Program-made: the position numbers and the translations under genes
The notes under the pieces: generated by a model
Seen by the model: only the letters and a program-made list of their open reading frames with translations
What the model was told of the DNA's origin: nothing
Databases searched by the model: none
In this document: piece by piece, positions 1 through 52,305 of the stretch
How the letters are laid out: every line of letters starts with the position of its first letter
How positions within the stretch are numbered: position 1 is the stretch's first letter
From: a virus
DNA: 52,305 nt
Reading direction: 5' to 3' (one strand)
Virus record (IMG/VR): IMGVR_UViG_3300007735_000752
Coordinates: 1 to 52,305 of that record

Positions 1-1569
1 TCTCCTCCCCCTCCTCCGCCCCCACCACCACCACCTCCACCACCTCCACCACCACCGCCTCCACCACCTCCTGTTGGGCGATATACTTTATATACGGTCG
101 ATTGGAAAATGGACTTAAAAGTGTTTGAAGAACTAACAGGAAAAAAAAGTAATACCATTGGTTTTGATTGGTGTCCTGCTTACCCCAATAATGTCATAGG
201 TCCGATTTGGAAGGGAGTCCAAATAAGAGTTAACTGTCCAGCGGAATCAAAACCTCTGTATCCTGATTTTCCATGGGTTCTTAATGTTTTTCAAGGAAGT
301 CCTATAGTTATAGGAACTGGCAAGGGTCCATTAGACTACGCATTTCCTAATAAAAAAGTTGCATTAATATATACTCCTGAAACGCCTCAAGCATTTGAAG
401 GTTTTCTTTGTTATGATATGAAGCTTGCAAATTATGAAAGATGCCCGAGTGGTGAAACTACTTTACCTGAATGGATTAGTGGGAAATTAAGTTGTAGGTC
501 TGGATATTTATTGGAAAGCTACGGTAGATCGCAGGGTATTTGCAGATGCAAAGACTGGAGAACACAGGTCGGTAAAGAAGAGATAATATCTTTTTGTAAA
601 AAATATAATATAGAATATGTAGCATATCTTGGAAAGAAAGTGACTTGTAGAATAAATAATGTAATGTCATCTACAATAATTGACGGCAGGATTGAAAAAA
701 TCTCAACAACTCCACCACAACCTCCGCCCCCACCACCACCACCTCCACCACCTCCACCACCACCAACTTCAATTTTTTGTAGCGATACTAACTTGCAGCT
801 TATTGATTGGGCCAAACATCTTTCTAATTCTGATTTTACAAAATTAACAGGTATAGTTTTAAAAAGCGGATATGATCGTCCGGGTTTTGAAGATTGTCCC
901 AATATTATTATGGGTGTAGAACCAACTGGACTCTGTGCTCCTCGCAAGATAAGTAATAAATTTCCATGGCTTATTGGATGGGTTAGAAAGTTATATTGGA
1001 GAGATTATACTCAAACCTTACGCTCCGCAAACCCTATTAAGCCTATTGCTATAATATATAATGAATACATAAAAAAAGAATTAGGGGATTTTTATAAAAA
1101 TATTAAAGTACCTGATCAAAACGAAATAGCAACGGGGTGTAGAGAGCTTGGCATAGAATATGTGGGAGGCATGGGTCTTCCAACAACTTGTGCAGCAAGT
1201 GGACAAAAAGTATTTTTTGGACTTATTATACCAATAGCGGTTTATCAACCACCGCCTTGTTGTTTCTGCTCTTCCCCTCCAGCTCTGTCACCTCCACCAC
1301 TCCTGCTACCCTCTTTTCAAATAAAAAAAACTTATCTTTACTGTGCACTAAAAACTGTAGATATAAAATATTATCCGAAAGGAGTATTAAGTAAACAATA
1401 TCCAGAAATAATTGGTTATGCAATGTGCGCAGAACATAAAAAGCAAGTCACAATTGCAAAAGATAAATATGATGCTACGAAATTAGCTAATTTTTTTGGA
1501 AATTCATTTTGGATAGAAAACGAAAGAGCAGGAGAAGTAAGCCTAGATTATATATCTACACCTCGTTAA
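1..1569 (+). CDS. Proline-linked multidomain virion-like protein, 5' partial
   Basis: The reading frame is open from base 1 and starts outside the window; the ATG at 109 is internal. The visible part holds three globular segments (about residues 25-235, 258-415 and 436-522 of the visible frame) separated by proline-rich linkers: an unbroken run at bases 4-72, another at about 715-762, and a degenerate one at about 1249-1311. Segments 1 and 2 share features such as a Pro-Trp motif in the middle and an (I)EYV.G near the end, suggesting repeated domains. Polyproline rods joining domains are typical of fibres or adhesins, so a tail or surface role is inferred; no named family is recognised. Confidence 0.7.
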   Translation, partial: SPPPPPPPPPPPPPPPPPPPPPPPVGRYTLYTVDWKMDLKVFEELTGKKSNTIGFDWCPAYPNNVIGPIWKGVQIRVNCPAESKPLYPDFPWVLNVFQGSPIVIGTGKGPLDYAFPNKKVALIYTPETPQAFEGFLCYDMKLANYERCPSGETTLPEWISGKLSCRSGYLLESYGRSQGICRCKDWRTQVGKEEIISFCKKYNIEYVAYLGKKVTCRINNVMSSTIIDGRIEKISTTPPQPPPPPPPPPPPPPPPTSIFCSDTNLQLIDWAKHLSNSDFTKLTGIVLKSGYDRPGFEDCPNIIMGVEPTGLCAPRKISNKFPWLIGWVRKLYWRDYTQTLRSANPIKPIAIIYNEYIKKELGDFYKNIKVPDQNEIATGCRELGIEYVGGMGLPTTCAASGQKVFFGLIIPIAVYQPPPCCFCSSPPALSPPPLLLPSFQIKKTYLYCALKTVDIKYYPKGVLSKQYPEIIGYAMCAEHKKQVTIAKDKYDATKLANFFGNSFWIENERAGEVSLDYISTPR

Positions 1570-1639
1570 ATTTGATCACCAGAAAATATAATTTTTATAT
1601 TATTAAAGTTGTAGTTTAAATAAATTTTAATAAACTCTA
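1570..1639. terminator. Convergent intergenic spacer with weak hairpin
   Basis: AT-rich 70 bp gap between the convergent fibre-like gene and nrdB. A small hairpin (AAACTC, TATTA, GAGTTT) at about 1632-1648 overlaps the end of nrdB and may help termination in both directions. The stem is short and AT-rich. Confidence 0.3.
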
Positions 1640-2704
1640 TTAGAGTTTTAAATCACCAAAATCGTCATCTGATATATCCGTTTTTCTTGCTCCTACTTTA
1701 TAGCTTGAAATTTCTGTTTCTTGAGGGGCTACTTGAACTTTACTACTATCTAGATAACTATCGAGCCAGCCAGCAATAGGATTATCTTTTTGATTAAAAA
1801 TCTTCTTATACCCAATACTTCTTAATCTATTATCGCATAACCATTTAGAATATCCATCAAGAACTTCCGCATTTAAACCTAATAAATTACCTTTACTAAA
1901 TAAATACTTAGACCATTCACTTTCATTTTTAGCCGCTTGCTCATAAAAAGCGTAAATCTTATCTTCACTTTTCTTAACAATATTAGTAAAGCCTTCTTTG
2001 TCTTCATCTCTCAAAATTTTAAGTAAGTTTTGACTGACGGCAAAATGAAGAGCTTCGTCTCTTTGAATAAATTTAATAATTTTAGAATTACCCTCCATCT
2101 TTCCACGATATCCGAAATAGAAAGAGCAAGCGAATGAAACATAAAATACAAGACCTTCCATTACATTAATAGAAAGTATTGCATCAAAAATCTTTTGTTT
2201 AGGATCTTTCTTTTCATCATCGCCAAGAATCTTATCAAAGTTATTTCTAATTAACTCGGCGCGACTTGTAATTTCTTTATCTTCCATAATACTATCAAAG
2301 AATTTAGTTGGGTCTGGATATACATTATTTAATAGATAAGAATAAGAATAACTATGAATACCTTCAAATTGAGCCCAAGTATTCATGCAAATCTCAAGTT
2401 CTGGATTACTTACATAATCTTTAAGAGAATGAATACTACGAGAAAGCATACTGTCTCCAAGAGTTTGAAATCTTAAATTACTATCAAATACAAATCTTTC
2501 TGTATCTGTTAAATTTTTATAATCACTACGATCTTTACCTAAAGCGATTTCATGAGGCCACCAAAAATTTTCATTTTGTTTCTTGAATAATTCAAAAAAT
2601 ACTGGATATTTAAAACGATCATATCTTTGAAGATTAAGATCTTCACCAAGAAATAATGGTTGTTTAGTAGTATCTACATTTTTAAAATTTAAAACTGTTT
2701 TCAT
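1640..2704 (-). CDS. nrdB: Ribonucleotide reductase class Ia, beta subunit
   Basis: 354 aa R2 subunit carrying the diiron-tyrosyl radical used by NrdA to reduce ribonucleotides to deoxyribonucleotides. Metal ligands are all visible: Asp84 (LGDSM), Glu114 and His117 (EGIH), Glu183 (VMEGLVF), Glu217 and His220 (RDEALH). The radical tyrosine is Tyr121, four residues after His117, as in E. coli Tyr122. It lies 3 nt downstream of nrdA on the same strand, so the two are one operon. Length is close to the usual about 375 aa and no key residue is missing. Confidence 0.97.
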   Translation of the reverse strand: MKTVLNFKNVDTTKQPLFLGEDLNLQRYDRFKYPVFFELFKKQNENFWWPHEIALGKDRSDYKNLTDTERFVFDSNLRFQTLGDSMLSRSIHSLKDYVSNPELEICMNTWAQFEGIHSYSYSYLLNNVYPDPTKFFDSIMEDKEITSRAELIRNNFDKILGDDEKKDPKQKIFDAILSINVMEGLVFYVSFACSFYFGYRGKMEGNSKIIKFIQRDEALHFAVSQNLLKILRDEDKEGFTNIVKKSEDKIYAFYEQAAKNESEWSKYLFSKGNLLGLNAEVLDGYSKWLCDNRLRSIGYKKIFNQKDNPIAGWLDSYLDSSKVQVAPQETEISSYKVGARKTDISDDDFGDLKL

Positions 2705-2707
2705 GGA

Positions 2708-4963
2708 TTATAGTTTACACGCTCCACTAGAACAATCTCTATCTTCTTTTTGATTAAGTGATTGCTCTTTATCTCCATCGTCAGTATTATTATAATATAA
2801 ACTGATTAGTCCAAGACTGTAGGCATACATTAATTCTTTCATGACTTTAGCATCTGGTAATATATTATTTTCATAATGACTATAGTTATAGTATACATTA
2901 GTTGATATAGCCATGTCAATATATTTTTGAATAACTGCATTAATTTTTAATAAACCACTATTATCTTTAAGATCATAAGCTAATTCATAATTATCATCGT
3001 ATTTTCCAATTCCCGGAACTAATACTGGTAGTTTGCCCATTTTGCTAGTTTTATAAGTAATAAGACTGCGAATTGGTTCAACTCCATTTGTTGATGATTG
3101 AATCACAGAACTACTTTCACAAGGCATACAAGAAGATAATGTAGAATGTCTTAATCCAAATTCTTTAATATCTTCTCTTAGCTTATCCCAATCAAGAGAT
3201 AATTTTCTTTTTACAATTTCATCAATCTTATCTTTGTAAGTATCAATTGGAAGAATGCCTTTAGAATATTTAGTATGATTAAATTTTTCGCACTTACCTT
3301 TTTCTTTAGCTAATTGAACACTACTTTCTAAAAGATAGTATTGGAAATGTTCCATCCATTCATCTATAACATTTAATGATTTATCTGATGAATATTTTAA
3401 TTCATTTTTAGCAAGAAAAGCCGCAAGATTGGTAATTCCAATTCCAAGGCTTCTGCGTTTTTTAGCAAAATTTTCAGCAGCAACATTAAAGTAATCTTGA
3501 AGTTCAATGATTTCATCAAGAAATCTTACGATAAGATCGCAAGTCTTTTCAAGATCTTGCCAGTTTTTTATTTCTAGCATATTCACTGCCGAAAGAATAC
3601 ACATTCCAATTTCACCATCTTTATCATGATAATCATTTAATGGAATAGTGGGATGAATAACTTCTGTACAAAGATTACTCATTGTAACTTTATCAGACCA
3701 AGCTCCGTGATCATTAGCATGATCAACATTTAAAATATAAATACGACCAGTCTCAACTCTTTCCTTAACTATGAGAGAAAATAGTTTACGAGCAGATATT
3801 TTCTTTTTAAGTTTTAGTTTTTTGGATTCACATTCCTTGTATACTTTATCAAAGTCTTTTGTTCCCCATGCTTCATAAAGCTCTGGAACTTCTGCATTAT
3901 TAAATAGAGTAATATCTTCGTCTTTCAATACTCTATCATAAAATAGTTTACTCATACCAACCGTATAATCAAGTTTACGAACTCGATTATCATCTGTTCC
4001 AGCGTTATTCTTTAATACAACAACATCTTCAATCTCATAATGCCACCATTGAATATTACAAGTTGCACTTCCACCTCGTAGTCCATTTTGTTGCCAAGCT
4101 TTTACGCTACTTTCATAGATTTTTAAAAATGGAATTAAACCAGTATGCACAACTTCTCCATTCTTAATAGGAGAACCAATAGCTCTAATTTTACTTACAT
4201 CAATACCAATTCCACATCTATTAGCAGTAGCCATACTAACAGCAGTAGCACTAGCTGTAATACTATCTTTTGTATCATCGACACCAATCAAACAGCAACT
4301 AGCATAATTTCTACTTGAAGTTCTAACTCCTGCCATTACTGGTGTTGGTAAATTAATTTTATGTTTACTAATCGCATCGTAAAATTTTCTTACATAAGAC
4401 AATCTTGTTTCTACTGGATATTTAGCAAAAGCATACGCAGCAATTAAAATATAAGCAAATTGTGGAGTTTCATAAATCTTTCCAGTTACTCTATCTTTAA
4501 TAAGATATTTATCACATAATTGTTTTATTCCAGCGTATGTAAAATTATAATCTCTTTCGTGATCAATGAATTCACCAAGTTTATTTATTTCATCTTCTGA
4601 ATAATTTTCTAAAATAACAGGATCATAAATTTTATTTTTAATTCCTTGATTTAAAAATTCTGATAGTCTTGGAGCATGCTTGCCTTTCCAGACATCTTTT
4701 CTTAATTGATAATTTAATAATCTGCCAGCGACAAATTGATAATTTGGTTTTTCAACAGAAATTAAATTCGCAGCACTTTCAATTAATAAATTATGAATTT
4801 CTTTTGTAGTAATACCTTCGTGAATATTTATTTTAGCGTTAATCTCAACATCAGTAAGACTCACATCATTCAAATCATTAACAGCCCATTCAATTACTTT
4901 GTTTATTTTTTCTATATTAAACTTTTCAGATGATCCATTTCTTTTTTTAATTTTTATATTCAT
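2708..4963 (-). CDS. nrdA: Ribonucleotide reductase class Ia, alpha subunit
   Basis: 751 aa catalytic subunit, close to E. coli NrdA (761 aa). An N-terminal ATP-cone (about residues 3-90) suggests allosteric activity control by ATP/dATP. Active-site elements are present: Cys223/224 (ASCCLIG), Asn430-Cys432-Glu434 (NLCTEV) and Cys455 (MCILSAVN). A Tyr-Tyr pair lies in NVYYNY, and the C-terminal redox pair is Cys744/Cys749 (CSSGACKL). Immediately upstream of nrdB. No leaderless-type promoter is visible at its start, but a 9 bp inverted repeat lies just upstream (4967-5001). Confidence 0.97.
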   Translation of the reverse strand: MNIKIKKRNGSSEKFNIEKINKVIEWAVNDLNDVSLTDVEINAKINIHEGITTKEIHNLLIESAANLISVEKPNYQFVAGRLLNYQLRKDVWKGKHAPRLSEFLNQGIKNKIYDPVILENYSEDEINKLGEFIDHERDYNFTYAGIKQLCDKYLIKDRVTGKIYETPQFAYILIAAYAFAKYPVETRLSYVRKFYDAISKHKINLPTPVMAGVRTSSRNYASCCLIGVDDTKDSITASATAVSMATANRCGIGIDVSKIRAIGSPIKNGEVVHTGLIPFLKIYESSVKAWQQNGLRGGSATCNIQWWHYEIEDVVVLKNNAGTDDNRVRKLDYTVGMSKLFYDRVLKDEDITLFNNAEVPELYEAWGTKDFDKVYKECESKKLKLKKKISARKLFSLIVKERVETGRIYILNVDHANDHGAWSDKVTMSNLCTEVIHPTIPLNDYHDKDGEIGMCILSAVNMLEIKNWQDLEKTCDLIVRFLDEIIELQDYFNVAAENFAKKRRSLGIGITNLAAFLAKNELKYSSDKSLNVIDEWMEHFQYYLLESSVQLAKEKGKCEKFNHTKYSKGILPIDTYKDKIDEIVKRKLSLDWDKLREDIKEFGLRHSTLSSCMPCESSSVIQSSTNGVEPIRSLITYKTSKMGKLPVLVPGIGKYDDNYELAYDLKDNSGLLKINAVIQKYIDMAISTNVYYNYSHYENNILPDAKVMKELMYAYSLGLISLYYNNTDDGDKEQSLNQKEDRDCSSGACKL

Positions 4964-4966
4964 ACT

Positions 4967-5001
4967 TCAATGTAACTAGTGTGAACCTTATATTACATTG
5001 A
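4967..5001 (-). promoter_or_regulatory. Inverted repeat in the nrdAB upstream region
   Basis: TCAATGTAA at 4967-4975 and TTACATTGA at 4993-5001 form a perfect 9 bp inverted repeat with a 17 nt spacer, 3 nt upstream of the nrdA start codon. It could be an operator or a leader hairpin occluding the start. It does not match a clear NrdR box. Confidence 0.4.
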
Positions 5002-5045
5002 TTTTGTTCTCGTGGAAAGAAAAAACCAGAAATTTACTAACAATT

Positions 5046-5396
5046 TTATTCAGAACGAGCTTTTGGGTGTACTTTGCCCTTACGTTTTTTAGACCAATCT
5101 TTATAGTATTTCTTTTTCACTGGATCTTCGCCACCATAAAGTTTTTTTCTTTTATCAGAAAGCTCTTGACTTCTATCCCAAAGATCTCCCATCGTACCTT
5201 TTTGTTTACCAGTTAATTCAGAAAATTGCCTTGCACTAGATTCAGCATGCAGTTTATCATGCGTATTAAGTTCTGGAGGAGTAAAAATTCTATCCCATCT
5301 AATTCCATCTTCAGAATATTCATGAGTATCATGTACACTTTGTATGATTTCTTTTACTTTACCAGTTTTAGGATTTTGATATAAATAGATCGGCAT
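5046..5396 (-). CDS. FmdB-like small protein lacking zinc cysteines
   Basis: 116 aa. It starts MPIYLYQNPKTGKVKE, which resembles the first strands of FmdB-type zinc-ribbon proteins (MPxYxYxC), but contains no cysteine, so the zinc ribbon is absent or replaced. The rest is basic and charged with a Lys-rich C terminus. Start chosen at 5396, 1 nt after the upstream glycosyltransferase stop; an ATG 12 codons earlier would overlap that gene. Function unknown. Confidence 0.7.
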   Translation of the reverse strand: MPIYLYQNPKTGKVKEIIQSVHDTHEYSEDGIRWDRIFTPPELNTHDKLHAESSARQFSELTGKQKGTMGDLWDRSQELSDKRKKLYGGEDPVKKKYYKDWSKKRKGKVHPKARSE

Positions 5397-5397
5397 G

Positions 5398-6489
5398 TTA
5401 ACTATTAATGATATTAAGTATATTATCTGCAAATTTTTCAGATGTAAATTTATCTTGAAGTTTTAATCCTTCAGAATTTAGTTTGTTTGATTTAACTTTT
5501 TCAACTGCTTTTTCGCATCCATTAATAAATTCCTCATCGTCAAATATAAAAATATTGCCTTGATTAAATGGTTGACCTTTATGAAAAAACATATTGTCTA
5601 CTGCATCAATCTTTGAAGAAGGCTCAACAAGAATTGAATTATCTTTATTAGCCCAGTCTTTATATGAATGAGCATTTAAAATAATTGCATGTTTTCCAAT
5701 AGCTACAGAATGAAACTCTGGTAATCCCCAACCCTCTCCGCCACTCATTCCAATAATAATATCTGCACTATTAAGATAATCATTATACATAGCATTTTTA
5801 GGCATGTTACCAATAAATGAAATATTAAAATATTGTTTACCCTCTAAGATGGAATTTATTAAAGCCTTATTATCTTCTTCTTTTAAAAATGGATTATAAA
5901 TAGAACATTGTAAATGATATCTGGAATCATTACCGAACTTCTTAACCCAAGCTTGAATTACATTCTTGTGATTTTTTCTTTTCTCTAGCTTGCCTACGAG
6001 ATTAAAAACTATACGATCATCAGAGAAGTACTTCTTTTCTAATCTTTTAAAATTATATTTGTCAAAGGCTAATGGTAAGAATTCCACATTAGAACATCCA
6101 AACATTTTGAATATATCTACTGTATAATTAGAAGAAAAGAAAACTTTATCTTGGTTCTTAACAATATTTATTTCTTCTTTAGTAGGATTATCTAATTCAT
6201 AAAATGAAAGAAGATATCTTTTGTTAGAAGGAGAATCTAGTGATCCATTTAAATGCCAAAGTTTAAATACTGGATCAGTTCTTTTTATTTTAGAAATAAA
6301 ATCCGATGTACGAGTTTGAATGAAATTAAAAAAACCTTCATCCGACTCTTGAGTAGATAGGTCATATCTATCTCCAATCGGATAAAGGGTAAAATCGTTT
6401 AAATTTTTTTTATACAACTCTCTTAAAAGAAGAGTTGAAACTTGTCCAAAACTAACAGAGTTTACAGGCAAGTTTAGAGTGAAACTCAT
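5398..6489 (-). CDS. Glycosyltransferase, GT4-like
   Basis: 363 aa. The C-terminal half contains NLVGKLEKRKNHKNVIQAW, typical of the GT-B donor-binding domain, and SGGEGWGLPEFHSVAIGKH, which matches the E-x7-E nucleotide-sugar motif of family GT4. It should transfer a sugar from an activated donor, perhaps onto phage DNA, a virion protein or a host glycan; the acceptor cannot be deduced. Its start overlaps the stop of the upstream gene by 4 nt, so translation is probably coupled. Confidence 0.8.
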   Translation of the reverse strand: MSFTLNLPVNSVSFGQVSTLLLRELYKKNLNDFTLYPIGDRYDLSTQESDEGFFNFIQTRTSDFISKIKRTDPVFKLWHLNGSLDSPSNKRYLLSFYELDNPTKEEINIVKNQDKVFFSSNYTVDIFKMFGCSNVEFLPLAFDKYNFKRLEKKYFSDDRIVFNLVGKLEKRKNHKNVIQAWVKKFGNDSRYHLQCSIYNPFLKEEDNKALINSILEGKQYFNISFIGNMPKNAMYNDYLNSADIIIGMSGGEGWGLPEFHSVAIGKHAIILNAHSYKDWANKDNSILVEPSSKIDAVDNMFFHKGQPFNQGNIFIFDDEEFINGCEKAVEKVKSNKLNSEGLKLQDKFTSEKFADNILNIINS

Positions 6490-6785
6490 AGAATATCGTC
6501 TTCGACCTCTTCTACTACTGGTTTACTCTTTTGAACTGGTTTAACTGGAGCTTTAGCTTGAGTTGGGGCTGAAGTTTTAGATTCTAGAGGTTTAGAAACA
6601 TAGAGTCTGTAATCTGGAGCCTTTTCATTGGTCTTCTTGCTATTAGCGAAAACTACAACATCAATTCTTTGTCCATCGTGATCATTGATATAACCAGATA
6701 GAAAAGACATTCCTGTTTTACTTTTCTTTTTCCAAAGTGCGCCAAGTTCATTTTGGTTTTTATTTGTGTTTGTATTTGTACTCAT
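6486..6785 (-). CDS. DUF736-like small protein with acidic tail
   Basis: 99 aa. Residues 13-63 (ELGALWKKKSKTGMSFLSGY and PDYRLYVSKP) resemble the DUF736 family of small beta-rich phage and plasmid proteins. A Pro/Ala/Lys linker follows and the protein ends in an acidic tip, VVEEVEDDIL, similar in layout to SSB-type tails. Transcribed from a near-perfect leaderless promoter (6792-6820) and first gene of the leftward glycosyltransferase operon. Function unknown. Confidence 0.65.
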   Translation of the reverse strand: MSTNTNTNKNQNELGALWKKKSKTGMSFLSGYINDHDGQRIDVVVFANSKKTNEKAPDYRLYVSKPLESKTSAPTQAKAPVKPVQKSKPVVEEVEDDIL

Positions 6786-6791
6786 AGATAT

Positions 6792-6820
6792 ATTATAGAT
6801 TAATTATTATATTTTGTCAA
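6792..6820 (-). promoter_or_regulatory. Leaderless promoter for the 6486-6785 gene
   Basis: On the minus strand TTGACA (6815-6820), 17 nt spacer, TATAAT (6792-6797), then 6 nt to the ATG. Both boxes match the sigma70 consensus. The -35 lies inside the end of the sigma-like gene. Confidence 0.85.
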
Positions 6821-7397
6821 ACGAAATATCACTAGATATTTTTTTATTAAGGAAAGATAAAGCTTTATTGTGAATATTAATGACTGTTTGAGTGCTTATA
6901 TGCATTTTCTTACCTATTTTATTCCAAGGTTGAATTTTTCTATCAGAAAAATATCTTAAATTAAATATTTCTTTTACTCTGGAATCAGCCATTTGATCAA
7001 GAATATTGAAAATCAAATCTACCTTTTCTTTATTAAGTAATGCATTATCAATTTGTTTGGATTGATTATTTTCAGTAATATATTTAATATTTTCATTTTC
7101 CATAGATATATCTTTGCTTTGTTTGTTAAATGTATTTAAACAATGATATCTCATTTGATTACCTAACCAAGTAGAGAATTTAATTTTTTTATTACTTTTA
7201 AAGCTTAATGCAGATTTATATACTACATAAATTTTTTCGGCATTGAGATCTTCTAAAGATACTCCAATATCATAACAGACCTTGCAGTATTTTTGAAGCA
7301 TTTTATTGCAAATACCTTGGTGTCTAGAATAAAGTTCTAGTAAACTTTGTTCGCAATTATTTCTTTTAATCTTTTGAATTAGCTGTAAGTCTGTCAT
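6807..7397 (-). CDS. Sigma-70-like RNA polymerase sigma factor
   Basis: 196 aa. The N-terminal half resembles sigma region 2 (helical, with FKSNKKIKFSTWLGNQMRYH as the 2.3-2.4-like element). The C-terminal half ends in a region-4-type helix-turn-helix (EIFNLRYFSDRKIQPWNKIG followed by KKMHISTQTVINIHNKALSFL). A phage-encoded sigma could direct host RNA polymerase to phage promoters. It overlaps the end of the dNMP kinase gene by 32 nt, so it is probably co-transcribed with it. Which promoters it reads cannot be told from sequence. Confidence 0.7.
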   Translation of the reverse strand: MTDLQLIQKIKRNNCEQSLLELYSRHQGICNKMLQKYCKVCYDIGVSLEDLNAEKIYVVYKSALSFKSNKKIKFSTWLGNQMRYHCLNTFNKQSKDISMENENIKYITENNQSKQIDNALLNKEKVDLIFNILDQMADSRVKEIFNLRYFSDRKIQPWNKIGKKMHISTQTVINIHNKALSFLNKKISSDISFDKI

Positions 7398-7959
7398 ATA
7401 TATTCCTTAAATTCTTTTGAATCAACTCGTATAGAAAGTTCGTATCTTGACAAGTTTCCCAACAAACAGCAAAATCAGCGACAGCTTTTAATTTGTTGTC
7501 GTTAGACTTTTCTTCTATGTTGGCTGGAGGTACTAGGCTACCATCATCAAGCTTTCTAGATAAGTGAATCAAAATTCCATTATGAGATTTAATCCATGAA
7601 TATTCATCTTCTTTATATTCTATATATCTCACATCAGTTATAATTGGCACAACATTTTCTTCTTTAAGTTGTTCTACTTTATGATCAAGTAAGGATGTCC
7701 AATATTTACCTTCAGTTTGAACTCTTCTGCATTTTCCATAAGCTACCATTAAAGGTCTTACCAATTCCTTTTCTTGACCCTCGCACTTAAATAGATCAAT
7801 TTTAAATTTTTCTTTAGTGAAATCGTTAAGTTCTTTTTTTAAATCATCCGCAAAAGCTAATCTTTGGGACTTGATTTGTCTTTCTTCTAGGTATTTTTTT
7901 AAAATAGCATAGAATGTGTCTTTGCCACATCTAGCTACACCCGTTATCCCTATAATCAT
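7366..7959 (-). CDS. Deoxynucleoside monophosphate kinase
   Basis: 197 aa, T4 gp1-like P-loop kinase converting dNMPs to dNDPs. Walker A is GVARCGKDT at the N terminus, followed by a LID/acceptor region with FADDLKKEL and an IITDVRYIEE-like segment characteristic of the family. Start set at 7959 (MIIGITG), 7 nt after the -10 of a leaderless promoter; an ATG 12 codons upstream would lie inside the promoter. It works with RNR and the deaminase to supply dNTPs. Confidence 0.85.
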   Translation of the reverse strand: MIIGITGVARCGKDTFYAILKKYLEERQIKSQRLAFADDLKKELNDFTKEKFKIDLFKCEGQEKELVRPLMVAYGKCRRVQTEGKYWTSLLDHKVEQLKEENVVPIITDVRYIEYKEDEYSWIKSHNGILIHLSRKLDDGSLVPPANIEEKSNDNKLKAVADFAVCWETCQDTNFLYELIQKNLRNIYDRLTANSKD

Positions 7960-7966
7960 AACTATC

Positions 7967-7995
7967 ACATTACCATAGATAAATATATTTGTCAA
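7967..7995 (-). promoter_or_regulatory. Leaderless promoter for dNMP kinase
   Basis: Minus-strand TTGACA (7990-7995), 17 nt, TAATGT (7967-7972), 7 nt to ATG at 7959. Its -35 overlaps the -35 of the divergent promoter for the 8024 gene. Confidence 0.7.
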
Positions 7996-8017
7996 GTTTT
8001 TTATTATAATATATAAT
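7989..8017 (+). promoter_or_regulatory. Leaderless promoter for the 8024 gene
   Basis: TTGTCA (7989-7994), 17 nt, TATAAT (8012-8017), 6 nt to ATG. Shares five bases of its -35 with the divergent dNMP kinase promoter. Confidence 0.75.
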
Positions 8018-8023
8018 ATTATT

Positions 8024-8374
8024 ATGGATTTAATATTAGCAGGTTCATTATCAGCTTTCGCACTATTTGTATGGTTTAAGACTAATTTCTTATATGAATA
8101 CGTTAAATTATTTAAATTAAATAAATCAAAATTAATTCAAGAGTACGAAGCGTTTATCAAAGTAACTCAGCTTAATTTCTCTGAATTTCTTGGCTTTAAG
8201 AATACTTTCTTTTTTAAACTTGTAAGTTGCCCATTATGTTTGAACTTTTGGTTTAATTTGTGTCTAGTATTATTTTTTGAATTTCCATTATACTATATTG
8301 GCTTATTATATGTAATATCTATTATGGAATATATGATATTGAGTATAGTTTTATCTAAATATGAAAACCATTGA
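8024..8374 (+). CDS. Small membrane protein with CPLCLNFW motif
   Basis: 116 aa with an N-terminal hydrophobic segment (about 2-20) and two more at about 74-92 and 93-112. The motif CPLCLNFW before the second segment resembles the CPxCxxFW signature of small phage/bacterial membrane proteins (DUF1360-like). First gene of the rightward block and leaderless. Function unknown. Confidence 0.65.
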   Translation: MDLILAGSLSAFALFVWFKTNFLYEYVKLFKLNKSKLIQEYEAFIKVTQLNFSEFLGFKNTFFFKLVSCPLCLNFWFNLCLVLFFEFPLYYIGLLYVISIMEYMILSIVLSKYENH

Positions 8375-8648
8375 ATTTAAGACGATTAAGGATTTTGTTG
8401 ATTTTTTAAGTAAAAATATAGCTAATACCAAATTATCAGATTTAGTTTTAATAATAGATTATTATAATGGCAGCTTAGGTGGTTGTAGTTGCAATAGAAA
8501 CAAAAGAGTCCAAGCATTAATAGATATATTTGATTATAAGATATTGAATTTAAATTCAGACTCGGTTCAAGAAATTAAAACATTAACCACTTCAGATATA
8601 CTTATTTTCTATAAAGACAATACGCAAGAAATTCTAAAACAATTTTAA
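8361..8648 (+). CDS. Hypothetical protein with GGCSCNRNKR motif
   Basis: 95 aa, not recognised. It contains a glycine-cysteine motif (GSLGGCSCNRNKR) near residue 38 and a predicted alpha/beta composition. It overlaps the previous gene by 14 nt and its TAA is immediately followed by the -35 of the IMPDH-like gene promoter. Confidence 0.65.
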   Translation: MKTIEFKTIKDFVDFLSKNIANTKLSDLVLIIDYYNGSLGGCSCNRNKRVQALIDIFDYKILNLNSDSVQEIKTLTTSDILIFYKDNTQEILKQF

Positions 8649-8677
8649 TTGACAAGTATATATAAGTCATTTAATAT
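8649..8677 (+). promoter_or_regulatory. Leaderless promoter for IMPDH-like gene
   Basis: TTGACA (8649-8654) directly after the upstream TAA, 17 nt, TAATAT (8672-8677), 6 nt to ATG at 8684. Confidence 0.85.
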
Positions 8678-8683
8678 TAAGTT

Positions 8684-9781
8684 ATGTTTAAAACTGCTTT
8701 AAGTTACGATGATATATCTTTGCTACCTAATTTCTCTGATATCAATTCAAGAAAAGAAGTAGATACAACCACTAAAATTTCAAGACATTTCCAAATCAAA
8801 CTTCCAATTATATTGTCTCCGATGGATACAGTATCATCTGTAAAATCATGCATTAAGTTAAATAAACTTGGTGGCGCAGGAGTTCTTCATCGCTTTATGT
8901 CAGTAGAAGATCAGAAAAGTAAAGCTAAATTTATTAAAGATGAAAGTAATCTTTGCGTAACAGCAATTGGATTAAGGGATGCCGAGGAAAGAATTCGAGC
9001 GACTAGCACTTATACAGATATTTATTTTTTAGATACAGCAAATGGTTTAGCTAAAAATGTAGAAGATTTTCTTAGATGGTACAAGACATCGGGATTTTCA
9101 CAAGATGTAATCGTTGGAAACACTTTAACAAAAGAAAGCGTTTACAGACTGGCGAATCTTAAGGCAGATGGTTTTAGACATCTTATTGGACCGGGGTCAA
9201 TGTGCCTCACTCAAGTTAAAACTGGTATTTGGTGTCCAAGTTTAACTGGTAATTTTTACGCATGGAAAGCTGTAAGAAATTGGGAGTTATCTCAAGTAGA
9301 TTTATTTAAACAAGATAAACCAAATCCAGAAAATCGCCCAAGTATTCTTGCAGATGGAGGCATTCGTTATCCTAAAGATCTTGTTAAAGCTATTGCTAGT
9401 GGTTGCGATGCTGTAATTTGTGGAAGAATATTCGCTGGCCTACTTGATGTAGTAGATGATGAAAATATTATTGAAAAAGATGGAAAGTTATTCGCCAAAT
9501 ACAGAGGAATGGCAAGTAAAGATGTAGTAGAGGATTATGAACTTCACGATGGAACAAAGAAAAATCTTTTCGTTGAAGGTGATAATACCTTGATTCCAAT
9601 CAATCAAAGTGTTACAATCGAAGATGTTGTATATGATTTTATTAATGGACTTAGAAGTGCGATGAGTTATCTAGGATTTAGATCACTTCAAGATATGCGA
9701 GGAGGATTGTGGCTTGACACAATCAAAGCTGTTCAAGTAACATCTAATGCAATGTATGAAGGAGTAGCTCATGGAAAATAA
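8684..9781 (+). CDS. IMP dehydrogenase / GMP reductase family enzyme
   Basis: 365 aa TIM-barrel enzyme of the IMPDH/GMPR family without CBS domains. Conserved elements: SPMDTVSS, the cysteine loop GPGSMCLTQ (catalytic Cys), ADGGIRYPKDLVKAIASGCD, the YRGMAS flap start and LRSAMSYLG. It would either oxidise IMP to XMP or reduce GMP to IMP. The gene set (PurA/PurZ-like enzyme about 3 kb downstream, RNR, MazG) points to purine-pool remodelling. Sequence alone does not separate IMPDH from GMP reductase here. Confidence 0.85.
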   Translation: MFKTALSYDDISLLPNFSDINSRKEVDTTTKISRHFQIKLPIILSPMDTVSSVKSCIKLNKLGGAGVLHRFMSVEDQKSKAKFIKDESNLCVTAIGLRDAEERIRATSTYTDIYFLDTANGLAKNVEDFLRWYKTSGFSQDVIVGNTLTKESVYRLANLKADGFRHLIGPGSMCLTQVKTGIWCPSLTGNFYAWKAVRNWELSQVDLFKQDKPNPENRPSILADGGIRYPKDLVKAIASGCDAVICGRIFAGLLDVVDDENIIEKDGKLFAKYRGMASKDVVEDYELHDGTKKNLFVEGDNTLIPINQSVTIEDVVYDFINGLRSAMSYLGFRSLQDMRGGLWLDTIKAVQVTSNAMYEGVAHGK

Positions 9782-10076
9782 AGAAATTAAATTTTACGAT
9801 ATAGTTAAATATATTATTATAATTTTCATTGCAATTTGGAGCGTTTCTTCTTGCAAAGCTCAATCATGTTTAGAAAAGGGAATGGATTATCATATTCTTA
9901 AAAGTCAACATAACTCTAATTTTCAAATGGTTAAAATGTTAGAAAATCAAAAAAGTTCTTTGACTGTTATGAAGCCAAACGAATCTATCCAAAGATCTAG
10001 AATTCAAGCTGTAATCAGCGCAAAACAACAAGAAAATTTTAGATTACAAAGAAAAATGGATTATTTGACGAAATGA
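9771..10076 (+). CDS. Small membrane-anchored or lipoprotein, unknown
   Basis: 101 aa. A hydrophobic segment at about residues 13-27 ends in SVSSCKAQSC, which could be a weak lipobox. The remainder is a polar, helical, Gln/Lys-rich stretch. It overlaps the IMPDH-like gene by 11 nt and ends 1 nt before the metallophosphoesterase start. A spanin-like or periplasmic role is possible but unproven. Confidence 0.6.
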   Translation: MENKEIKFYDIVKYIIIIFIAIWSVSSCKAQSCLEKGMDYHILKSQHNSNFQMVKMLENQKSSLTVMKPNESIQRSRIQAVISAKQQENFRLQRKMDYLTK

Positions 10077-10077
10077 T

Positions 10078-10734
10078 ATGTATGATTATTTGATAATATC
10101 TGATATCCATCTTGGAGATAAAGATTGCAAATCAGAAGATTTGCTTAAAGTTTTAAAAAAGTATAAAGCAAAAACAATTATAATTGCTGGTGATCTTTTT
10201 GATCATCATAATTTGCATAGATTAAAAGGCACTCATTGGAAAGTCCTCTCTAAGCTAAGAAAACTCTCAAAGAAACATAAAGTAATTTATCTAATTGGTA
10301 ATCATTGTTTTCTTAAAGCAGAGTTTATGAGTATACTTCTTGGATTCTATTGTGCAAATGAGCATATTATAGAATATAATGATCAAAAGATTTTAGTTGT
10401 TCATGGAGATATTTTCGATATTTACTTTACAAAATATAAAGCAATTACTAATTTTATAATTAAATTATATTATCTTGTTAGGAAATTTACTCCATATGCA
10501 GATAACTTTTTTAGATTTTTCAAAGCCAGAACTAATGATTTTGTAGAAAAAAGTGGAGATGTTAAGAAAAATGCGTTAAAATATATTCAACTTAATGGTT
10601 ATGATAAAGTTATTTGTGGTCACACTCATATGCCTAATCAAGATGAAAATTATATAAACCTTGGAAGTTTTTGTGAATCAAAATCTTCTTTCGTTACAAT
10701 AAAGAAAAAAGAAATAAAGCTAAACTATATATGA
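10078..10734 (+). CDS. Calcineurin-like metallophosphoesterase
   Basis: 218 aa. Metallophosphoesterase motifs in order: SDIHLGD (residues 8-14), GDLFDHH, GNHC, HGDIFD and CGHTHMP. This layout resembles the LpxH/UDP-diacylglucosamine hydrolase group. The third motif is GNHC instead of the usual GNHD/E; Asn and His ligands remain. Substrate unknown; a nucleotide or lipid phosphodiester is plausible. Overlaps the dCMP deaminase by 4 nt (ATGA). Confidence 0.8.
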   Translation: MYDYLIISDIHLGDKDCKSEDLLKVLKKYKAKTIIIAGDLFDHHNLHRLKGTHWKVLSKLRKLSKKHKVIYLIGNHCFLKAEFMSILLGFYCANEHIIEYNDQKILVVHGDIFDIYFTKYKAITNFIIKLYYLVRKFTPYADNFFRFFKARTNDFVEKSGDVKKNALKYIQLNGYDKVICGHTHMPNQDENYINLGSFCESKSSFVTIKKKEIKLNYI

Positions 10735-11141
10735 GAATTTCATTTGAAGATATGGCAGTTAAATTTGCGGTAAATGCTTCCTTAAGATCAGAAGATCCGC
10801 ATAAAAAAGTTGGTTGCTCTATTTTAAATAAAGAAGGTAGATTATTAAGTATTGGTTATAATGGATTACTTCCAAAGCAAGAAGTGCCTCAAGATTTTTG
10901 GGAAAATAGAGATGAAAGAAGAAAATATGTTATTCATGCAGAAACAAATGCATTAGCTTGTATATCTAGATATGAAGAACCTTATATTTTAGCTTGCACA
11001 TTATTACCTTGTCCGAGCTGTGCAATTAATGTCATATCTCACGGAATTAAAAAGGTTTTATATATTGAAGAATATGAAAGAGATAATTTAGCACATGAAA
11101 TATTTGATTTTCATAAAGTTTCTTTAAAAAAACTGAATTAA
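10731..11141 (+). CDS. Deoxycytidylate deaminase-like enzyme
   Basis: 136 aa zinc-dependent deaminase. The zinc/catalytic motifs are IHAETNAL (HAE) and PCPSC (PCxxC). The KKVGC and GYNGL segments fit the dCMP deaminase family, which makes dUMP from dCMP for thymidylate synthesis. Start overlaps the previous stop (ATGA), so it is coupled to the phosphoesterase. Confidence 0.85.
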   Translation: MRISFEDMAVKFAVNASLRSEDPHKKVGCSILNKEGRLLSIGYNGLLPKQEVPQDFWENRDERRKYVIHAETNALACISRYEEPYILACTLLPCPSCAINVISHGIKKVLYIEEYERDNLAHEIFDFHKVSLKKLN

Positions 11142-11156
11142 GTGTAAATGATATAT

Positions 11157-11426
11157 ATGAGCGAACCAACATATTTTAATTGGGGATGTGATACCACAGA
11201 AATGGGTTCCGCTGTTTATTCTTTAAATTTTATGATATATATGCAGAATATAGAGCAAGCTGCTAATCCAGACAAGACTTGCACAGTAGAACAAAAATGG
11301 CACACTGAATATGAATGGTGTTTTGGACCAGCAGGAGCTTTTCTTAAAGCTAGAGAAGTACCAACTTTAGTAGTAAAGTGTACGCCAAAATGCCCACAAC
11401 CTCTACCACCAAATCCTTTACCATAA
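11157..11426 (+). CDS. Hypothetical protein with Pro-rich C terminus
   Basis: 89 aa from the chosen start (MSEPTYFNW); an ATG at 11148 in the same frame is an alternative. It has several Cys and Trp residues (WHTEYEWCFGPAG) and ends in a Cys-Pro rich tail (CTPKCPQPLPPNPLP). The polyproline end recalls the linkers of the protein at 1-1569, so a virion role is possible. No family recognised. Confidence 0.55.
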   Translation: MSEPTYFNWGCDTTEMGSAVYSLNFMIYMQNIEQAANPDKTCTVEQKWHTEYEWCFGPAGAFLKAREVPTLVVKCTPKCPQPLPPNPLP

Positions 11427-11470
11427 TATTTTTATTATATTATTTAGTATATATTTAATACAATATATTA

Positions 11471-11635
11471 ATGGAAAAACAAAATCAAATCGTTAATTTA
11501 CTTAATCAAATTATTGAAGCAGCTCTATTTCAAGATTTAATTGATAATGGTAAAAAATTAGATGGTGAAACTTGGCAAGTTCACCACTTGAGACTTTTAA
11601 AAGGATTAATTCAAGATTATTTTAATGAAAAATAA
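11471..11635 (+). CDS. Small hypothetical protein, 54 aa
   Basis: Predicted helical, starting MEKQNQIVNLLNQIIEAALF. The ATG is 6 nt after TACAAT, compatible with a leaderless start, but no good -35 is visible. Its end overlaps the next small gene by 11 nt. Function unknown. Confidence 0.5.
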   Translation: MEKQNQIVNLLNQIIEAALFQDLIDNGKKLDGETWQVHHLRLLKGLIQDYFNEK

Positions 11636-11780
11636 AAACAAATATTATGGCATTTACTCAAAGAATGATAATTTCTTATATGGAGTATTTCCATTAAGCA
11701 AAGATGGTCATGAAAAAGCTAAAAATTATATCTCAAAAATTTCTAAAAACAAAAATGATTATTATATCAAAAAGAAGTAA
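11625..11780 (+). CDS. Small basic hypothetical protein, 51 aa
   Basis: Starts MKNKNKYYGIYSKNDNF and is Lys/Asn/Tyr rich. It overlaps the previous gene by 11 nt in another frame and stops exactly where the convergent membrane-protein gene ends. Function unknown. Confidence 0.45.
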   Translation: MKNKNKYYGIYSKNDNFLYGVFPLSKDGHEKAKNYISKISKNKNDYYIKKK

Positions 11781-12770
11781 TCAATTATTTTCTGGTAAAT
11801 TTGGGTCAGCTAATTTAGGATTATGAACTTTCTTAGTTCCTCTTTTAAAACTTTCAAAAACAGTTTTTATAACTTCAACTGGTTTCTCTATGATTTTTTC
11901 TACAACCTTTTCAACTATGATTGGTTCAGAATTGCTTTCTGTTTTATTATTCTTTACAAGTGAATTGTAAGCAATAACCAAACATACCGCTAGTGGATCA
12001 AAAACAATAACAATTAATATAATAAATATTCTTACTGCGGTTTCTATTTTTAATCCAAAAGCATCTGCCACAAATTTAAATGTTCCTATTTCGCCTTTAG
12101 TATTATCACTTTCAAGTTGTAAGATAGTTTGATTATTCTCTGTACTCTTTTTAGTTAAATCATCTAACTCTTTATTCACGAACGATATTTGTTCAAATAA
12201 GGAATTGATATTTTGCTGAGATCCAGTAACAATCTTTTCTCTGCTTTGTACGAGTTTAGAATCAGTGACTTTTTCAGTTTTGCCACTACTGAATATTCCG
12301 CCTTCTGTGGTTTTAGTGATAGTAACGTCTTGCTTAACTGCGCTATCTAATGACGCTTGGTAAGTTTTTTGAAGTTCAATTAAGTCTTTTAATTTACTTT
12401 TATTAAATTCTATTTGAGAAAGATAAAAAGTTTGTTGAGATTTTAAACCCTGTATTTTATTTTGATTTAAACTATACTGTGAAAAGTTTCTTTGAAATGC
12501 GTCTGAAAGAAATCCAAATATACCAAGACTTGTTATACCCATTAAAAGCAAAGTTGCACCAAGCATATATCTTTTAAGAATTTTATTTGTATCATTCCAA
12601 TAGCGATATAGATAACTCGCGCTTATAAGTTTAGCTAATTCCATTGTTCCAGCCATAACAGCTACACTCCAAAAACTCGCCGCAAATAGTAGGGCTATTC
12701 CTTTAACAGAGAAAAAAGCTGCACAAGAAGCTAGCGCAAATGCTGAAAATCCTAATATATACTTAAACAT
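11781..12770 (-). CDS. Membrane protein with coiled-coil domain
   Basis: 329 aa from the chosen start (MFKYILG; an ATG 5 codons upstream is possible). Two hydrophobic segments lie near the N terminus (about 3-45), a third at about 70-88, and a fourth after a long Gln/Lys/Ser-rich coiled-coil-like region (about 90-235), at about 245-272. The C-terminal tail carries VEKVVEKIIEKPVEVIK repeats. The topology suggests a large extramembrane coiled coil between membrane anchors. Only leftward gene in this rightward block. Function unknown. Confidence 0.7.
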   Translation of the reverse strand: MFKYILGFSAFALASCAAFFSVKGIALLFAASFWSVAVMAGTMELAKLISASYLYRYWNDTNKILKRYMLGATLLLMGITSLGIFGFLSDAFQRNFSQYSLNQNKIQGLKSQQTFYLSQIEFNKSKLKDLIELQKTYQASLDSAVKQDVTITKTTEGGIFSSGKTEKVTDSKLVQSREKIVTGSQQNINSLFEQISFVNKELDDLTKKSTENNQTILQLESDNTKGEIGTFKFVADAFGLKIETAVRIFIILIVIVFDPLAVCLVIAYNSLVKNNKTESNSEPIIVEKVVEKIIEKPVEVIKTVFESFKRGTKKVHNPKLADPNLPENN

Positions 12771-12794
12771 AATGTAATTACACAATCTTTTTTC

Positions 12795-12822
12795 TTTACT
12801 TTTACCAATAATATATTATAAT
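12795..12822 (+). promoter_or_regulatory. Leaderless promoter for the 12829 gene
   Basis: TTTACT (12795-12800), 16 nt, TATAAT (12817-12822), 6 nt to ATG. Confidence 0.6.
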
Positions 12823-12828
12823 CAATAT

Positions 12829-13092
12829 ATGGAAGAAAATGCACAAAATAAGTCAAATATAGAAGACAAGAGAATTATATTATCAAATAATCCATATGCA
12901 AGAGCAACTCCATTTTCTCCAGTAGTAAGAGTATTGCCTAAAATATCAAGGAACTCTTATTGTCCACTTAATAATGTTAAATTTAAAAAGTGCTGTGGTG
13001 CTTCTGGACAAGATTATTGCACAAAGGCAAAAGAGAATTTAGAGAATTACGTTAATGATTTAAGAACAAAAGATGATGATCAAAGCAGTTGA
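12829..13092 (+). CDS. Small protein with SEC-C-like cysteine motif
   Basis: 87 aa. The segment YCPLNNVKFKKCCG resembles the SEC-C zinc-binding motif (CPCGSGKKYKKCCG) with the first CxC reduced to one Cys; a further Cys follows in QDYCTKAK. The rest is polar. It overlaps the start of the PurA-like gene by about 20 nt, so the two are co-expressed. A protein-binding zinc knuckle is inferred. Confidence 0.6.
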   Translation: MEENAQNKSNIEDKRIILSNNPYARATPFSPVVRVLPKISRNSYCPLNNVKFKKCCGASGQDYCTKAKENLENYVNDLRTKDDDQSS

Positions 13093-14062
13093 TATTATTT
13101 TTGGTTTAGCTTGGGGAGATGAAGGTAAAGGCAAAATAAGTAATGCAATATCTAAAAATTATGATACTGTTTGTCGTTGGAATGGTGGTCCCAATGCAGG
13201 TCACACAGTCTACCTTAATGATAAAAAATATAAAACTCATATTATTCCTTGTGGAGTTTTTCAAAATAAACTTAGCGTCATTGGCCCAAATTGCGTTATC
13301 AATGTTGATAAATTTTTTGATGAAATAGAATATTTACAAAAAGAAGGTTTTGATACATCATTAATTAAAGTTAGTCCCAAAGCTCATATTATTACCGAAA
13401 GACATATTAGATATGATCTTAAATTTTTAAAACCTAAACTTGGCACAACTGGTCAAGGAATTGCTCCAGCTTATTCAGATAAAATGTTGCGAGTAGGAAA
13501 ATTAGCGGGAGATTATATTGATAAGAAATATCTTTGGGATGGAAATCTTGAAGGAGAAATCCTTTGCGAAGGGGCGCAAAGTTTTTGGCTTGATATTAAT
13601 TATGGCGATTATCCTTATGTTACCAGTAGTGAAACATTACCTTACAATGCTTGCTCTCTTGGTTTCAGCCCAAAGAAGATCAGAGAAATAATCGGAGTTG
13701 CAAAAATTTACGACACCAAAAGCGGAGTCGATCCATTATTTCCAGAATCATTATGGCAAGACGATGAGCTTAATCAAATTATTGATCTTGGTCAAGAGTA
13801 TGGTTCAACTACTGGTAGAAAAAGATTAGTAAACTGGTTGAATCTAAATAAACTAAAAGAAGCAGTTAAAATTTCTGGCGTAACAAAACTCATTATTAAT
13901 AAATGCGATATCTTACAGAAACTTAACAAATATAAACTTTTCTTAAATCATAATCTATACAATTTAAATGACTTCGTACAAATGAAAAATATGATAAAAA
14001 ATTATATAAACGATACAGAATATTGTGAAATAGTATTTTCTGGAAACAAATCAGACATTTAA
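13073..14062 (+). CDS. Adenylosuccinate synthetase family (PurA/PurZ-like)
   Basis: 329 aa (start at 13073 or the adjacent ATG at 13076). GTP-dependent ligase joining aspartate to a purine nucleotide. Motifs: WGDEGKGK P-loop with the PurA catalytic Asp, GGPNAGHT with the catalytic His, GTTGQGIAPAYSDK, EGAQSFWLDI, YPYVTSSE and the aspartate loop GSTTGRKR. It is about 100 aa shorter than bacterial PurA and close to the length of phage PurZ enzymes that make the 2-aminoadenine precursor from dGMP. The retained Asp favours PurA or the PurZ0-like group over classic PurZ. Substrate undecided. Confidence 0.8.
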   Translation: MMIKAVDIIFGLAWGDEGKGKISNAISKNYDTVCRWNGGPNAGHTVYLNDKKYKTHIIPCGVFQNKLSVIGPNCVINVDKFFDEIEYLQKEGFDTSLIKVSPKAHIITERHIRYDLKFLKPKLGTTGQGIAPAYSDKMLRVGKLAGDYIDKKYLWDGNLEGEILCEGAQSFWLDINYGDYPYVTSSETLPYNACSLGFSPKKIREIIGVAKIYDTKSGVDPLFPESLWQDDELNQIIDLGQEYGSTTGRKRLVNWLNLNKLKEAVKISGVTKLIINKCDILQKLNKYKLFLNHNLYNLNDFVQMKNMIKNYINDTEYCEIVFSGNKSDI

Positions 14063-14077
14063 TAGTGTAAACTATTA

Positions 14078-14311
14078 GTGAGTAATCAAAATCAAGCATT
14101 AGCTATTTGTTCTGAATTTGCCGATGAATATGGAATTGATACGCACGACAATGAAACAATTGTTGTCTATATAAATAGCAAATATGTAAATGAATTAAAA
14201 AATATGCTCGATAAAAAAGATTATAAACTTTCAACTTTTCAAGTATATGGCAAAGATGCCTTAGTTAATTTTATACCTAAATCTAGAAAAGAAAAAGATT
14301 CAGATATATAA
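14078..14311 (+). CDS. Small hypothetical protein, GTG start
   Basis: 77 aa, beginning with GTG (MSNQNQALAICSEFADEYG). It has a mixed alpha/beta composition and a charged C terminus. It lies 15 nt after the PurA-like gene and 6 nt before the nucleotidyltransferase-like gene. No family recognised. Confidence 0.55.
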   Translation: MSNQNQALAICSEFADEYGIDTHDNETIVVYINSKYVNELKNMLDKKDYKLSTFQVYGKDALVNFIPKSRKEKDSDI

Positions 14312-14317
14312 TATAAC

Positions 14318-14851
14318 ATGCATCCAGTAATATCAAGACTTTTAGTTGTTAAGGGTTTCTTTTTAGGAGGATTTGTAAGAGATTTTTTAATTAGAGGAGA
14401 AAAATTTCAAGATATAGATTATTCATTTCATTATCCATTCGCTCTTTCAGATTCAGATGCTAGTATTTTAAATCAAAATGAAATTATCCGTTTAGATGAT
14501 TCAGAAGAATCTAAAAGACGGATTAATGGTTTATATTTTCACTATTGTCCTACATCTTATTATTACGATTTATCTTGCAATCTTTTCGGTTTTGACAAGG
14601 ATGGATTTTTCCCGTTGCCATCTTATCACTTATTTGATTTAAATAAAGCTTGGGAACTTATATTAGATAAAAAGTTTTATAAATTATGTAATGGAAAATT
14701 AACTACGCAAAAAATGTTAAGACAAAATTGGGAAATGGTTGGAGAAATTCAAGATAAAGAAAATCAAATCATACATCACGATAGAAATGGCATATGGAAT
14801 GATTATAATAAAATAGCCAAACAAAGACTAAATGAACTTGTTTATAAATAA
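14318..14851 (+). CDS. Nucleotidyltransferase-fold protein (poly(A)/CCA-polymerase-like head)
   Basis: 177 aa. The N-terminal segment GFFLGGFVRDFLIRGEKFQDIDYSF matches the head signature of class II CCA-adding/poly(A) polymerases (GGxVRD....DIDxx). The body is much too short for a complete CCA-adding enzyme. Candidate roles are tRNA or small-nucleotide modification, or a minimal nucleotidyltransferase acting on a protein. It overlaps the following nucleotidyltransferase-like gene by 20 nt. Confidence 0.6.
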   Translation: MHPVISRLLVVKGFFLGGFVRDFLIRGEKFQDIDYSFHYPFALSDSDASILNQNEIIRLDDSEESKRRINGLYFHYCPTSYYYDLSCNLFGFDKDGFFPLPSYHLFDLNKAWELILDKKFYKLCNGKLTTQKMLRQNWEMVGEIQDKENQIIHHDRNGIWNDYNKIAKQRLNELVYK

Positions 14852-15446
14852 AGAATTTTATTGCGAAAAGAATAAGGAATTGGTAGCTATATTAAGTGAT
14901 ATAATTAATACTAAAAAATTTTATATTCTTCGAGGATCTTTAGCTATAGCTTTATATTTTAAAAAATTCTATAGATGTTATAAAGATATTGATTTCTACA
15001 TGGACGATAAAGATATAGACTTTTGGATAAGCTTTTTTTCTAGAAAATATATTGTTAAAAAATGTTTTATACCAATATCTAGGGGTCAAAAAATGTTTCA
15101 ATTAGTTAAAGACCAAGAACATATGGGGCATTTAGTTTTCATCAAAGATCCATATGATAAAAAAAATATCTTAAAACAAATATATACCCAAAGATTTCTT
15201 GACGAAAGAAGTGATATTATTGCAAAATACTCTAAATATATTCCCGTAACACAAAATGAAAGAAATAAAGCGTTAGAAAGCAAAGAAGATGTAATTACAG
15301 AAATAGAAGCAGACAATACTAAAATTAATATTTTAAATATCAAATATTTAAAAGAACAGAAAATCTTTGCTAATATCTATAATCAAGACAAATTAGTGCC
15401 AATAGATAATGATTTAGAATTTTATTTTAATATTAAAATTTTGTAA
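14832..15446 (+). CDS. Second nucleotidyltransferase-fold protein (AbiEii-like)
   Basis: 204 aa. Residues about 30-57 (FYILRGSLAIALYFKKFY then KDIDFYM) resemble the G-S/G...DIDF motif of AbiEii-type and MNT-type nucleotidyltransferases. A helical charged C-terminal region follows. It overlaps the preceding gene by 20 nt, forming a tandem pair of diverged nucleotidyltransferase folds. It could act on tRNA or a host protein; a toxin-like role is inference only. Confidence 0.55.
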   Translation: MNLFINKEFYCEKNKELVAILSDIINTKKFYILRGSLAIALYFKKFYRCYKDIDFYMDDKDIDFWISFFSRKYIVKKCFIPISRGQKMFQLVKDQEHMGHLVFIKDPYDKKNILKQIYTQRFLDERSDIIAKYSKYIPVTQNERNKALESKEDVITEIEADNTKINILNIKYLKEQKIFANIYNQDKLVPIDNDLEFYFNIKIL

Positions 15447-15454
15447 AATAAATA

Positions 15455-16045
15455 TTAACTTATATTTAAATTTACTAAACAATAACCATTCTCATCTTTT
15501 GGACTTAAAAATGAACCAACCACGACTAAACCATCTGTAGCAATTCTACCATTACCACCAGCATAAGCAACATCTCCAATATCTGGATTTCCTCCACCAC
15601 CCCCATAATTAGTTGTATCAATATCATTAACAATGATCAAACCTTTTGTTAAAATTGGCGCAGAGTGAATACTTTTAATTACAACATCTTTTTCTTCTAC
15701 TTTTCTTGGATTAAATATTAATGGTTCACCATTCTCATCAAATTCTCTTACATCTTTTAATAAAATTCCCATAGGTTTAGGTGTGTCATTATAGTTAACA
15801 GTTGGTGTTACAACTCCATTTAAAGTAAAAAAATCATTAAGTGTAGTTTTAAATTTTCCACCTACCGAAGTAGAACTTAATTTTAATGGGCCAGCGGTAG
15901 AAGAATCTGTGCCAGTTCCTGCTCCATTATCTTTCCAGCTTCTAATGGGTTTAACTAGAGTGCCTTTATTAGCTATTGTATCACAAGCAAAAAGATTAAT
16001 GACTGCATGCTCGCTATAATCTCTAAATGGTCTTAAATTTGGCAT
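15455..16045 (-). CDS. Virion-like protein with glycine-rich loop
   Basis: 196 aa from MPNLRPFRDYSEHAVINLFA; an ATG 21 codons upstream (16108) is less likely because its product would begin with an unrelated hydrophobic stretch. It contains a GGGGG loop and ends VVVGSFLSPKDENGYCLVNL. The composition (beta-rich, Gly/Asn/Asp) fits a head decoration or similar structural protein, but no family is recognised. Convergent with the nucleotidyltransferase gene and divergent from the intron region. Confidence 0.6.
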   Translation of the reverse strand: MPNLRPFRDYSEHAVINLFACDTIANKGTLVKPIRSWKDNGAGTGTDSSTAGPLKLSSTSVGGKFKTTLNDFFTLNGVVTPTVNYNDTPKPMGILLKDVREFDENGEPLIFNPRKVEEKDVVIKSIHSAPILTKGLIIVNDIDTTNYGGGGGNPDIGDVAYAGGNGRIATDGLVVVGSFLSPKDENGYCLVNLNIS

Positions 16046-16137
16046 AACATTTATATTTACACTTATTTTTTTTTGTGTGAATTCATTTATTAATAGTAAA
16101 AAATTCACATTTTATTAAATAAACTGTAACTATGGAT

Positions 16138-16440
16138 AGTTCTTTTTAAATATAAATGGCCATTTCGGGTGAATTCGGTGGACCTCTCATTGAGAAAATA
16201 CCGAGCCAAGACAGCTGGGAAAGATAGGCTGTAAGGTGTAACGACTAGGCGATTGAGTCCCAACAATAAAATTGCCCATGAGCGCCCGAACTTTTTAGAA
16301 ATAAAAAGAAGATATAGTCTGAACTCTGCAGCGATGCAAAGATGTTAAATATAAACAATTTAACGATAACAAAACTGGTTGTATAATTCTCTAATATAGT
16401 TCGTCCGCCCGCAGGAGGGACTCGTGAGAAGAAAAACAGG
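16138..16440 (+). ncRNA. Group I intron core (subgroup IA-like)
   Basis: The conserved R (GTAACGACTAGG) and S (AAGATATAGTCTG) elements are present. Pairings: P3 TTCGGG 16164-16169 with CCCGAA 16285-16290; P4/P5 TCGGT 16175-16179 with ACCGA 16200-16204; P6 ACAGC 16211-16215 with GCTGT 16228-16232; P7 GACTA 16243-16247 with TAGTC 16315-16319; P8 CTTTTT/AAAAAG at 16291-16308; P9 with a GCGA tetraloop at 16327-16338; P9.1 GTTAAAT/ATTTAAC at 16344-16364. The extra stem between P7 and P3' (GGCGATT/AATTGCC) fits P7.1 of IA introns. No homing endonuclease inside. Splice sites are uncertain: 5' about 16135-16147, 3' about 16440. Confidence 0.85.
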
Positions 16441-16455
16441 CTAACAGTTAAAAAA

Positions 16456-18141
16456 ATGAGTATAAACACAGGAAATAATTACGATATTGATGTTTTAAGA
16501 AAACTTGGGTTAGCATCAGACATACCCCAAGTGACATCTAGCGCAAATCCTTTTGTTCCATTTACCTTATTTTCCATACCAACTCAGCAAGATATACAAG
16601 GTTTTCAATTATCAATTGAAAATGATGGTACTTTGAGAAACTATCTTCCATTCTTTTCATTAAAAAAACTAGAAAATGTAAGCGGTCCTAACGAAGCTCA
16701 AATTTCCGAGCATACAAATTATAAAATTAATTTTCAACCAGATGGATTTTATGATGAAATTTATAGTTCAATACCAATTTTAGGTCAACTCTCTCATAAT
16801 TTTTTTCCAAAAACTAATGTAAAAATAGCAGATAATGATTTTTTTAATAAATTTGATTTTAAAATAGATAATTTAACTCAAGATATATTACAAAGAGGAA
16901 TAAATAATGATTTAAGTTTTGGTAGAGTATCTTTTCCAGCTGGAACTAATAATTCAAATATTTTATCTGGATTTTATTATCGTAAATATAGTGGACAATA
17001 CGTTCCAACTATAATTAAAACAACTACTGGAATTGGAAATCTTACTGGTAGTGCTTTTAAACTTTTAAATGGTAGTTTTCTTTCATGGCGAGCAAACCAA
17101 ACTGCAGGATATGATAATAAAAATTATAATTCATTTTATTTAAATTATCCAACTACGCTAGATCAAACTTCATTTAATGCTTATAATATAGATACTAAAA
17201 TTGCACCATTTTTTGCTAATTTTCCAAAACAAAACGAAACAGGAGTTAAATTAAATGGATTAATGTTAATTTCGACTGGAAGTGGAATTAATAGTAAAAT
17301 TTGCTATATATCTCCTCATGGACTTAAAACTGGATTGATGAATACATTTGTTGCGTCTATTAATAAAAATCGCGATTCATCTGTATTAAATCCATTTTAT
17401 GTTGGTACTTCCGGAGTTATATATAGAGGATTAGTTTTAGGATCAGAATATTATACAGGAATTAATCAATTTCCTACTTCTGGAATTAGATATATTCAAA
17501 GTGGAGATAAATCTGTAACTGGAGCAGTTGGATATACTGGTGAAATAAGCGGATTCTGGAGATTGTATAATATTGATGCAAATCAACATTTAAAACAAGA
17601 TACAGCAATTAAAGATACATTATTTTATAAATTTTATAGCGGATTATATACTGGAAGTAAACGTTTAAATACTGGAACTTGGAATGGAATAATTCCAAGT
17701 GGAACAGTATTTCAAATTGAATATATTAATTGTGAATTCAATAAAGATCTAGGATCAAATCATCCATTCTATGTAATATATTCTGGATATGGTACGCTAG
17801 ATAAAATTGATTCTAAACTTACGAAATTTATTGGACCATCTAATATTAGTGAAATTACAACTGGAGATTTTGCTGGTAGTTATAGATTTGATTATTCAGG
17901 AGTACCCTCTCGCGCTAAATCTCATCCAAGCCTCGTTGATGAAGGCTATAGAATCACTAAAATAGGTCGTGGAATAGGTTCAAATAGAAATGTAGCAACA
18001 AGTAAAGCTTTGAATGATTTAAAATATAAATTCTTTACTGTATATGGCTTTTTATTAAAGACCTTTGCAATAGAAGTAATTAAACAAAATAGAAAATTTA
18101 AAAACTTGCAAAAATTTATTAGAAGACAGAAAGGTGGATAA
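16456..18141 (+). CDS. Large virion-like protein downstream of the intron
   Basis: 561 aa from ATG 16456. Gly/Ser/Thr/Tyr/Asn-rich and beta-like throughout, with repeated SGFYYRKYSGQY, YTGxxxF and GSxYYTG segments, which fits a tail or baseplate structural protein. The basic C terminus ends RRQKGG. The frame stays open upstream to the intron 3' end, so splicing could add an N-terminal exon starting at ATG 16132 (Met-Asp...), which lies 6 nt after TAAACT. No family recognised. Confidence 0.7.
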   Translation: MSINTGNNYDIDVLRKLGLASDIPQVTSSANPFVPFTLFSIPTQQDIQGFQLSIENDGTLRNYLPFFSLKKLENVSGPNEAQISEHTNYKINFQPDGFYDEIYSSIPILGQLSHNFFPKTNVKIADNDFFNKFDFKIDNLTQDILQRGINNDLSFGRVSFPAGTNNSNILSGFYYRKYSGQYVPTIIKTTTGIGNLTGSAFKLLNGSFLSWRANQTAGYDNKNYNSFYLNYPTTLDQTSFNAYNIDTKIAPFFANFPKQNETGVKLNGLMLISTGSGINSKICYISPHGLKTGLMNTFVASINKNRDSSVLNPFYVGTSGVIYRGLVLGSEYYTGINQFPTSGIRYIQSGDKSVTGAVGYTGEISGFWRLYNIDANQHLKQDTAIKDTLFYKFYSGLYTGSKRLNTGTWNGIIPSGTVFQIEYINCEFNKDLGSNHPFYVIYSGYGTLDKIDSKLTKFIGPSNISEITTGDFAGSYRFDYSGVPSRAKSHPSLVDEGYRITKIGRGIGSNRNVATSKALNDLKYKFFTVYGFLLKTFAIEVIKQNRKFKNLQKFIRRQKGG

Positions 18142-18145
18142 AATT

Positions 18146-18784
18146 ATGGGTTGCAAATGCTCTACAAGATGGACTCAGGAAGAAAAAGTTGGCAGTGCAA
18201 AAATTAAATTAGGCACTCCATCTATTCAACCACCAATGCCAAGTTATACTCCCAACTTTTGTATAGCAATTGCCGGCGGTGGCGGAGGAGGTTCTTGGGC
18301 ATTTGTTTCAAACGGTGGAGGTTCATCTCTATCAGATGGTACAAGTTTAGCTAGTAATGCAAATATTTCTTCTGAAAACTACACTGGTCCATTCGCGGTA
18401 TCGGGTCCTTGCAATGGCGGCGGAGGATCTCAATGTGATTGCACTAATACAAATAACGGAAACGGCACGCTTATTAATACAACACCAAGACCAAATGAAA
18501 ATGTTAGTGATTCAACTTTAAATGATATTACAATAGATGGAAAATGGGTTTGGACTTGGAACCAACCGGGCGTATGCCCAGCTACAATTAATGGTCCAGA
18601 TGCAACAAAATACACACCAGCGAAAGTCGAACATACAGTGACTGTTAGCCATAAAAAATATTGTTTTGCTCATGAATGTCCCGGAGGAGGAAGCTCGAAC
18701 ACGAATGATTATGGTAATTTAGGCACTTGGTTATCCGAAATGATAACCGCTGGAAACAATTTAGTCGCTCAAGCAAGTAATTAA
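18146..18784 (+). CDS. Glycine-rich, cysteine-rich virion-like protein
   Basis: 212 aa from MGCKCSTRW; an ATG 4 codons upstream overlaps the previous gene by 8 nt. It contains three Gly-rich loops (IAGGGGGGSW, NGGGGSQCDC, CPGGGSS) and several Cys, with Trp-rich WVWTWNQPG near the middle. Tightly linked to the large structural gene, so a virion surface role is inferred. Confidence 0.6.
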   Translation: MGCKCSTRWTQEEKVGSAKIKLGTPSIQPPMPSYTPNFCIAIAGGGGGGSWAFVSNGGGSSLSDGTSLASNANISSENYTGPFAVSGPCNGGGGSQCDCTNTNNGNGTLINTTPRPNENVSDSTLNDITIDGKWVWTWNQPGVCPATINGPDATKYTPAKVEHTVTVSHKKYCFAHECPGGGSSNTNDYGNLGTWLSEMITAGNNLVAQASN

Positions 18785-18836
18785 GTTTTTAAAACATTTA
18801 GATTAAAATAATCATATATCTTATAATATTAAGATA

Positions 18837-20054
18837 ATGAATTTCTATCTTTCATATTCTACTGTATTTTCTAATTCTGTTAATACTTTTAATTGGAATA
18901 AAACAAAAAGAAATGAAATATACGATTTAACAAAACTTTGCTTGCATTATCTTACTAAAAATTATAAGAATGTATATTTAATAACAGATAAAATGGGCGA
19001 AGAATTTTTTGGAGATTTGAATTGGTCTAATATATATACTGATCTGGAAGGAATAATTAATCCAAAATTTAAAGAAGTCTGGTCATTGGGCAAGTTATAT
19101 GCGATCAATATTATAGCAAATAAAAATGAACCATTTTTGCACATAGATTATGATTTTTTTATATTAAAAAAATTACCAAGAAGCATATTAAATGCCCCAA
19201 TAATTGTTCAATCAAGAGAATTTGCTTGCGATATTCAGTATGAAATAAAATGGTACGAAAAACATTGTAAAAATAAATATTTAAAAAAATATAAAAGAAA
19301 TACAACTACATATAATTGCGGAATAATTGGTGGAACAGATTATAAATTTTTTCAAAAATATTCAGAAAATGCAATTAAAGCTGTTGAAGATCCTAAAAAT
19401 AAAAAATTTTGGAACAGAAAATACTTATTCCCAGCTTTTGTTAAAGCTTGTGTAGCCGAACAATATTATCTATGTTGTTTTTTAAAAGATAACAAAAGAA
19501 AGCCAATGTTATTATTTGACAATAAACCAGTAAATAAAGAAAAAATTGGGCCAAATGACAACTATTGCCCATTAAATAAAAAATATTTTAGACAAAGAAA
19601 AATTATTCACTTTTTTGGTGATCATAAAATGTTTTTATATAAAATATATAAAAATCATAATAAAGAATATTTAAAAATAAATTTAACAATTATAAATAGA
19701 ATAATTAAAATGTTTCAAGAAAAATATAAAAAAGAAGCGCGTAAAAATTTTAAAAATCTTACCGCGCAAGATAATAAACATTTTAAAAGAATGATCAAAG
19801 AACTTAAAAAACAAAAAAATTCAATGACTCAGATAGAATTTAATGATTCGATTCCTCAAGAATACAGAGATAAGTTAATAAAAAAAATAGCACATGAAAC
19901 TAATAAACAAATCGTAGATAAAAATATTAAATATAATCCACATATTATTACTGCAGTTGATATTGAAAAAGAAATATTACCAAATACTAATATTATTCAA
20001 GAGATAAAATTAAATAAAACAAAATTTCCTAACAAAAAAATTCCAAATATATAG
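18837..20054 (+). CDS. Glycosyltransferase-like protein with DxD motif
   Basis: 405 aa. The N-terminal 260 residues look like a GT-A domain: NVYLITDKMG, HIDYDFFILKKLP (DxD-type acidic motif) and YNCGIIGG, a pattern of capsule/LPS-type glycosyltransferases (DUF6734-like). The remaining 140 residues are Lys-rich and helical. ATG lies 7 nt after TAATAT. It probably glycosylates a surface polymer or virion protein; acceptor unknown. Confidence 0.6.
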   Translation: MNFYLSYSTVFSNSVNTFNWNKTKRNEIYDLTKLCLHYLTKNYKNVYLITDKMGEEFFGDLNWSNIYTDLEGIINPKFKEVWSLGKLYAINIIANKNEPFLHIDYDFFILKKLPRSILNAPIIVQSREFACDIQYEIKWYEKHCKNKYLKKYKRNTTTYNCGIIGGTDYKFFQKYSENAIKAVEDPKNKKFWNRKYLFPAFVKACVAEQYYLCCFLKDNKRKPMLLFDNKPVNKEKIGPNDNYCPLNKKYFRQRKIIHFFGDHKMFLYKIYKNHNKEYLKINLTIINRIIKMFQEKYKKEARKNFKNLTAQDNKHFKRMIKELKKQKNSMTQIEFNDSIPQEYRDKLIKKIAHETNKQIVDKNIKYNPHIITAVDIEKEILPNTNIIQEIKLNKTKFPNKKIPNI

Positions 20055-20056
20055 AC

Positions 20057-20085
20057 TTGACATAGTTTGTATATATAGATATAAT
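20057..20085 (+). promoter_or_regulatory. Leaderless promoter for the 20092 gene
   Basis: TTGACA (20057-20062), 17 nt, TATAAT (20080-20085), 6 nt to ATG. Both boxes are full consensus. Confidence 0.9.
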
Positions 20086-20091
20086 ATTTAT

Positions 20092-20298
20092 ATGAGATAT
20101 ATATTGTCTTATTTTCTATACATAATAGGAGATATCATAAGCAGAACAACTATGCTTTTTGGAGATGGATATGGATTTAAAATTTATAATAAAGTTATGC
20201 TATGGAGCGTAGATTTAGATAAAGAAGCCAAAATCTGGAAACATGTAAACCCCAAAAGGAAAAAGAAAAATGTTAAAAAAAATTCTAGACTTTATTGA
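20092..20298 (+). CDS. Small protein with N-terminal membrane segment
   Basis: 68 aa. A hydrophobic N terminus (about residues 2-16) is followed by a polar middle and a very basic end (KRKKKNVKKNSRLY). Expressed from a consensus leaderless promoter and overlapping the next gene by 29 nt. Function unknown. Confidence 0.6.
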   Translation: MRYILSYFLYIIGDIISRTTMLFGDGYGFKIYNKVMLWSVDLDKEAKIWKHVNPKRKKKNVKKNSRLY

Positions 20299-20563
20299 TG
20301 GAGTCTTTGAAGAAGAAAAAGAGCAACCAACACTAGGAACTCTTTATAAACTTAAAGGCGAAGATTTACCATTTAGATATATCAGATTTACGAATGACTT
20401 TTTATCAAATAAGCCAGTATATCATTTCAAGCATCATCAATTAAAAGAATACAAGCTCAACGATCTATCAAAAGTAGAAAGAAAAGCTAATCAAAAAGAA
20501 ATAAATATTTACAATGATATTAAAGATCATGTAAATAAAGTAGCAAAAAATTTTAAAAGTTAA
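20270..20563 (+). CDS. Hypothetical protein, 97 aa
   Basis: Starts MLKKILDFIDGVFEEEKEQ. A purine-rich stretch (AAAGGAAAAAG) just upstream may act as a ribosome binding site within the overlap with the previous gene. Mixed charge, no recognised domain. Confidence 0.55.
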   Translation: MLKKILDFIDGVFEEEKEQPTLGTLYKLKGEDLPFRYIRFTNDFLSNKPVYHFKHHQLKEYKLNDLSKVERKANQKEINIYNDIKDHVNKVAKNFKS

Positions 20564-20690
20564 TTTGTGAACGAGATTTTTGCAAATAAAGAGCCATTTA
20601 CGAACAGAAGAACGCCAAATAAAAGCCCTATTTGCTAACGAAAAAAAGCCAAATATATGAACGAAAAAAGTGCAAATAATGGGGCTGGAA
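20564..20690. repeat. Degenerate short direct repeats
   Basis: About four imperfect copies of AACGAaaaaanGCCAAATAA occur here. Copies 1 and 4 are most alike over about 29 bp, starting GTGAACGAGATTTTTGCAAA and ATGAACGAAAAAAGTGCAAA. The last copy contains the start codon of the 20657 gene. They could be iterons, operators or scars of local duplication. Confidence 0.5.
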
Positions 20691-20833
20691 AAGGTGACAA
20701 AGCAAGAAATTGTTTCTCTCATAGGTTTAAAGAAAACTATGATAGTATAAATTGGTTAGATGAAAGAGATAAGTCGTTGATTAAAAAAGAATTAAAAAAC
20801 CATAATGGTTCATCCACATATATTTACAGATGA
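20657..20833 (+). CDS. Small phage protein with GKGDK motif
   Basis: 58 aa, MNEKSANNGAGKGDKARNC at the N terminus, then NYDSINWLDERD. Small phage proteins with a GKGDxxR signature followed by a Tyr/Trp motif are common, function unknown. Its stop overlaps the start of the next gene (ATGA). It begins within the repeat region. Confidence 0.6.
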   Translation: MNEKSANNGAGKGDKARNCFSHRFKENYDSINWLDERDKSLIKKELKNHNGSSTYIYR

Positions 20834-21207
20834 CAGACCCAAAAAGAGTTTTGGAAAATCGTGCAAGTTCTTCATACATAGCAGAATACTCTGCTCCAAA
20901 AATTGAACTTGCTGATCTAGGTAAGTTTCAACAAGTTAGACATTTAAATCTAAATAAAAAAATAGAAACTCGGTTGGAAGAAATTAAGGCAGAATACGAT
21001 GCGTTAGTTTCTTTGCACGAATGGAATAGTTTTGTTGATAGTTTTGAGTGCAGAATAGAATGTATAATAGGTCAAGATTATTATTTGTATGAAACAGAAG
21101 AAGGTAGAAAATTTCTTTCACTTCTTCATCCAGATGACTTTACAATCAAGTATAAATATCACGGCACAACAAGGTTAAATAGTTTTGGATTTTTTGATAA
21201 AGTATAA
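20830..21207 (+). CDS. DUF2452-like protein
   Basis: 125 aa. The pattern IELADLGKFQQV ... CRIECIIGQDYYLYETEEG and KFLSLLHPDDF resembles DUF2452 proteins, which are of unknown function. Overlaps the previous gene by 4 nt, and its TAA is directly followed by the uvsE promoter. Confidence 0.6.
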   Translation: MTDPKRVLENRASSSYIAEYSAPKIELADLGKFQQVRHLNLNKKIETRLEEIKAEYDALVSLHEWNSFVDSFECRIECIIGQDYYLYETEEGRKFLSLLHPDDFTIKYKYHGTTRLNSFGFFDKV

Positions 21208-21236
21208 TTGACAAATTTGACAACTTATATTATATT
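21208..21236 (+). promoter_or_regulatory. Leaderless promoter for uvsE-like gene
   Basis: TTGACA (21208-21213) directly after the upstream TAA, 17 nt, TATATT (21231-21236), 6 nt to ATG 21243. A second TTGACA at 21217 lies within the spacer. Confidence 0.85.
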
Positions 21237-21242
21237 TGAATA

Positions 21243-22142
21243 ATGCGAAAAGGAGTTTGTTGTATTGTGTTAAGTCTAACTGAACAAGATAATCCTATCA
21301 AGTTCAATACTATGACTTATGCTCGTTTCTCATCTATGGATAGGAAGGAAGCTCTTTCTACCCTATCCTCTAGAATATTAAACAATATGCTTACTACATA
21401 TCACTATATCAAGTATTGTGCCGACCATAATCATACTTACAGAATTTCTTCTGATCTATTTCCTCTTATTACTTATGATAAAGCTAATGTGAAACTAGAA
21501 GATTTACCAGACTATCATAAAATATTAGTATCATTTGATAGTATCAAGAAACTAATACAATCTAGAAATGTTAGAGTATCTTGCCATCCCTCTGAATTTA
21601 ATGTTCTTGCAAGTGATAACGATAATGCAGTAACTAAAACAATCAAAGAATTAAATCACTATGGTTGGTTTATGACACAAATCGGTTGTCCTCTTAACTA
21701 TGATTCTCCTATGAATATGCACATACATAATTCTAAAGGCGATTTAAATAATATAATAAAAAAGTTTATGAGCAATTTCAATAGACTATCAGATGATGTT
21801 AAGTCTAGATTAGTTATTGAGAATGACGATAAAGATACTTGCTGGTCAGTTAAAAAACTTATGAAACATTTTCATTCTGTATCTAATATTCCTATTACTT
21901 TTGATTATCTTCATCACAAATGCCATCCAGATAATCTATCAGAGGAACAAGCATTTCATCTTGCCCGAATTACTTGGGGCAATCATACTCCACTATTTCA
22001 TTACTCTGAAAGTATTGATGGTCATAAGAATCCTAGAAAACACGCCGACTATGCAAAGTTCTTGCCAAATACTTATGGTTATGATAATATAGATGTAGAT
22101 TTTGAATTAAAGATGAAAGAACAATCATTCGCTAAACTATGA
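21243..22142 (+). CDS. uvsE: UV damage endonuclease (UvsE/UvdE family)
   Basis: 299 aa TIM-barrel endonuclease that nicks 5' to UV photoproducts. Metal-binding and family motifs in order: YRISSDLFPL, SCHPSEFNVL, MHIHNSKGD, RLVIENDDK, TFDYLHHKCHP and HYSES. The full length fits the family and all expected His/Glu/Asp ligands appear present. It likely repairs phage DNA. Leaderless; the next tiny gene overlaps its stop (ATGA). Confidence 0.9.
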   Translation: MRKGVCCIVLSLTEQDNPIKFNTMTYARFSSMDRKEALSTLSSRILNNMLTTYHYIKYCADHNHTYRISSDLFPLITYDKANVKLEDLPDYHKILVSFDSIKKLIQSRNVRVSCHPSEFNVLASDNDNAVTKTIKELNHYGWFMTQIGCPLNYDSPMNMHIHNSKGDLNNIIKKFMSNFNRLSDDVKSRLVIENDDKDTCWSVKKLMKHFHSVSNIPITFDYLHHKCHPDNLSEEQAFHLARITWGNHTPLFHYSESIDGHKNPRKHADYAKFLPNTYGYDNIDVDFELKMKEQSFAKL

Positions 22143-22228
22143 CTCATAAATTATATGAATTATTTGTGGTTGTTTTAGGTGTGATAGCTAATATTGTGCT
22201 TATCATAAACGCAATTCACCATTGGTAA
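22139..22228 (+). CDS. 29-aa single-span membrane peptide
   Basis: MTHKLYELFVVVLGVIANIV then a short polar end. One transmembrane segment covers most of it. The start overlaps the uvsE stop by 4 nt (ATGA). One of several tiny membrane peptides in this genome. Confidence 0.45.
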   Translation: MTHKLYELFVVVLGVIANIVLIINAIHHW

Positions 22229-22233
22229 TATCT

Positions 22234-22710
22234 ATGATAGAATTACAAATATCAAACAAAATCTTAACAGAAGCAAAGTCAAGAGCAACAAAACTTGGCA
22301 AATTAAATAATTCTATTACAGAAGGTGCTGGAAATATTGCTGGTTATATTGGTCAATTAATCGTTGCAGAGTATTTAAATGCAGAAGAACCAGACAATTA
22401 TAATTTTGATGTTAAGAAAGATAATACTACTTACGAAGTAAAAACAAAGCGTTGCACTTCAAGGCCAAGGCGAGAATACGATTGTAGCGTTTCAGATTTT
22501 AATACAAAACAAAATTGTGACTATTATCTTTTTGTAAGAGTATTAGAGGATTTTTCTAAAGCGTGGATTCTTGGCAAGAAAAAGAAAGCAGATTACTTTA
22601 ATGAAGCACGATTTTGTGAAAAAGGCAAGGTCGATGAAAAATCTACTTTTGGTTGGAAATTTAAAGCAGATTGTTATAATCTAGAAATATCTAAATTGGA
22701 AAATATATGA
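22234..22710 (+). CDS. PD-(D/E)XK nuclease-like protein
   Basis: 158 aa from ATG 22234. A conserved helix (GNIAGYIGQLIVAEYL) is followed by FDVKKDNTTYEVKTKRC, which fits the D...ExK core of PD-(D/E)XK nucleases, then DYYLFVRV and KAWILGKK strands. Placed between DNA repair genes, so a DNA endonuclease role is plausible. The start overlaps no other gene and its stop overlaps the next start (ATGA). Confidence 0.6.
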   Translation: MIELQISNKILTEAKSRATKLGKLNNSITEGAGNIAGYIGQLIVAEYLNAEEPDNYNFDVKKDNTTYEVKTKRCTSRPRREYDCSVSDFNTKQNCDYYLFVRVLEDFSKAWILGKKKKADYFNEARFCEKGKVDEKSTFGWKFKADCYNLEISKLENI

Positions 22711-22832
22711 ATATAATTAAACTTGCATTATCAATCGGTATGATATATAATGTATGCAAAGGAAATATACAAACTGCAACATTAATTGGAGTTTGTTTAA
22801 TTTTAACTAATTTTTATGGAAGAACACGATAG
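22707..22832 (+). CDS. 41-aa membrane peptide
   Basis: Starts MNIIKLALSIGMIYNVCKG; hydrophobic in both halves. Overlaps the previous stop by 4 nt and the next gene by 17 nt, consistent with an operon-coupled gene. Function unknown. Confidence 0.4.
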   Translation: MNIIKLALSIGMIYNVCKGNIQTATLIGVCLILTNFYGRTR

Positions 22833-23085
22833 ACTATTAAATTTAGTAATTAAAAAGCCAGAAGATTACGAACCTTTTGGAGAACTAAAAAAATGGGAAA
22901 AGGAAAATGTGGATTATCCAGATTGCTCTTGTGGATGCGGATATTTTATTCCCCTTCGTGGAAGTTTAGGTGCGGATTGGGGAGTGTGTAGCAATCCAGA
23001 AAGTCATAGAAATGGATTATTAACCAACGAACATCAAGGATGCCTCAAGTTTAATAATATTGACAAAAAAAGAGATTATTTGTAA
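22816..23085 (+). CDS. Cysteine-rich DUF3027-like protein
   Basis: 89 aa. The segment CSCGCGYFIPLRGSLGADWG and then VCSNPESHRNGLLTNEHQGC resembles the DUF3027 domain (Cys-rich, LRGSLGxxWGVC), with four to five cysteines placed to bind zinc. Function unknown. The next gene's promoter lies inside its 3' end. Confidence 0.6.
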   Translation: MEEHDRLLNLVIKKPEDYEPFGELKKWEKENVDYPDCSCGCGYFIPLRGSLGADWGVCSNPESHRNGLLTNEHQGCLKFNNIDKKRDYL

Positions 23086-23088
23086 TAT
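23060..23088 (+). promoter_or_regulatory. Leaderless promoter for the 23096 gene
   Basis: TTGACA (23060-23065), 17 nt, TAATAT (23083-23088), 7 nt to ATG 23096. It decides the start of that gene. Confidence 0.75.
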
Positions 23089-23095
23089 AAATTGT

Positions 23096-23743
23096 ATGGG
23101 ATTATTTAATTATATCAAAGTAGACCAAGATTTACCTCTTAACGATGAGTTAAAAGCTCTTAATATTGATTTCAAGAAAGAAGAATTTCAAACAAAAGAG
23201 TTAGAAGAAAGTGTTATGTCTACTTATATTATTCGTGATTATAGATTATTTGAATTAAAAATAACTAGCCATTGGGAAGATAATCCAGACTATGTAAAAG
23301 ATGGTACTAGATTTGGTGAATTTTTTAATAAAAATAAATTAGTAGAAGATAGTAGAGAAGAAGTATTTAGAGATGATTATACTGGCACATTTACTTTTGG
23401 TGCTTATATCTCTGGTGAAACCAAGGAAAGCTATGATTACTTTCCAGATTGGAAGTGCGTTGTAGTCCAAGGTTTATTAACAGAAATATCCTTAATTAAG
23501 CCAATAGAAAAAAATTCATCTAAACAAAGAATAGAAGCAGAAGAATCTTTTAAAAAAGAACTAGACGATCACGATAGAAAAATGAAATGTCCAGTTTATA
23601 GTTTTTATTTTAAATATTATGTTAAGACTATGAATTTTATTGAATGGAAAGTTTCTATTGGAATTGTTAAGATTATTAATTTCTTGAATTGGCTACAATG
23701 GAAAGGTATTCGAAAAGTAATAAAGATTTTAACACCAAGATGA
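23096..23743 (+). CDS. Hypothetical protein, 215 aa
   Basis: Starts MGLFNYIKVDQDLPL; an upstream in-frame start 12 codons earlier would lie inside the promoter. Trp/Tyr/Asp-rich central part (SHWEDNPDYVKDGTRFGEFF) and a hydrophobic, Trp-containing C-terminal helix region (about 170-205), possibly membrane-associated. No family recognised. Confidence 0.65.
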   Translation: MGLFNYIKVDQDLPLNDELKALNIDFKKEEFQTKELEESVMSTYIIRDYRLFELKITSHWEDNPDYVKDGTRFGEFFNKNKLVEDSREEVFRDDYTGTFTFGAYISGETKESYDYFPDWKCVVVQGLLTEISLIKPIEKNSSKQRIEAEESFKKELDDHDRKMKCPVYSFYFKYYVKTMNFIEWKVSIGIVKIINFLNWLQWKGIRKVIKILTPR

Positions 23744-23928
23744 AAAAGTCTCATATTCTAGAAGTTAAAGAACAAGATGGATACCAATATATTGAGTTAC
23801 CAGATTCTCTGTTAAAGAAGATGGGTTGGAAAATCGGTGATACGATTGATTGGCACGATAATAAAGATGGAACTTTTTCTTTAATCAAAATTGCAAAGCC
23901 TTGTAAATCAAAAAAAAACAAAATTTGA
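23740..23928 (+). CDS. AbrB/MazE-like DNA-binding protein
   Basis: 62 aa, MKKSHILEVKEQDGYQYIEL at the start. The pattern LPDSLLKKMGWKIGDTIDW and GTFSLIK fits a swapped-hairpin AbrB/MazE fold, so it is a candidate transcription regulator or antitoxin-like protein. Start at 23740 overlaps the previous stop (ATGA). Its own TGA stop is inside the -35 of the ligase promoter. Confidence 0.65.
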   Translation: MKKSHILEVKEQDGYQYIELPDSLLKKMGWKIGDTIDWHDNKDGTFSLIKIAKPCKSKKNKI

Positions 23929-23953
23929 CGAGTTGGTTAGTCCAGTATATACT
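23925..23953 (+). promoter_or_regulatory. Leaderless promoter for DNA ligase
   Basis: TTGACG (23925-23930) contains the upstream TGA stop, 17 nt, TATACT (23948-23953), 6 nt to ATG 23960. The -10 lies within a 16 bp palindrome. Confidence 0.8.
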
Positions 23954-23956
23954 GGA
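23941..23956. promoter_or_regulatory. Palindromic operator candidate TCCAGTATATACTGGA
   Basis: Perfect 16 bp palindrome covering the -10 box of the ligase promoter. The same core AGTATATACT occurs as a perfect palindrome at 38579-38594 over another promoter, which suggests a shared repressor. Confidence 0.5.
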
Positions 23957-23959
23957 AGT

Positions 23960-25072
23960 ATGAAGTTACCTACAATTTATAAAAAGACTAAAACTGGCAA
24001 AGTCCAAGAGTGGACTATTGAAGTTAAAGGAAATCAATATCGCACAATTTCTGGTCAAACAGATGGTGAAAAGATCACTAATAACTGGAGTGATTGCGAT
24101 ATTAAAAACGCTGGAAGATCAAATGCTACTACTCCAGAAGAACAAGCAATCAAAGAAGCAGAAGCAAAACGCAAAAAGAAATTAGAATCGGGCTACTTTG
24201 AATCTATCAAAGATATTAATAAGGTTCAATACTTTGAGCCAATGCTTGCACAAAAGTATGAAGATCACGAAATCAATTATCCAGTTTATAGCCAACCCAA
24301 ACTTGATGGTATTCGTTGTATCGTAACGAAAGATGGAATGTTTAGCAGAAACGGCAAGAAGATTATTTCTGCACCACACATTCGCCAACATCTAGATTTA
24401 TTCTTTAAAGATTATCCTAATGCAATTCTTGATGGTGAGTTATATTGTGATAAGTTTGCAAATGACTTTAATAAGATTTGTTCTCTTGTAAAGAGAACGA
24501 AACCTACTGATAAAGAACTAGAGGAAAGTGCAGATAGTATTCAGTATTGGGTTTATGATGCACCTAAAATTGGAATGTTAAATCAAAGTGATTTATTTTA
24601 TGAGAGGTATGAATCATTTTCTAATGCTCTTACTAAAAGAAAATATAATAGTATTGTTGTTGTTACTACACTCAAAGTAAGTAATGAACAAGAACTTACA
24701 CAAGCATACGAAATGTATATGGAAAATGGTTACGAAGGTCAAATGGTTAGACTAAATAGACCTTATGAGAATAAGCGTAGTAAGTTTCTTCTCAAAAGAA
24801 AAGAGTTTATGGATGCAGAGTTTATTATTAAAGGAGTTAAAGAAGGCGAAGGAAATCGCAAAGGAACTGCTGGCTATATGGAATTTGCAAATGCTAAAGG
24901 CAGATACTTTAAGAGTAATATCAAAGGTGATTTTGGTTATCTCAAAGAACTTTACAAGCAAAGAAATGAATTAGTGGGCAAAAAAGCTACTATAAAATTC
25001 TTTAATTATACGCCAGATGGTGTTCCGAGATTTGGTTATGTGATTGCTATTGATAGAGATAGCTACGAATAA
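23960..25072 (+). CDS. ATP-dependent DNA ligase with WGR-like N terminus
   Basis: 370 aa from ATG 23960. Residues 1-60 form a WGR-like beta module (IYKKTKTGKVQEWTIEV). The adenylation domain has motif I KLDG (Lys114, AMP acceptor), motif III DGELYC, motif IV EGQMVRL and motif V LLKRK. An OB-fold tail ends with IKFFNYTPDGVPRFGY. It seals nicks during phage replication and repair, next to UvsE and the RuvB-like protein. Confidence 0.9.
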   Translation: MKLPTIYKKTKTGKVQEWTIEVKGNQYRTISGQTDGEKITNNWSDCDIKNAGRSNATTPEEQAIKEAEAKRKKKLESGYFESIKDINKVQYFEPMLAQKYEDHEINYPVYSQPKLDGIRCIVTKDGMFSRNGKKIISAPHIRQHLDLFFKDYPNAILDGELYCDKFANDFNKICSLVKRTKPTDKELEESADSIQYWVYDAPKIGMLNQSDLFYERYESFSNALTKRKYNSIVVVTTLKVSNEQELTQAYEMYMENGYEGQMVRLNRPYENKRSKFLLKRKEFMDAEFIIKGVKEGEGNRKGTAGYMEFANAKGRYFKSNIKGDFGYLKELYKQRNELVGKKATIKFFNYTPDGVPRFGYVIAIDRDSYE

Positions 25073-25080
25073 AATATTAT

Positions 25081-25109
25081 TTGACAAGAATTAAAATTCA
25101 ATTTATATT
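25081..25109 (+). promoter_or_regulatory. Leaderless promoter for rIIA-like gene
   Basis: TTGACA (25081-25086), 17 nt, TATATT (25104-25109), 6 nt to ATG. Confidence 0.85.
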
Positions 25110-25115
25110 CAATCT

Positions 25116-27314
25116 ATGAAATTAATCGAAAAACCAATCAATGTAGTCGAGTCCGATAGTTTTGAGTCCGTAAGTTTCGGCATCAAGCAATCTGGACTTC
25201 CTTATATCTTTAACATTCTTCGCAATCAGTTGTATTCCAATAAACCTCTCGCAGTTTTGCGTGAGATTACTTGTAATGCACAAGACGCTAACATCGAAGC
25301 AAAGAGCAAGCGTCCTATTGAGATTAAACTTCCTACCAAGCTAGACCCTACCTTAACTATCAGAGATTTTGGTAATGGTCTTTCTGCTGATGATATTAAG
25401 AATCTTTATTGCTACTATGGTGAATCTACCAAACGCAATAGTAATTCTGCTATTGGATATTACGGCATTGGAAAATTCGCACCATTCAGTTATGGTGATA
25501 ACTTTGTTTTGATTTCTTATCACGATGGTAAGAAAACTACTTACAATGCTTTTATTGATGAAACTAAAATTGGTAAGATCGTTAAGCTCAAGGAAGAAAA
25601 ATCTTCCGAGCCTACTGGTGTATTAATTTCTGTTCCAATCAAAGAAGAAGATACTGAAACCTTCTTGTCTACTGCTCAAGAATTGTTTAAGTATTTTAAG
25701 AACAAGCCAATCATCAAAGGTGCAAGAAAAGAAGATTTGTCAGAAATCTATGATCGCACACCAGTATTTAAAGGTAATGGTTGGGCTTATTATAATAATT
25801 CTAGCTATGGTAAAGAATCTGTTGCCATTATGGGAGTTGGTTATCCTATTGAAACTAGCGATGTGCAATTCAAAGAAGATTCTGATGAGCAAAGTATTTG
25901 TAGCCAAGGATTTGAAGTTGAGTTTGAGCTTGGCGAACTAGATATTACCGCAAGCCGTGAGAATCTAGAATATACAGAAAAAACCAAGAAAGCTATCAGA
26001 GAAAAGTTTCGTAAGATTAAGAAGGAGATGGCAGAGTGCATCTCTCAACAATTTAAAGATTCCACAAACATCTTTGATACCAAAGCTCTTTATAATGAAG
26101 TCTTTGGAACTTATGGCAGTTTGGGTTATATTGTTCGTAGTGCTTTAAGCAACAAGGTAATTTGGAATAGCAAAACTATTACTGATAATCATATTGATTT
26201 CAATGATAAGATTGGTAAGATGATTGAGAATGGTAAATTGGTTTCCAAGTTTTACGAGAAGTCTCGTAGAAGCACAAAATTAAATTCAGAGAATGAAGCT
26301 AAAAGGATTCTTTGCGAAAAGACACATAAGATTCTAGTTAATGATACTGGTTCAGCTATGGGAATTACTCATCGTCTTGCTACCCTTTGGAATGAACTAG
26401 GAGACAAGATTGATGGTGCTTATGTATTTACATTCGTAGATCAAGCGACTAGAGATACCTTTAACAAGGAACTTGGTCTTGTTGATGAGAATTATTTGAA
26501 TCTCTCTGATTATGAGAAGATTACAATTCAGAAAATTAATTCTGGAACTAGCGTTGTAGTCAATAAGAATCCAAAACATTCTTCTCAAATCTTTAAGTTT
26601 AATCGTAAAGATGCTACTAATTGGGGAACAAAATCTTCTAATTGGGAAACGATGAGTATTGATCTTGCTAATGATACTGCTATCTATGTAGAGATCAGTA
26701 ACTTCCAAGCTCAAGGCAAAACTCACGAATTTAGAAATGGAACTCTAAAGGATATTCTTGAGCAGTATGAAGAACTTACTGGCGAGAAACTTCCAGCAAT
26801 TTATGGAATCAAATCTAAAACTTTTGAATCCAAGAAAAAGGTTATTACTAAAAATAAAAATCTTACAAGTCTATGGAAACATCTTGAGGATGGAATCCGC
26901 AAGGAGTATTCTAAACTATCACAGCAAATCACAGACAAGAATCATTGGGATAAGCACAAGAAAGAAGATAATAACTTTGCTGATCTTGTTCAAGAGATTC
27001 AGAAGAAAGGCTTGCACGAACTTATTGAAAATACAAATTCAGAGTTTGCCCAATATTTAAGTGCGGTTATGTTCTATGCAAAATCGAACTTTAAGAAGGT
27101 TGGCGAAGCTCTTGACTTTTTAAAATTGGCTGAAATTGAAATTAAATTCGATCAAGTCAATGCAAGTTATAATTTGGATACTCTCTTAAAGAATGTCCAA
27201 AGCAGATATGAATTGCTAGATGTATTTGTTCCTCATACTTATGGGTGGCATTACAATAGCAAACCAGAAATGACAAAGATTATAAATTATATAAATCTTA
27301 TTGACAAAAACTAA
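25116..27314 (+). CDS. rIIA: rIIA-like protein with GHKL ATPase fold
   Basis: 732 aa. The N-terminal 200 residues carry a GHKL ATPase domain: N-box REITCNAQDANIEAK, G1 box DFGNGLSADDI and G2-like YYGIGKFAPFSYG. This fits T4 rIIA-like proteins, which with rIIB affect lysis timing and exclusion by prophages. Immediately upstream of the rIIB-like gene, as in T4-like phages. The C-terminal 500 residues are poorly characterised. Confidence 0.8.
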   Translation: MKLIEKPINVVESDSFESVSFGIKQSGLPYIFNILRNQLYSNKPLAVLREITCNAQDANIEAKSKRPIEIKLPTKLDPTLTIRDFGNGLSADDIKNLYCYYGESTKRNSNSAIGYYGIGKFAPFSYGDNFVLISYHDGKKTTYNAFIDETKIGKIVKLKEEKSSEPTGVLISVPIKEEDTETFLSTAQELFKYFKNKPIIKGARKEDLSEIYDRTPVFKGNGWAYYNNSSYGKESVAIMGVGYPIETSDVQFKEDSDEQSICSQGFEVEFELGELDITASRENLEYTEKTKKAIREKFRKIKKEMAECISQQFKDSTNIFDTKALYNEVFGTYGSLGYIVRSALSNKVIWNSKTITDNHIDFNDKIGKMIENGKLVSKFYEKSRRSTKLNSENEAKRILCEKTHKILVNDTGSAMGITHRLATLWNELGDKIDGAYVFTFVDQATRDTFNKELGLVDENYLNLSDYEKITIQKINSGTSVVVNKNPKHSSQIFKFNRKDATNWGTKSSNWETMSIDLANDTAIYVEISNFQAQGKTHEFRNGTLKDILEQYEELTGEKLPAIYGIKSKTFESKKKVITKNKNLTSLWKHLEDGIRKEYSKLSQQITDKNHWDKHKKEDNNFADLVQEIQKKGLHELIENTNSEFAQYLSAVMFYAKSNFKKVGEALDFLKLAEIEIKFDQVNASYNLDTLLKNVQSRYELLDVFVPHTYGWHYNSKPEMTKIINYINLIDKN

Positions 27315-27335
27315 AAAAGGAGTAAAACTATAAAT

Positions 27336-28244
27336 ATGAAAATACCATATATATTAACAGATCGTAGTCTTACCATCGTTCTTAACGATGAACCCAAGAC
27401 TATCACTAGCGAAAATCCAGTTTGGAGTGACGCTATTTCCGCAATCCGAGAAGGAAGGTTTAGCGACCTTCCAGATATTCTCGACAAGAGCAAAGCTATT
27501 GCACGATTCTCTCACGGCAAGATTGAAGTCCGTGATGGTCTTGTAACTTATGCTGGCGAAGAAATTCATAATATCGTTGTAGATAGAATCTTGAACTTTA
27601 TTAAGAATGGTTTGCCTTATGAGCCTCTTGTCAAGTTTCTTGATAAGCTAATGGCAAATCCTTCTCGCAGAGCAGTAAATGAACTTTACAAATTCTTGGA
27701 GCATAAGAAAATGCCTCTCACACCAGATGGTGATTTTCTTGCATATAAGAGCGTTAGAAGTGATTTTACTGATTGGTATAGTGGCAAACACAATTTTGCT
27801 ATCGGCCAAGTCCGTGAGATGGCAAGGAATCAAGTTTGCGATAATGCAGATGTTGGTTGTTCTGCTGGTTATCACGCTGGGTCAGAAGAATATGCAAAGA
27901 GTTTCAATGGTGGTGGTAATCTTGTGATAGTTAAGATTAACCCTGCTGATGTTGTATCTGTTCCAACAGATTGCGAGTGTCAGAAACTTCGTGCATCTAA
28001 ATTAGAAGTTGTTGCACTATATCGTAAATCTCTTGACAAAGAACTTTATGATATTGCTTATGGAAACTTTATTCATCCATATCGTCCAGAAGCTATCGAA
28101 GCTATGCAAGAAATGTATGAAGTAGACCCCGATGATGAATACGATGATGAGGATGAAATTCCTAATTGGGGAAATGATGGCACACTTAAAGCGAATTATC
28201 ACAATAAGCGTGACCCTCTAACTGGAAGGTTTATCAAGGGATAA
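27336..28244 (+). CDS. rIIB: rIIB-like protein
   Basis: 302 aa. Contains LEHKKMPLTPDGDFLAYKSV and CSAGYHAGSEEYAKSF, typical of rIIB-like phage proteins, plus VSVPTDCECQKLRASKLEVV. Acidic patch near the C terminus (DPDDEYDDEDE). A TTGACA at 27301, near the end of the rIIA-like gene, and an AAAGGAG stretch precede the ATG, so both transcription and ribosome binding signals overlap here. Functional partner of the rIIA-like protein. Confidence 0.8.
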   Translation: MKIPYILTDRSLTIVLNDEPKTITSENPVWSDAISAIREGRFSDLPDILDKSKAIARFSHGKIEVRDGLVTYAGEEIHNIVVDRILNFIKNGLPYEPLVKFLDKLMANPSRRAVNELYKFLEHKKMPLTPDGDFLAYKSVRSDFTDWYSGKHNFAIGQVREMARNQVCDNADVGCSAGYHAGSEEYAKSFNGGGNLVIVKINPADVVSVPTDCECQKLRASKLEVVALYRKSLDKELYDIAYGNFIHPYRPEAIEAMQEMYEVDPDDEYDDEDEIPNWGNDGTLKANYHNKRDPLTGRFIKG

Positions 28245-28486
28245 TGAAGTTAGGTTTGCACATTGATTGGTGCATAGGGAGATGGTTTGGTAGGAACAAT
28301 AATCTTGAGATTAGAGTTACCCTACCGACCATCTCTCTCGGTTATAAAAAAGAAGATGATGATAAATGGTTTGGATTTAAATTCAATTTAAGGACAGACA
28401 TATCATTTGAATCATACGAATACGGAAAAATATTTAGCTTGATTTTATTTGGATTTGGAATTAAAGTAAGCAAGTTTAATTTATGA
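28244..28486 (+). CDS. Hypothetical beta-rich protein, 80 aa
   Basis: Starts in the overlapping TAATG of the rIIB-like stop, so it is translationally coupled. Alternating hydrophobic strands (LEIRVTLPTISLGYKK, FGFKFNLRTD) suggest a small beta sheet. No family recognised. Confidence 0.6.
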   Translation: MKLGLHIDWCIGRWFGRNNNLEIRVTLPTISLGYKKEDDDKWFGFKFNLRTDISFESYEYGKIFSLILFGFGIKVSKFNL

Positions 28487-28677
28487 GTGAAGAAGATAAT
28501 TTTAATTGTAAAGCTGGAAATCAGTTGAGAGATACTTTATATAAAGATATATTAAGGTATGCTCACGAAAGCGATATGACAGCTTATCAAGTTATTGGCG
28601 TTTTAGAATCATTGAAATTTGATTTGTTAAATGCTATGAGAAATGTTGATGAACAAGGAGATGAAGATGAAATCTAA
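28483..28677 (+). CDS. Hypothetical helical protein, 64 aa
   Basis: Starts MSEEDNFNCKAGNQLRDTLY, helical, acidic end (DEQGDEDEI). Overlaps the previous stop by 4 nt and the next start by 11 nt. Function unknown. Confidence 0.55.
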   Translation: MSEEDNFNCKAGNQLRDTLYKDILRYAHESDMTAYQVIGVLESLKFDLLNAMRNVDEQGDEDEI

Positions 28678-28873
28678 TCGTGGTCGTAAAAAAGGTTCGT
28701 TTTGTTTTTCAATGGTAACATTGAGCGAACTTAATAAAGTATTGAAACAAGATGCGGTAGTTATCGTATCAAAGAAATTCCTCGATAATTTAAATATAAA
28801 AGGAATTGAAAAGGAAGTCAATACTAAAACCTATAATAGTTTAGAGCAACCTATTGATTTTCAAGTAGTTTAA
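28667..28873 (+). CDS. Small basic protein with AT-hook-like start
   Basis: 68 aa from ATG 28667 (MKSNRGRKKGSFCFSMVTLS), chosen because AAGGAG lies 6 nt upstream. RGRKKG resembles an AT-hook minor-groove motif. The rest (SELNKVLKQDAVVIVSKKFL) is helical. Possibly nucleic-acid binding. Confidence 0.55.
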   Translation: MKSNRGRKKGSFCFSMVTLSELNKVLKQDAVVIVSKKFLDNLNIKGIEKEVNTKTYNSLEQPIDFQVV

Positions 28874-28882
28874 ACAAACTTC

Positions 28883-28911
28883 TTGATTACAATTTAAAAC
28901 CCATATATAAA
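28883..28911 (+). promoter_or_regulatory. Leaderless promoter for RuvB-like gene
   Basis: TTGATT (28883-28888), 17 nt, TATAAA (28906-28911), 6 nt to ATG 28918. Confidence 0.65.
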
Positions 28912-28917
28912 GGTTCT

Positions 28918-29850
28918 ATGGCAAAAGAAAATTATTCAGAAATAGTTGGGCAAGAAAAAACAAAAGCAAAGCTAAACTTTTTGCTTGAAGGATTTGAGCA
29001 GACAAAGATTATGCCTCATCTTCTTTTCGTTGCTCCAAGAGGATGCGGTAAAACTATGATCGCTCAAGAAACCGCAAAGATTATGAATCGTCAGAAGAAT
29101 GTTATTGTTAATTGTTCTACGATTAAAAATGTTAAGAGTTTCTTTAATCAGATTATGCTTCCTTATGTTTATGATAAAGATACCACAATTATCTTTGACG
29201 AAGCAAGTGAATTGCCTAGAGATGTTACGATGGCACTCCTTACTATTTTAAATCCTAATACTAACAATCAGAATGAATTTACTTTTGAAGATGGAACTTA
29301 TACTTTCAGATTCAATCAAAACTCTTTTATCTTTTGCACAACAGAAGCCCAAAAGATTTTTCACGCTCTTGCAGATAGACTTTATAGAATTGATATGGAA
29401 GATTATTCTTATGTTAGTCTAGGTAAGATTATTCAAAAGAATTTGAAATCTAAAACTCAATTTGTAGAATTAGATGTTATTGATGAAGTCGCTAGTGTTT
29501 GTCGTGGTAACGCTCGACAAGCTCAATCCTTGGCAAATCAAATCTCCTCTTATTTGGTTAGTAAAAAATCCAATAAACTCACTAGCGGAGGTTGGAGCGA
29601 GATTAAAAGTAAATTGTCCATCTATCCGCTTGGTCTTTCAGAAATTGAACTTAATATAATTAAAATTCTAAAAGAACACGGAGAAGTTAGACTAACTAAC
29701 CTTTCAGCTAAAACTAATCTTACCAAAGATATGTTGCAGAAGAATGTAGAAATGTATTTGATGAGAAATAACCTTATTGAAATTCGTCCAACTGGTCGTG
29801 CCTTAACTAAAAAAGGTCACGATTACCACAAGGAACATTTATCTAAATGA
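28918..29850 (+). CDS. RuvB-like AAA+ ATPase
   Basis: 310 aa. Walker A APRGCGKT (39-46), Walker B TIIFDEASELP (about 90-100), sensor 1 IFCTTEA, arginine-finger segment ADRLYRID, and a C-terminal winged-helix region (LSEIELNIIKILKEHGEV). This domain order matches RuvB, the Holliday-junction branch-migration motor; a clamp-loader-like role is the alternative. Followed by a run of small overlapping genes. Confidence 0.8.
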   Translation: MAKENYSEIVGQEKTKAKLNFLLEGFEQTKIMPHLLFVAPRGCGKTMIAQETAKIMNRQKNVIVNCSTIKNVKSFFNQIMLPYVYDKDTTIIFDEASELPRDVTMALLTILNPNTNNQNEFTFEDGTYTFRFNQNSFIFCTTEAQKIFHALADRLYRIDMEDYSYVSLGKIIQKNLKSKTQFVELDVIDEVASVCRGNARQAQSLANQISSYLVSKKSNKLTSGGWSEIKSKLSIYPLGLSEIELNIIKILKEHGEVRLTNLSAKTNLTKDMLQKNVEMYLMRNNLIEIRPTGRALTKKGHDYHKEHLSK

Positions 29851-30047
29851 AAAACCGCAAAGTCAAAACTACCAAAGGAACTCCTATGGAAGTATTAAGC
29901 TATGACAGCAAAGCAAAAATGTTTTTTTGTTTTGTTCCACATCTAGGTATGAATTTAAGTATTCATCCTTCTGCACTTGACTTAAACGAGAAAGAGTTAG
30001 ATAATCTAAAAATGGAGATGTTACAAAATGAACAAAAAAATAATTGA
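29847..30047 (+). CDS. Hypothetical protein, 66 aa
   Basis: MKNRKVKTTKGTPMEVLSYD, a small beta-type N-terminal half followed by an acidic helix (LDLNEKELDNLKMEML). Start overlaps the RuvB-like stop (ATGA). Function unknown. Confidence 0.55.
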   Translation: MKNRKVKTTKGTPMEVLSYDSKAKMFFCFVPHLGMNLSIHPSALDLNEKELDNLKMEMLQNEQKNN

Positions 30048-30222
30048 TAAGATTGACTTGGTAATTGAGGATATTAATTATCTTCAAGAGCTAATTGATT
30101 TTGATACAACTGATTCTAGCGAATATGATTTGGATTCAGTAATTAATCTATTAGCAGAACTTCGTGGTAGAGTTGCAAATCAACAAGATGAAGTAGAAAA
30201 GATTGATCTAAAACAACTATGA
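30028..30222 (+). CDS. Acidic helical protein, 64 aa
   Basis: MNKKIIDKIDLVIEDINYLQ, strongly acidic and helical. A GGAG sequence lies 11 nt upstream of the ATG. Overlaps its neighbours by 20 nt and 4 nt. Function unknown. Confidence 0.55.
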   Translation: MNKKIIDKIDLVIEDINYLQELIDFDTTDSSEYDLDSVINLLAELRGRVANQQDEVEKIDLKQL

Positions 30223-30485
30223 CATTACATCCTAAAATTAAAATGATTGCAGAGGAGTTTGGCGAATCCTATGAATGGATTGCTGGCGATGAGAGTTTGT
30301 TTATCAGCGTTAGAAATCATTTCATAGATATTGTAAAAGAAAGATTGCGAACTTGCAAGCTAGAACTTGTAGATGCTCAAACAAAAAACGATCATACTAT
30401 TCTTTGGTTTCGTTCACCAGAGGAAAATGAAAAGGTGTTAGATTTTATTGATGAATCAGAAGAAGATGATGATTTGCCGTTTTAA
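30219..30485 (+). CDS. Small protein with SSB-type C-terminal tail
   Basis: 88 aa. The body (EEFGESYEWIAGDESLF, then a helix and strand) is not recognised, but the protein ends EESEEDDDLPF-like: residues 80-88 are EEDDDLPF, nearly identical to the DDDIPF tip by which bacterial SSB recruits repair and replication proteins. It may be a small ssDNA-binding protein or a decoy binding SSB partners. Placed just after the RuvB-like gene. Confidence 0.6.
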   Translation: MTLHPKIKMIAEEFGESYEWIAGDESLFISVRNHFIDIVKERLRTCKLELVDAQTKNDHTILWFRSPEENEKVLDFIDESEEDDDLPF

Positions 30486-30488
30486 TAT

Positions 30489-30818
30489 ATGAATATTTAT
30501 GTTACTGGACATAATTGGTTGGCTAAAGTTGATCTAGAAGATTCTATCACAAAGAATGATAGATATGCAGAAGCTACAACTAGAGCAATCGAAAGTGTTT
30601 TGGATGATGAAGAAAAGCAAGGTGTTGAATTAAAGATTATGGATTATGACGATTATGGTCTTGGAATTATTACCTTGACTTACGATGAAAAAGATATTAA
30701 AAATGAGGGAGAACATCGAGTAATGCTTACAAGTAATATTCTAGCCAACGCAGGTCGTTGGGAGCAATATAAATTCTTGAAGGATTACGAAGAAAAATGT
30801 AAGGAGGAAGGTTTATGA
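30489..30818 (+). CDS. Hypothetical protein, 109 aa
   Basis: MNIYVTGHNWLAKVDLEDSI, acidic, mixed alpha/beta. Begins 3 nt after the previous stop and overlaps the next gene by 4 nt. No family recognised. Confidence 0.55.
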   Translation: MNIYVTGHNWLAKVDLEDSITKNDRYAEATTRAIESVLDDEEKQGVELKIMDYDDYGLGIITLTYDEKDIKNEGEHRVMLTSNILANAGRWEQYKFLKDYEEKCKEEGL

Positions 30819-31162
30819 AACATAAAATATTTTGGGAAAACAACAGCAGAATCAAGGGTATTGTTCCAGCAGAACAAATTATCAAGAAAACTCAAACCCA
30901 CAACTTCCCTTGTGAAGCAGTAACAATTCGTATGCACGATCTTAATAGTAAAAATCCAGTAGCAGTAGCATACTTTCACGGAAAAGAATCACAGCATATT
31001 GGTTGGGGAGGACAAAATCATAGTTTTGCTGAAACTAAATTAATCGTTACTTTTAATAAGGAAAAAGAAGAATATGGTTTTAATGGTGCAATTAAATCAT
31101 TTTCTTTACAAGACCTTAAAGAAGTGCTAGATTCAGTAAGGGAAGTTTTAAATAAAGTATGA
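30815..31162 (+). CDS. Hypothetical protein, 115 aa
   Basis: MKHKIFWENNSRIKGIVPAE. A strong Shine-Dalgarno AAGGAGG lies 8-9 nt before the ATG, inside the previous gene. Contains GWGGQNHSFAETKLIVTF. Function unknown. Confidence 0.6.
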   Translation: MKHKIFWENNSRIKGIVPAEQIIKKTQTHNFPCEAVTIRMHDLNSKNPVAVAYFHGKESQHIGWGGQNHSFAETKLIVTFNKEKEEYGFNGAIKSFSLQDLKEVLDSVREVLNKV

Positions 31163-31833
31163 GTCAAAAACAAACATTTGAAGAATTGATGAGGAGTTTT
31201 AGATTCCACAAGAATCCTATTCTAAATTGGGTTCTTGGCAATAATAATTATTTGTATCATACTTTTCTTAATATTAAATGGAAAGTAAAAAATGTTTTAC
31301 AGAAATTAACCAGAGGTTTTTCTGATAGTGATTGCTGGAATCTTCCTCAATCTACTGCGAAGTTTATGCTTCCAAGAATCAAACATCTTCGACAAAACTA
31401 TCATAGTCTTGCTAATCGCCACCATTTACTTATTGACGATAAGATTGTTCCTTATATTGGTAAAGAAGATAATTTTGAATTTAATGAAAAACTTGGAAGC
31501 TATACTGATAAAACAACTGGCTTGGGAATTTCTCTAGATGAAAAAGAATATGAGTATATTTTAGATGAAATTATATTTGCACTCCAAACTATTCTTGATG
31601 AAGATAATATCAATGTTAGTTTAGAAGAAGTTTATGAGGTTTATCCACAAGGATTTGACCCTATTAAAGATCGTCAAATGTTTCTTGAGAAACAAGAAGA
31701 TGGAACATATCTAGTTGAATTTGAAAGAAAAGAAAATTTTCAACCAGATTACTCAAAATTAAATAAAGCCTATGAGCGTCAAAGAAATGGATTGATTCTT
31801 CTTGGGCTTTACTTTAAGGATTTGTGGGATTAA
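31159..31833 (+). CDS. Conserved phage hypothetical protein, 224 aa
   Basis: N-terminal region RGFSDSDCWNLPQSTAKFML with MLPRIKHLRQNYHSL resembles a hypothetical protein type seen in other large phages. Acidic C-terminal half with DRQMFLEKQEDGTYLVEF. Overlaps the previous gene by 4 nt. Function unknown. Confidence 0.6.
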   Translation: MSQKQTFEELMRSFRFHKNPILNWVLGNNNYLYHTFLNIKWKVKNVLQKLTRGFSDSDCWNLPQSTAKFMLPRIKHLRQNYHSLANRHHLLIDDKIVPYIGKEDNFEFNEKLGSYTDKTTGLGISLDEKEYEYILDEIIFALQTILDEDNINVSLEEVYEVYPQGFDPIKDRQMFLEKQEDGTYLVEFERKENFQPDYSKLNKAYERQRNGLILLGLYFKDLWD

Positions 31834-31836
31834 ATT

Positions 31837-31992
31837 ATGAACAACGATAGAATACTATTAGATATTAAAAGAAGTTTGGTTGATATATCTCAATCATTAT
31901 ATAATTTATCACTTGATATTAATAAAATAACAAGGAAAATTATCGAAGAAGATGAAAAAGAAGAAAAAGAGAATGACAAGCGAAGAATTTGA
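31837..31992 (+). CDS. Small helical hypothetical protein, 51 aa
   Basis: MNNDRILLDIKRSLVDISQS then a Lys/Glu-rich end. Starts 3 nt after the previous gene and overlaps the next by 41 nt in another frame. Likely coiled coil. Confidence 0.45.
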   Translation: MNNDRILLDIKRSLVDISQSLYNLSLDINKITRKIIEEDEKEEKENDKRRI

Positions 31993-32188
31993 GAAAGCTA
32001 TGAAAGCTCAAGGTCGTTTAATTAGCAAAGTTTATTATCGTATCACATTTAAAGGTATGGGACTTTATATTTTAAATTCATTTAAGTTTAAATTGTTTCC
32101 TAAATTTTTTTATATCAATGGTAAATATTTTACTGAATGTGGATTTAATTGGTTGGGTTGGATTTTTGAGTTTCAATGGAATAGATAA
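31952..32188 (+). CDS. Basic hypothetical protein, 78 aa
   Basis: MKKKKKRMTSEEFEKAMKAQ, then an aromatic C-terminal half (FFYINGKYFTECGFNWLGWI). Its TAA overlaps the next ATG (TAATG). Function unknown. Confidence 0.5.
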   Translation: MKKKKKRMTSEEFEKAMKAQGRLISKVYYRITFKGMGLYILNSFKFKLFPKFFYINGKYFTECGFNWLGWIFEFQWNR

Positions 32189-32490
32189 TGAAACCTAGAT
32201 ACGACTTTACTAAAGGAAAATTAATTTCATACGATGGTGAAATTATTGAGTTTGCTGATTCAGCATTAGTAGACAAGTATCCAGATCAAGTGCAAGAAAT
32301 AATGGATTTATTTGATTTTAAAAAAGGTGAATACCTTGTTACCGATGAAAGCTGTATTCGAGATTTTGAAAAACAAAATATCAACCCAAAGAAACTTGCA
32401 AAGTTTAAGAAAAAATATAAATTCAGTTTGACAAATAAATCAAACATAAGTAAGATAGCTGAAAGGATGTATAACTTTAGACCATTTTAA
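32188..32490 (+). CDS. Hypothetical protein, 100 aa
   Basis: MKPRYDFTKGKLISYDGEII, mixed alpha/beta with a basic C-terminal half (KKLAKFKKKYKFSLTNKSN). Coupled to the previous gene through TAATG. Function unknown. Confidence 0.55.
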   Translation: MKPRYDFTKGKLISYDGEIIEFADSALVDKYPDQVQEIMDLFDFKKGEYLVTDESCIRDFEKQNINPKKLAKFKKKYKFSLTNKSNISKIAERMYNFRPF

Positions 32491-32493
32491 TTT

Positions 32494-32784
32494 ATGAAAT
32501 ACACAATAACATCACAAGACAAAGAAGCACTAACTGAATTTGACCAGATTAAAGAAGGAGAAGTTTTTTCTTTCTTTGACCCCGAATCTGTTCAGCGAGG
32601 CAATCACTCAATCTATATGAAGATTAAAGTCCCTAATACTACAAGCGTAAATATTTTAGATTTAGGAGATGGTAAGGCTTATGACTTTTCTGCTAAAAAG
32701 CGTAATACAATTAATGACCCCGATGAAAAACAAGGTAATCGAGTTTATAAACTAAACGCAAAGATTAATATTGTTGTTTTATGA
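32494..32784 (+). CDS. Hypothetical protein, 96 aa
   Basis: MKYTITSQDKEALTEFDQIK; beta-rich C-terminal part (SIYMKIKVPNTTSVNILDL). Starts 3 nt after the previous gene and overlaps the next by 4 nt. Function unknown. Confidence 0.55.
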   Translation: MKYTITSQDKEALTEFDQIKEGEVFSFFDPESVQRGNHSIYMKIKVPNTTSVNILDLGDGKAYDFSAKKRNTINDPDEKQGNRVYKLNAKINIVVL

Positions 32785-32951
32785 GTAAAATTAAATATAC
32801 CTACTATATAGAACAAGACAAGGATAAAGACGGAAACCTCGTGCAAGGTTGGTCGATTTATAAAACTCCATTAGTTAAAACTATCAAAGTTAAAACATTT
32901 AAAAAACTAAAAGATGCAGACGCTTTTCTAGATCAATATGAAAGTAATTAG
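32781..32951 (+). CDS. Small hypothetical protein, 56 aa
   Basis: MSKIKYTYYIEQDKDKDGNL, a small beta-hairpin then helix pattern (FKKLKDADAFLDQYE). Overlaps neighbours by 4 and 14 nt. Function unknown. Confidence 0.5.
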   Translation: MSKIKYTYYIEQDKDKDGNLVQGWSIYKTPLVKTIKVKTFKKLKDADAFLDQYESN

Positions 32952-33129
32952 ATATATCAAAGAACTTGAGGATGAGTTTGGTGAATCTCTTGAGAAGTGG
33001 GCAGTTTATGAAGAAATACAAAAACCCAATTACCCTCACGCAAATTTTATTGATGCTAAAATATTAAAAACTTTTCCAAGTCCCTATCACGCAAGAAATT
33101 GGATGGAAAATGACGGCAAGACGAATTAA
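32938..33129 (+). CDS. Small hypothetical protein, 63 aa
   Basis: MKVIRYIKELEDEFGESLEK, ends YHARNWMENDGKTN. Its beta-alpha-beta pattern and final FPSPYHARNW helix resemble the preceding 56-aa protein (both place an aromatic-Ala helix near the end), so they may be diverged copies. Function unknown. Confidence 0.5.
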   Translation: MKVIRYIKELEDEFGESLEKWAVYEEIQKPNYPHANFIDAKILKTFPSPYHARNWMENDGKTN

Positions 33130-33133
33130 TTCT

Positions 33134-33161
33134 TTGACTTAAATTAAATTTAAATTATATT
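33134..33161 (+). promoter_or_regulatory. Leaderless promoter for the 33168 gene
   Basis: TTGACT (33134-33139), 16 nt, TATATT (33156-33161), 6 nt to ATG 33168. Confidence 0.8.
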
Positions 33162-33167
33162 TGAGTT

Positions 33168-33842
33168 ATGGATACAACTAAACCAGATCAGTTTTTCGCC
33201 AGCTTTAAAGAGCTTCATAGTCACAAGGTAGAAGCCTACAAGCAGTATTGGGAAACCCTTAAACCTTTAACCAACGAAGATATTTTTAGGCGTTATCTTT
33301 TTGCTTTCTGCTCGGTTCATACCACTTGGGAAGGCAATATCAAAGGCTATCTTGCTATTCGTGATTTTATTTATTGGAGATATAACCGCAAGGAATTGTT
33401 GAAGCGTCTCACTCGTTCTGGCGTTGGTTGTCAGAATGAACGCACAGATTACATTTGGGATTTTGCAAAAGACTTCTGGCAGAATCCTAAAGACTTTGTT
33501 TGCTATAACAAGAAACATTATGTCAAGGTTCGTGATGGTCTTGTTGAGCGTATTCGTGGATTGAGCTATGCTAAAGTTAGCTTTGCTCTTGAAATGATTA
33601 ATCCTAATCATACCAAAGTTGTGTGCGGTGATGTTCACCACCTTCGATTCTATGGTATGGAGAATTTAAAATATACCAAGTCAAAGGTTGGTGCGATGAA
33701 ATATAAAGCGATGGAGAAGCATTGGATTGATAATTGTGATAAGTTAGGTGTGCCATCTTATATTGTTCGTTGTCTTATGTGGGACGATATTCAGAAGCAA
33801 GCTGATAGCGATTATTGGGGATATGTTCTCAAGCCTTTTTAA
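33168..33842 (+). CDS. HhH-GPD DNA-glycosylase-like protein
   Basis: 224 aa, helical. The segment RGLSYAKVSFALEMINPNHT then KVVCGDVHHLRFYG resembles the helix-hairpin-helix plus catalytic Asp region (VDTHVxR) of HhH-GPD glycosylases, though the hairpin Gly-Val-Gly is replaced by GLS. N-terminal helices are Trp/Tyr-rich. Codon use is richer in G and C than the neighbours. A base-excision repair role is a tentative inference. Confidence 0.45.
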   Translation: MDTTKPDQFFASFKELHSHKVEAYKQYWETLKPLTNEDIFRRYLFAFCSVHTTWEGNIKGYLAIRDFIYWRYNRKELLKRLTRSGVGCQNERTDYIWDFAKDFWQNPKDFVCYNKKHYVKVRDGLVERIRGLSYAKVSFALEMINPNHTKVVCGDVHHLRFYGMENLKYTKSKVGAMKYKAMEKHWIDNCDKLGVPSYIVRCLMWDDIQKQADSDYWGYVLKPF

Positions 33843-33843
33843 T

Positions 33844-34023
33844 ATGAAAGCATCATCTTATTTTACTGATGGAGAGATTGAGTTAGCTATGGGAATCCTT
33901 GGAGACTTATTGTCCAATAAAGATTTCCTAGATGAAATTTCAATATCTCACGATGCTACTGATAAGTATTATCAATTAGTAGACAAGATAGATGTTTATT
34001 TTAATGATGGAGCAAATAAATGA
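33844..34023 (+). CDS. Hypothetical protein, 59 aa
   Basis: MKASSYFTDGEIELAMGILG, acidic and helical. Start chosen 1 nt after the previous gene; upstream in-frame codons belong to that gene in another frame. Overlaps the next by 4 nt. Confidence 0.5.
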   Translation: MKASSYFTDGEIELAMGILGDLLSNKDFLDEISISHDATDKYYQLVDKIDVYFNDGANK

Positions 34024-34223
34024 AATTAAAAGATTTAATTGACCGCAAGATTCTTTATCTTAACTTTCCTATAAACAGATACGCAATCCAAGAAGGAAAG
34101 GTAACAGAGATTTCTCCATCAGAAAAATGTATTAAAATAAATACTGATTGGCACTTAATCAGCAACATTCGTATTATAGAATTATTTACTGAAAAAGAAA
34201 GACCAGCATTAGGATTTAATTGA
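34020..34223 (+). CDS. Hypothetical protein, 67 aa
   Basis: MKLKDLIDRKILYLNFPINR, beta-rich (YAIQEGKVTEISPSEKCIKI), possibly a small SH3-like barrel. Its TGA lies inside a TTGACA that has no matching -10. Function unknown. Confidence 0.5.
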   Translation: MKLKDLIDRKILYLNFPINRYAIQEGKVTEISPSEKCIKINTDWHLISNIRIIELFTEKERPALGFN

Positions 34224-34235
34224 CATTAAATTAAA

Positions 34236-34394
34236 ATGAAGCATAATCAAGGAATGGAAAAAGCAATTAGACTTCTAGAGGAACTTGTTAATCAAGCTGA
34301 TGAGGATTGTCCTCAAGATTGTAGAACAATGCACTTCGTTAATGCTCTTGAGGAAGCTAGTGAATTTATAATGGAGTATAAAAATACAAAATGA
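34236..34394 (+). CDS. Small helical protein, 52 aa
   Basis: MKHNQGMEKAIRLLEELVNQ, with two Cys (DEDCPQDCRTM). Overlaps the next gene by 4 nt (ATGA). Function unknown. Confidence 0.5.
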   Translation: MKHNQGMEKAIRLLEELVNQADEDCPQDCRTMHFVNALEEASEFIMEYKNTK

Positions 34395-34600
34395 AAATGG
34401 GACGAGTTTGTTTAGATTTAAATTATATTGTAGATATGGACAATCAACAAATGGTTGAACGAGCAGTTGAATGTCTTTATGAAGATTTAATGCAAGGCGT
34501 GAAGTATGGTAATATCACTAACTGGATTGATATTATCGAAGATAAGAACGCAAAAGAAGATATGATTCCAGAGTTTTTATTGGAGAAAGAAGATGAATAA
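34391..34600 (+). CDS. Small acidic protein, 69 aa
   Basis: MKMGRVCLDLNYIVDMDNQQ, a strand then acidic helices. Coupled by ATGA to the previous gene and overlapping the next by 8 nt. Function unknown. Confidence 0.5.
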   Translation: MKMGRVCLDLNYIVDMDNQQMVERAVECLYEDLMQGVKYGNITNWIDIIEDKNAKEDMIPEFLLEKEDE

Positions 34601-34805
34601 CGGAATTATTAGACATATTAATCCTAGAGATATGATTTTAGAGAATCTAAAGAAAGCATATCTTAAAGAACATCCAGCAACTCTTGTAGATAGGATTCTT
34701 GGATATTTAAATAATCTAACAGATCATCAGCTTTGCAATCTATACTCTGAAAAGTATGAAACTAACCCAAAATATATAGCAGAGCAGTTTGAATTTAAAT
34801 TCTAA
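34593..34805 (+). CDS. Small hypothetical protein, 70 aa
   Basis: MNNGIIRHINPRDMILENLK, helical, with NNLTDHQLCNLYSEKYETNP. A GAAAGAAG purine tract precedes the ATG. Function unknown. Confidence 0.5.
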   Translation: MNNGIIRHINPRDMILENLKKAYLKEHPATLVDRILGYLNNLTDHQLCNLYSEKYETNPKYIAEQFEFKF

Positions 34806-34820
34806 TGTGTAATTAGAATT

Positions 34821-35030
34821 ATGGGCAGAAAAAAGATAGAGAAATCACGAATAGAAAAAGGTATAGAAAAAGAAGAAAAGACCTTTGCTTTAATGGCTAA
34901 AAAGATCGTTGATGCTATTAAAGACGAAAAAGAATTAAGAGTTTTTGCAAAAACCTCATTAGAAATACTTTATAAAGATAATCCAAACTTATTTGCAGAT
35001 CACGCAAAATTAAAGTTGAAGAAAAAATAA
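34821..35030 (+). CDS. Small basic helical protein, 69 aa
   Basis: MGRKKIEKSRIEKGIEKEEK, ends with KLKLKKK. High charge and helical propensity; possibly nucleic-acid binding. ATG lies 15 nt after the previous stop. Function unknown. Confidence 0.5.
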   Translation: MGRKKIEKSRIEKGIEKEEKTFALMAKKIVDAIKDEKELRVFAKTSLEILYKDNPNLFADHAKLKLKKK

Positions 35031-35051
35031 ATTCAAGATAGTATATAGAGT

Positions 35052-35237
35052 ATGGAAGAAGAAGTTAAGACGCTTCGCACAATGCGACAATTTGTAGCTT
35101 GGTATGAAGATAACGCATACAAAACTTCATTACCAGCAAGTTTAGCATTAGACTTAAATGATTTTTATATTAAATTTAAATATCTCGTCAAGCAAGAAGA
35201 TGAGATGAATGAATACCTTAAAAATTTCTTGGGATGA
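35052..35237 (+). CDS. Small hypothetical protein, 61 aa
   Basis: MEEEVKTLRTMRQFVAWYED; helical, acidic end. Overlaps the next gene by 4 nt. Function unknown. Confidence 0.5.
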   Translation: MEEEVKTLRTMRQFVAWYEDNAYKTSLPASLALDLNDFYIKFKYLVKQEDEMNEYLKNFLG

Positions 35238-35422
35238 TTATGCAAAATCAAAAAACATTAGTAAGCAAAGTAAATAAAGAACTTGAGGAACTAGAGAATG
35301 ATATTACATCTTTAGTTGAGTGGCACGACATTAATCATAAAGATATTTCTGGAATCAAATGGCAAGAACTCGCTAAAGTAGAAGCACTTGTAAAGAAAAT
35401 CAAAAAATATATTAAAAAATAA
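35234..35422 (+). CDS. Small coiled-coil-like protein, 62 aa
   Basis: MIMQNQKTLVSKVNKELEEL, heptad-like hydrophobic spacing, Lys-rich end. Start may be the second Met two codons later. Function unknown. Confidence 0.5.
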   Translation: MIMQNQKTLVSKVNKELEELENDITSLVEWHDINHKDISGIKWQELAKVEALVKKIKKYIKK

Positions 35423-35441
35423 CTTGCGTGTAAGTTAAAAT

Positions 35442-35786
35442 GTGAGTATAAGTAAGGTTAAGAGGACACCATATACATTAGCAATTATGAAATTAAGCAA
35501 ACATAACCAAAAGATCGTAGACTATATTGAAGTAGCATATTCAGATTATTCTGATAAGATTCTTCTTGCAGATGGATTTGATGATGCTTTTATTGGTATT
35601 GGTGAAAATTCAAAAGGAAATCCAGTAGCAGTTTATTCAGTAGACAAATGTTTGGATATTCTCGCAGAGCAATTCAAAGATCAAGAAGATGCCTTTGGTG
35701 ATGCTGTTGATTATTTTGAATTTAATGTGAGAGGTTCTTATGTTGGAGAATTTACTCCAATGTTTATAAATACATTATCACTATGA
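35442..35786 (+). CDS. Conserved phage hypothetical protein, GTG start
   Basis: 114 aa from GTG 35442; an internal ATG at 35487 (MKLSKHNQKIVDY) is a plausible alternative start. The segment FEFNVRGSYVGEFTPMF resembles a recurring phage hypothetical protein type. Overlaps the next gene by 4 nt. Function unknown. Confidence 0.55.
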   Translation: MSISKVKRTPYTLAIMKLSKHNQKIVDYIEVAYSDYSDKILLADGFDDAFIGIGENSKGNPVAVYSVDKCLDILAEQFKDQEDAFGDAVDYFEFNVRGSYVGEFTPMFINTLSL

Positions 35787-36112
35787 AGTTACCTAAACTT
35801 AATATACTTGATCTACTTACAACTTATATTTTCTTTGGATTGGTATATGGTGCTGTTGTAACTTTGACTTGGAATTATCTTTTTGAGCCAACTTTTAATA
35901 TTCATCTATCTTTCCTTCAAGGATTTGGGATTCATTTGATTACTAGGATTCTTTTTGGTAATACTAATACAAATTATATCAGTAATTTTTATAGCCCAAA
36001 AACTCCAGACCTAGATAAGATTGATAGTTATTTAAAAGAAATTCAAGAAGATTTAGACAAAGAAGCAGACGAAGTAGAAAAACAATACGAAGATTTAAAT
36101 AAAAAAGATTAG
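35783..36112 (+). CDS. Small membrane protein with coiled-coil tail
   Basis: 109 aa. Two hydrophobic segments (about 10-30 and 42-60) followed by an acidic, Lys/Glu-rich tail (YLKEIQEDLDKEADEVEKQY). Coupled to its neighbours. Function unknown. Confidence 0.6.
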   Translation: MKLPKLNILDLLTTYIFFGLVYGAVVTLTWNYLFEPTFNIHLSFLQGFGIHLITRILFGNTNTNYISNFYSPKTPDLDKIDSYLKEIQEDLDKEADEVEKQYEDLNKKD

Positions 36113-36113
36113 T

Positions 36114-36527
36114 ATGAACTTCAATAAGATTGTTGAGGTTACTTATGCCTTAATCAATAAGCATAATGCAGATTTAAGATGTAGACATTTTTCTTTTATT
36201 CTTGACCGCAATCGTATTATAAGTATTGGTATGAACTCCGTAAAGACCCATCCAATGAATTTAAAATACAATTATATAAATAAAAATAAAGAAAAGATTA
36301 GTGATATTGTTGGGACTCATAGCGAATTAAATGCTGTTATCAAGTTGGGTATAGAAGATTGTTCTAAACTAACTCTTGTAAATACTAGAATCAATAGAAA
36401 TAATATGCTAGATCATTCTGCTCCTTGTCACGGATGCTCGGATATGATTAAACAATTAAATTTTAAAAATGTTTATCATACAGATAGTCAAGCAAATTTT
36501 ATTCAATACAATATAAATAAAAACTAG
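36114..36527 (+). CDS. Cytidine/deoxycytidylate deaminase-like protein
   Basis: 137 aa. The zinc motifs of the cytidine deaminase superfamily are present: THSELNAVIKLG (HxE) and APCHGCSDMI (PCxxC). N-terminal strands RHFSFILDRNRIISIGMN and the GMNSVKTHP loop fit the fold. It differs from the dCMP deaminase at 10731 and may deaminate a nucleoside, nucleotide or nucleic-acid base. Confidence 0.7.
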   Translation: MNFNKIVEVTYALINKHNADLRCRHFSFILDRNRIISIGMNSVKTHPMNLKYNYINKNKEKISDIVGTHSELNAVIKLGIEDCSKLTLVNTRINRNNMLDHSAPCHGCSDMIKQLNFKNVYHTDSQANFIQYNINKN

Positions 36528-36601
36528 ACAATATTATTTATGTAGAATAAAATGTATTTGACAACTCCCAATATATATAGTAACCTTGTGAATAGGTAAA
36601 A

Positions 36602-36769
36602 ATGAAAAAGTCATTCGGTCTTAAAACTAATTTCACTTGGGAAGAAGTGCGGTCAGACGCAACGATGAATGACTATATATTAGTTTTTGATTTTGATAAT
36701 TTTTGTATATTCTGTGAAAATACTAATAAAAAGTATATTGAAGTAAAAGAAGATTCAAAAAATATTTGA
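36602..36769 (+). CDS. Small hypothetical protein, 55 aa
   Basis: MKKSFGLKTNFTWEEVRSDA, then a hydrophobic FDFDNFCIFCEN. A TTGACA at about 36550 and an AGG near the ATG suggest a short-leader transcript. The TGA stop is inside the -35 of the next gene. Function unknown. Confidence 0.5.
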   Translation: MKKSFGLKTNFTWEEVRSDATMNDYILVFDFDNFCIFCENTNKKYIEVKEDSKNI

Positions 36770-36794
36770 CATTTATAAATAAATATATTAATAT
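36766..36794 (+). promoter_or_regulatory. Leaderless promoter for the 36803 gene
   Basis: TTGACA (36766-36771) including the upstream TGA stop, 17 nt, TAATAT (36789-36794), 8 nt to ATG. Confidence 0.8.
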
Positions 36795-36802
36795 TAACTA
36801 TT

Positions 36803-36979
36803 ATGGCAAACAGACCCAAAACATACTTCGTAAAAATGACAGATAACACTAACGGAACATTTACCATTAGTGAAGCGAAGGTTCTTGATAAGGTTAATCA
36901 ACATACTCGTCATTGGCGTTCCTTTGACAAGCGTAAATTGACCAGCAAGCTCCGAGCCTCTGATCTTCTTACCAAGTAA
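36803..36979 (+). CDS. Small basic protein, probably highly expressed
   Basis: 58 aa, MANRPKTYFVKMTDNTNGTF. Codon use is G/C-richer than the surroundings (CTC, CGA, GCC, ACC). It has its own near-consensus promoter and a hairpin right after the stop, which together suggest high independent expression. A related layout is seen for the 53-aa gene at 38835. Basic charge suggests nucleic-acid binding. Function unknown. Confidence 0.6.
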   Translation: MANRPKTYFVKMTDNTNGTFTISEAKVLDKVNQHTRHWRSFDKRKLTSKLRASDLLTK

Positions 36980-36984
36980 TACTA

Positions 36985-37031
36985 TTATAGGATACATTCA
37001 TAGGGCGTAAAATACCCTATGAGTGTAACTA
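36985..37031 (+). terminator. Hairpin after the 36803 gene
   Basis: TCATAGGG and CCCTATGA form an 8 bp stem around a cgtaaaata loop, extended by partial pairing of ACAT/GTGT. No clear U-run follows, so termination or mRNA 3' stabilisation is inferred. Confidence 0.5.
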
Positions 37032-37094
37032 TATTTGTTATGAAGTCTATTAATCATAAGGAATTATCTAGTCGCTAGAAGAAGTTAATCTAGC
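37032..37094. other. Spacer with no recognised gene
   Basis: Only a 12-codon ATG frame is present and no conserved feature is seen before the -35 of the next promoter. Confidence 0.4.
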
Positions 37095-37123
37095 TTGACA
37101 TTTTAATCAATTTAAATTAATCT
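37095..37123 (+). promoter_or_regulatory. Promoter of the 3D-domain lipoprotein gene (not leaderless)
   Basis: TTGACA (37095-37100), 17 nt, TAATCT (37118-37123), then 21 nt to ATG with GAGG 7 nt before the start. Unlike most promoters here it leaves room for a leader with a Shine-Dalgarno site. Confidence 0.7.
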
Positions 37124-37144
37124 TAAACAAGTCGAGGACAAGTT

Positions 37145-37612
37145 ATGAAAATACTATGTAGAATATCCGTTTTGTTATTAGCCTCTTGTATATTATTCAA
37201 GAGCGAAATAACATCATCTTCAAAGAAACCTATTATATTTAATAAAGATCAAATGGTTGATAATTTTATTAAAGCCAATACTGCCAAAAAGGAAATCAAG
37301 GTTCGCTTAACTGCTTATTGGGCAAAAGGTTCTGGTACAGATTCTTGGAGTGCCAAGAGACAAAGCTCAACTGGTGCTACTCTTAAACCTAACAAGAGTG
37401 TTGCAGTAGACCCTAGAATTATACCTTACTTCTCAAAGCTATACATTCCTAATCTTGGATTTAGATTTGCTCACGATACTGGCACAGATGTTATTAGAAA
37501 GAAAGCTAGTCACGGCAAATATCCAGTTGTTGATATTTTCTTTATGACAGAAAAAGAAGCTATGAGATTTGTTAATAACAATCCTAAAATAGTTAAAGTT
37601 GCTGTCTATTAA
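37145..37612 (+). CDS. 3D-domain (RlpA/MltA-like) lipoprotein
   Basis: 155 aa. A signal peptide with lipobox LASC (Cys15) is followed by a double-psi beta-barrel 3D domain: VRLTAYWAKGSGTD, STGATLKPNKSVAVDPRIIP, AHDTGTDVI and PVVDIFFM, with the conserved Asp residues. Such domains occur in peptidoglycan lytic enzymes and resuscitation factors, so an extracytoplasmic cell-wall role is likely, perhaps in lysis or superinfection control. Confidence 0.75.
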   Translation: MKILCRISVLLLASCILFKSEITSSSKKPIIFNKDQMVDNFIKANTAKKEIKVRLTAYWAKGSGTDSWSAKRQSSTGATLKPNKSVAVDPRIIPYFSKLYIPNLGFRFAHDTGTDVIRKKASHGKYPVVDIFFMTEKEAMRFVNNNPKIVKVAVY

Positions 37613-37613
37613 A

Positions 37614-38006
37614 ATGATTATTGATGATACCATTAGTTTTTTTGGTATTTATCACCATAATTGTATTATGAATTTGGGATTATCAAAGCAATTCTCTGAC
37701 CTTTATTCCTCTGATAAGTATAGAAGCGTTATCCTCTGTCAAAAAGATGAAAAGAATGGTTACTTATTGACTCAAAGTATTTTAAGTAAAGATAATATGG
37801 CAAAACCTTATATGAAAAGTCTTTATTTTGTTGATAAACAACATCTTAAAGAAGGATATATAAATCTTATGAATAAGATTGACTCTAGCGAGAAAGTATT
37901 CTATCTTTTAAGGACTAATAAAAATACTGACTATGATGATTCAGAAAAATTAGTAGAACAATGGAGAAAAGAGGTAAGAGATGCCACCAAAGAAGCCCAA
38001 GATTGA
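37614..38006 (+). CDS. Hypothetical protein, 130 aa
   Basis: MIIDDTISFFGIYHHNCIMN; mixed alpha/beta with basic segments. ATG at 37614 follows the previous stop by 1 nt. No family recognised. Overlaps the next gene by 26 nt. Confidence 0.55.
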   Translation: MIIDDTISFFGIYHHNCIMNLGLSKQFSDLYSSDKYRSVILCQKDEKNGYLLTQSILSKDNMAKPYMKSLYFVDKQHLKEGYINLMNKIDSSEKVFYLLRTNKNTDYDDSEKLVEQWRKEVRDATKEAQD

Positions 38007-38190
38007 ATTTTTAACAGATCATTTAGCAAGTTTAAATCATTGGAGAGATCAATTACTTGCCCTTGAGAAATCCTATTATAGCAAAGACCCCGAAAAAGAA
38101 AGGACTTGCCGTAATATGTTAAATAAATATCTAGATGATGTTTTAGAGCATAATAAAAATATCAAGGAAAAGTCTAAAAAGAAGGTGTAA
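37981..38190 (+). CDS. Small helical protein, 69 aa
   Basis: MPPKKPKIEFLTDHLASLNH, helical and highly charged, ends KSKKKV. An AGAGG sequence lies just upstream. Function unknown. Confidence 0.55.
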   Translation: MPPKKPKIEFLTDHLASLNHWRDQLLALEKSYYSKDPEKERTCRNMLNKYLDDVLEHNKNIKEKSKKKV

Positions 38191-38209
38191 TGATAAATAG
38201 AACAATATT

Positions 38210-38272
38210 ATGGAAATCGCAATTTTATCAGCTTGTTTTATTTTAGGTGGAATTTTTGGGGTTCGTATATGA
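38210..38272 (+). CDS. 20-aa membrane peptide
   Basis: MEIAILSACFILGGIFGVRI, hydrophobic over almost its entire length. Its TGA overlaps the ATG of the next gene, indicating translational coupling. Could be a leader-like peptide rather than a functional protein. Confidence 0.35.
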   Translation: MEIAILSACFILGGIFGVRI

Positions 38273-38496
38273 ACTGGCTAATTAATCTTTATTGGGATGT
38301 TCGTTTTAAAATTGAAGATAAAATTTCTGATTGGAAATGGAATCGTGAACTAAATAAAGAAGATGCTCCTTTTGTTGGTGAATATAATGATAATGAAGTT
38401 TCTGCTAGTTGGGATGATGAAGAAGTAGAAGTTAAGCCAAAGAAGAAAAAGAAAGCTAAAAAGAAAAGTGTTAAAAAAACTAAAAAAAGCGTTTAA
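38269..38496 (+). CDS. Small protein with Lys-rich C terminus
   Basis: 75 aa, MNWLINLYWDVRFKIEDKIS. Trp-rich N-terminal half, acidic centre (SASWDDEEVEVK) and a basic tail (KPKKKKKAKKKSVKKTKKSV). The tail could bind nucleic acid. Function unknown. Confidence 0.55.
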   Translation: MNWLINLYWDVRFKIEDKISDWKWNRELNKEDAPFVGEYNDNEVSASWDDEEVEVKPKKKKKAKKKSVKKTKKSV

Positions 38497-38554
38497 GTGG
38501 TTGTTGAATCTAAAGTTAAGTTGTGGTTGTTCTGGTTGTAGTTGTAAAAAATAA
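38468..38554 (+). CDS. 28-aa cysteine-rich peptide in an overlapping frame
   Basis: GTG start; the peptide begins MLKKLKKAFKWLLNLKLSCG and ends in a CSGCSCKK-type tail, so an amphipathic basic helix precedes four Cys in a CxC..CxC array. It overlaps the Lys-rich gene by 29 nt in another frame. The strong pattern argues for a real small gene, perhaps membrane-active or metal-binding. Confidence 0.45.
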   Translation: MLKKLKKAFKWLLNLKLSCGCSGCSCKK

Positions 38555-38557
38555 TTC

Positions 38558-38586
38558 TTGATCTAAAAAATAAACTCGGTTAGTAT
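38558..38586 (+). promoter_or_regulatory. Promoter for the 38596 gene
   Basis: TTGATC (38558-38563), 17 nt, TAGTAT (38581-38586), 9 nt to ATG. The -10 lies inside the palindrome at 38579-38594. Confidence 0.6.
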
Positions 38587-38594
38587 ATACTAAC
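38579..38594. promoter_or_regulatory. Palindromic operator candidate GTTAGTATATACTAAC
   Basis: Perfect 16 bp palindrome covering the -10 region and reaching to within 1 nt of the start codon. Shares the AGTATATACT core with the ligase-promoter palindrome at 23941-23956. Confidence 0.5.
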
Positions 38595-38595
38595 T

Positions 38596-38793
38596 ATGGC
38601 ATTAACAAAACAAGACTTAAAAGAAATCAGAATGTTTCAAAATAATTTGAAAAACTCTGGTATGAATCCTTGGGGAAATCTCAAGCGTGGCAAAGATATG
38701 AAGATGACAAATATGGGCAAGCCAAAGAGGGCTATCTATAACAAAGAAGATGTGAACGAGCAACCCAAGGAAGAAAAATTTAAAAATAAATAA
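38596..38793 (+). CDS. Small basic hypothetical protein, 65 aa
   Basis: MALTKQDLKEIRMFQNNLKN, then a GK/RGKDMKMTNMGKPKRA basic stretch. Its promoter is covered by a palindrome, so it is probably repressed at some stage. Function unknown. Confidence 0.55.
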   Translation: MALTKQDLKEIRMFQNNLKNSGMNPWGNLKRGKDMKMTNMGKPKRAIYNKEDVNEQPKEEKFKNK

Positions 38794-38799
38794 TATATA

Positions 38800-38828
38800 T
38801 TGACATTAACTCAAATATATACTAATAT
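38800..38828 (+). promoter_or_regulatory. Leaderless promoter for the 38835 gene
   Basis: TTGACA (38800-38805), 17 nt, TAATAT (38823-38828), 6 nt to ATG. Confidence 0.85.
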
Positions 38829-38834
38829 TAACTT

Positions 38835-38996
38835 ATGAATACAAACCCAACACAATATACTTGGCAAGTCAAAGCTACGACTGGTCAGCTTGTTGTTGCT
38901 CCCAAGAGTTACCCAACTCTCCGTGGTGCAAAGATCGCTAGTAAGCGATTTGCCAACAAGACTGGTGGTTCAGTAGTTTCTGTATCGGCCAAGTAA
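38835..38996 (+). CDS. Small basic protein, probably highly expressed
   Basis: 53 aa, MNTNPTQYTWQVKATTGQLV. Similar size, basic charge, strong own promoter, G/C-richer codons and downstream hairpin as the gene at 36803, although sequence similarity is weak. Pattern looks like a beta-hairpin followed by a Lys/Arg helix (RGAKIASKRFANKT). Function unknown. Confidence 0.6.
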   Translation: MNTNPTQYTWQVKATTGQLVVAPKSYPTLRGAKIASKRFANKTGGSVVSVSAK

Positions 38997-39003
38997 TGTA
39001 ATG

Positions 39004-39034
39004 GTAGGATATATGGTTCAAGCCCACTATCCTA
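39004..39034 (+). terminator. Hairpin after the 38835 gene
   Basis: TAGGATA and TATCCTA form a 7 bp perfect stem around a 16 nt loop, shortly after the stop codon. No U-run follows. Confidence 0.4.
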
Positions 39035-39046
39035 TCATATAATTTT

Positions 39047-39388
39047 ATGTGGACTCCAATAGAAATTTTATTTTGTGTTTGGCATTGTAATTTTGCACCA
39101 ATGCCAGAAGGTAGATTAAATGTCGGTGATACTTTAATATCACAAGAAAGAAAAATCGCAGAAGAAGAATTTAATCATCCTTATATAAATTTTTATTTTC
39201 ATAAAAAAGATGCAGATTTAATCGCTACTTTTAATAAGCCTTTAGCTCTTAAAAAATATAAAGAAGCCCTAATTGAACTTATCGTATTTAAAACTACATC
39301 TCCAGAGTATAATAATTATGAACCTATGATAACTTATAATGAAAAATATCTTTTGCAAAAGATAGCTGAACTAGAAGGTTTAAAATGA
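39047..39388 (+). CDS. Hypothetical protein, 113 aa
   Basis: MWTPIEILFCVWHCNFAPMP, helical C-terminal half. No promoter of the common type is seen at the start. Overlaps the next gene by 4 nt. Function unknown. Confidence 0.5.
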   Translation: MWTPIEILFCVWHCNFAPMPEGRLNVGDTLISQERKIAEEEFNHPYINFYFHKKDADLIATFNKPLALKKYKEALIELIVFKTTSPEYNNYEPMITYNEKYLLQKIAELEGLK

Positions 39389-39609
39389 AATCTAAAACAA
39401 TTAGAATTATAGGTTTTGTATTGTATTATTTATTTTGGCTAATCGTAGCATATTTTTTCGTTGGTTGTGCAAATACATCCTATCGTACTATTCCTAGTGC
39501 TATGAGTGAAGATGCTCAAGATTATCCTACAAAATATAATATGATGGATAGTCCAGATGGCAGAAGAAATCCTAATGCTCAAATAAATATTTTTGGTGCG
39601 ACCTATTGA
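39385..39609 (+). CDS. Small lipoprotein
   Basis: 74 aa. Hydrophobic segment (about 9-26) followed by VGCANTS, a plausible lipobox, then a short polar domain. An outer-spanin-like or immunity lipoprotein role is possible. Its TGA lies inside the next -35. Confidence 0.6.
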   Translation: MKSKTIRIIGFVLYYLFWLIVAYFFVGCANTSYRTIPSAMSEDAQDYPTKYNMMDSPDGRRNPNAQINIFGATY

Positions 39610-39633
39610 CAATTTTTAACTTTGCAGTATATT
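39606..39633 (+). promoter_or_regulatory. Leaderless promoter for the 39640 gene
   Basis: TTGACA (39606-39611) including the upstream TGA, 16 nt, TATATT (39628-39633), 6 nt to ATG 39640. Confidence 0.85.
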
Positions 39634-39639
39634 GAATAT

Positions 39640-40140
39640 ATGAGCAAAAAAGTAAAGAAATTTAAGAACGCATTAAAGTTTTTCAAAAGCCTCAATCAAG
39701 ATGAGCAAGAAGTTGTTGCTCGTAATTATGTTGAGATGAGTAAGATGGATTTGATTGAGCTTATCTTTCAGAATAGACCTTTTTATAATGATCTTGAGAA
39801 AATTGTTAATTCTCACAGAAAAGAGTTAGCTTATCTTGAGAAAGAAGAAAATAAAAGCAAAAAAGAACATCAGAAAAAATTAGCTGAATACAAGAGTGGC
39901 AAGAGGCACAAGGTAACAATCTATACTATCACAGATGATATTAGCAACAAACACGGCTCAAGCTCCGAGCATATTCTTGAGAGTTATGCAGACGAAGCAG
40001 AGAACAATGCTCACGGATGCGTTACCAGAGAAGAAGATGAAGAATATATGACAGATGCAGAATTAAACCAATGGGCTAAAGATGAGGGAGCAGAAAAAGA
40101 ATTAGCAGAATGGAGAGAAGAAAATGAGCAAAAAGTTTAA
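39640..40140 (+). CDS. Hypothetical protein, paralogue of the next gene
   Basis: 166 aa from MSKKVKKFKNALKFFKSLNQ. Residues 1-55 (DEQEVVARNYVEMSKMDLIE) align with the start of the 86-aa protein at 40124 (DEKEYIYDLYYNASVADLID), showing a tandem duplication. Acidic helical C-terminal half. The promoter sets the start; an in-frame start 6 codons upstream lies in the promoter. Function unknown. Confidence 0.6.
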   Translation: MSKKVKKFKNALKFFKSLNQDEQEVVARNYVEMSKMDLIELIFQNRPFYNDLEKIVNSHRKELAYLEKEENKSKKEHQKKLAEYKSGKRHKVTIYTITDDISNKHGSSSEHILESYADEAENNAHGCVTREEDEEYMTDAELNQWAKDEGAEKELAEWREENEQKV

Positions 40141-40384
40141 AAATATCAAAGATTTTCTTGAGACTTGTTCCGAGGATGAGAAAGAGTATATCTATGATTT
40201 GTATTATAATGCTTCAGTAGCAGATTTAATTGATTTACTTTTTGAACATTTGCCAGCAGATGAGACTATAAAGGAGATTGAAGAATATAGAGAAGAAATG
40301 GAATGGGATGATAACGAAGCTAAAAAATCAAATAAACTCAATAGAAAGTGTGATTGTGACTTTGTTGGATGCGAAGGTTGTTAA
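40124..40384 (+). CDS. Hypothetical protein with Cys tail, paralogue
   Basis: 86 aa. MSKKFKNIKDFLETCSEDEK mirrors the start of the preceding protein. Ends in a Cys cluster (CDCDFVGCEGC). Overlaps the preceding gene by 17 nt. Function unknown. Confidence 0.6.
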   Translation: MSKKFKNIKDFLETCSEDEKEYIYDLYYNASVADLIDLLFEHLPADETIKEIEEYREEMEWDDNEAKKSNKLNRKCDCDFVGCEGC

Positions 40385-40390
40385 AACTTC

Positions 40391-40419
40391 TTGACGAAAC
40401 TATATAAAAAGATTATAAA
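40391..40419 (+). promoter_or_regulatory. Leaderless promoter for MazG gene
   Basis: TTGACG (40391-40396), 17 nt, TATAAA (40414-40419), 6 nt to ATG 40426. Confidence 0.8.
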
Positions 40420-40425
40420 AGCAAA

Positions 40426-40761
40426 ATGACATTCAACAATTATCAAGCTAATGCTGGCAGAACAGCTTTTTATCCAAGATATTTAGTTAATGATGGATTA
40501 TACTATACTACTTTAGGTCTTGTTGGAGAGGCTGGCGAGATTGCTAATAAAGTTAAGAAGATAATGAGAGATAATGGTGGAAAAGTTACAAAACAAGCTA
40601 AAGCAGATATATTTGATGAACTTGGTGATGTTTTATGGTATTGTGCGAGTTTAGCAGATGAGCTTGGAGTTAATCTTGAAGATGTTGCAGGAAATAATTT
40701 AATTAAACTTGCAGATAGATTAAAAAGAGGTAAAATAAAAGGAAGTGGAGATAAAAGATGA
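40426..40761 (+). CDS. mazG: MazG-like NTP pyrophosphohydrolase
   Basis: 111 aa, single MazG domain. LGLVGEAGEIANKVKKIMRD supplies the ExxE metal-binding motif and DIFDELGDVLWYCASLADEL the ExxD motif. It would hydrolyse (d)NTPs to (d)NMPs plus pyrophosphate, perhaps acting on ppGpp or on nucleotides unwanted by the phage. With the short PurA-like enzyme it recalls MazZ of 2-aminoadenine phages, but this is not established. Confidence 0.85.
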   Translation: MTFNNYQANAGRTAFYPRYLVNDGLYYTTLGLVGEAGEIANKVKKIMRDNGGKVTKQAKADIFDELGDVLWYCASLADELGVNLEDVAGNNLIKLADRLKRGKIKGSGDKR

Positions 40762-41033
40762 TTAATGCAAACCCCTTAAATTATGATGCAAAGTATCCTC
40801 AAACTGCTGATACTAGCGTAAATGAAGATGCTAAAATGTTCGTTATGGAACGAAACGAAGGCAAAGAAGTAATGTTCCAGATTGAGGATGGAACTCAATT
40901 CTATGGTAGGATTGGCTATGTGCCAAATAGTGAACATTATTGTGTTGTTGTTGATAGGAATGGAACACCTTGGGAATGGTATGTGAGAGAAGAAGCTATT
41001 CACTTTGTAGAGGATACTTCTACTAGGATATGA
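40758..41033 (+). CDS. Hypothetical protein, 91 aa
   Basis: MINANPLNYDAKYPQTADTS; beta-rich middle (MFQIEDGTQFYGRIGYVPNS). Overlaps mazG by 4 nt. Function unknown. Confidence 0.55.
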   Translation: MINANPLNYDAKYPQTADTSVNEDAKMFVMERNEGKEVMFQIEDGTQFYGRIGYVPNSEHYCVVVDRNGTPWEWYVREEAIHFVEDTSTRI

Positions 41034-41044
41034 ATTGGAGTTTT

Positions 41045-41119
41045 ATGAGTTTAATTGTGCCATTATTTGCTGTATGCCTTGTGGGATGGTTTGTTTATTT
41101 AATAAGTAAAAAGGACTAA
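41045..41119 (+). CDS. 24-aa membrane peptide
   Basis: MSLIVPLFAVCLVGWFVYLI then SKKD. A single transmembrane helix; starts 11 nt after the previous stop. Function unknown. Confidence 0.4.
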   Translation: MSLIVPLFAVCLVGWFVYLISKKD

Positions 41120-41124
41120 ATAAT

Positions 41125-41295
41125 ATGTTTCTTATAGTTAATGATGCTTTTGCCTATAATGAGCTAAACCTAGATATTAGCCTTGATCTTGTAATATTCT
41201 TATGCAGTTTTTTGGCACTATTCTTATTTAATGGTCTTATTTTACTTGAAGTAAAGAGAATAAGAAGGTATATTAAAAAGAGGGGTGAAAAATAA
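41125..41295 (+). CDS. Small membrane protein, 56 aa
   Basis: MFLIVNDAFAYNELNLDISL, then one transmembrane segment and a basic tail (VKRIRRYIKKRGEK). A small ORF with a TM plus basic-end layout, similar to its neighbours. Function unknown. Confidence 0.45.
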   Translation: MFLIVNDAFAYNELNLDISLDLVIFLCSFLALFLFNGLILLEVKRIRRYIKKRGEK

Positions 41296-41296
41296 G

Positions 41297-41497
41297 ATGT
41301 TGTCTTTATTAGGTAGTGAAATGAACATTAAAGGGTATATATTTAAACCATTCTACTTACTTCTAGGAGTATTATACTTTATTACCTTATTAGCCTTATT
41401 AGGAACTTTATATATAGTATTATATATAAGAAATACTCTAGAGATAACACTAAAACAACTAGAGAAGAATAGAAAGAAGTATAGTAGATTAAGATAG
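41297..41497 (+). CDS. Small membrane protein, 66 aa
   Basis: MLSLLGSEMNIKGYIFKPFY, two hydrophobic segments, basic C terminus. GAGGGG lies 13 nt before the ATG; a GTG at 41285 is an alternative. Function unknown. Confidence 0.5.
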   Translation: MLSLLGSEMNIKGYIFKPFYLLLGVLYFITLLALLGTLYIVLYIRNTLEITLKQLEKNRKKYSRLR

Positions 41498-41591
41498 ATA
41501 GAATTGTAAATGGTTGTGCAGAAAATATATATATTCAAATAAGTCAAGCATAAAATTATAAAAATATTATCTTTTTCTTTATAATACTCTT

Positions 41592-42020
41592 ATGACTGAT
41601 GAAGCTAGAATAGAAGGTTACTACAATAACTATCAAAAAAACAAAAATAAGCTAAAAATAGGTAGTTGGATTGTTGTAGATGAGGAGTATTACCTAGCAA
41701 ATAAAGATAAAATAAAGATAATAAGTATAAAATTATATAGTGGCGAAAATATATCTACTAAAAGGCCAGAAAGCTATGTGTTAGCAGAGACTAAAAATGA
41801 TTATATTATTATTAAATATAGTGCAAATTTTATTGCAGTAAATATATGCCAAAGGGAATATGAACTAAATAATAACATTAATCTAGTAATGGTTAATGAA
41901 AATGCTACTAGAAATATTGAAAATAATAGTGGTGATGTGCCAAATATTAAAACTATAATTAAAACTTTGGGTTGGAAAGCTACTAGGAAAGCTATTAAAG
42001 ATTTAGAACAATTTGAATAG
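41592..42020 (+). CDS. Hypothetical protein, 142 aa
   Basis: MTDEARIEGYYNNYQKNKNK; a KIGSWIVVDEEYYLAN N-terminal beta part and a helical C-terminal IKTLGWKATRKAIKDLEQF. TATAAT lies 6 nt before the ATG, consistent with a leaderless start, but the -35 is weak. Function unknown. Confidence 0.55.
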   Translation: MTDEARIEGYYNNYQKNKNKLKIGSWIVVDEEYYLANKDKIKIISIKLYSGENISTKRPESYVLAETKNDYIIIKYSANFIAVNICQREYELNNNINLVMVNENATRNIENNSGDVPNIKTIIKTLGWKATRKAIKDLEQFE

Positions 42021-42045
42021 TTTTGATCTTATTTGCTATTTTTTA

Positions 42046-42074
42046 TTGACTTAATAAGTTATTTAGAGTATCAT
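42046..42074 (+). promoter_or_regulatory. Leaderless promoter for the FkbM-like gene
   Basis: TTGACT (42046-42051), 17 nt, TATCAT (42069-42074), 6 nt to ATG 42081. Confidence 0.75.
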
Positions 42075-42080
42075 AGAGTT

Positions 42081-42680
42081 ATGAATTTAATCCAAATTGG
42101 ATGTGCTGGTACAGCCATCAAAGATATAGAAACAAATCAAGTATCTAAATTATTTAAAGAAGAATCAAATCAAGTTATACATTTGATAGATGCTAATCCA
42201 TTTGCTCTTAAAGAATTTCAAAATAATTGCAAAATATTATCCTATTATAGTAAAATGAAATTTTATAATTTTGCGATTCTTCCTATTGATACTTATTTTC
42301 CAGTAAAATTCTTCTCTCCTAGAGATCCTTCAAAATCAGATTTTAGTTCTATTAACCCTAATCATGTTACAGCACACTTACATAATGCTGAGATCGATGC
42401 TCTAAATATAGATAGCATTTCATTAAATTCTTTTATTAGAACTTTTGTTAAAGGAGATATCAATCATCTTATTATAGATAGCGAAGGATTAGACGCACAG
42501 CTTCTATTTAGTTTAAATTTTGAACAGATAAAACCAAAAAATATAGTATTTGAGCATTTGCACACAGATGGAATTGCTCAAAGACACATCAGATTTGATT
42601 TAATTACAAAGTTACTAACGCATTACAAATATTCCATAAGAGAATGGGATGGGTATAGTTTAATTGCTACTTTAACTTGA
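42081..42680 (+). CDS. FkbM-like methyltransferase
   Basis: 199 aa from MNLIQIGCAGTAIKDIETNQ; an in-frame extension upstream would cover the promoter. The Rossmann glycine segment QIGCAG, the VIHLIDANPFALKEF strand/helix, HLIIDSEGLDAQLL and NIVFEH match the SAM-dependent FkbM methyltransferase layout (IDxEGxE). Acceptor unknown; FkbM enzymes often O-methylate sugars, which would fit the two glycosyltransferases. Its TGA lies in the next -35. Confidence 0.65.
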   Translation: MNLIQIGCAGTAIKDIETNQVSKLFKEESNQVIHLIDANPFALKEFQNNCKILSYYSKMKFYNFAILPIDTYFPVKFFSPRDPSKSDFSSINPNHVTAHLHNAEIDALNIDSISLNSFIRTFVKGDINHLIIDSEGLDAQLLFSLNFEQIKPKNIVFEHLHTDGIAQRHIRFDLITKLLTHYKYSIREWDGYSLIATLT

Positions 42681-42705
42681 CAAAATAAAGTATTTAGGTT
42701 ATTAT
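42677..42705 (+). promoter_or_regulatory. Promoter driving a structured leader
   Basis: TTGACA (42677-42682) including the upstream TGA, 17 nt, TATTAT (42700-42705). No ATG follows at the usual distance; transcription should start near 42712 in a GC-richer structured stretch. Confidence 0.7.
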
Positions 42706-42711
42706 AGAGTT

Positions 42712-42795
42712 ATCTTGGAAAGCCGTGACTCCCAAGGAAGCATAGGTTAGTGGTTATCCTAGCGGGTTCCTCCCGACCCGTAAAAACCATGCCTA
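42712..42795 (+). ncRNA. Structured, tRNA-like leader RNA
   Basis: The RNA would contain CTTGG...CCAAG pairing at its 5' end, then a D-arm-like GGTTAGTGGTTATCC, then a GC hairpin around CGGGTTCCTCCCG (42757-42769) that exposes TCC like a Gly anticodon, then GCAT/ATGC pairing closing the module. There is no T-arm, so it is at best a degenerate tRNA or a regulatory leader of the gene at 42803. Confidence 0.35.
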
Positions 42796-42802
42796 TTAAA
42801 TA

Positions 42803-43039
42803 ATGATAACATTCAATCAAATAAAAGCATTAGACGAGAATGAATTAACTTATCTTTATTATTGCTTAAATACTGAATGGAACTCCTTAAATATGGGTTA
42901 TGACTTTGACTGGTATATTATGAGAGCATTTAAAAATAATGTTATACATAAGCTATTAGATAAATATAGTGCCAACTTGACAGATGAAAATAAAGGTCTT
43001 ATAATGCAAATACTAACTAAATTGGAGGCAAATATATGA
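42803..43039 (+). CDS. Small helical protein, 78 aa
   Basis: MITFNQIKALDENELTYLYY, then TEWNSLNMGYDFDWYIM and an end helix. The only gene here expressed behind a structured leader of about 90 nt. Overlaps the next gene by 4 nt. Function unknown. Confidence 0.55.
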   Translation: MITFNQIKALDENELTYLYYCLNTEWNSLNMGYDFDWYIMRAFKNNVIHKLLDKYSANLTDENKGLIMQILTKLEANI

Positions 43040-43275
43040 ACCATTTATCAGCTTGGGCAATTACTATCACAGCTTTTAGTTCGGGGCTATATGGAATTTA
43101 TAAATACATTCTTGCGAAATATTACTTTACTTATGATGTAAAACCGATTCATTATTGGCTAAATAAGAAAACTAAAATAAAGAAAAGATATAAGACTTAT
43201 AGAAAGCATAAATCTCGTAAGCGAAATAGCTATCTTGCAGTTATAAATAAATATAAATTGACTTCAGCTAAATAA
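43036..43275 (+). CDS. Small membrane protein with basic tail
   Basis: 79 aa. Hydrophobic N terminus (about 4-28) followed by a very basic tail (KKRYKTYRKHKSRKRNSYLA). The next promoter's -35 is inside its 3' end. Function unknown. Confidence 0.55.
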   Translation: MNHLSAWAITITAFSSGLYGIYKYILAKYYFTYDVKPIHYWLNKKTKIKKRYKTYRKHKSRKRNSYLAVINKYKLTSAK

Positions 43276-43285
43276 AGGTTATATT
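43258..43285 (+). promoter_or_regulatory. Leaderless promoter for the 43292 gene
   Basis: TTGACT (43258-43263), 16 nt, TATATT (43280-43285), 6 nt to ATG. Confidence 0.8.
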
Positions 43286-43291
43286 AATTAT

Positions 43292-43474
43292 ATGAGCCAA
43301 TATACTGATGAAAATTTTAAAAGAGAAGATTGGGAATTAATTCAAGATGCTATTGTAGATCAGATATCTTATCTTAAGGGTAGGCAATCTTGGGGGTACG
43401 AGGAGCAGGTTGAGCGTCTAGAAGCTTTGCTAGAAAAAGCAAGAATAAGTAGACTAACTGCAAATAAGGAGTAA
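43292..43474 (+). CDS. Small helical protein, 60 aa
   Basis: MSQYTDENFKREDWELIQDA; helical with heptad-like RLEALLEKARISRL. Leaderless. Function unknown. Confidence 0.55.
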   Translation: MSQYTDENFKREDWELIQDAIVDQISYLKGRQSWGYEEQVERLEALLEKARISRLTANKE

Positions 43475-43481
43475 CTAAATA

Positions 43482-43553
43482 ATGAATTACTATTATATTT
43501 TTGGTGTTATCTTTATAGTATATATTTTAAATATTTTTCTGAATAGGGATTGA
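43482..43553 (+). CDS. 23-aa membrane peptide
   Basis: MNYYYIFGVIFIVYILNIFL then NRD. One transmembrane helix. Its TGA lies inside the next -35, and its last bases (AATAGGGATTGAC) recur at 46698-46710. Confidence 0.4.
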   Translation: MNYYYIFGVIFIVYILNIFLNRD

Positions 43554-43577
43554 CAAAGTTTAAGTTTAGATTATATT
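43550..43577 (+). promoter_or_regulatory. Leaderless promoter for the 43584 gene
   Basis: TTGACA (43550-43555) including the upstream TGA, 16 nt, TATATT (43572-43577), 6 nt to ATG. Confidence 0.85.
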
Positions 43578-43583
43578 GGATGT

Positions 43584-44102
43584 ATGAGCAAAACATCTAA
43601 ATCAAAAAAAGTTAAAATGCCCAAGATGGATGACATCATGGCACAAATTAAAGCAGACCAATTAAAGAAAGCAGATAGAGTAAAGTATCATACTAATCTA
43701 TTATTCGATACTCTAGCACAAACAAAAGTTTCTTTTATTGAAGTATCTTTTGAAGGTTGTGGAGACTCTGGACAAATCGAAGCAGTAGATTATACAGACG
43801 CTAATGGCAAGGACATAGACGAATTATATCTTGACAAGGTTATTGTTAAAGGTTCAGCTAAAACATCCTATCACAAATGGGATGAAAAGAAAAAAGAGAT
43901 GGTTTTGACAGAAGCCAAAGAAGGAAATGTCAGAGAGATTATTGAAGAGGTATGCTATGATAAGTTAGGTGCAAGCCACGGAGGTTGGGAGATTAACGAA
44001 GGTAGCTATGGAACATTCTACTTTGATGTCTCTACTCGCAAGGTGCGTCTCGAATACAATGAGAGGATAGAGGAGGTTCGGACTAGTGAGGAGAGTTTCT
44101 AA
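43584..44102 (+). CDS. DUF6878-like protein
   Basis: 172 aa. VSFEGCGDSGQIEAV near residue 55 and GGWEINEGSYGTFYFDVSTR with VRLEYNERIEE resemble DUF6878 proteins of plasmids and phages, function unknown. Basic N terminus. G/C-richer codon use. Directly followed (1 nt overlap, TAATG) by the DUF6915-like gene. Confidence 0.65.
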   Translation: MSKTSKSKKVKMPKMDDIMAQIKADQLKKADRVKYHTNLLFDTLAQTKVSFIEVSFEGCGDSGQIEAVDYTDANGKDIDELYLDKVIVKGSAKTSYHKWDEKKKEMVLTEAKEGNVREIIEEVCYDKLGASHGGWEINEGSYGTFYFDVSTRKVRLEYNERIEEVRTSEESF

Positions 44103-44452
44103 TGGCTAATCCATATCACCATTCATTATCGTCAGCAAAGAAGTGGGGTGGTTCAGCAGAAGATTACCAGAAGATTCACGATTGGTTTGATGAGAGTAAG
44201 ATGATGATGGCAGACTTTCGCCATCGTGCCTTACGGCATCACGCCGAAGGTATCTTTATGTGTGAGAGAATATTTGGTAATACCATCACACTATCTAATG
44301 GCAAAAAGATTCCTACTAGATGGGTTGGAGAACAGCACATAGCAGAGGACTTGGGATTTATTCCATCTATGCAAGATTGGCTTAAACATATTATGCCAGA
44401 ACCTTGGATGGGCAAGACAAAGAAACTTGATGTGGAGTTAAATCCAGCATAA
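44102..44452 (+). CDS. DUF6915-like protein
   Basis: 116 aa. Matches the DUF6915 pattern: HHSLSSAKKWGGSAEDYQKI, HDWFDESKMMMADFRHRALR, HHAEGIFMCERIFG, GEQHIAEDLGFIPSMQDWLK. Several conserved His suggest metal binding. Function unknown. Same operon as the DUF6878-like gene. Confidence 0.7.
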   Translation: MANPYHHSLSSAKKWGGSAEDYQKIHDWFDESKMMMADFRHRALRHHAEGIFMCERIFGNTITLSNGKKIPTRWVGEQHIAEDLGFIPSMQDWLKHIMPEPWMGKTKKLDVELNPA

Positions 44453-44584
44453 ACTTTTGGTGAGGTGATGGTGGTCATCGGTGGTCACTCCGTTATAGTG
44501 AATCGTTTGCAAGTACCGAATAACTTGCACTGTTTTAAAAAAATTTGTTCTACAAAATATTGTATTTGATGTATAATATGATGT
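44453..44584. other. Intergenic region with small hairpins
   Basis: Contains a direct repeat of GGTGGTCA, a TCACT/AGTGA hairpin and a GCAAGT/ACTTGC hairpin (about 44508-44528), any of which may end transcription of the DUF6915 gene. TATAAT (44572-44577) lies 7 nt before the next start. Confidence 0.4.
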
Positions 44585-44719
44585 ATGAGCAAAAAACAAA
44601 TAGAGGAAAATCTTAACTATGGTGATAGCAATAATCTTTTCTGTTTTTTCAGTGATCTTTTTAAGAGCTTGGACGAGACAATAGAAAAAAGTATTGACGC
44701 AACCACAAAAAAGGTTTAA
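44585..44719 (+). CDS. Small protein, 44 aa, upstream of the ncRNA
   Basis: MSKKQIEENLNYGDSNNLFC, then FFSDLFKSLDETIEKS. TATAAT 7 nt before ATG suggests a leaderless start. The ncRNA promoter -35 lies in its last codons and the -10 starts at its TAA. Function unknown. Confidence 0.5.
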   Translation: MSKKQIEENLNYGDSNNLFCFFSDLFKSLDETIEKSIDATTKKV

Positions 44720-44722
44720 TAT
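44694..44722 (+). promoter_or_regulatory. Promoter of the structured ncRNA
   Basis: TTGACG (44694-44699), 17 nt, TAATAT (44717-44722). The expected start (about 44729) is 1 nt before the first base of the long closing stem and no start codon follows. Confidence 0.75.
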
Positions 44723-44728
44723 AAGAAC

Positions 44729-44890
44729 AGTAGAAGGCACACTCTCGGTTGCGAAAGGGTGCAAAGAAAGAGAGTGAGGCGCCGTATATCTCTTTCGTCC
44801 CTTCTACGTTGATTTCCGCACGAAATCAAGGATTGGCTGTTGAGGGTATTGCGGAATTAACCTCAACCATATATCCTTTGAGCGTTTTTT
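44729..44890 (+). ncRNA. Structured non-coding RNA of about 160 nt
   Basis: The 5' module is closed by GTAGAAGG (44730-44737) with CCTTCTAC (44800-44807) and contains ACTCTC/GAGAGT (44741-44746, 44770-44775) and TTGC/GCAA hairpins plus a GGCGCC palindrome. The 3' module has TTGATTTC/GAAATCAA (44809-44829), an enclosing AAGGAT/ATCCTT and GTTGAGG/CCTCAAC (44839-44867). TTCCGCA (44814-44820) is fully complementary to TGCGGAA (44850-44856), so the two loops can kiss or switch. A T6 run at 44885-44890 follows the last stem. No ORF of note; no known family recognised. Confidence 0.7.
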
Positions 44891-44948
44891 GGTGTCGCTG
44901 AAACCATATTTTTCTTTACTTAAATAAGAAATAGATTACTATAAATAG

Positions 44949-45068
44949 ATGGATTACTTTCCAGAAACAAAGAGCAAGTTTAGAATACTAATAGAAACAT
45001 TAATAATAACTATTATACCATTAGCAATTTGGATTGGTTTTTTTTATTATATTTACTTGACAGAATAA
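44949..45068 (+). CDS. 39-aa membrane peptide
   Basis: MDYFPETKSKFRILIETLII then a hydrophobic C-terminal half. TATAAA lies just upstream. The next promoter's -35 is inside its 3' end. Function unknown. Confidence 0.45.
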   Translation: MDYFPETKSKFRILIETLIITIIPLAIWIGFFYYIYLTE

Positions 45069-45084
45069 TAGTTTGAGTTATATT
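45057..45084 (+). promoter_or_regulatory. Leaderless promoter for the 45091 gene
   Basis: TTGACA (45057-45062), 16 nt, TATATT (45079-45084), 6 nt to ATG. Confidence 0.85.
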
Positions 45085-45090
45085 TAATAT

Positions 45091-45345
45091 ATGAACAGCA
45101 CCTACCAATACATAGCAAACTATATCAACAAGCCCACGATATTTTGTTATATTGTAGATTGTGTGATTAACCAGAATCCTTATTTGTTTACTGGCGAGTA
45201 TAATAAAAAGTTGCTTAATAAGAAAGTATGGGTTGCTAAACAAGTATTTCCTCATTGTGAACCAACTCAATATACTTATTTCAAAACATTCAAAGAAGCA
45301 AAAGCAACATTAAATAAATGGGGCGCGAAGTGGACTAGGGCTTAA
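45091..45345 (+). CDS. Hypothetical protein, 84 aa
   Basis: MNSTYQYIANYINKPTIFCY; KKVWVAKQVFPHCEPTQYTY and a Lys/Ala-rich end helix. Leaderless. Function unknown. Confidence 0.55.
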   Translation: MNSTYQYIANYINKPTIFCYIVDCVINQNPYLFTGEYNKKLLNKKVWVAKQVFPHCEPTQYTYFKTFKEAKATLNKWGAKWTRA

Positions 45346-45347
45346 TT

Positions 45348-45455
45348 ATGAGTGGTACTTATGTTATCAAAATAGATGACTATAATGATAATATACTATA
45401 CAAAGAGCATAAGAAAATAGAAAATAAAGTTAATAAGATACAAGATTTTTCATAA
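45348..45455 (+). CDS. Small hypothetical protein, 35 aa
   Basis: MSGTYVIKIDDYNDNILYKE, then a Lys-rich helix. Starts 2 nt after the previous gene. Function unknown. Confidence 0.4.
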   Translation: MSGTYVIKIDDYNDNILYKEHKKIENKVNKIQDFS

Positions 45456-45466
45456 AAACAAGCATT

Positions 45467-45646
45467 ATGAATTTTAGCGGAATTGCCCCTGTAGATGAGA
45501 TTGAAAGATTCTTATATAAAAAGAAGTATATTCTTAAGGTAGAAAAAATGTGTTCTGCACATATTATGGTAGAAGCAGAAGATGAGCAAAAAGCACAAGA
45601 ACTAGCAGAGTCACTTAAAAATCATTTTGTTTTAGATTGGCGTTGA
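45467..45646 (+). CDS. Small hypothetical protein, 59 aa
   Basis: MNFSGIAPVDEIERFLYKKK, strand YILKVEKMCSAHIMVEAEDE and helix QKAQELAESL. The pattern resembles other short proteins here with a (K/R)-strand-(E-rich helix) layout such as the one at 46222. Its TGA is in the next -35. Function unknown. Confidence 0.5.
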   Translation: MNFSGIAPVDEIERFLYKKKYILKVEKMCSAHIMVEAEDEQKAQELAESLKNHFVLDWR

Positions 45647-45670
45647 CAAAATAATAATTTAACTTATATT
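45643..45670 (+). promoter_or_regulatory. Leaderless promoter for the 45677 gene
   Basis: TTGACA (45643-45648) including the upstream TGA, 16 nt, TATATT (45665-45670), 6 nt to ATG. Confidence 0.85.
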
Positions 45671-45676
45671 TAATTT

Positions 45677-45943
45677 ATGACTAAAACATTCAAAATAGGC
45701 GAGACAGCACTTGGTGGAACAATAATGGTGTGTATTCCCAAAACATTAACTACTATATTTATAAATGTAATTGATACTAATCATGGCACAAAGAAATTAA
45801 TTAATCAGTATATTTATTATAGCTTTGATAGGATACGAATCGAAAGAGATTTGTTCCAAATAGTAAGTGGTTACTGGTCAGATCAAATACTTAAATGGAT
45901 TAACAGCAAGTGGCAAATAGAAATACCTAAAAATATAATTTGA
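45677..45943 (+). CDS. Hypothetical protein, 88 aa
   Basis: MTKTFKIGETALGGTIMVCI, beta-rich first half then IERDLFQIVSGYWSDQILKW. Leaderless; TGA in the next -35. Function unknown. Confidence 0.55.
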   Translation: MTKTFKIGETALGGTIMVCIPKTLTTIFINVIDTNHGTKKLINQYIYYSFDRIRIERDLFQIVSGYWSDQILKWINSKWQIEIPKNII

Positions 45944-45967
45944 CAATAATTTAATTTATCTTATAGT
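45940..45967 (+). promoter_or_regulatory. Leaderless promoter for the 45975 gene
   Basis: TTGACA (45940-45945) including the upstream TGA, 16 nt, TATAGT (45962-45967), 7 nt to ATG. Confidence 0.8.
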
Positions 45968-45974
45968 TTAATCT

Positions 45975-46184
45975 ATGAACTCACCAATGATTGACCCAAA
46001 TACAAATGAACCTTACTATACAGAAACAGAAGCAAAAGTAGAAGCCTTTAAGCTATTAAAGGAATTAACTGATCTTTATTATTCTTATCATCATAAAGAA
46101 ATTAAGAAAGCAGAGTATGAATATCAAACTGAATTAGCTATGGAAGAAGCTAATAGTTTAATTATGTTAGTTGAGGGAGAATAA
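45975..46184 (+). CDS. Small acidic helical protein, 69 aa
   Basis: MNSPMIDPNTNEPYYTETEA then helices (AFKLLKELTDLYYSYHHKEI). Leaderless. Function unknown. Confidence 0.55.
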   Translation: MNSPMIDPNTNEPYYTETEAKVEAFKLLKELTDLYYSYHHKEIKKAEYEYQTELAMEEANSLIMLVEGE

Positions 46185-46187
46185 TAA

Positions 46188-46215
46188 TTGACAAAAAATA
46201 TAAAAGGAGTATATT
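46188..46215 (+). promoter_or_regulatory. Leaderless promoter for the 46222 gene
   Basis: TTGACA (46188-46193), 16 nt, TATATT (46210-46215), 6 nt to ATG. AAAGGAG lies within the spacer. Confidence 0.85.
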
Positions 46216-46221
46216 AAAAAT

Positions 46222-46458
46222 ATGAACAACACCGAAAAACCCCTAAAGAAATTCACGATTCGTATGCAACGCAACCAAATCGCAGAAGTTGACATCGAGG
46301 TGGAGGCCACATCAGATGAGGAAGCAGTTGATAAGGCAACAGAGATGGCTGAGAATTGCACTGATGCTAATGGCTTTATGCTCGATTGGGATGAGGTTGA
46401 TTACAACTTTGAAGCTATTGATGTCGAGCAAGAAGAGGAGGATGAAGATGAAGCTTAG
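46222..46458 (+). CDS. Small acidic protein, 78 aa
   Basis: MNNTEKPLKKFTIRMQRNQI; strand-helix-strand (AEVDIEVEATSDEEAVDKAT) with an acidic tail (VEQEEEDEDEA). G/C-rich codon use suggests strong expression or recent acquisition. Function unknown. Confidence 0.6.
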   Translation: MNNTEKPLKKFTIRMQRNQIAEVDIEVEATSDEEAVDKATEMAENCTDANGFMLDWDEVDYNFEAIDVEQEEEDEDEA

Positions 46459-46603
46459 GTCGCAAATTGTTAAAGAAATCAGTGATAGGATTGCAGAATA
46501 TAAAGGTCTTATGGTTGAGCATGATAACAACCAAGATGCTGTGCATGAACTAGAAAGTGCAGTTCACGAACTAGAACATCTATTGGAGTGGATTAATGAG
46601 TAA
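46448..46603 (+). CDS. Small coiled-coil-like protein, 51 aa
   Basis: MKLRSQIVKEISDRIAEYKG. ATG at 46448 chosen because GAGGAGG ends 6 nt upstream; an in-frame ATG two codons earlier lies closer to it. HELESAVHELEHLLEW gives a repeated HELE heptad. Overlaps the next gene by 8 nt. Function unknown. Confidence 0.55.
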   Translation: MKLRSQIVKEISDRIAEYKGLMVEHDNNQDAVHELESAVHELEHLLEWINE

Positions 46604-46709
46604 GTTATTTTGTATTGAAATACTAGAAGAGAAACCAGTAATATCATTTGATGAATTATTGTTTATTAAAAGCGAAATAGAGAAAGCTGAAATAGTAAAT
46701 AGGGATTGA
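46596..46709 (+). CDS. Small hypothetical protein, 37 aa
   Basis: MSKLFCIEILEEKPVISFDE, ends AEIVNRD. The last 28 bp of this region (TGAAATAGTAAATA...) recur after the 46742 gene. Function unknown. Confidence 0.4.
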   Translation: MSKLFCIEILEEKPVISFDELLFIKSEIEKAEIVNRD

Positions 46710-46733
46710 CTAAATTAAAATATAATATATAGT
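46706..46733 (+). promoter_or_regulatory. Leaderless promoter for the 46742 gene
   Basis: TTGACT (46706-46711) including the upstream TGA, 16 nt, TATAGT (46728-46733), 8 nt to ATG. Confidence 0.65.
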
Positions 46734-46741
46734 AAATATAT

Positions 46742-46963
46742 ATGACCGCAAATCTGATGTCCAGAAATGTTAAGGTAACACATAAGGTTGAGTTTAATTC
46801 TTATGTTTATGATATAGAACAATACTATGATAGTAATAATACATTGGTTGGAGATTATGTTTCTGTTGATGGCATACCTATTGGCCCCGCAAATCTTGCA
46901 ATAAGAAACAAACTATTTGATTTTATTAAAGATTATCAAGTTGAAATAGTAAATAAGGATTGA
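46742..46963 (+). CDS. Small hypothetical protein, 73 aa
   Basis: MTANLMSRNVKVTHKVEFNS; beta strands (HKVEFNSYVYDIEQYYD), ends VEIVNKD. The end is a near copy of the end of the 46596 gene. Function unknown. Confidence 0.55.
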   Translation: MTANLMSRNVKVTHKVEFNSYVYDIEQYYDSNNTLVGDYVSVDGIPIGPANLAIRNKLFDFIKDYQVEIVNKD

Positions 46964-46978
46964 CTAAATAGTAAATAG

Positions 46979-47056
46979 ATGATAACTGGCGACACAATAC
47001 TTTCTTTTGTTATTATAGTTACTACTTTTATATATATTTATTTAAATCACTATTGA
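46979..47056 (+). CDS. 25-aa membrane peptide
   Basis: MITGDTILSFVIIVTTFIYI then YLNHY. One transmembrane segment. The TGA lies inside the -35 of the HExxH gene. Function unknown. Confidence 0.4.
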   Translation: MITGDTILSFVIIVTTFIYIYLNHY

Positions 47057-47080
47057 CATAAATTAAGTTTGGTATATTAT
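47053..47080 (+). promoter_or_regulatory. Leaderless promoter for the HExxH gene
   Basis: TTGACA (47053-47058) including the upstream TGA, 16 nt, TATTAT (47075-47080), 6 nt to ATG 47087. Confidence 0.75.
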
Positions 47081-47086
47081 TAGCCT

Positions 47087-47539
47087 ATGAAGCTAATTAA
47101 TACCACCTCTTATTGTTCAGATAAACTAAAAGAAATTATTAAATGGTGCATGCCAGAGGGTGTGTTCCTTAAAGATATAAGAAAAATAGATTTTGGTAAT
47201 ACTAAATTAAATTGGCATGGTAGGGCTTGGGGAAGCATGAGGGTTCATATTGGTGTGCCTAGATATGGCAAGTATCTTAGACCCTATAATACTGGAGGCC
47301 GAAGGGGATATTTGAATGTTGAAACATATAGCTGGGAAGAGGGGCTAATTGAATTAATTGCTCATGAATTAAGACACCTTTATCAATGGAAAAAAGGTAA
47401 GTATTATCATGGTATAAAGAAGATAAGAAAATATAACATGGGAACTAGAGCTAAATTATGTGAAGTAGATGCTAGTTTATATGCAAAGAGGAAAGTAAGA
47501 GAATATAGAAAAGGTAATTTTAAATTAAATCTTGTTTAA
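47087..47539 (+). CDS. HExxH zinc metalloprotease-like protein
   Basis: 150 aa. LIELIAHELRHLYQW carries HExxH, with a candidate third ligand Glu in KLCEVDASLYAKRKV about 40 residues later. Layout resembles SprT/gluzincin-like small phage metalloproteases. Basic overall. Substrate unknown. Confidence 0.65.
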   Translation: MKLINTTSYCSDKLKEIIKWCMPEGVFLKDIRKIDFGNTKLNWHGRAWGSMRVHIGVPRYGKYLRPYNTGGRRGYLNVETYSWEEGLIELIAHELRHLYQWKKGKYYHGIKKIRKYNMGTRAKLCEVDASLYAKRKVREYRKGNFKLNLV

Positions 47540-47615
47540 GTATTTGATTATTATAGAGTTATGGGTGGGGCCCCGCCCTGCGCGCGCAAGTCGTTGATAG
47601 ACAAGCACTTACAAC
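47538..47615. repeat. Bipartite GC-hairpin element, copy 1
   Basis: Half A is AAGTATTTGATTATTATAGAG(TTA), then a GC-rich palindromic core (GGGTGGGGCCCCGCCC), then half B AAGTCGTTGATAGACAAG..TTACAAC. The halves are direct repeats of about 25 bp. GC content is far above the surroundings. Copies 2 and 3 are at 48647 and 52075. Confidence 0.6.
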
Positions 47616-47685
47616 TATATTGAAAAAACTTTAACAGGATTGGCAAGTACCTGACCATCAGAATCTTATGATACGAAAAAAGTTC

Positions 47686-47713
47686 TTGTCATAGTTTAAA
47701 AGTGTGGTATGAT
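47686..47713 (+). promoter_or_regulatory. Extended -10 leaderless promoter for the DUF932 gene
   Basis: TTGTCA (47686-47691), 16 nt ending TGG, TATGAT (47708-47713), 6 nt to ATG 47720. Confidence 0.75.
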
Positions 47714-47719
47714 TATTCT

Positions 47720-48577
47720 ATGGCTAGAACAACAAAACCCGCTCAAAGTGTATACGATTTCGATGTACACCAAGAGCCACTCCTCACAACAGACGGCAAG
47801 AGGACAGGATACTTCGGGATGGTACGCCGTGATACCCCCGAACCCATGACGCTCGGAGTTTGCACCGAGCAGTATGGTGTGGTGAAGAATGCAGACCTCG
47901 TGACGATGGTCGAAGAGTCGCTAGCGCAGAACAGTATGCTCGCTAACCACAACTCCAAAAAGTTTGTGGTTCGTGATGGTGCTCGTTTCTACGCTAGCTA
48001 TGACTTTACTGACTTCAAGACTGAGTTGAAGCCAGTTGGCAAGCGTGCCAAGGGAGACATTCTCGGACTGCGATTGACTGTGAATAACAGTTATGACCGC
48101 TCCAGTCGTGTCTCGTTAACCCTCGGTTTCCTCCGTTTGGTTTGCACCAACGGCATGAAATCGTTGACCAAGGAGTTCAGCATGACGAAGCGTCACACGC
48201 TCGCCGTGAATCTGGATTTTATTGGTGATGCGTTGGCCAACGCTGTCTCCAGCGTTGACAACTCTGTAGCAATCTTCAACAGGTTGGCTCAGAAGGCAAT
48301 CACGAATGAGCAGGGTTTAACCTTGCTCGGTAAGTTGGAAGAGAAGGATGTTATCTCTGCTAAGGTGCGTGAAGGCATCGAAGCAGTCTGGCGCAACCCT
48401 TCTTACGAGGAAGATACTGACCGCAACTTGTACAACTTGTACAATGCTTCGACTCAGTTCCTGACTCGCAATGTGGCGGATGAACGCTATGAGTATAGCG
48501 AGCGCATCAGCACTGACTTGCTGAAGGTCTTCTCAGGGAAGACTCGTGACGAAGAGCTCTTGAAGCTAGTCGCCTAA
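47720..48577 (+). CDS. DUF932 family protein
   Basis: 285 aa from MARTTKPAQSVYDFDVHQEP. DUF932 pattern: TEQYGVVKNADL, GARFYASYDF, LGLRLTVNNSYDRSSRVSLT and RLVCTNGM. These proteins occur on plasmids and phages, function unknown. Codons are clearly G/C-richer than most of the window, so it is recently acquired or strongly expressed. It sits between bipartite elements 1 and 2 and has its own promoter and terminator. Confidence 0.85.
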   Translation: MARTTKPAQSVYDFDVHQEPLLTTDGKRTGYFGMVRRDTPEPMTLGVCTEQYGVVKNADLVTMVEESLAQNSMLANHNSKKFVVRDGARFYASYDFTDFKTELKPVGKRAKGDILGLRLTVNNSYDRSSRVSLTLGFLRLVCTNGMKSLTKEFSMTKRHTLAVNLDFIGDALANAVSSVDNSVAIFNRLAQKAITNEQGLTLLGKLEEKDVISAKVREGIEAVWRNPSYEEDTDRNLYNLYNASTQFLTRNVADERYEYSERISTDLLKVFSGKTRDEELLKLVA

Positions 48578-48599
48578 ACTAAAACGAAACCTTAACAGG

Positions 48600-48628
48600 T
48601 GCGAGGGTTAATCCCCTCGCATCTTTTT
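48600..48628 (+). terminator. Rho-independent terminator of DUF932 gene
   Basis: TGCGAGGG (48600-48607) and CCCTCGCA (48614-48621) form an 8 bp GC stem, followed by TCTTTTT. The clearest intrinsic terminator in the window. Confidence 0.9.
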
Positions 48629-48646
48629 GTCTAAATTTAATGGATT

Positions 48647-48726
48647 ATAAGTCGTTGACTATCAAAGAGTTACGCGCGGGGGGCAGTCGCCCTTTCGTAA
48701 CTCGTTATCTATCATAGGTTTACAAC
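48647..48726. repeat. Bipartite GC-hairpin element, copy 2
   Basis: Half A ATAAGTCGTTGACTATCAAA..GAGTTA, GC core with GAGTTACG/CGTAACTC and GGGC/GCCC stems, half B TAACTCGTTATCTATCATAG..TTTACAAC. It lies directly upstream of the promoter of the 48763 gene. Confidence 0.6.
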
Positions 48727-48728
48727 GC

Positions 48729-48756
48729 TTGACATTTTAACTATTTGTGTTATAGT
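48729..48756 (+). promoter_or_regulatory. Leaderless promoter for the 48763 gene
   Basis: TTGACA (48729-48734), 16 nt, TATAGT (48751-48756), 6 nt to ATG 48763. An ATG at 48758 is followed at once by TGA. Confidence 0.85.
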
Positions 48757-48762
48757 TATGAG

Positions 48763-49104
48763 ATGAAAGCAAAACATAAAGTATATTATAATTTACATAA
48801 GCATTGTCTTTCTATTATGCTTCGTGGAAAAGTATTAGAGCATAGTTCAGAATTCTTTTTAAAAGATGTCGAGTTTAGAGTGAGTCAAGCTGGCAGAGAT
48901 AGAGTGTTGAGAGAACAAAGAAAGAATGTTCACGCTTTTGTTTGTGGCACACCAGATGATGGTTGGCCTATTGATCAAAATGAAAGAAAAGTTACCTATA
49001 ATCCCTATAAGTATAATAGCTTTGTTTATGCTGATACTCTTGAGCCAGTATACAAGGTAAAGTGGGCTGGTGTTATAAATCGTGATATTTTTGTCTTGAA
49101 TTAA
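48763..49104 (+). CDS. Hypothetical protein, 113 aa
   Basis: MKAKHKVYYNLHKHCLSIML; beta-rich with VRVSQAGRDRVLREQRKNVH-type middle and an FVCGTPDDGWPI loop. The upstream in-frame extension would cover the promoter. Function unknown; looks like a conserved phage protein. Confidence 0.6.
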   Translation: MKAKHKVYYNLHKHCLSIMLRGKVLEHSSEFFLKDVEFRVSQAGRDRVLREQRKNVHAFVCGTPDDGWPIDQNERKVTYNPYKYNSFVYADTLEPVYKVKWAGVINRDIFVLN

Positions 49105-49123
49105 AGTAAAAGTGTGGTAAGAT
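49096..49123 (+). promoter_or_regulatory. Extended -10 leaderless promoter for the 49130 gene
   Basis: TTGAAT (49096-49101), 16 nt ending TGG, TAAGAT (49118-49123), 6 nt to ATG. Shares AAAAGTGTGGTA with the DUF932 promoter. Confidence 0.7.
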
Positions 49124-49129
49124 TATCTA

Positions 49130-49285
49130 ATGGAAATCACTAAAGCCAAGAAACTAAAGGAGGGTGGTTACGCACTATACGCAACTGACCCTAAAACTAA
49201 AACTGAAACCCAAGTTGGATATATTGGAGAGAATCTAACTTTGGAAGCTTGGCTTCCTAAAGGAGTAAAAATTGAAAATTCTTGA
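49130..49285 (+). CDS. Small hypothetical protein, 51 aa
   Basis: MEITKAKKLKEGGYALYATD; beta-hairpin-like (ETQVGYIGENLTLEAWLPKG). Overlaps the next gene by 14 nt. Function unknown. Confidence 0.5.
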   Translation: MEITKAKKLKEGGYALYATDPKTKTETQVGYIGENLTLEAWLPKGVKIENS

Positions 49286-49658
49286 AGAATCTTTTACGAG
49301 TCGAGGCTTTAAGTTCACGATGCTTGGGCGTGATGGAGATGTTGCTATTTACAAGAAGCAATTAGATGAGCCAGACACCGAAGCTTTTAACTATGAAGTT
49401 ATCGCTATCAAACGCCACAATGGTTATGAGATTGCAGGTGTGAAGATGCCTCCTGCTGAAATGTATCCTAGCGATAGTCAATGGGGCGATTGGGCTTTTA
49501 CTTGTATAAGTCGAGAAGATGCAGACAAGCGATTCATCCAACTACAAGAAAAACTATCGGCTTATGTTGCCACAGCAACTTTGCCTAATGGTGAGAAGCG
49601 TGGTCGTGGTCGTCCTCGCAAAATTGATTTGACAAAAACAGAACTTGTGGTATCATAA
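49272..49658 (+). CDS. AT-hook-containing protein, TTG start
   Basis: 128 aa. TTG start at 49272 supported by AAAGGAG about 6 nt upstream. N-terminal beta domain (FKFTMLGRDGDVAIYKK) and helical centre, then RGRGRPRK near residue 112, a canonical AT-hook for AT-rich DNA. Possibly a DNA-bound regulator. The next promoter's -35 lies in its last codons. Confidence 0.65.
   Translation: MKILEESFTSRGFKFTMLGRDGDVAIYKKQLDEPDTEAFNYEVIAIKRHNGYEIAGVKMPPAEMYPSDSQWGDWAFTCISREDADKRFIQLQEKLSAYVATATLPNGEKRGRGRPRKIDLTKTELVVS
49629..49656 (+). promoter_or_regulatory. Extended -10 leaderless promoter for the 49663 gene
   Basis: TTGACA (49629-49634), 16 nt ending TGG, TATCAT (49651-49656), 6 nt to ATG 49663. 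Confidence 0.8.
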
Positions 49659-49662
49659 CACA

Positions 49663-49899
49663 ATGACATATAAATGTGCTGTTAGTGGTGAGGCAATCCC
49701 TCCAGAGAGAGTTGAGGCTCTGCAAGTCCTCGGCGTTCCAGAGAGTCAATGGACAAAGAAAGAATATAGTCAGACAAAAAAACTACGAGCTGTATATGCA
49801 GGTGATGATGGCAGTAATGACATCGTGATTTGTGATGCAGTAGATGGTGGCTCTATGTTTGACAATGCGATTGTCGCAGAGGTAGAAAATGAATCCTAA
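49663..49899 (+). CDS. Small protein with Cys/Gly-Ile-Pro-Pro N terminus
   Basis: 78 aa, MTYKCAVSGEAIPPERVEAL recalls TraR/DksA-type CxxCGxxIPxxR but keeps only one Cys. Acidic C-terminal half (AGDDGSNDIVICDAVDGGSM). In-frame codons upstream lie in the promoter. Function unknown. Confidence 0.6.
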   Translation: MTYKCAVSGEAIPPERVEALQVLGVPESQWTKKEYSQTKKLRAVYAGDDGSNDIVICDAVDGGSMFDNAIVAEVENES

Positions 49900-50053
49900 A
49901 TTTATTGTTTTGCGTGACGGCTATCGTGTCAGCGAGGATATGCACTCCAAAGTGGAAGATGCAGAACAAGAGGCGGAGTTTTGGCGTAAAGTCATCCGTG
50001 CTTGGCCAGACGGCACGAAGGTTGTGGTTAAGAAAATTGGTGGAGATCGGTAA
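49889..50053 (+). CDS. Small hypothetical protein, 54 aa
   Basis: MNPKFIVLRDGYRVSEDMHS, acidic helix then VVVKKIGGDR. Overlaps the previous gene by 11 nt. G/C-richer codons. Function unknown. Confidence 0.55.
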   Translation: MNPKFIVLRDGYRVSEDMHSKVEDAEQEAEFWRKVIRAWPDGTKVVVKKIGGDR

Positions 50054-50094
50054 GACTTCGGAGGCCGACATTGAGCTACGGCTTGGTGTTAGTT

Positions 50095-50185
50095 ACTAGG
50101 GTCGTCTAACTGGTTAAGACCCACGACTTATACTCGTGAAGCTCTAGATTTGAGCGTAATGAAGGTTCGAATCCTTCCCCTAGTA
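50095..50185 (+). tRNA. tRNA with UAU anticodon and long variable arm
   Basis: Acceptor ACTAGGG/CCCTAGT, D stem GTCT/AGAC, anticodon stem CACGA/TCGTG with loop CTTATAC (anticodon UAU, would read AUA Ile), variable arm with a GCTC/GAGC stem, T-arm GAAGG-TTCGAAT-CCTTC, discriminator A. The long variable arm is expected for Leu, Ser or Tyr tRNAs, not Ile. CCA is not encoded. Confidence 0.8.
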
Positions 50186-50187
50186 TG

Positions 50188-50211
50188 TAACTCGTTATCA
50201 TTCAACGAATT
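50188..50211. repeat. Half of a bipartite element after the tRNA
   Basis: TAACTCGTTATCATTCAACG shares TAACTCGTTATC with half B of copy 2 at 48698 and contains a CGTT/AACG palindrome. No GC core. Confidence 0.4.
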
Positions 50212-50218
50212 ATTTTTA

Positions 50219-50246
50219 TTGACTATTTTTCAAAACATTGTATATT
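50219..50246 (+). promoter_or_regulatory. Leaderless promoter for the 50253 gene
   Basis: TTGACT (50219-50224), 16 nt, TATATT (50241-50246), 6 nt to ATG. Confidence 0.8.
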
Positions 50247-50252
50247 TAACCT

Positions 50253-50462
50253 ATGACAAACAACAAAACAGCACCATTCTATGTGATGAATGTGTTCGGT
50301 CAAGACCGAGCCGTTATCCTTAACACCTCAATCCGTATGTGTACAACCAAAGAGACTTGCTCTCTTAAAGAATTGGAGAACATCTCCAAGACTTTTGGAG
50401 TAGAGTTCTTTCAAGTGCCAAAACCTTCGAGCTTTCCTGCTAAAGTGGGGCAAGTAGTTTAA
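50253..50462 (+). CDS. Small hypothetical protein overlapping tRNA-Met
   Basis: 69 aa, MTNNKTAPFYVMNVFGQDRA. G/C-richer codons. Its last 15 nt, including the TAA, are the first bases of the tRNA-Met gene, so tRNA processing would cut the mRNA inside the frame. Function unknown. Confidence 0.6.
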   Translation: MTNNKTAPFYVMNVFGQDRAVILNTSIRMCTTKETCSLKELENISKTFGVEFFQVPKPSSFPAKVGQVV

Positions 50463-50519
50463 AGGTGAAACAGAGTACTCATAATGCTCCTAGTGCTGGT
50501 TCGAGTCCAGCCTTGCCCA
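50448..50519 (+). tRNA. tRNA with CAU anticodon (Met or Ile2)
   Basis: Acceptor GGGCAAG/CTTGCCC, D stem GTTT/AAAC, anticodon loop CTCATAA (CAU), T-arm GCTGG-TTCGAGT-CCAGC, discriminator A. Short variable loop. Not an initiator by its acceptor end. An Ile2 tRNA (lysidine, AUA) is an alternative. Confidence 0.9.
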
Positions 50520-50539
50520 CTTCTCCTTGTGCAGATTGG

Positions 50540-50644
50540 ATGCTCAACTCTTATAGTAAGCATGCCGAGATAACTCAAGAAGATATAGAATGGTATTTAA
50601 AAAACAAAAGCATTGACAAAAAACAAGAACAGGATAAACTATAA
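50540..50644 (+). CDS. Small hypothetical protein, 34 aa
   Basis: MLNSYSKHAEITQEDIEWYL, helical and Lys-rich end. Overlaps the promoter of the next gene. No clear ribosome binding site. Confidence 0.35.
   Translation: MLNSYSKHAEITQEDIEWYLKNKSIDKKQEQDKL
50613..50640 (+). promoter_or_regulatory. Leaderless promoter for the 50648 gene
   Basis: TTGACA (50613-50618), 16 nt, TAAACT (50635-50640), 7 nt to ATG. Confidence 0.65.
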
Positions 50645-50647
50645 ACT

Positions 50648-51034
50648 ATGAAACTAATGAAACAAAACCTCGGTGCCCATTGGGTTATCGGAATTAAAGG
50701 TAACAAGGATGAGATTGAGCAGTTCCACAATCGAGTCTATAACTGGGGCGGAACAAACGGAGAGCTTCAATGGATGAGCAATGATTTTGCTTATTTTTGG
50801 ATTACTCTGGAAAAGTTGGAGCGAGTAATGTTTAAGTATGTTATGAGCAGTTTGAGTGATAAACTTGGCAAGAAGTTCATTGGTGCTAAAGGTGGATTAA
50901 AAGCAGTTGCTATGAATCGTATCAAGAATACTATTGATAACATCCCAACTGAAAACTTTGTTCGCACAGCACAAGTCGAGGACATCTATTCCCTCGGCAC
51001 AATCTCTGCTGAAAAACTAGATCACGATAGTTAA
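50648..51034 (+). CDS. Hypothetical protein, 128 aa
   Basis: MKLMKQNLGAHWVIGIKGNK; N-terminal alpha/beta domain with WGGTNGELQWMSNDFAYFWI and a helical C-terminal half. Ends 6 nt before a tRNA gene. Function unknown. Confidence 0.6.
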   Translation: MKLMKQNLGAHWVIGIKGNKDEIEQFHNRVYNWGGTNGELQWMSNDFAYFWITLEKLERVMFKYVMSSLSDKLGKKFIGAKGGLKAVAMNRIKNTIDNIPTENFVRTAQVEDIYSLGTISAEKLDHDS

Positions 51035-51040
51035 TTTGAC

Positions 51041-51115
51041 GGCCTAGTAGACCAACTGGAAGCAGTCAAAGCACTTAAAATGCTTGTAGTATGGGTTCGA
51101 ATCCCATCTAGGCCA
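51041..51115 (+). tRNA. tRNA with UAA anticodon and short variable loop
   Basis: Acceptor GGCCTAG/CTAGGCC, D stem GAC/GTC, anticodon stem AAGCA/TGCTT with loop CTTAAAA (anticodon UAA, would read UUA Leu), variable loop only 5 nt (GTAGT), T-arm ATGGG-TTCGAAT-CCCAT, discriminator A. Leu tRNAs normally have a long variable arm, so the body looks class I. Confidence 0.85.
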
Positions 51116-51171
51116 TATGAAAAGGCATATCTTTTATCAGAAACCTCTGCCATTTAAGTGTAATATATATT

Positions 51172-51597
51172 ATGAGAAAATACAGACAATATTCAGATAA
51201 TGATATTATTAATTATTCTAAGCAAACTTATAGTATAGCTCAATTATTAATCAAATTAGATTTGAAGCCTAGTGGAGGTAACTATCTTAATATAAAAAGA
51301 TTATTACAGAAACTTAAAGTAAATACTTCTCATTGGAAAGGTCAAGCTTGGAATAAAGGGCAACAATTAAAGGATTGGTCAAAATATTCTCATCCAAAAT
51401 GCTTCAGAAAACATTTACTTAAAGAGCGCAATTTTAAATGTGAATCTTGTAATAGAAAAACTTGGAATAAAAAACAAATACCTTTAGAAATTCATCATGT
51501 AGATGGAGATAGAAGCAATAATAAGCTTGATAATCTTAAAGTTTTATGTTGTAATTGTCATGCTACAACTGGAACTTGGCGTAAACCAAAGTTTTAA
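51172..51597 (+). CDS. HNH endonuclease
   Basis: 141 aa. Cys pair CESCNRKTW, then IHHVDGDRSNNKLDNLKVLC and CNCHA give the zinc-binding HNH core (EIHHVDG catalytic His). An N-terminal DNA-binding-like helix region precedes it. Free-standing between two tRNA genes, a typical place for a homing endonuclease. TAATAT lies 5 nt before ATG. Confidence 0.9.
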   Translation: MRKYRQYSDNDIINYSKQTYSIAQLLIKLDLKPSGGNYLNIKRLLQKLKVNTSHWKGQAWNKGQQLKDWSKYSHPKCFRKHLLKERNFKCESCNRKTWNKKQIPLEIHHVDGDRSNNKLDNLKVLCCNCHATTGTWRKPKF

Positions 51598-51601
51598 TGT
51601 C

Positions 51602-51675
51602 GCTCCTATAACTCAACTGGATCGAGTAACAGATTTCTAATCTGTAGGTTGCAGGTTCGAGCCCTGCTAGGAGCG
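51602..51675 (+). tRNA. tRNA-Arg (UCU)
   Basis: Acceptor GCTCCTA/TAGGAGC, D stem ACTC/GAGT, anticodon stem ACAGA/TCTGT with loop TTTCTAA (UCU, reads AGA), T-arm GCAGG-TTCGAGC-CCTGC, discriminator G. Matches the AGA-rich codon use. Confidence 0.95.
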
Positions 51676-51717
51676 AAATACTTTCTCTAAATAAAAAATA
51701 ATATGTAAAACCAATTG

Positions 51718-51834
51718 GTGAAAAATAAAATAGACAAATTTGCTTTTGAGTTTTTCGTTTTGAGTTTAATGTTAAGTATATCGTGGGGCGGGATACAAGA
51801 GATACTGAAAATTATAATTACACATCTAAAATAA
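51718..51834 (+). CDS. Small membrane peptide, 38 aa, GTG start
   Basis: MKNKIDKFAFEFFVLSLMLS then ISWGGIQEILKI. One hydrophobic segment. Weak start signals. Lies in an otherwise open 230 bp stretch after tRNA-Arg. Confidence 0.35.
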   Translation: MKNKIDKFAFEFFVLSLMLSISWGGIQEILKIIITHLK

Positions 51835-51906
51835 GATTTTCCAAATATCTAATAGGATATAATAAATACTTGAAATACAAAACAAATAATTGTAAAATAT
51901 AATAAG

Positions 51907-52068
51907 ATGAAAAGCGAAAATAGAATAAGCAAAATATTTGAGAAAAGAGTTCTTAAAGATGAAGATCCAAAGTTGATTGCTGAAATAGAAAAGCATCTTG
52001 CTGGTTTAGAAGTCGTTTGGCATAAATGGGTTAAAGCTCATCCTAATTGGAAAGAGCAAGACGATTAA
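51907..52068 (+). CDS. Small helical protein, 53 aa
   Basis: MKSENRISKIFEKRVLKDED, ends WVKAHPNWKEQDD. TATAAT lies 3 nt before the ATG. Function unknown. Confidence 0.45.
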   Translation: MKSENRISKIFEKRVLKDEDPKLIAEIEKHLAGLEVVWHKWVKAHPNWKEQDD

Positions 52069-52074
52069 ACTGTT

Positions 52075-52154
52075 ATAAGTATTTGATTGTCAAAGAGTTA
52101 GAAACGCGCGCCAGCCTTCCGCGCCTAAGTCGTTGATGGACAACGAGATTTAAC
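52075..52154. repeat. Bipartite GC-hairpin element, copy 3
   Basis: Half A ATAAGTATTTGATTGTCAAA..GAGTTA, GC core GCGCG...CGCGC hairpin, half B TAAGTCGTTGATGGACAACG..ATTTAAC. Lies just upstream of the promoter for the 52201 gene. Confidence 0.6.
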
Positions 52155-52166
52155 TAAAGATTTTTC

Positions 52167-52194
52167 TTGTGAAAAAACAAAGGTATGGTATATT
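52167..52194 (+). promoter_or_regulatory. Extended -10 leaderless promoter for the 52201 gene
   Basis: TTGTGA (52167-52172), 16 nt ending TGG, TATATT (52189-52194), 6 nt to ATG. Confidence 0.65.
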
Positions 52195-52200
52195 TAACCT

Positions 52201-52305
52201 ATGAACAAAATCAAATTAGCAATCGTATATGCAACCTCATATCTGAAACACTTCGTCCTTTTCCTTTTTGGGCAAAGGTATTTAATCGAATACAAACCCT
52301 ACGGC
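52201..52305 (+). CDS. 3' partial CDS at the window edge
   Basis: Begins MNKIKLAIVYATSYLKHFVL and runs off the end after 35 codons. Hydrophobic N terminus. Leaderless by position. Identity cannot be judged. Confidence 0.5.
   Translation, partial: MNKIKLAIVYATSYLKHFVLFLFGQRYLIEYKPYG

Follow-up and report, generated by a model that had tools for sequence, protein, structure and literature searches.

The RNA locus and its promoter

The window, that is, the whole stretch of 52,305 nucleotides that was analysed (positions 1 to 52,305 of IMG/VR record IMGVR_UViG_3300007735_000752), comes from an uncultivated phage, probably of freshwater origin to judge by contig names. It carries adjacent DUF6878 and DUF6915 genes (43584-44449), followed by a small open reading frame (ORF) and a predicted structured RNA, the parts of which are collected in Table 1. 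The RNA is present in a single copy in the window (the RNAs of type III toxin-antitoxin systems are tandem repeats beside an endoRNase toxin gene) and has a GC content of 0.44 vs. 0.31 across the window. The small ORF (consensus MSKK.MEKNL.YGDC.N), which together with its own upstream region occupies 44548-44719 on the plus strand, is preceded by a strongly conserved promoter in which the palindrome TACAAAATATTGTA (44551-44564) may serve as an operator. An ORF of this kind lies upstream of the RNA in all 11 carriers of the window clade, with its stop codon in or near the -10 box; no viral contig was found to have it in the absence of the RNA, and it has no Pfam match.

In 11/11 relatives that include this stretch, the promoter of the RNA follows the pattern TTGAC-N17-TAATAT (TAAAAT in one case) and six bases separate it from the start of the RNA; its TTGAC is invariant despite lying within the small ORF. 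The closing stem of the RNA, P1, begins at the seventh base after the -10 box, or one base further, in all 11; in the window the first base is A44729, one base before P1. We place the 5' end there because many genes of the window show the same geometry: among 34 TTGAC-N15-18-TAnnnT sites (scanned with at least four of six matches in the -10 box), about 25 have an ATG 6-8 nt past the -10 box, mostly at exactly 6, and these genes are probably leaderless, with transcription predicted to start at the ATG itself. The same leaderless architecture also occurs in the RNA-bearing relatives and is missing from most other DUF6915 loci. Every sequence element named by the original prediction, which spanned 44694-44890, was present on direct reading, and its RNA locus holds; its boundaries do not, as the RNA is predicted to extend from 44729 to about 44918.

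Table 1. Predicted features of the RNA locus, with positions in the window
Feature	Position	Strand	Description
Small upstream ORF	44585..44719	+	44 aa long, 39-50 aa in the relatives; its stop codon falls within the -10 box of the RNA promoter
RNA promoter	44694..44722	+	TTGACG, 17-nt spacer, TAATAT
Structured RNA	44729..44918	+	predicted transcript of ~190 nt; start placed by comparison with the leaderless genes, end by sequence conservation plus the T-rich tail
5' domain	44730..44807	+	three-way junction P1-P2-P3, closed by P1: GTAGAAGG 44730-44737 / CCTTCTAC 44800-44807
P2 hairpin	44738..44761	+	44738-46/44753-61; loop ends UUGC; conserved internal purine mismatch
P3 hairpin	44766..44796	+	44766-73/44789-96; loop with GGCGCC in window clade
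PK1	44814..44856	+	TTCCGCA 44814-44820 with TGCGGAA 44850-44856
P4, internal loop and P5	44826..44881	+	P4 44826-33/44873-81 with a single bulge; almost invariant 5x5 loop; P5 44839-45/44861-67
PK2	44882..44906	+	GCG 44882-84/CGC 44896-98 interleaved with UGGU 44890-93/ACCA 44903-06; near-invariant
T-rich tail after PK2 stem	44907..44918	+	T-rich in 12/12 relatives; likely intrinsic terminator (predicted)

Homologues and covariation in the 5' domain

Relatives were collected by searching viral contigs with the upstream DUF6915 gene (44102-44449), which yielded 58 loci. A blastn comparison recognised the RNA at 13 of these loci, and an exact pattern added one more contig (L066), which makes 14 further phage contigs. 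The carrier phages encode ribonucleotide reductase (RNR) and clamp loader genes on contigs of up to 172 kb, all of which may be fragments, and look like large T4-type or jumbo phages. All copies of the RNA, in every lineage found, lie within ~1.7 kb of a DUF6915 gene wherever the sequence includes one, an association that may partly reflect ascertainment because the loci were gathered through this gene.

Within the 5' domain, changes on both sides of a pair with pairing kept were observed at 13 of 24 pairs, and 93.9% of cells pair. By helix, compensatory changes fall on five of the eight pairs of P1 (98% of cells paired), four of eight in P2 (A6 alignment), including C-G to G-C exchanges in L005, and six of eight in P3. 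The number of compensatory cells was reached by none of 500 shuffles, although such counts overstate independence since the aligned sequences are related; the covariation score was 0.34 vs. 0.15 in shuffles, and the signal was lost when the partner strand was slid by 1-3 columns. Further, RNAalifold, given the alignments as sole input, returned the same nested helices P1-P5. A coding explanation was rejected, as no reading frame stays open across the relatives, in agreement with the earlier statement that the transcript has no convincing ORF. The palindrome GGCGCC in the P3 loop, previously suggested to allow dimerisation, does not qualify as a general dimerisation site: only 6 of 15 aligned copies have it, the other copies carrying GATC, ATGTGCACAT or no palindrome.

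The 3' module and the predicted end of the transcript

The 3' domain gave a comparable picture, with both-side changes at 10 of 24 pairs and a covariation score of 0.32 vs. 0.14 in shuffles. P4 and P5 together have compensatory pairs at 9 of 15 positions (three of eight and six of seven, respectively), and the sequence of P5 varies across nearly all subgroups with its pairing mostly preserved. The 7-nt complementarity noted originally, PK1, is kept in 12/12 sequences with 6-8 bp counting G-U, and it shows a single compensatory switch (C-G to U-A), from TTCCGCA/TGCGGAA in the window to TTTCGCA/TGCGAAA in L002, L004 and L006; its length alone is moderately unlikely by chance (shuffle probability of 0.004 to 0.13 for Watson-Crick pairs). 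This one compensatory event underlies our assignment of PK1 as a predicted pseudoknot that joins the linker to the loop of P5. Hence, the complementarity that was first interpreted as two kissing hairpin loops is real, but the kiss between two hairpins is not; the first of these hairpins (44809-44830) was rejected since it shows no compensatory changes, is missing in 8 of 12 relatives and shares bases with P4. Because the 5-nt linker cannot span ~20 stacked pairs, PK1 can form only if the RNA bends at the conserved internal loop or a second molecule takes part; that is, by this geometric reasoning, PK1 probably folds P5 back on P4, or else pairs two molecules.

The highest conservation of the whole molecule is found further 3', in GAGCGUUUUUUGGUGUCGCnGAAACCA (44880-44906), which extends beyond the T6 (44885-44890) that had been taken as the terminator and is followed by a T-rich tail. 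This segment is predicted to form a second pseudoknot, PK2, mostly on the evidence of invariant bases, and its second stem is lengthened by matching bases in L002, L004 and L006 (GUUGGU with ACCAAC or ACCAAU). The T6 lies inside this motif and is interrupted by a G in the same three contigs, and the T-rich tail comes after it; therefore, we place the transcript end at about 44914-44918 rather than at the T6. Overall, the covariation and the constant spacing of the promoter support the original prediction of a structured noncoding RNA with its own promoter, and its two-module layout corresponds to the 5' three-way junction and the 3' module. Of the outcomes that would have refuted that prediction, neither a lack of covariation in homologues nor a match to a known family was observed. 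The fold is near certain to be real, its function is what we infer below, and the locus is very likely an RNA element, previously unlisted, that acts as RNA rather than as protein code.

Modular occurrence of the RNA in other phages

What the original prediction missed is that the 5' three-way junction is a transferable core, and that the 3' module is limited to one clade and enlarged in some of its members. The covariance model R1, built on the 3' module, found a single strong site in each carrier, with E-values of ~1e-25 to 1e-29, and nothing significant in the remaining DUF6915 loci, whereas a model of the 5' domain (R2) recovered the junction in L016, L031, L035 and L139, all lacking the 3' module. 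Adding these four copies to the model (R3) revealed two more, L048 (E 7e-13) and L030 (E 4e-9), both outside its training alignment; all E-values of the three models are rough, since model calibration was short. In a 15-row alignment with the four divergent copies added, compensatory pairs rose to 16 of 24 and the score to 0.53 vs. 0.21 in shuffles, figures that are biased in favour of the structure because the alignment was fitted to it.

In five of these six contigs the junction stands alone, with a T-run right after the closing stem (for instance, a T7 directly after P1 in L035), and L030, L031, L035 and L048 have, as read by eye, a weaker -10 box 17 bases after TTGAC, which again puts the start at P1. 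The sixth, L016, has the junction core in an operon, ahead of a Shine-Dalgarno-led gene and with no visible promoter. At the other extreme, L010-L015 have the 3' module and, in addition, an extra domain of ~190 nt between P1 and PK1. Since other phages have the junction but not the 3' module, we consider the junction the ancestral or transferable core of the element.

Searches beyond these contigs returned little. Two exact patterns of the 3' module had no match in bacterial and archaeal genomes; phage records gave no match by DNA similarity to the short or long form, and for the stand-alone cores no more than weak, partial ones; and loose patterns of the 3' module matched further viral contigs, none of which was confirmed by the covariance model. 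Cultured phages with a DUF6915 gene (Streptomyces phages Angela and GiJojo, Gordonia phage Bantam and Stenotrophomonas phage DLP6) showed no credible model match, in what was an insensitive look at whole records. No description of the motif was found in the open-access papers searched.

Comparison with known RNA families

At the Rfam 15 gathering threshold, only tRNAs were found in the window, and both the short and the long forms of the RNA stayed far below threshold even at E-values up to 10, so the earlier statement that the RNA matches no known family holds for these forms. It is neither a tRNA nor a tmRNA by ARAGORN or Rfam, and the GOLLD and ROOL models do not match it. GOLLD and ROOL are phage RNAs found near tRNA islands, of which the function is not known (PMC12286853). 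They are similar to the RNA described here in being phage-encoded, structured and near tRNA genes, with pseudoknots and kissing contacts, but they are several hundred nt long vs. ~190 (up to ~380) and have different helices; nor is a cage like theirs indicated for the present RNA, which is known here from sequence alone. Another likeness concerns the pRNA of phage phi29, a small phage RNA with its own ends closed, a three-way junction with two hairpins and possible loop-loop pairing, all of which our RNA shares. Identity with pRNA was rejected, however, given no Rfam match and neighbouring genes that are not phi29-like in carriers of T4-type or jumbo appearance.

Two further candidates were considered. 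The strings TTGCGG and CCGCA in the RNA resemble the P4 strands (P/Q elements) of group I introns, but their order is reversed, Rfam gives no intron match and the RNA is not within a gene. In Streptomyces phage Angela, the gene for an annotated Ro-like RNA-binding protein (L158, 1351-3003) lies among many tRNA genes, ~1 kb upstream of DUF6915, which prompted the idea of a Y RNA; a Ro/TROVE protein (PF05731) was found in 0 of 16 phage records, all possibly fragments.

Separately from the element under study, two other candidate structured RNAs were seen. One, at 42678-42800 on the plus strand of the window, has a promoter (TTGACA-N17-TATTAT) without an ATG at +7, a hairpin CTTGGAA..CCAAGG followed by UAGG-loop-CCUA, the GUGGU loop of which can pair with a downstream ACCAC; it is conserved in L002, L003, L005, L006, L008, L013 and L014 and has no Rfam match. 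The other (L005, 7294-7525, plus strand) is a different, GC-rich candidate with its own TTGACA promoter and a T6 end, seen in L005 only.

Proposed role and alternative explanations

On balance, we favor the hypothesis that the element is a stand-alone structured phage RNA gene, the product of which would act in trans as a protein-binding scaffold. A discrete structured RNA fits best because the start is constant, the ends are closed, each clade has a terminator-like 3' end and there is no constant downstream gene; both transcription and termination are predicted from sequence. Under this hypothesis, a strong sigma-70 type promoter would drive synthesis, its exact placement making transcription begin with P1 (or, in the window, with the base just ahead of it); the closed ends and the 3' pseudoknot would stabilise the RNA; a host or phage protein would bind the invariant bases of the junction and the P2 loop; and the scaffold may thereby alter host machinery to the advantage of the phage.

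Alternatively, the junction might be an aptamer or attenuator at the start of an mRNA, that is, a cis-acting 5' leader; termination would then be regulated at the T-run that follows P1 in the stand-alone copies and PK2 in the window clade. The observations that speak for such a leader also weigh against a role in trans: an ATG follows directly after the T-run in five copies (L030, L031, L035, L048 and L009), L035 has its T7 after P1, and the L016 core precedes a gene within an operon. The RNA also resembles riboswitch and attenuator leaders in its compact junction, invariant bases and adjoining T-run. It differs from them in having no consistent downstream gene and no Rfam riboswitch match even at an E-value of 10. 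A riboswitch would precede a constant class of genes without promoters of their own, while the features 3' of this RNA vary (genes with their own promoter, promoterless ORFs, a 39-aa ORF and several unrelated ORFs), form no functional set and differ even between close relatives. For instance, the gene that comes next carries a leaderless promoter of its own in the window, L002, L004 and L006; a tRNA-Asp begins 2 nt past the end of the RNA in L005 (6814-6887, plus strand), which suggests co-transcription; and L139 retains the element and its T8 tail, though it lacks the gene that comes next in its relatives. (tRNA genes lie within ~0.7 kb of the RNA in L005, L009, L010, L013, L014 and L015.) Hence, the RNA does not serve a single gene as its leader, and a leader, although a serious alternative given the five ATGs, is unlikely for the element as a whole; in the stand-alone group, the element may have a leader role.

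By analogy with phage HK022, whose put transcripts are structured RNAs, the element might instead be a cis antiterminator that, placed at +1, binds the transcribing RNA polymerase so that it passes later terminators. In two clades the element indeed begins precisely where transcription is predicted to start, and it is on the same strand as the genes behind it, the variability of which would be expected of a gene-independent signal. Yet a terminator-like end is kept in each clade, many neighbouring genes have their own promoters, for which antitermination would be unneeded, and L016 is not at a visible promoter; accordingly, we give this alternative little weight. Less weight still is due to a multimer-forming RNA, in which the PK1 strands or the P3-loop palindromes would pair between molecules to form dimers or rings, as the ornate RNAs of phages do. 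While the linker would not reach far enough for PK1 if P4-P5 were straight, and the P3 loop is self-complementary in most copies (one or another of the palindromes above), short palindromes are expected by chance, the P3 loop of L016 has none, and PK1 could form within one molecule if the RNA bent at the almost invariant internal loop. Finally, a chance structure or decayed coding sequence can be set aside: the fold energy of the corrected transcript (44729-44918) is indeed only at z -1.45, but the covariation counts refute this explanation, and the constant promoter spacing, the near-invariant 3' motif and the model matches in divergent phages speak against it. Fold energy alone proves nothing here, since the originally predicted span (44694-44890) beat all 200 dinucleotide shuffles in stability (z -3.2) and the corrected one does not stand out; the proof is comparative.

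In conclusion, we return to the trans-acting RNA as the preferred reading and suggest, more tentatively, that it represents an undescribed modular class of phage RNAs, occurring as the junction core alone (~75-85 nt), with the pseudoknotted 3' module (~190 nt) or enlarged by another inserted domain (~360-380 nt), that would act in trans on a conserved host target during infection. Phage structured RNAs with known jobs are few, and new classes for which promoter, start, fold and end are all predicted are rare. The precise predicted boundaries, a core of ~75-85 nt that can be synthesised, the linked small ORF and the variants that have gained or lost modules make the function of this RNA and its partner directly testable.

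Follow-up and report, generated by a model that had tools for sequence, protein, structure and literature searches.

The stretch of DNA analysed here, called the window below, is a 52,305-base virus fragment from IMG/VR with a G+C content of 31%. Judged by its genes, which include ribonucleotide reductase, RIIA/RIIB and DNA ligase, its source is a large tailed phage. Four tRNA genes are located on the plus strand at its right end and were detected by both ARAGORN and Rfam (RF00005): a tRNA-Ile(UAU) of class II size (50095-50185; 91 nt, A73, without an encoded CCA), a tRNA with the anticodon CAU, either elongator Met or Ile2 (50448-50519), a tRNA-Leu(UAA) with a class I body (51041-51115), and a tRNA-Arg(UCU) (51602-51675). 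The Ile(UAU) and Leu(UAA) genes score 56.7 and 55.8 bits, respectively, and thus pass the Rfam gathering score of 29. Within the cluster, immediately 5′ of tRNA-Arg, lies a gene for an HNH endonuclease (51172-51597; phrog_10822).

Two further features of the window deserve mention. A 329-aa protein encoded at 13073-14062 matches the PHROGs entry “2-aminooxy adenylosuccinate synthetase” (phrog_1211, 2e-67) of the phage adenylosuccinate-synthetase family; the match falls into two segments, and the protein does not reach the length of the profile. Based on this match, the phage may make 2-aminoadenine (Z) precursors. In addition, the element TATATTTAACCTATGA occurs at 50241-50256 and 52189-52204, with further copies at 45079, 45665 and 25104, and mostly ends on start codons. 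Allowing up to three mismatches, we counted 10 matches compared with 2.7 expected, a number reached in none of 100 shuffled sequences. This element is likely a phage-specific promoter or leader.

An earlier note on this DNA had described the tRNA at 50095 as a class II body carrying UAU and the tRNA at 51041 as a class I body carrying UAA. Both descriptions hold: ARAGORN and Rfam detect the two genes at these places, the predicted fold of the former has a 22-nt variable region, and the latter (anticodon 51076-51078) has the 5-nt variable loop GUAGU (51086-51090). For the UAA gene, RNAfold alone favours a different pairing of the D and anticodon regions; its relatives show a regular cloverleaf. 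For the RNA at 50095-50185, the minimum free energy and centroid structures are a cloverleaf plus a fifth helix, the hairpin GCUC-UAGAUUU-GAGC (50141-50155), inside the variable region. The first, decoding anticodon arm (CACGA-CUUAUAC-UCGUG, 50122-50138) has UAU at 50129-50131 and both U33 and A37. The hairpin that follows it is itself anticodon-like, with GAU in the centre of its 7-nt loop (50147-50149), a feature absent from the earlier note, and with a pair, C50142-G50154, equivalent to C29-G41 of an anticodon stem. The linker GUAAU (50156-50160) joins it to the T arm; at 5 nt it is as long as the variable loop of class I tRNAs, and its last base is position 48, which pairs with A15.

Using the RIIA protein of the window, we recovered 24 related contigs. 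All six that span the tRNA cluster (RIIA about 94-69% identical) have retained the class II UAU gene together with the class I UAA gene, and the gene order Ile-CAU-(Lys)-Leu-Arg is common to the window and these six relatives. Because the pair is kept in every relative reaching the cluster, it is neither due to chance nor a local accident. The earlier note had regarded related phages with conventional versions of the same genes as evidence against its reading: close relatives show none, and among the remaining relatives a UAU gene occurs only in G022, which is distant (37% RIIA identity) and whose UAU tRNA is class I.

The UAU gene belongs to a larger family. A first scan of IMG/VR looked for UAU anticodons spaced from a T arm as in class II tRNAs; among the matches listed, acceptor, D and anticodon stems differ strongly, and the loop of the variable-region hairpin reads YAGAUNN in nearly all. 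When the scan was anchored on the D arm instead and left the variable region open, it returned 66 distinct UAU tRNAs, 62 of them class II and 60 with the motif. Overall, among 147 distinct class II UAU tRNAs obtained by searches that left the arm unspecified, 140 have a 7-nt variable-arm loop centred on GAU on at least three stem pairs; with all sets included, the count is 147 of 154. A few class II UAU tRNAs, at L009, L201, L484 and L046, have another arm loop. The conserved core extends one base beyond GAU, to AGAU. We define phage tRNA-Ile(UAU) with a GAU arm by a 4-bp hairpin whose third pair is C-G, a 7-nt GAU-centred loop and a 3′ linker of 5-6 nt; the window, with GCUC-UAGAUUU-GAGC-GUAAU, shows all of these.

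The GAU arm is restricted to UAU tRNAs. Among 347 class II arms of tRNAs with other anticodons only one has a GAU-centred loop, and this one (L328) is a misparsed UAU tRNA. Every fetched tRNA set had UAU fixed in its query. In 2.9 million IMG/VR contigs scanned for the GAU arm, using the T-arm start plus CCAGATTAG, four stretches had a base 34 other than U and two a base 36 other than U, both scans covering the whole collection, compared with more than 120 with UAU among the matches listed. The arm is not obligatory, since at least 30 phage UAU tRNAs are class I and lack it. Where loci were selected by a class I Leu tRNA, their UAU tRNAs are mostly class I (20 versus 3), so both UAU forms exist in phages. 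Extra variable arms, of 11-18 nt with small loops, are sometimes seen in phage tRNAs for Thr, Asn, Trp, Lys, Gly, Pro and Cys. A general drift of phage tRNAs toward long arms was considered and rejected, because the extra arms that many Thr, Asn, Trp, Lys and Gly tRNAs have carry other loops. The GAU loop is unlikely to pair with the T loop of its own tRNA, since T loops vary (GAAUC, GAUUC, GACUC, GAGUC) and GAU is constant.

In known phages, the family is found in Synechococcus phages S-SRM01 (L332, 3000-3089) and S-SKS1 (L333, 2996-3086) and in Lactobacillus phage LpeD (L334, 6000-6091), in each case as a tRNA-Ile(UAU) unannotated in the public record, and in Lactobacillus phage 3-521 and Levilactobacillus phage ENFP1, where it is annotated as tRNA-Ile. 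These Synechococcus and Lactobacillus phages were reached with two queries; a third query for the family gave no match among known phages, and the window's own cluster matched only tRNA-Arg and HNH genes there. GAU-arm UAU tRNAs also occur on a few bacterial contigs (L347, L369, L374 and L434), from Ruegeria, Mesorhizobium, a Hyphomicrobiales MAG, where the gene adjoins lepA, and one genome where it adjoins a glucodextranase gene. A vertically inherited host gene was rejected because the tRNA turns up sporadically, in 2 of 30 and in 1 of 3 genomes; the bacterial copies probably derive from transfer. The Ruegeria copy and two near-identical ones share a block common to their contigs with a differing upstream flank, and this block looks mobile.

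Within the family, the second arm is built with regular geometry. Across 140 sequences, its stem has three to five pairs, usually four, and is followed by the 7-nt loop; the 3′ linker to the T arm measures 5 nt in 110 and 6 nt in 30 cases, and the length of the 5′ linker ranges between 1 and 6 nt. Of 154 tRNAs, 107 have A-U and 12 have G-C at positions 15 and 48. The third stem pair from the loop, equivalent to 29-41, is C-G in 139 of 140 sequences and in all 22 body clusters, that is, groups below 80% similarity to each other. The same pair was C-G in 20 of 20 members of a later set, for which the search left it unspecified. The pairs flanking this invariant C-G covary, with a score of 0.796 compared with 0.150 after shuffling. 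Loop position 33 is A rather than U (U33 in 1 of 140), and position 37 is U in about 110 and A in 12 of 140. The modified base t6A37 is a strong determinant for IleRS. Because it usually lacks U33 and A37, the second arm is unlikely to decode.

We noticed the invariant C-G pair in the alignments first and consulted the published identity set of tRNA-Ile only afterwards. In bacteria, this set comprises A73, C4-G69, U12-A23, C29-G41, C/G34, A35, U36, A37 and A38, and the positions of highest information across life are 29-41, 34, 35 and 36 (PMC9976931). In the phage UAU family, A73 is present in 152 of 154 tRNAs, and the key positions C29-G41 and 34-36, as GAU, are found in the second arm.

The true anticodon arm of these tRNAs seems to have lost some of these features. 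C29-G41 is found in the UAU arm of 51 and A38 in 50 of 140 GAU-arm tRNAs, compared with 22 and 24 of 30 class I UAU tRNAs, which have a single anticodon arm; Fisher tests give 4e-4 and 1e-5, respectively, on sequences that are related. Counted by clusters, the difference for C29-G41 (6 of 22 versus 14 of 22) is weak at p=0.03 and that for A38 is not significant. Compared with clusters of Ile-GAU tRNAs, neither C29-G41 nor A38 differs significantly. The first arm may thus have been freed from the Ile identity positions, a weak trend when judged by clusters.

The earlier note had further suggested that the two genes had exchanged their arm class and that AUA and UUA might be partly reassigned in phage mRNAs. 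Neither idea is borne out. Phage loci with a UAU arm carry a class II Leu(UAA) gene in 58 cases and a class I one in 20; since a normal class II Leu(UAA) mostly stands beside the UAU arm, the two traits are independent and no exchange took place. The UAU and UAA genes represent separate, widespread phage families. As to reassignment, alignment columns among relatives give AUA as Ile and UUA as Leu. At 526 AUA sites aligned between the window and its relatives, the residues are I in 375, V in 91 and L in 21, much like at AUU sites, and AUA changes to AUU/AUC 103 times compared with 17 changes to UUA/UUG. UUA sites correspond to L in 902 of 1109 cases. A small comparison of NrdA/NrdB with six distant phages gives Leu for UUA (nine conserved columns of 13); for AUA it is too small, with 14 sites and two conserved columns, both Ile. 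AUA therefore behaves as an Ile codon in this phage group, and the tRNA itself would be expected to carry isoleucine.

The class I tRNA-Leu at 51041 can be regarded as an ordinary, common phage form that is read as Leu. In loci selected only by the D arm of the UAU tRNA, roughly a third of the Leu tRNAs are class I. Such tRNAs have A73 in 221 of 223 cases, and 125 of 223 show the D-arm pattern CCA..GG.AGA, compared with 7 of 1584 other class I tRNAs. The window gene combines a Leu anticodon, a short variable loop and A73 with the D arm GACCAACUGGAAGCAGUC, a variant of this pattern. In the sampled phage loci, class I bodies are also found in about half of the Leu(UAG) tRNAs and in most of those for Leu(CAA). 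Together with the extra arms on other isotypes, class I Leu tRNAs make the arm class a poor guide to isotype in phages. The alternative offered by the earlier note, synthetases that tolerate atypical bodies, came closer: the bodies are indeed atypical, but for the UAU gene the solution seems to lie in the unusual arm, which carries identity positions known to be used by IleRS.

Based on these observations, we propose that the phage tRNA has two heads, the UAU arm decoding AUA and the second arm mimicking the anticodon arm of tRNA-Ile(GAU) for the host IleRS, without lysidine; we put the probability of this reading at roughly 60%. The second arm follows the anticodon stem, leads into the T arm through a linker of class I length and copies the functional elements of the anticodon arm of tRNA-Ile(GAU), namely G34-A35-U36 in a 7-nt loop plus C29-G41. 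It would most likely serve as an identity element for the host isoleucyl-tRNA synthetase. Either arm could be stacked under the D stem; during charging, the second arm would take this place from the first, and after charging, the first arm with its U33 and A37 would pair with AUA on the ribosome. The sequence pattern suggests that codon reading and charging are divided between two arms of one tRNA. That identity and decoding reside on two anticodon-type arms in this way, IleRS reading GAU and the ribosome UAU so that the decoding anticodon is freed, seems to us somewhat more probable than its opposite.

Such a division would solve a known problem. UAU is generally avoided in prokaryotes, its U34 also risks reading AUG (PMC8879553), and bacteria read AUA with CAU carrying lysidine instead (PMC8879553; PMC11938285). 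The prevailing view attributes the avoidance to rejection by IleRS and possible AUG misreading, and unmodified tRNA-Ile(UAU) is reportedly uncharged in E. coli (PMC4810244). The second arm would get around this rejection, which applies to the charging enzyme of E. coli at least, and the phage would gain an Ile tRNA for AUA that works without lysidine made by TilS. Loss of TilS from cellular holders of the GAU-arm tRNA was looked for and not seen: all eight such genomes have TilS, so none of them shows a need for this tRNA. Our proposal is also weakened by the second loop, which mostly lacks A37 and has A33, and by the phage UAU tRNAs without the arm. If correct, it would represent a new principle of tRNA design, in which a second copy of the identity arm bypasses rejection of UAU, and would account for the way in which phages acquire an AUA tRNA that does not depend on modification by a host enzyme. 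The decoding anticodon could then be changed without loss of the amino acid, which would be useful for code engineering. Within the limited collection of papers searched, none was found to describe a tRNA that carries a second anticodon-like arm.

The constancy of the arm could also reflect binding to a partner other than IleRS, such as the ribosome, a modification enzyme, a defence nuclease for which the hairpin would be a decoy, or a phage protein, for instance to stop AUG misreading by the U34 tRNA. The AUG risk of UAU (PMC8879553), a loop without the A37 that IleRS likes and a conserved core that includes a base beyond GAU all fit such a role. It leaves unexplained, however, why the invariant positions are exactly 29-41, 34, 35 and 36 of the Ile identity set and why the first arm lost identity positions. 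Moreover, the arm is shared by phages that infect cyanobacteria, lactobacilli and other hosts, which argues for a universal partner. We consider this explanation possible but doubtful. That the arm is a mere relic, a duplicated tRNA-Ile(GAU) anticodon arm inherited and tolerated without function, would account for its resemblance to that arm, and common ancestry of all members is possible. But GAU and the C-G pair stayed fixed across 22 divergent body clusters while stem pairs 2 and 4 underwent compensating changes, which points to purifying selection and makes a relic very improbable.

The remaining alternatives concern what is charged and what is read. A long variable arm might be an identity element for LeuRS (or SerRS) and place Leu (or Ser) at AUA. 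The LeuRS of E. coli is not known to use the anticodon, and A73 is compatible with Leu. A precedent is the nematode nev-tRNA-Ile(UAU), which has a long variable arm and takes only Leu in vitro (PMC4300185). Yet the AUA columns of the phages are those of Ile/Val rather than of Leu or Ser, the GAU loop is foreign to Leu/Ser variable arms (its single occurrence among the 347 others being itself UAU), and the 5-6-nt 3′ linker is unlike the usual class II layout; Leu or Ser charging is accordingly improbable. A bifunctional decoder, whose second arm would read AUU/AUC on the ribosome, could draw on the 7-nt loop with GAU, but this loop lacks what decoding requires, a U-turn and a purine at 37 (U33 in 1 and A37 in 12 of 140), and we hardly give this idea any credence.

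The class I tRNA-Ile(UAU) of Mycoplasma mobile, whose IleRS accepts U34 (PMC4014445, PMC4810244), and that of lactic acid bacteria (cited in PMC9976931) share with the phage tRNA the anticodon UAU, AUA as Ile and, on the two-headed reading, independence from lysidine; the phage tRNA adds an arm with GAU and C29-G41. The nematode nev-tRNA-Ile(UAU) resembles it in UAU and the long variable arm (PMC4300185), but has a Leu-type arm and is charged with Leu; in the phages, the loop is GAU, the AUA columns are Ile, and decoding of AUA as Leu is not seen (L at 21 of 526 AUA sites). Allo-tRNAs (8/4 or 9/3; PMC7609411) also have long variable arms, and UAU is among their commonest anticodons; their T stems have four or three pairs, and since the T stem has five pairs in 147 of 147 class II UAU tRNAs, identity with allo-tRNA was rejected. 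The tRNA-Ile2 of T4-like phages is another phage-encoded AUA tRNA, but it relies on CAU modified to lysidine by TilS and a class I body (PMC1524935), in contrast to UAU and a second arm here; with UAU instead of CAU, the gene at 50095 is not of this lysidine type.

The class I tRNA-Leu at 51041 is like those of S-SKS1 and LpeD in UAA, the 5-nt variable loop and A73; we found no real difference apart from the slightly divergent D arm of the window gene. For the second arm of the tRNA-Ile(UAU), a parallel exists in mRNAs. The leader of E. coli thrS contains a hairpin similar to an anticodon arm that is bound by the synthetase. Binding of synthetases to anticodon mimics outside tRNA is described for HisRS and an mRNA hairpin (PMC6542539). 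These mimics regulate an mRNA, whereas the phage hairpin would sit in a tRNA and direct its own charging.
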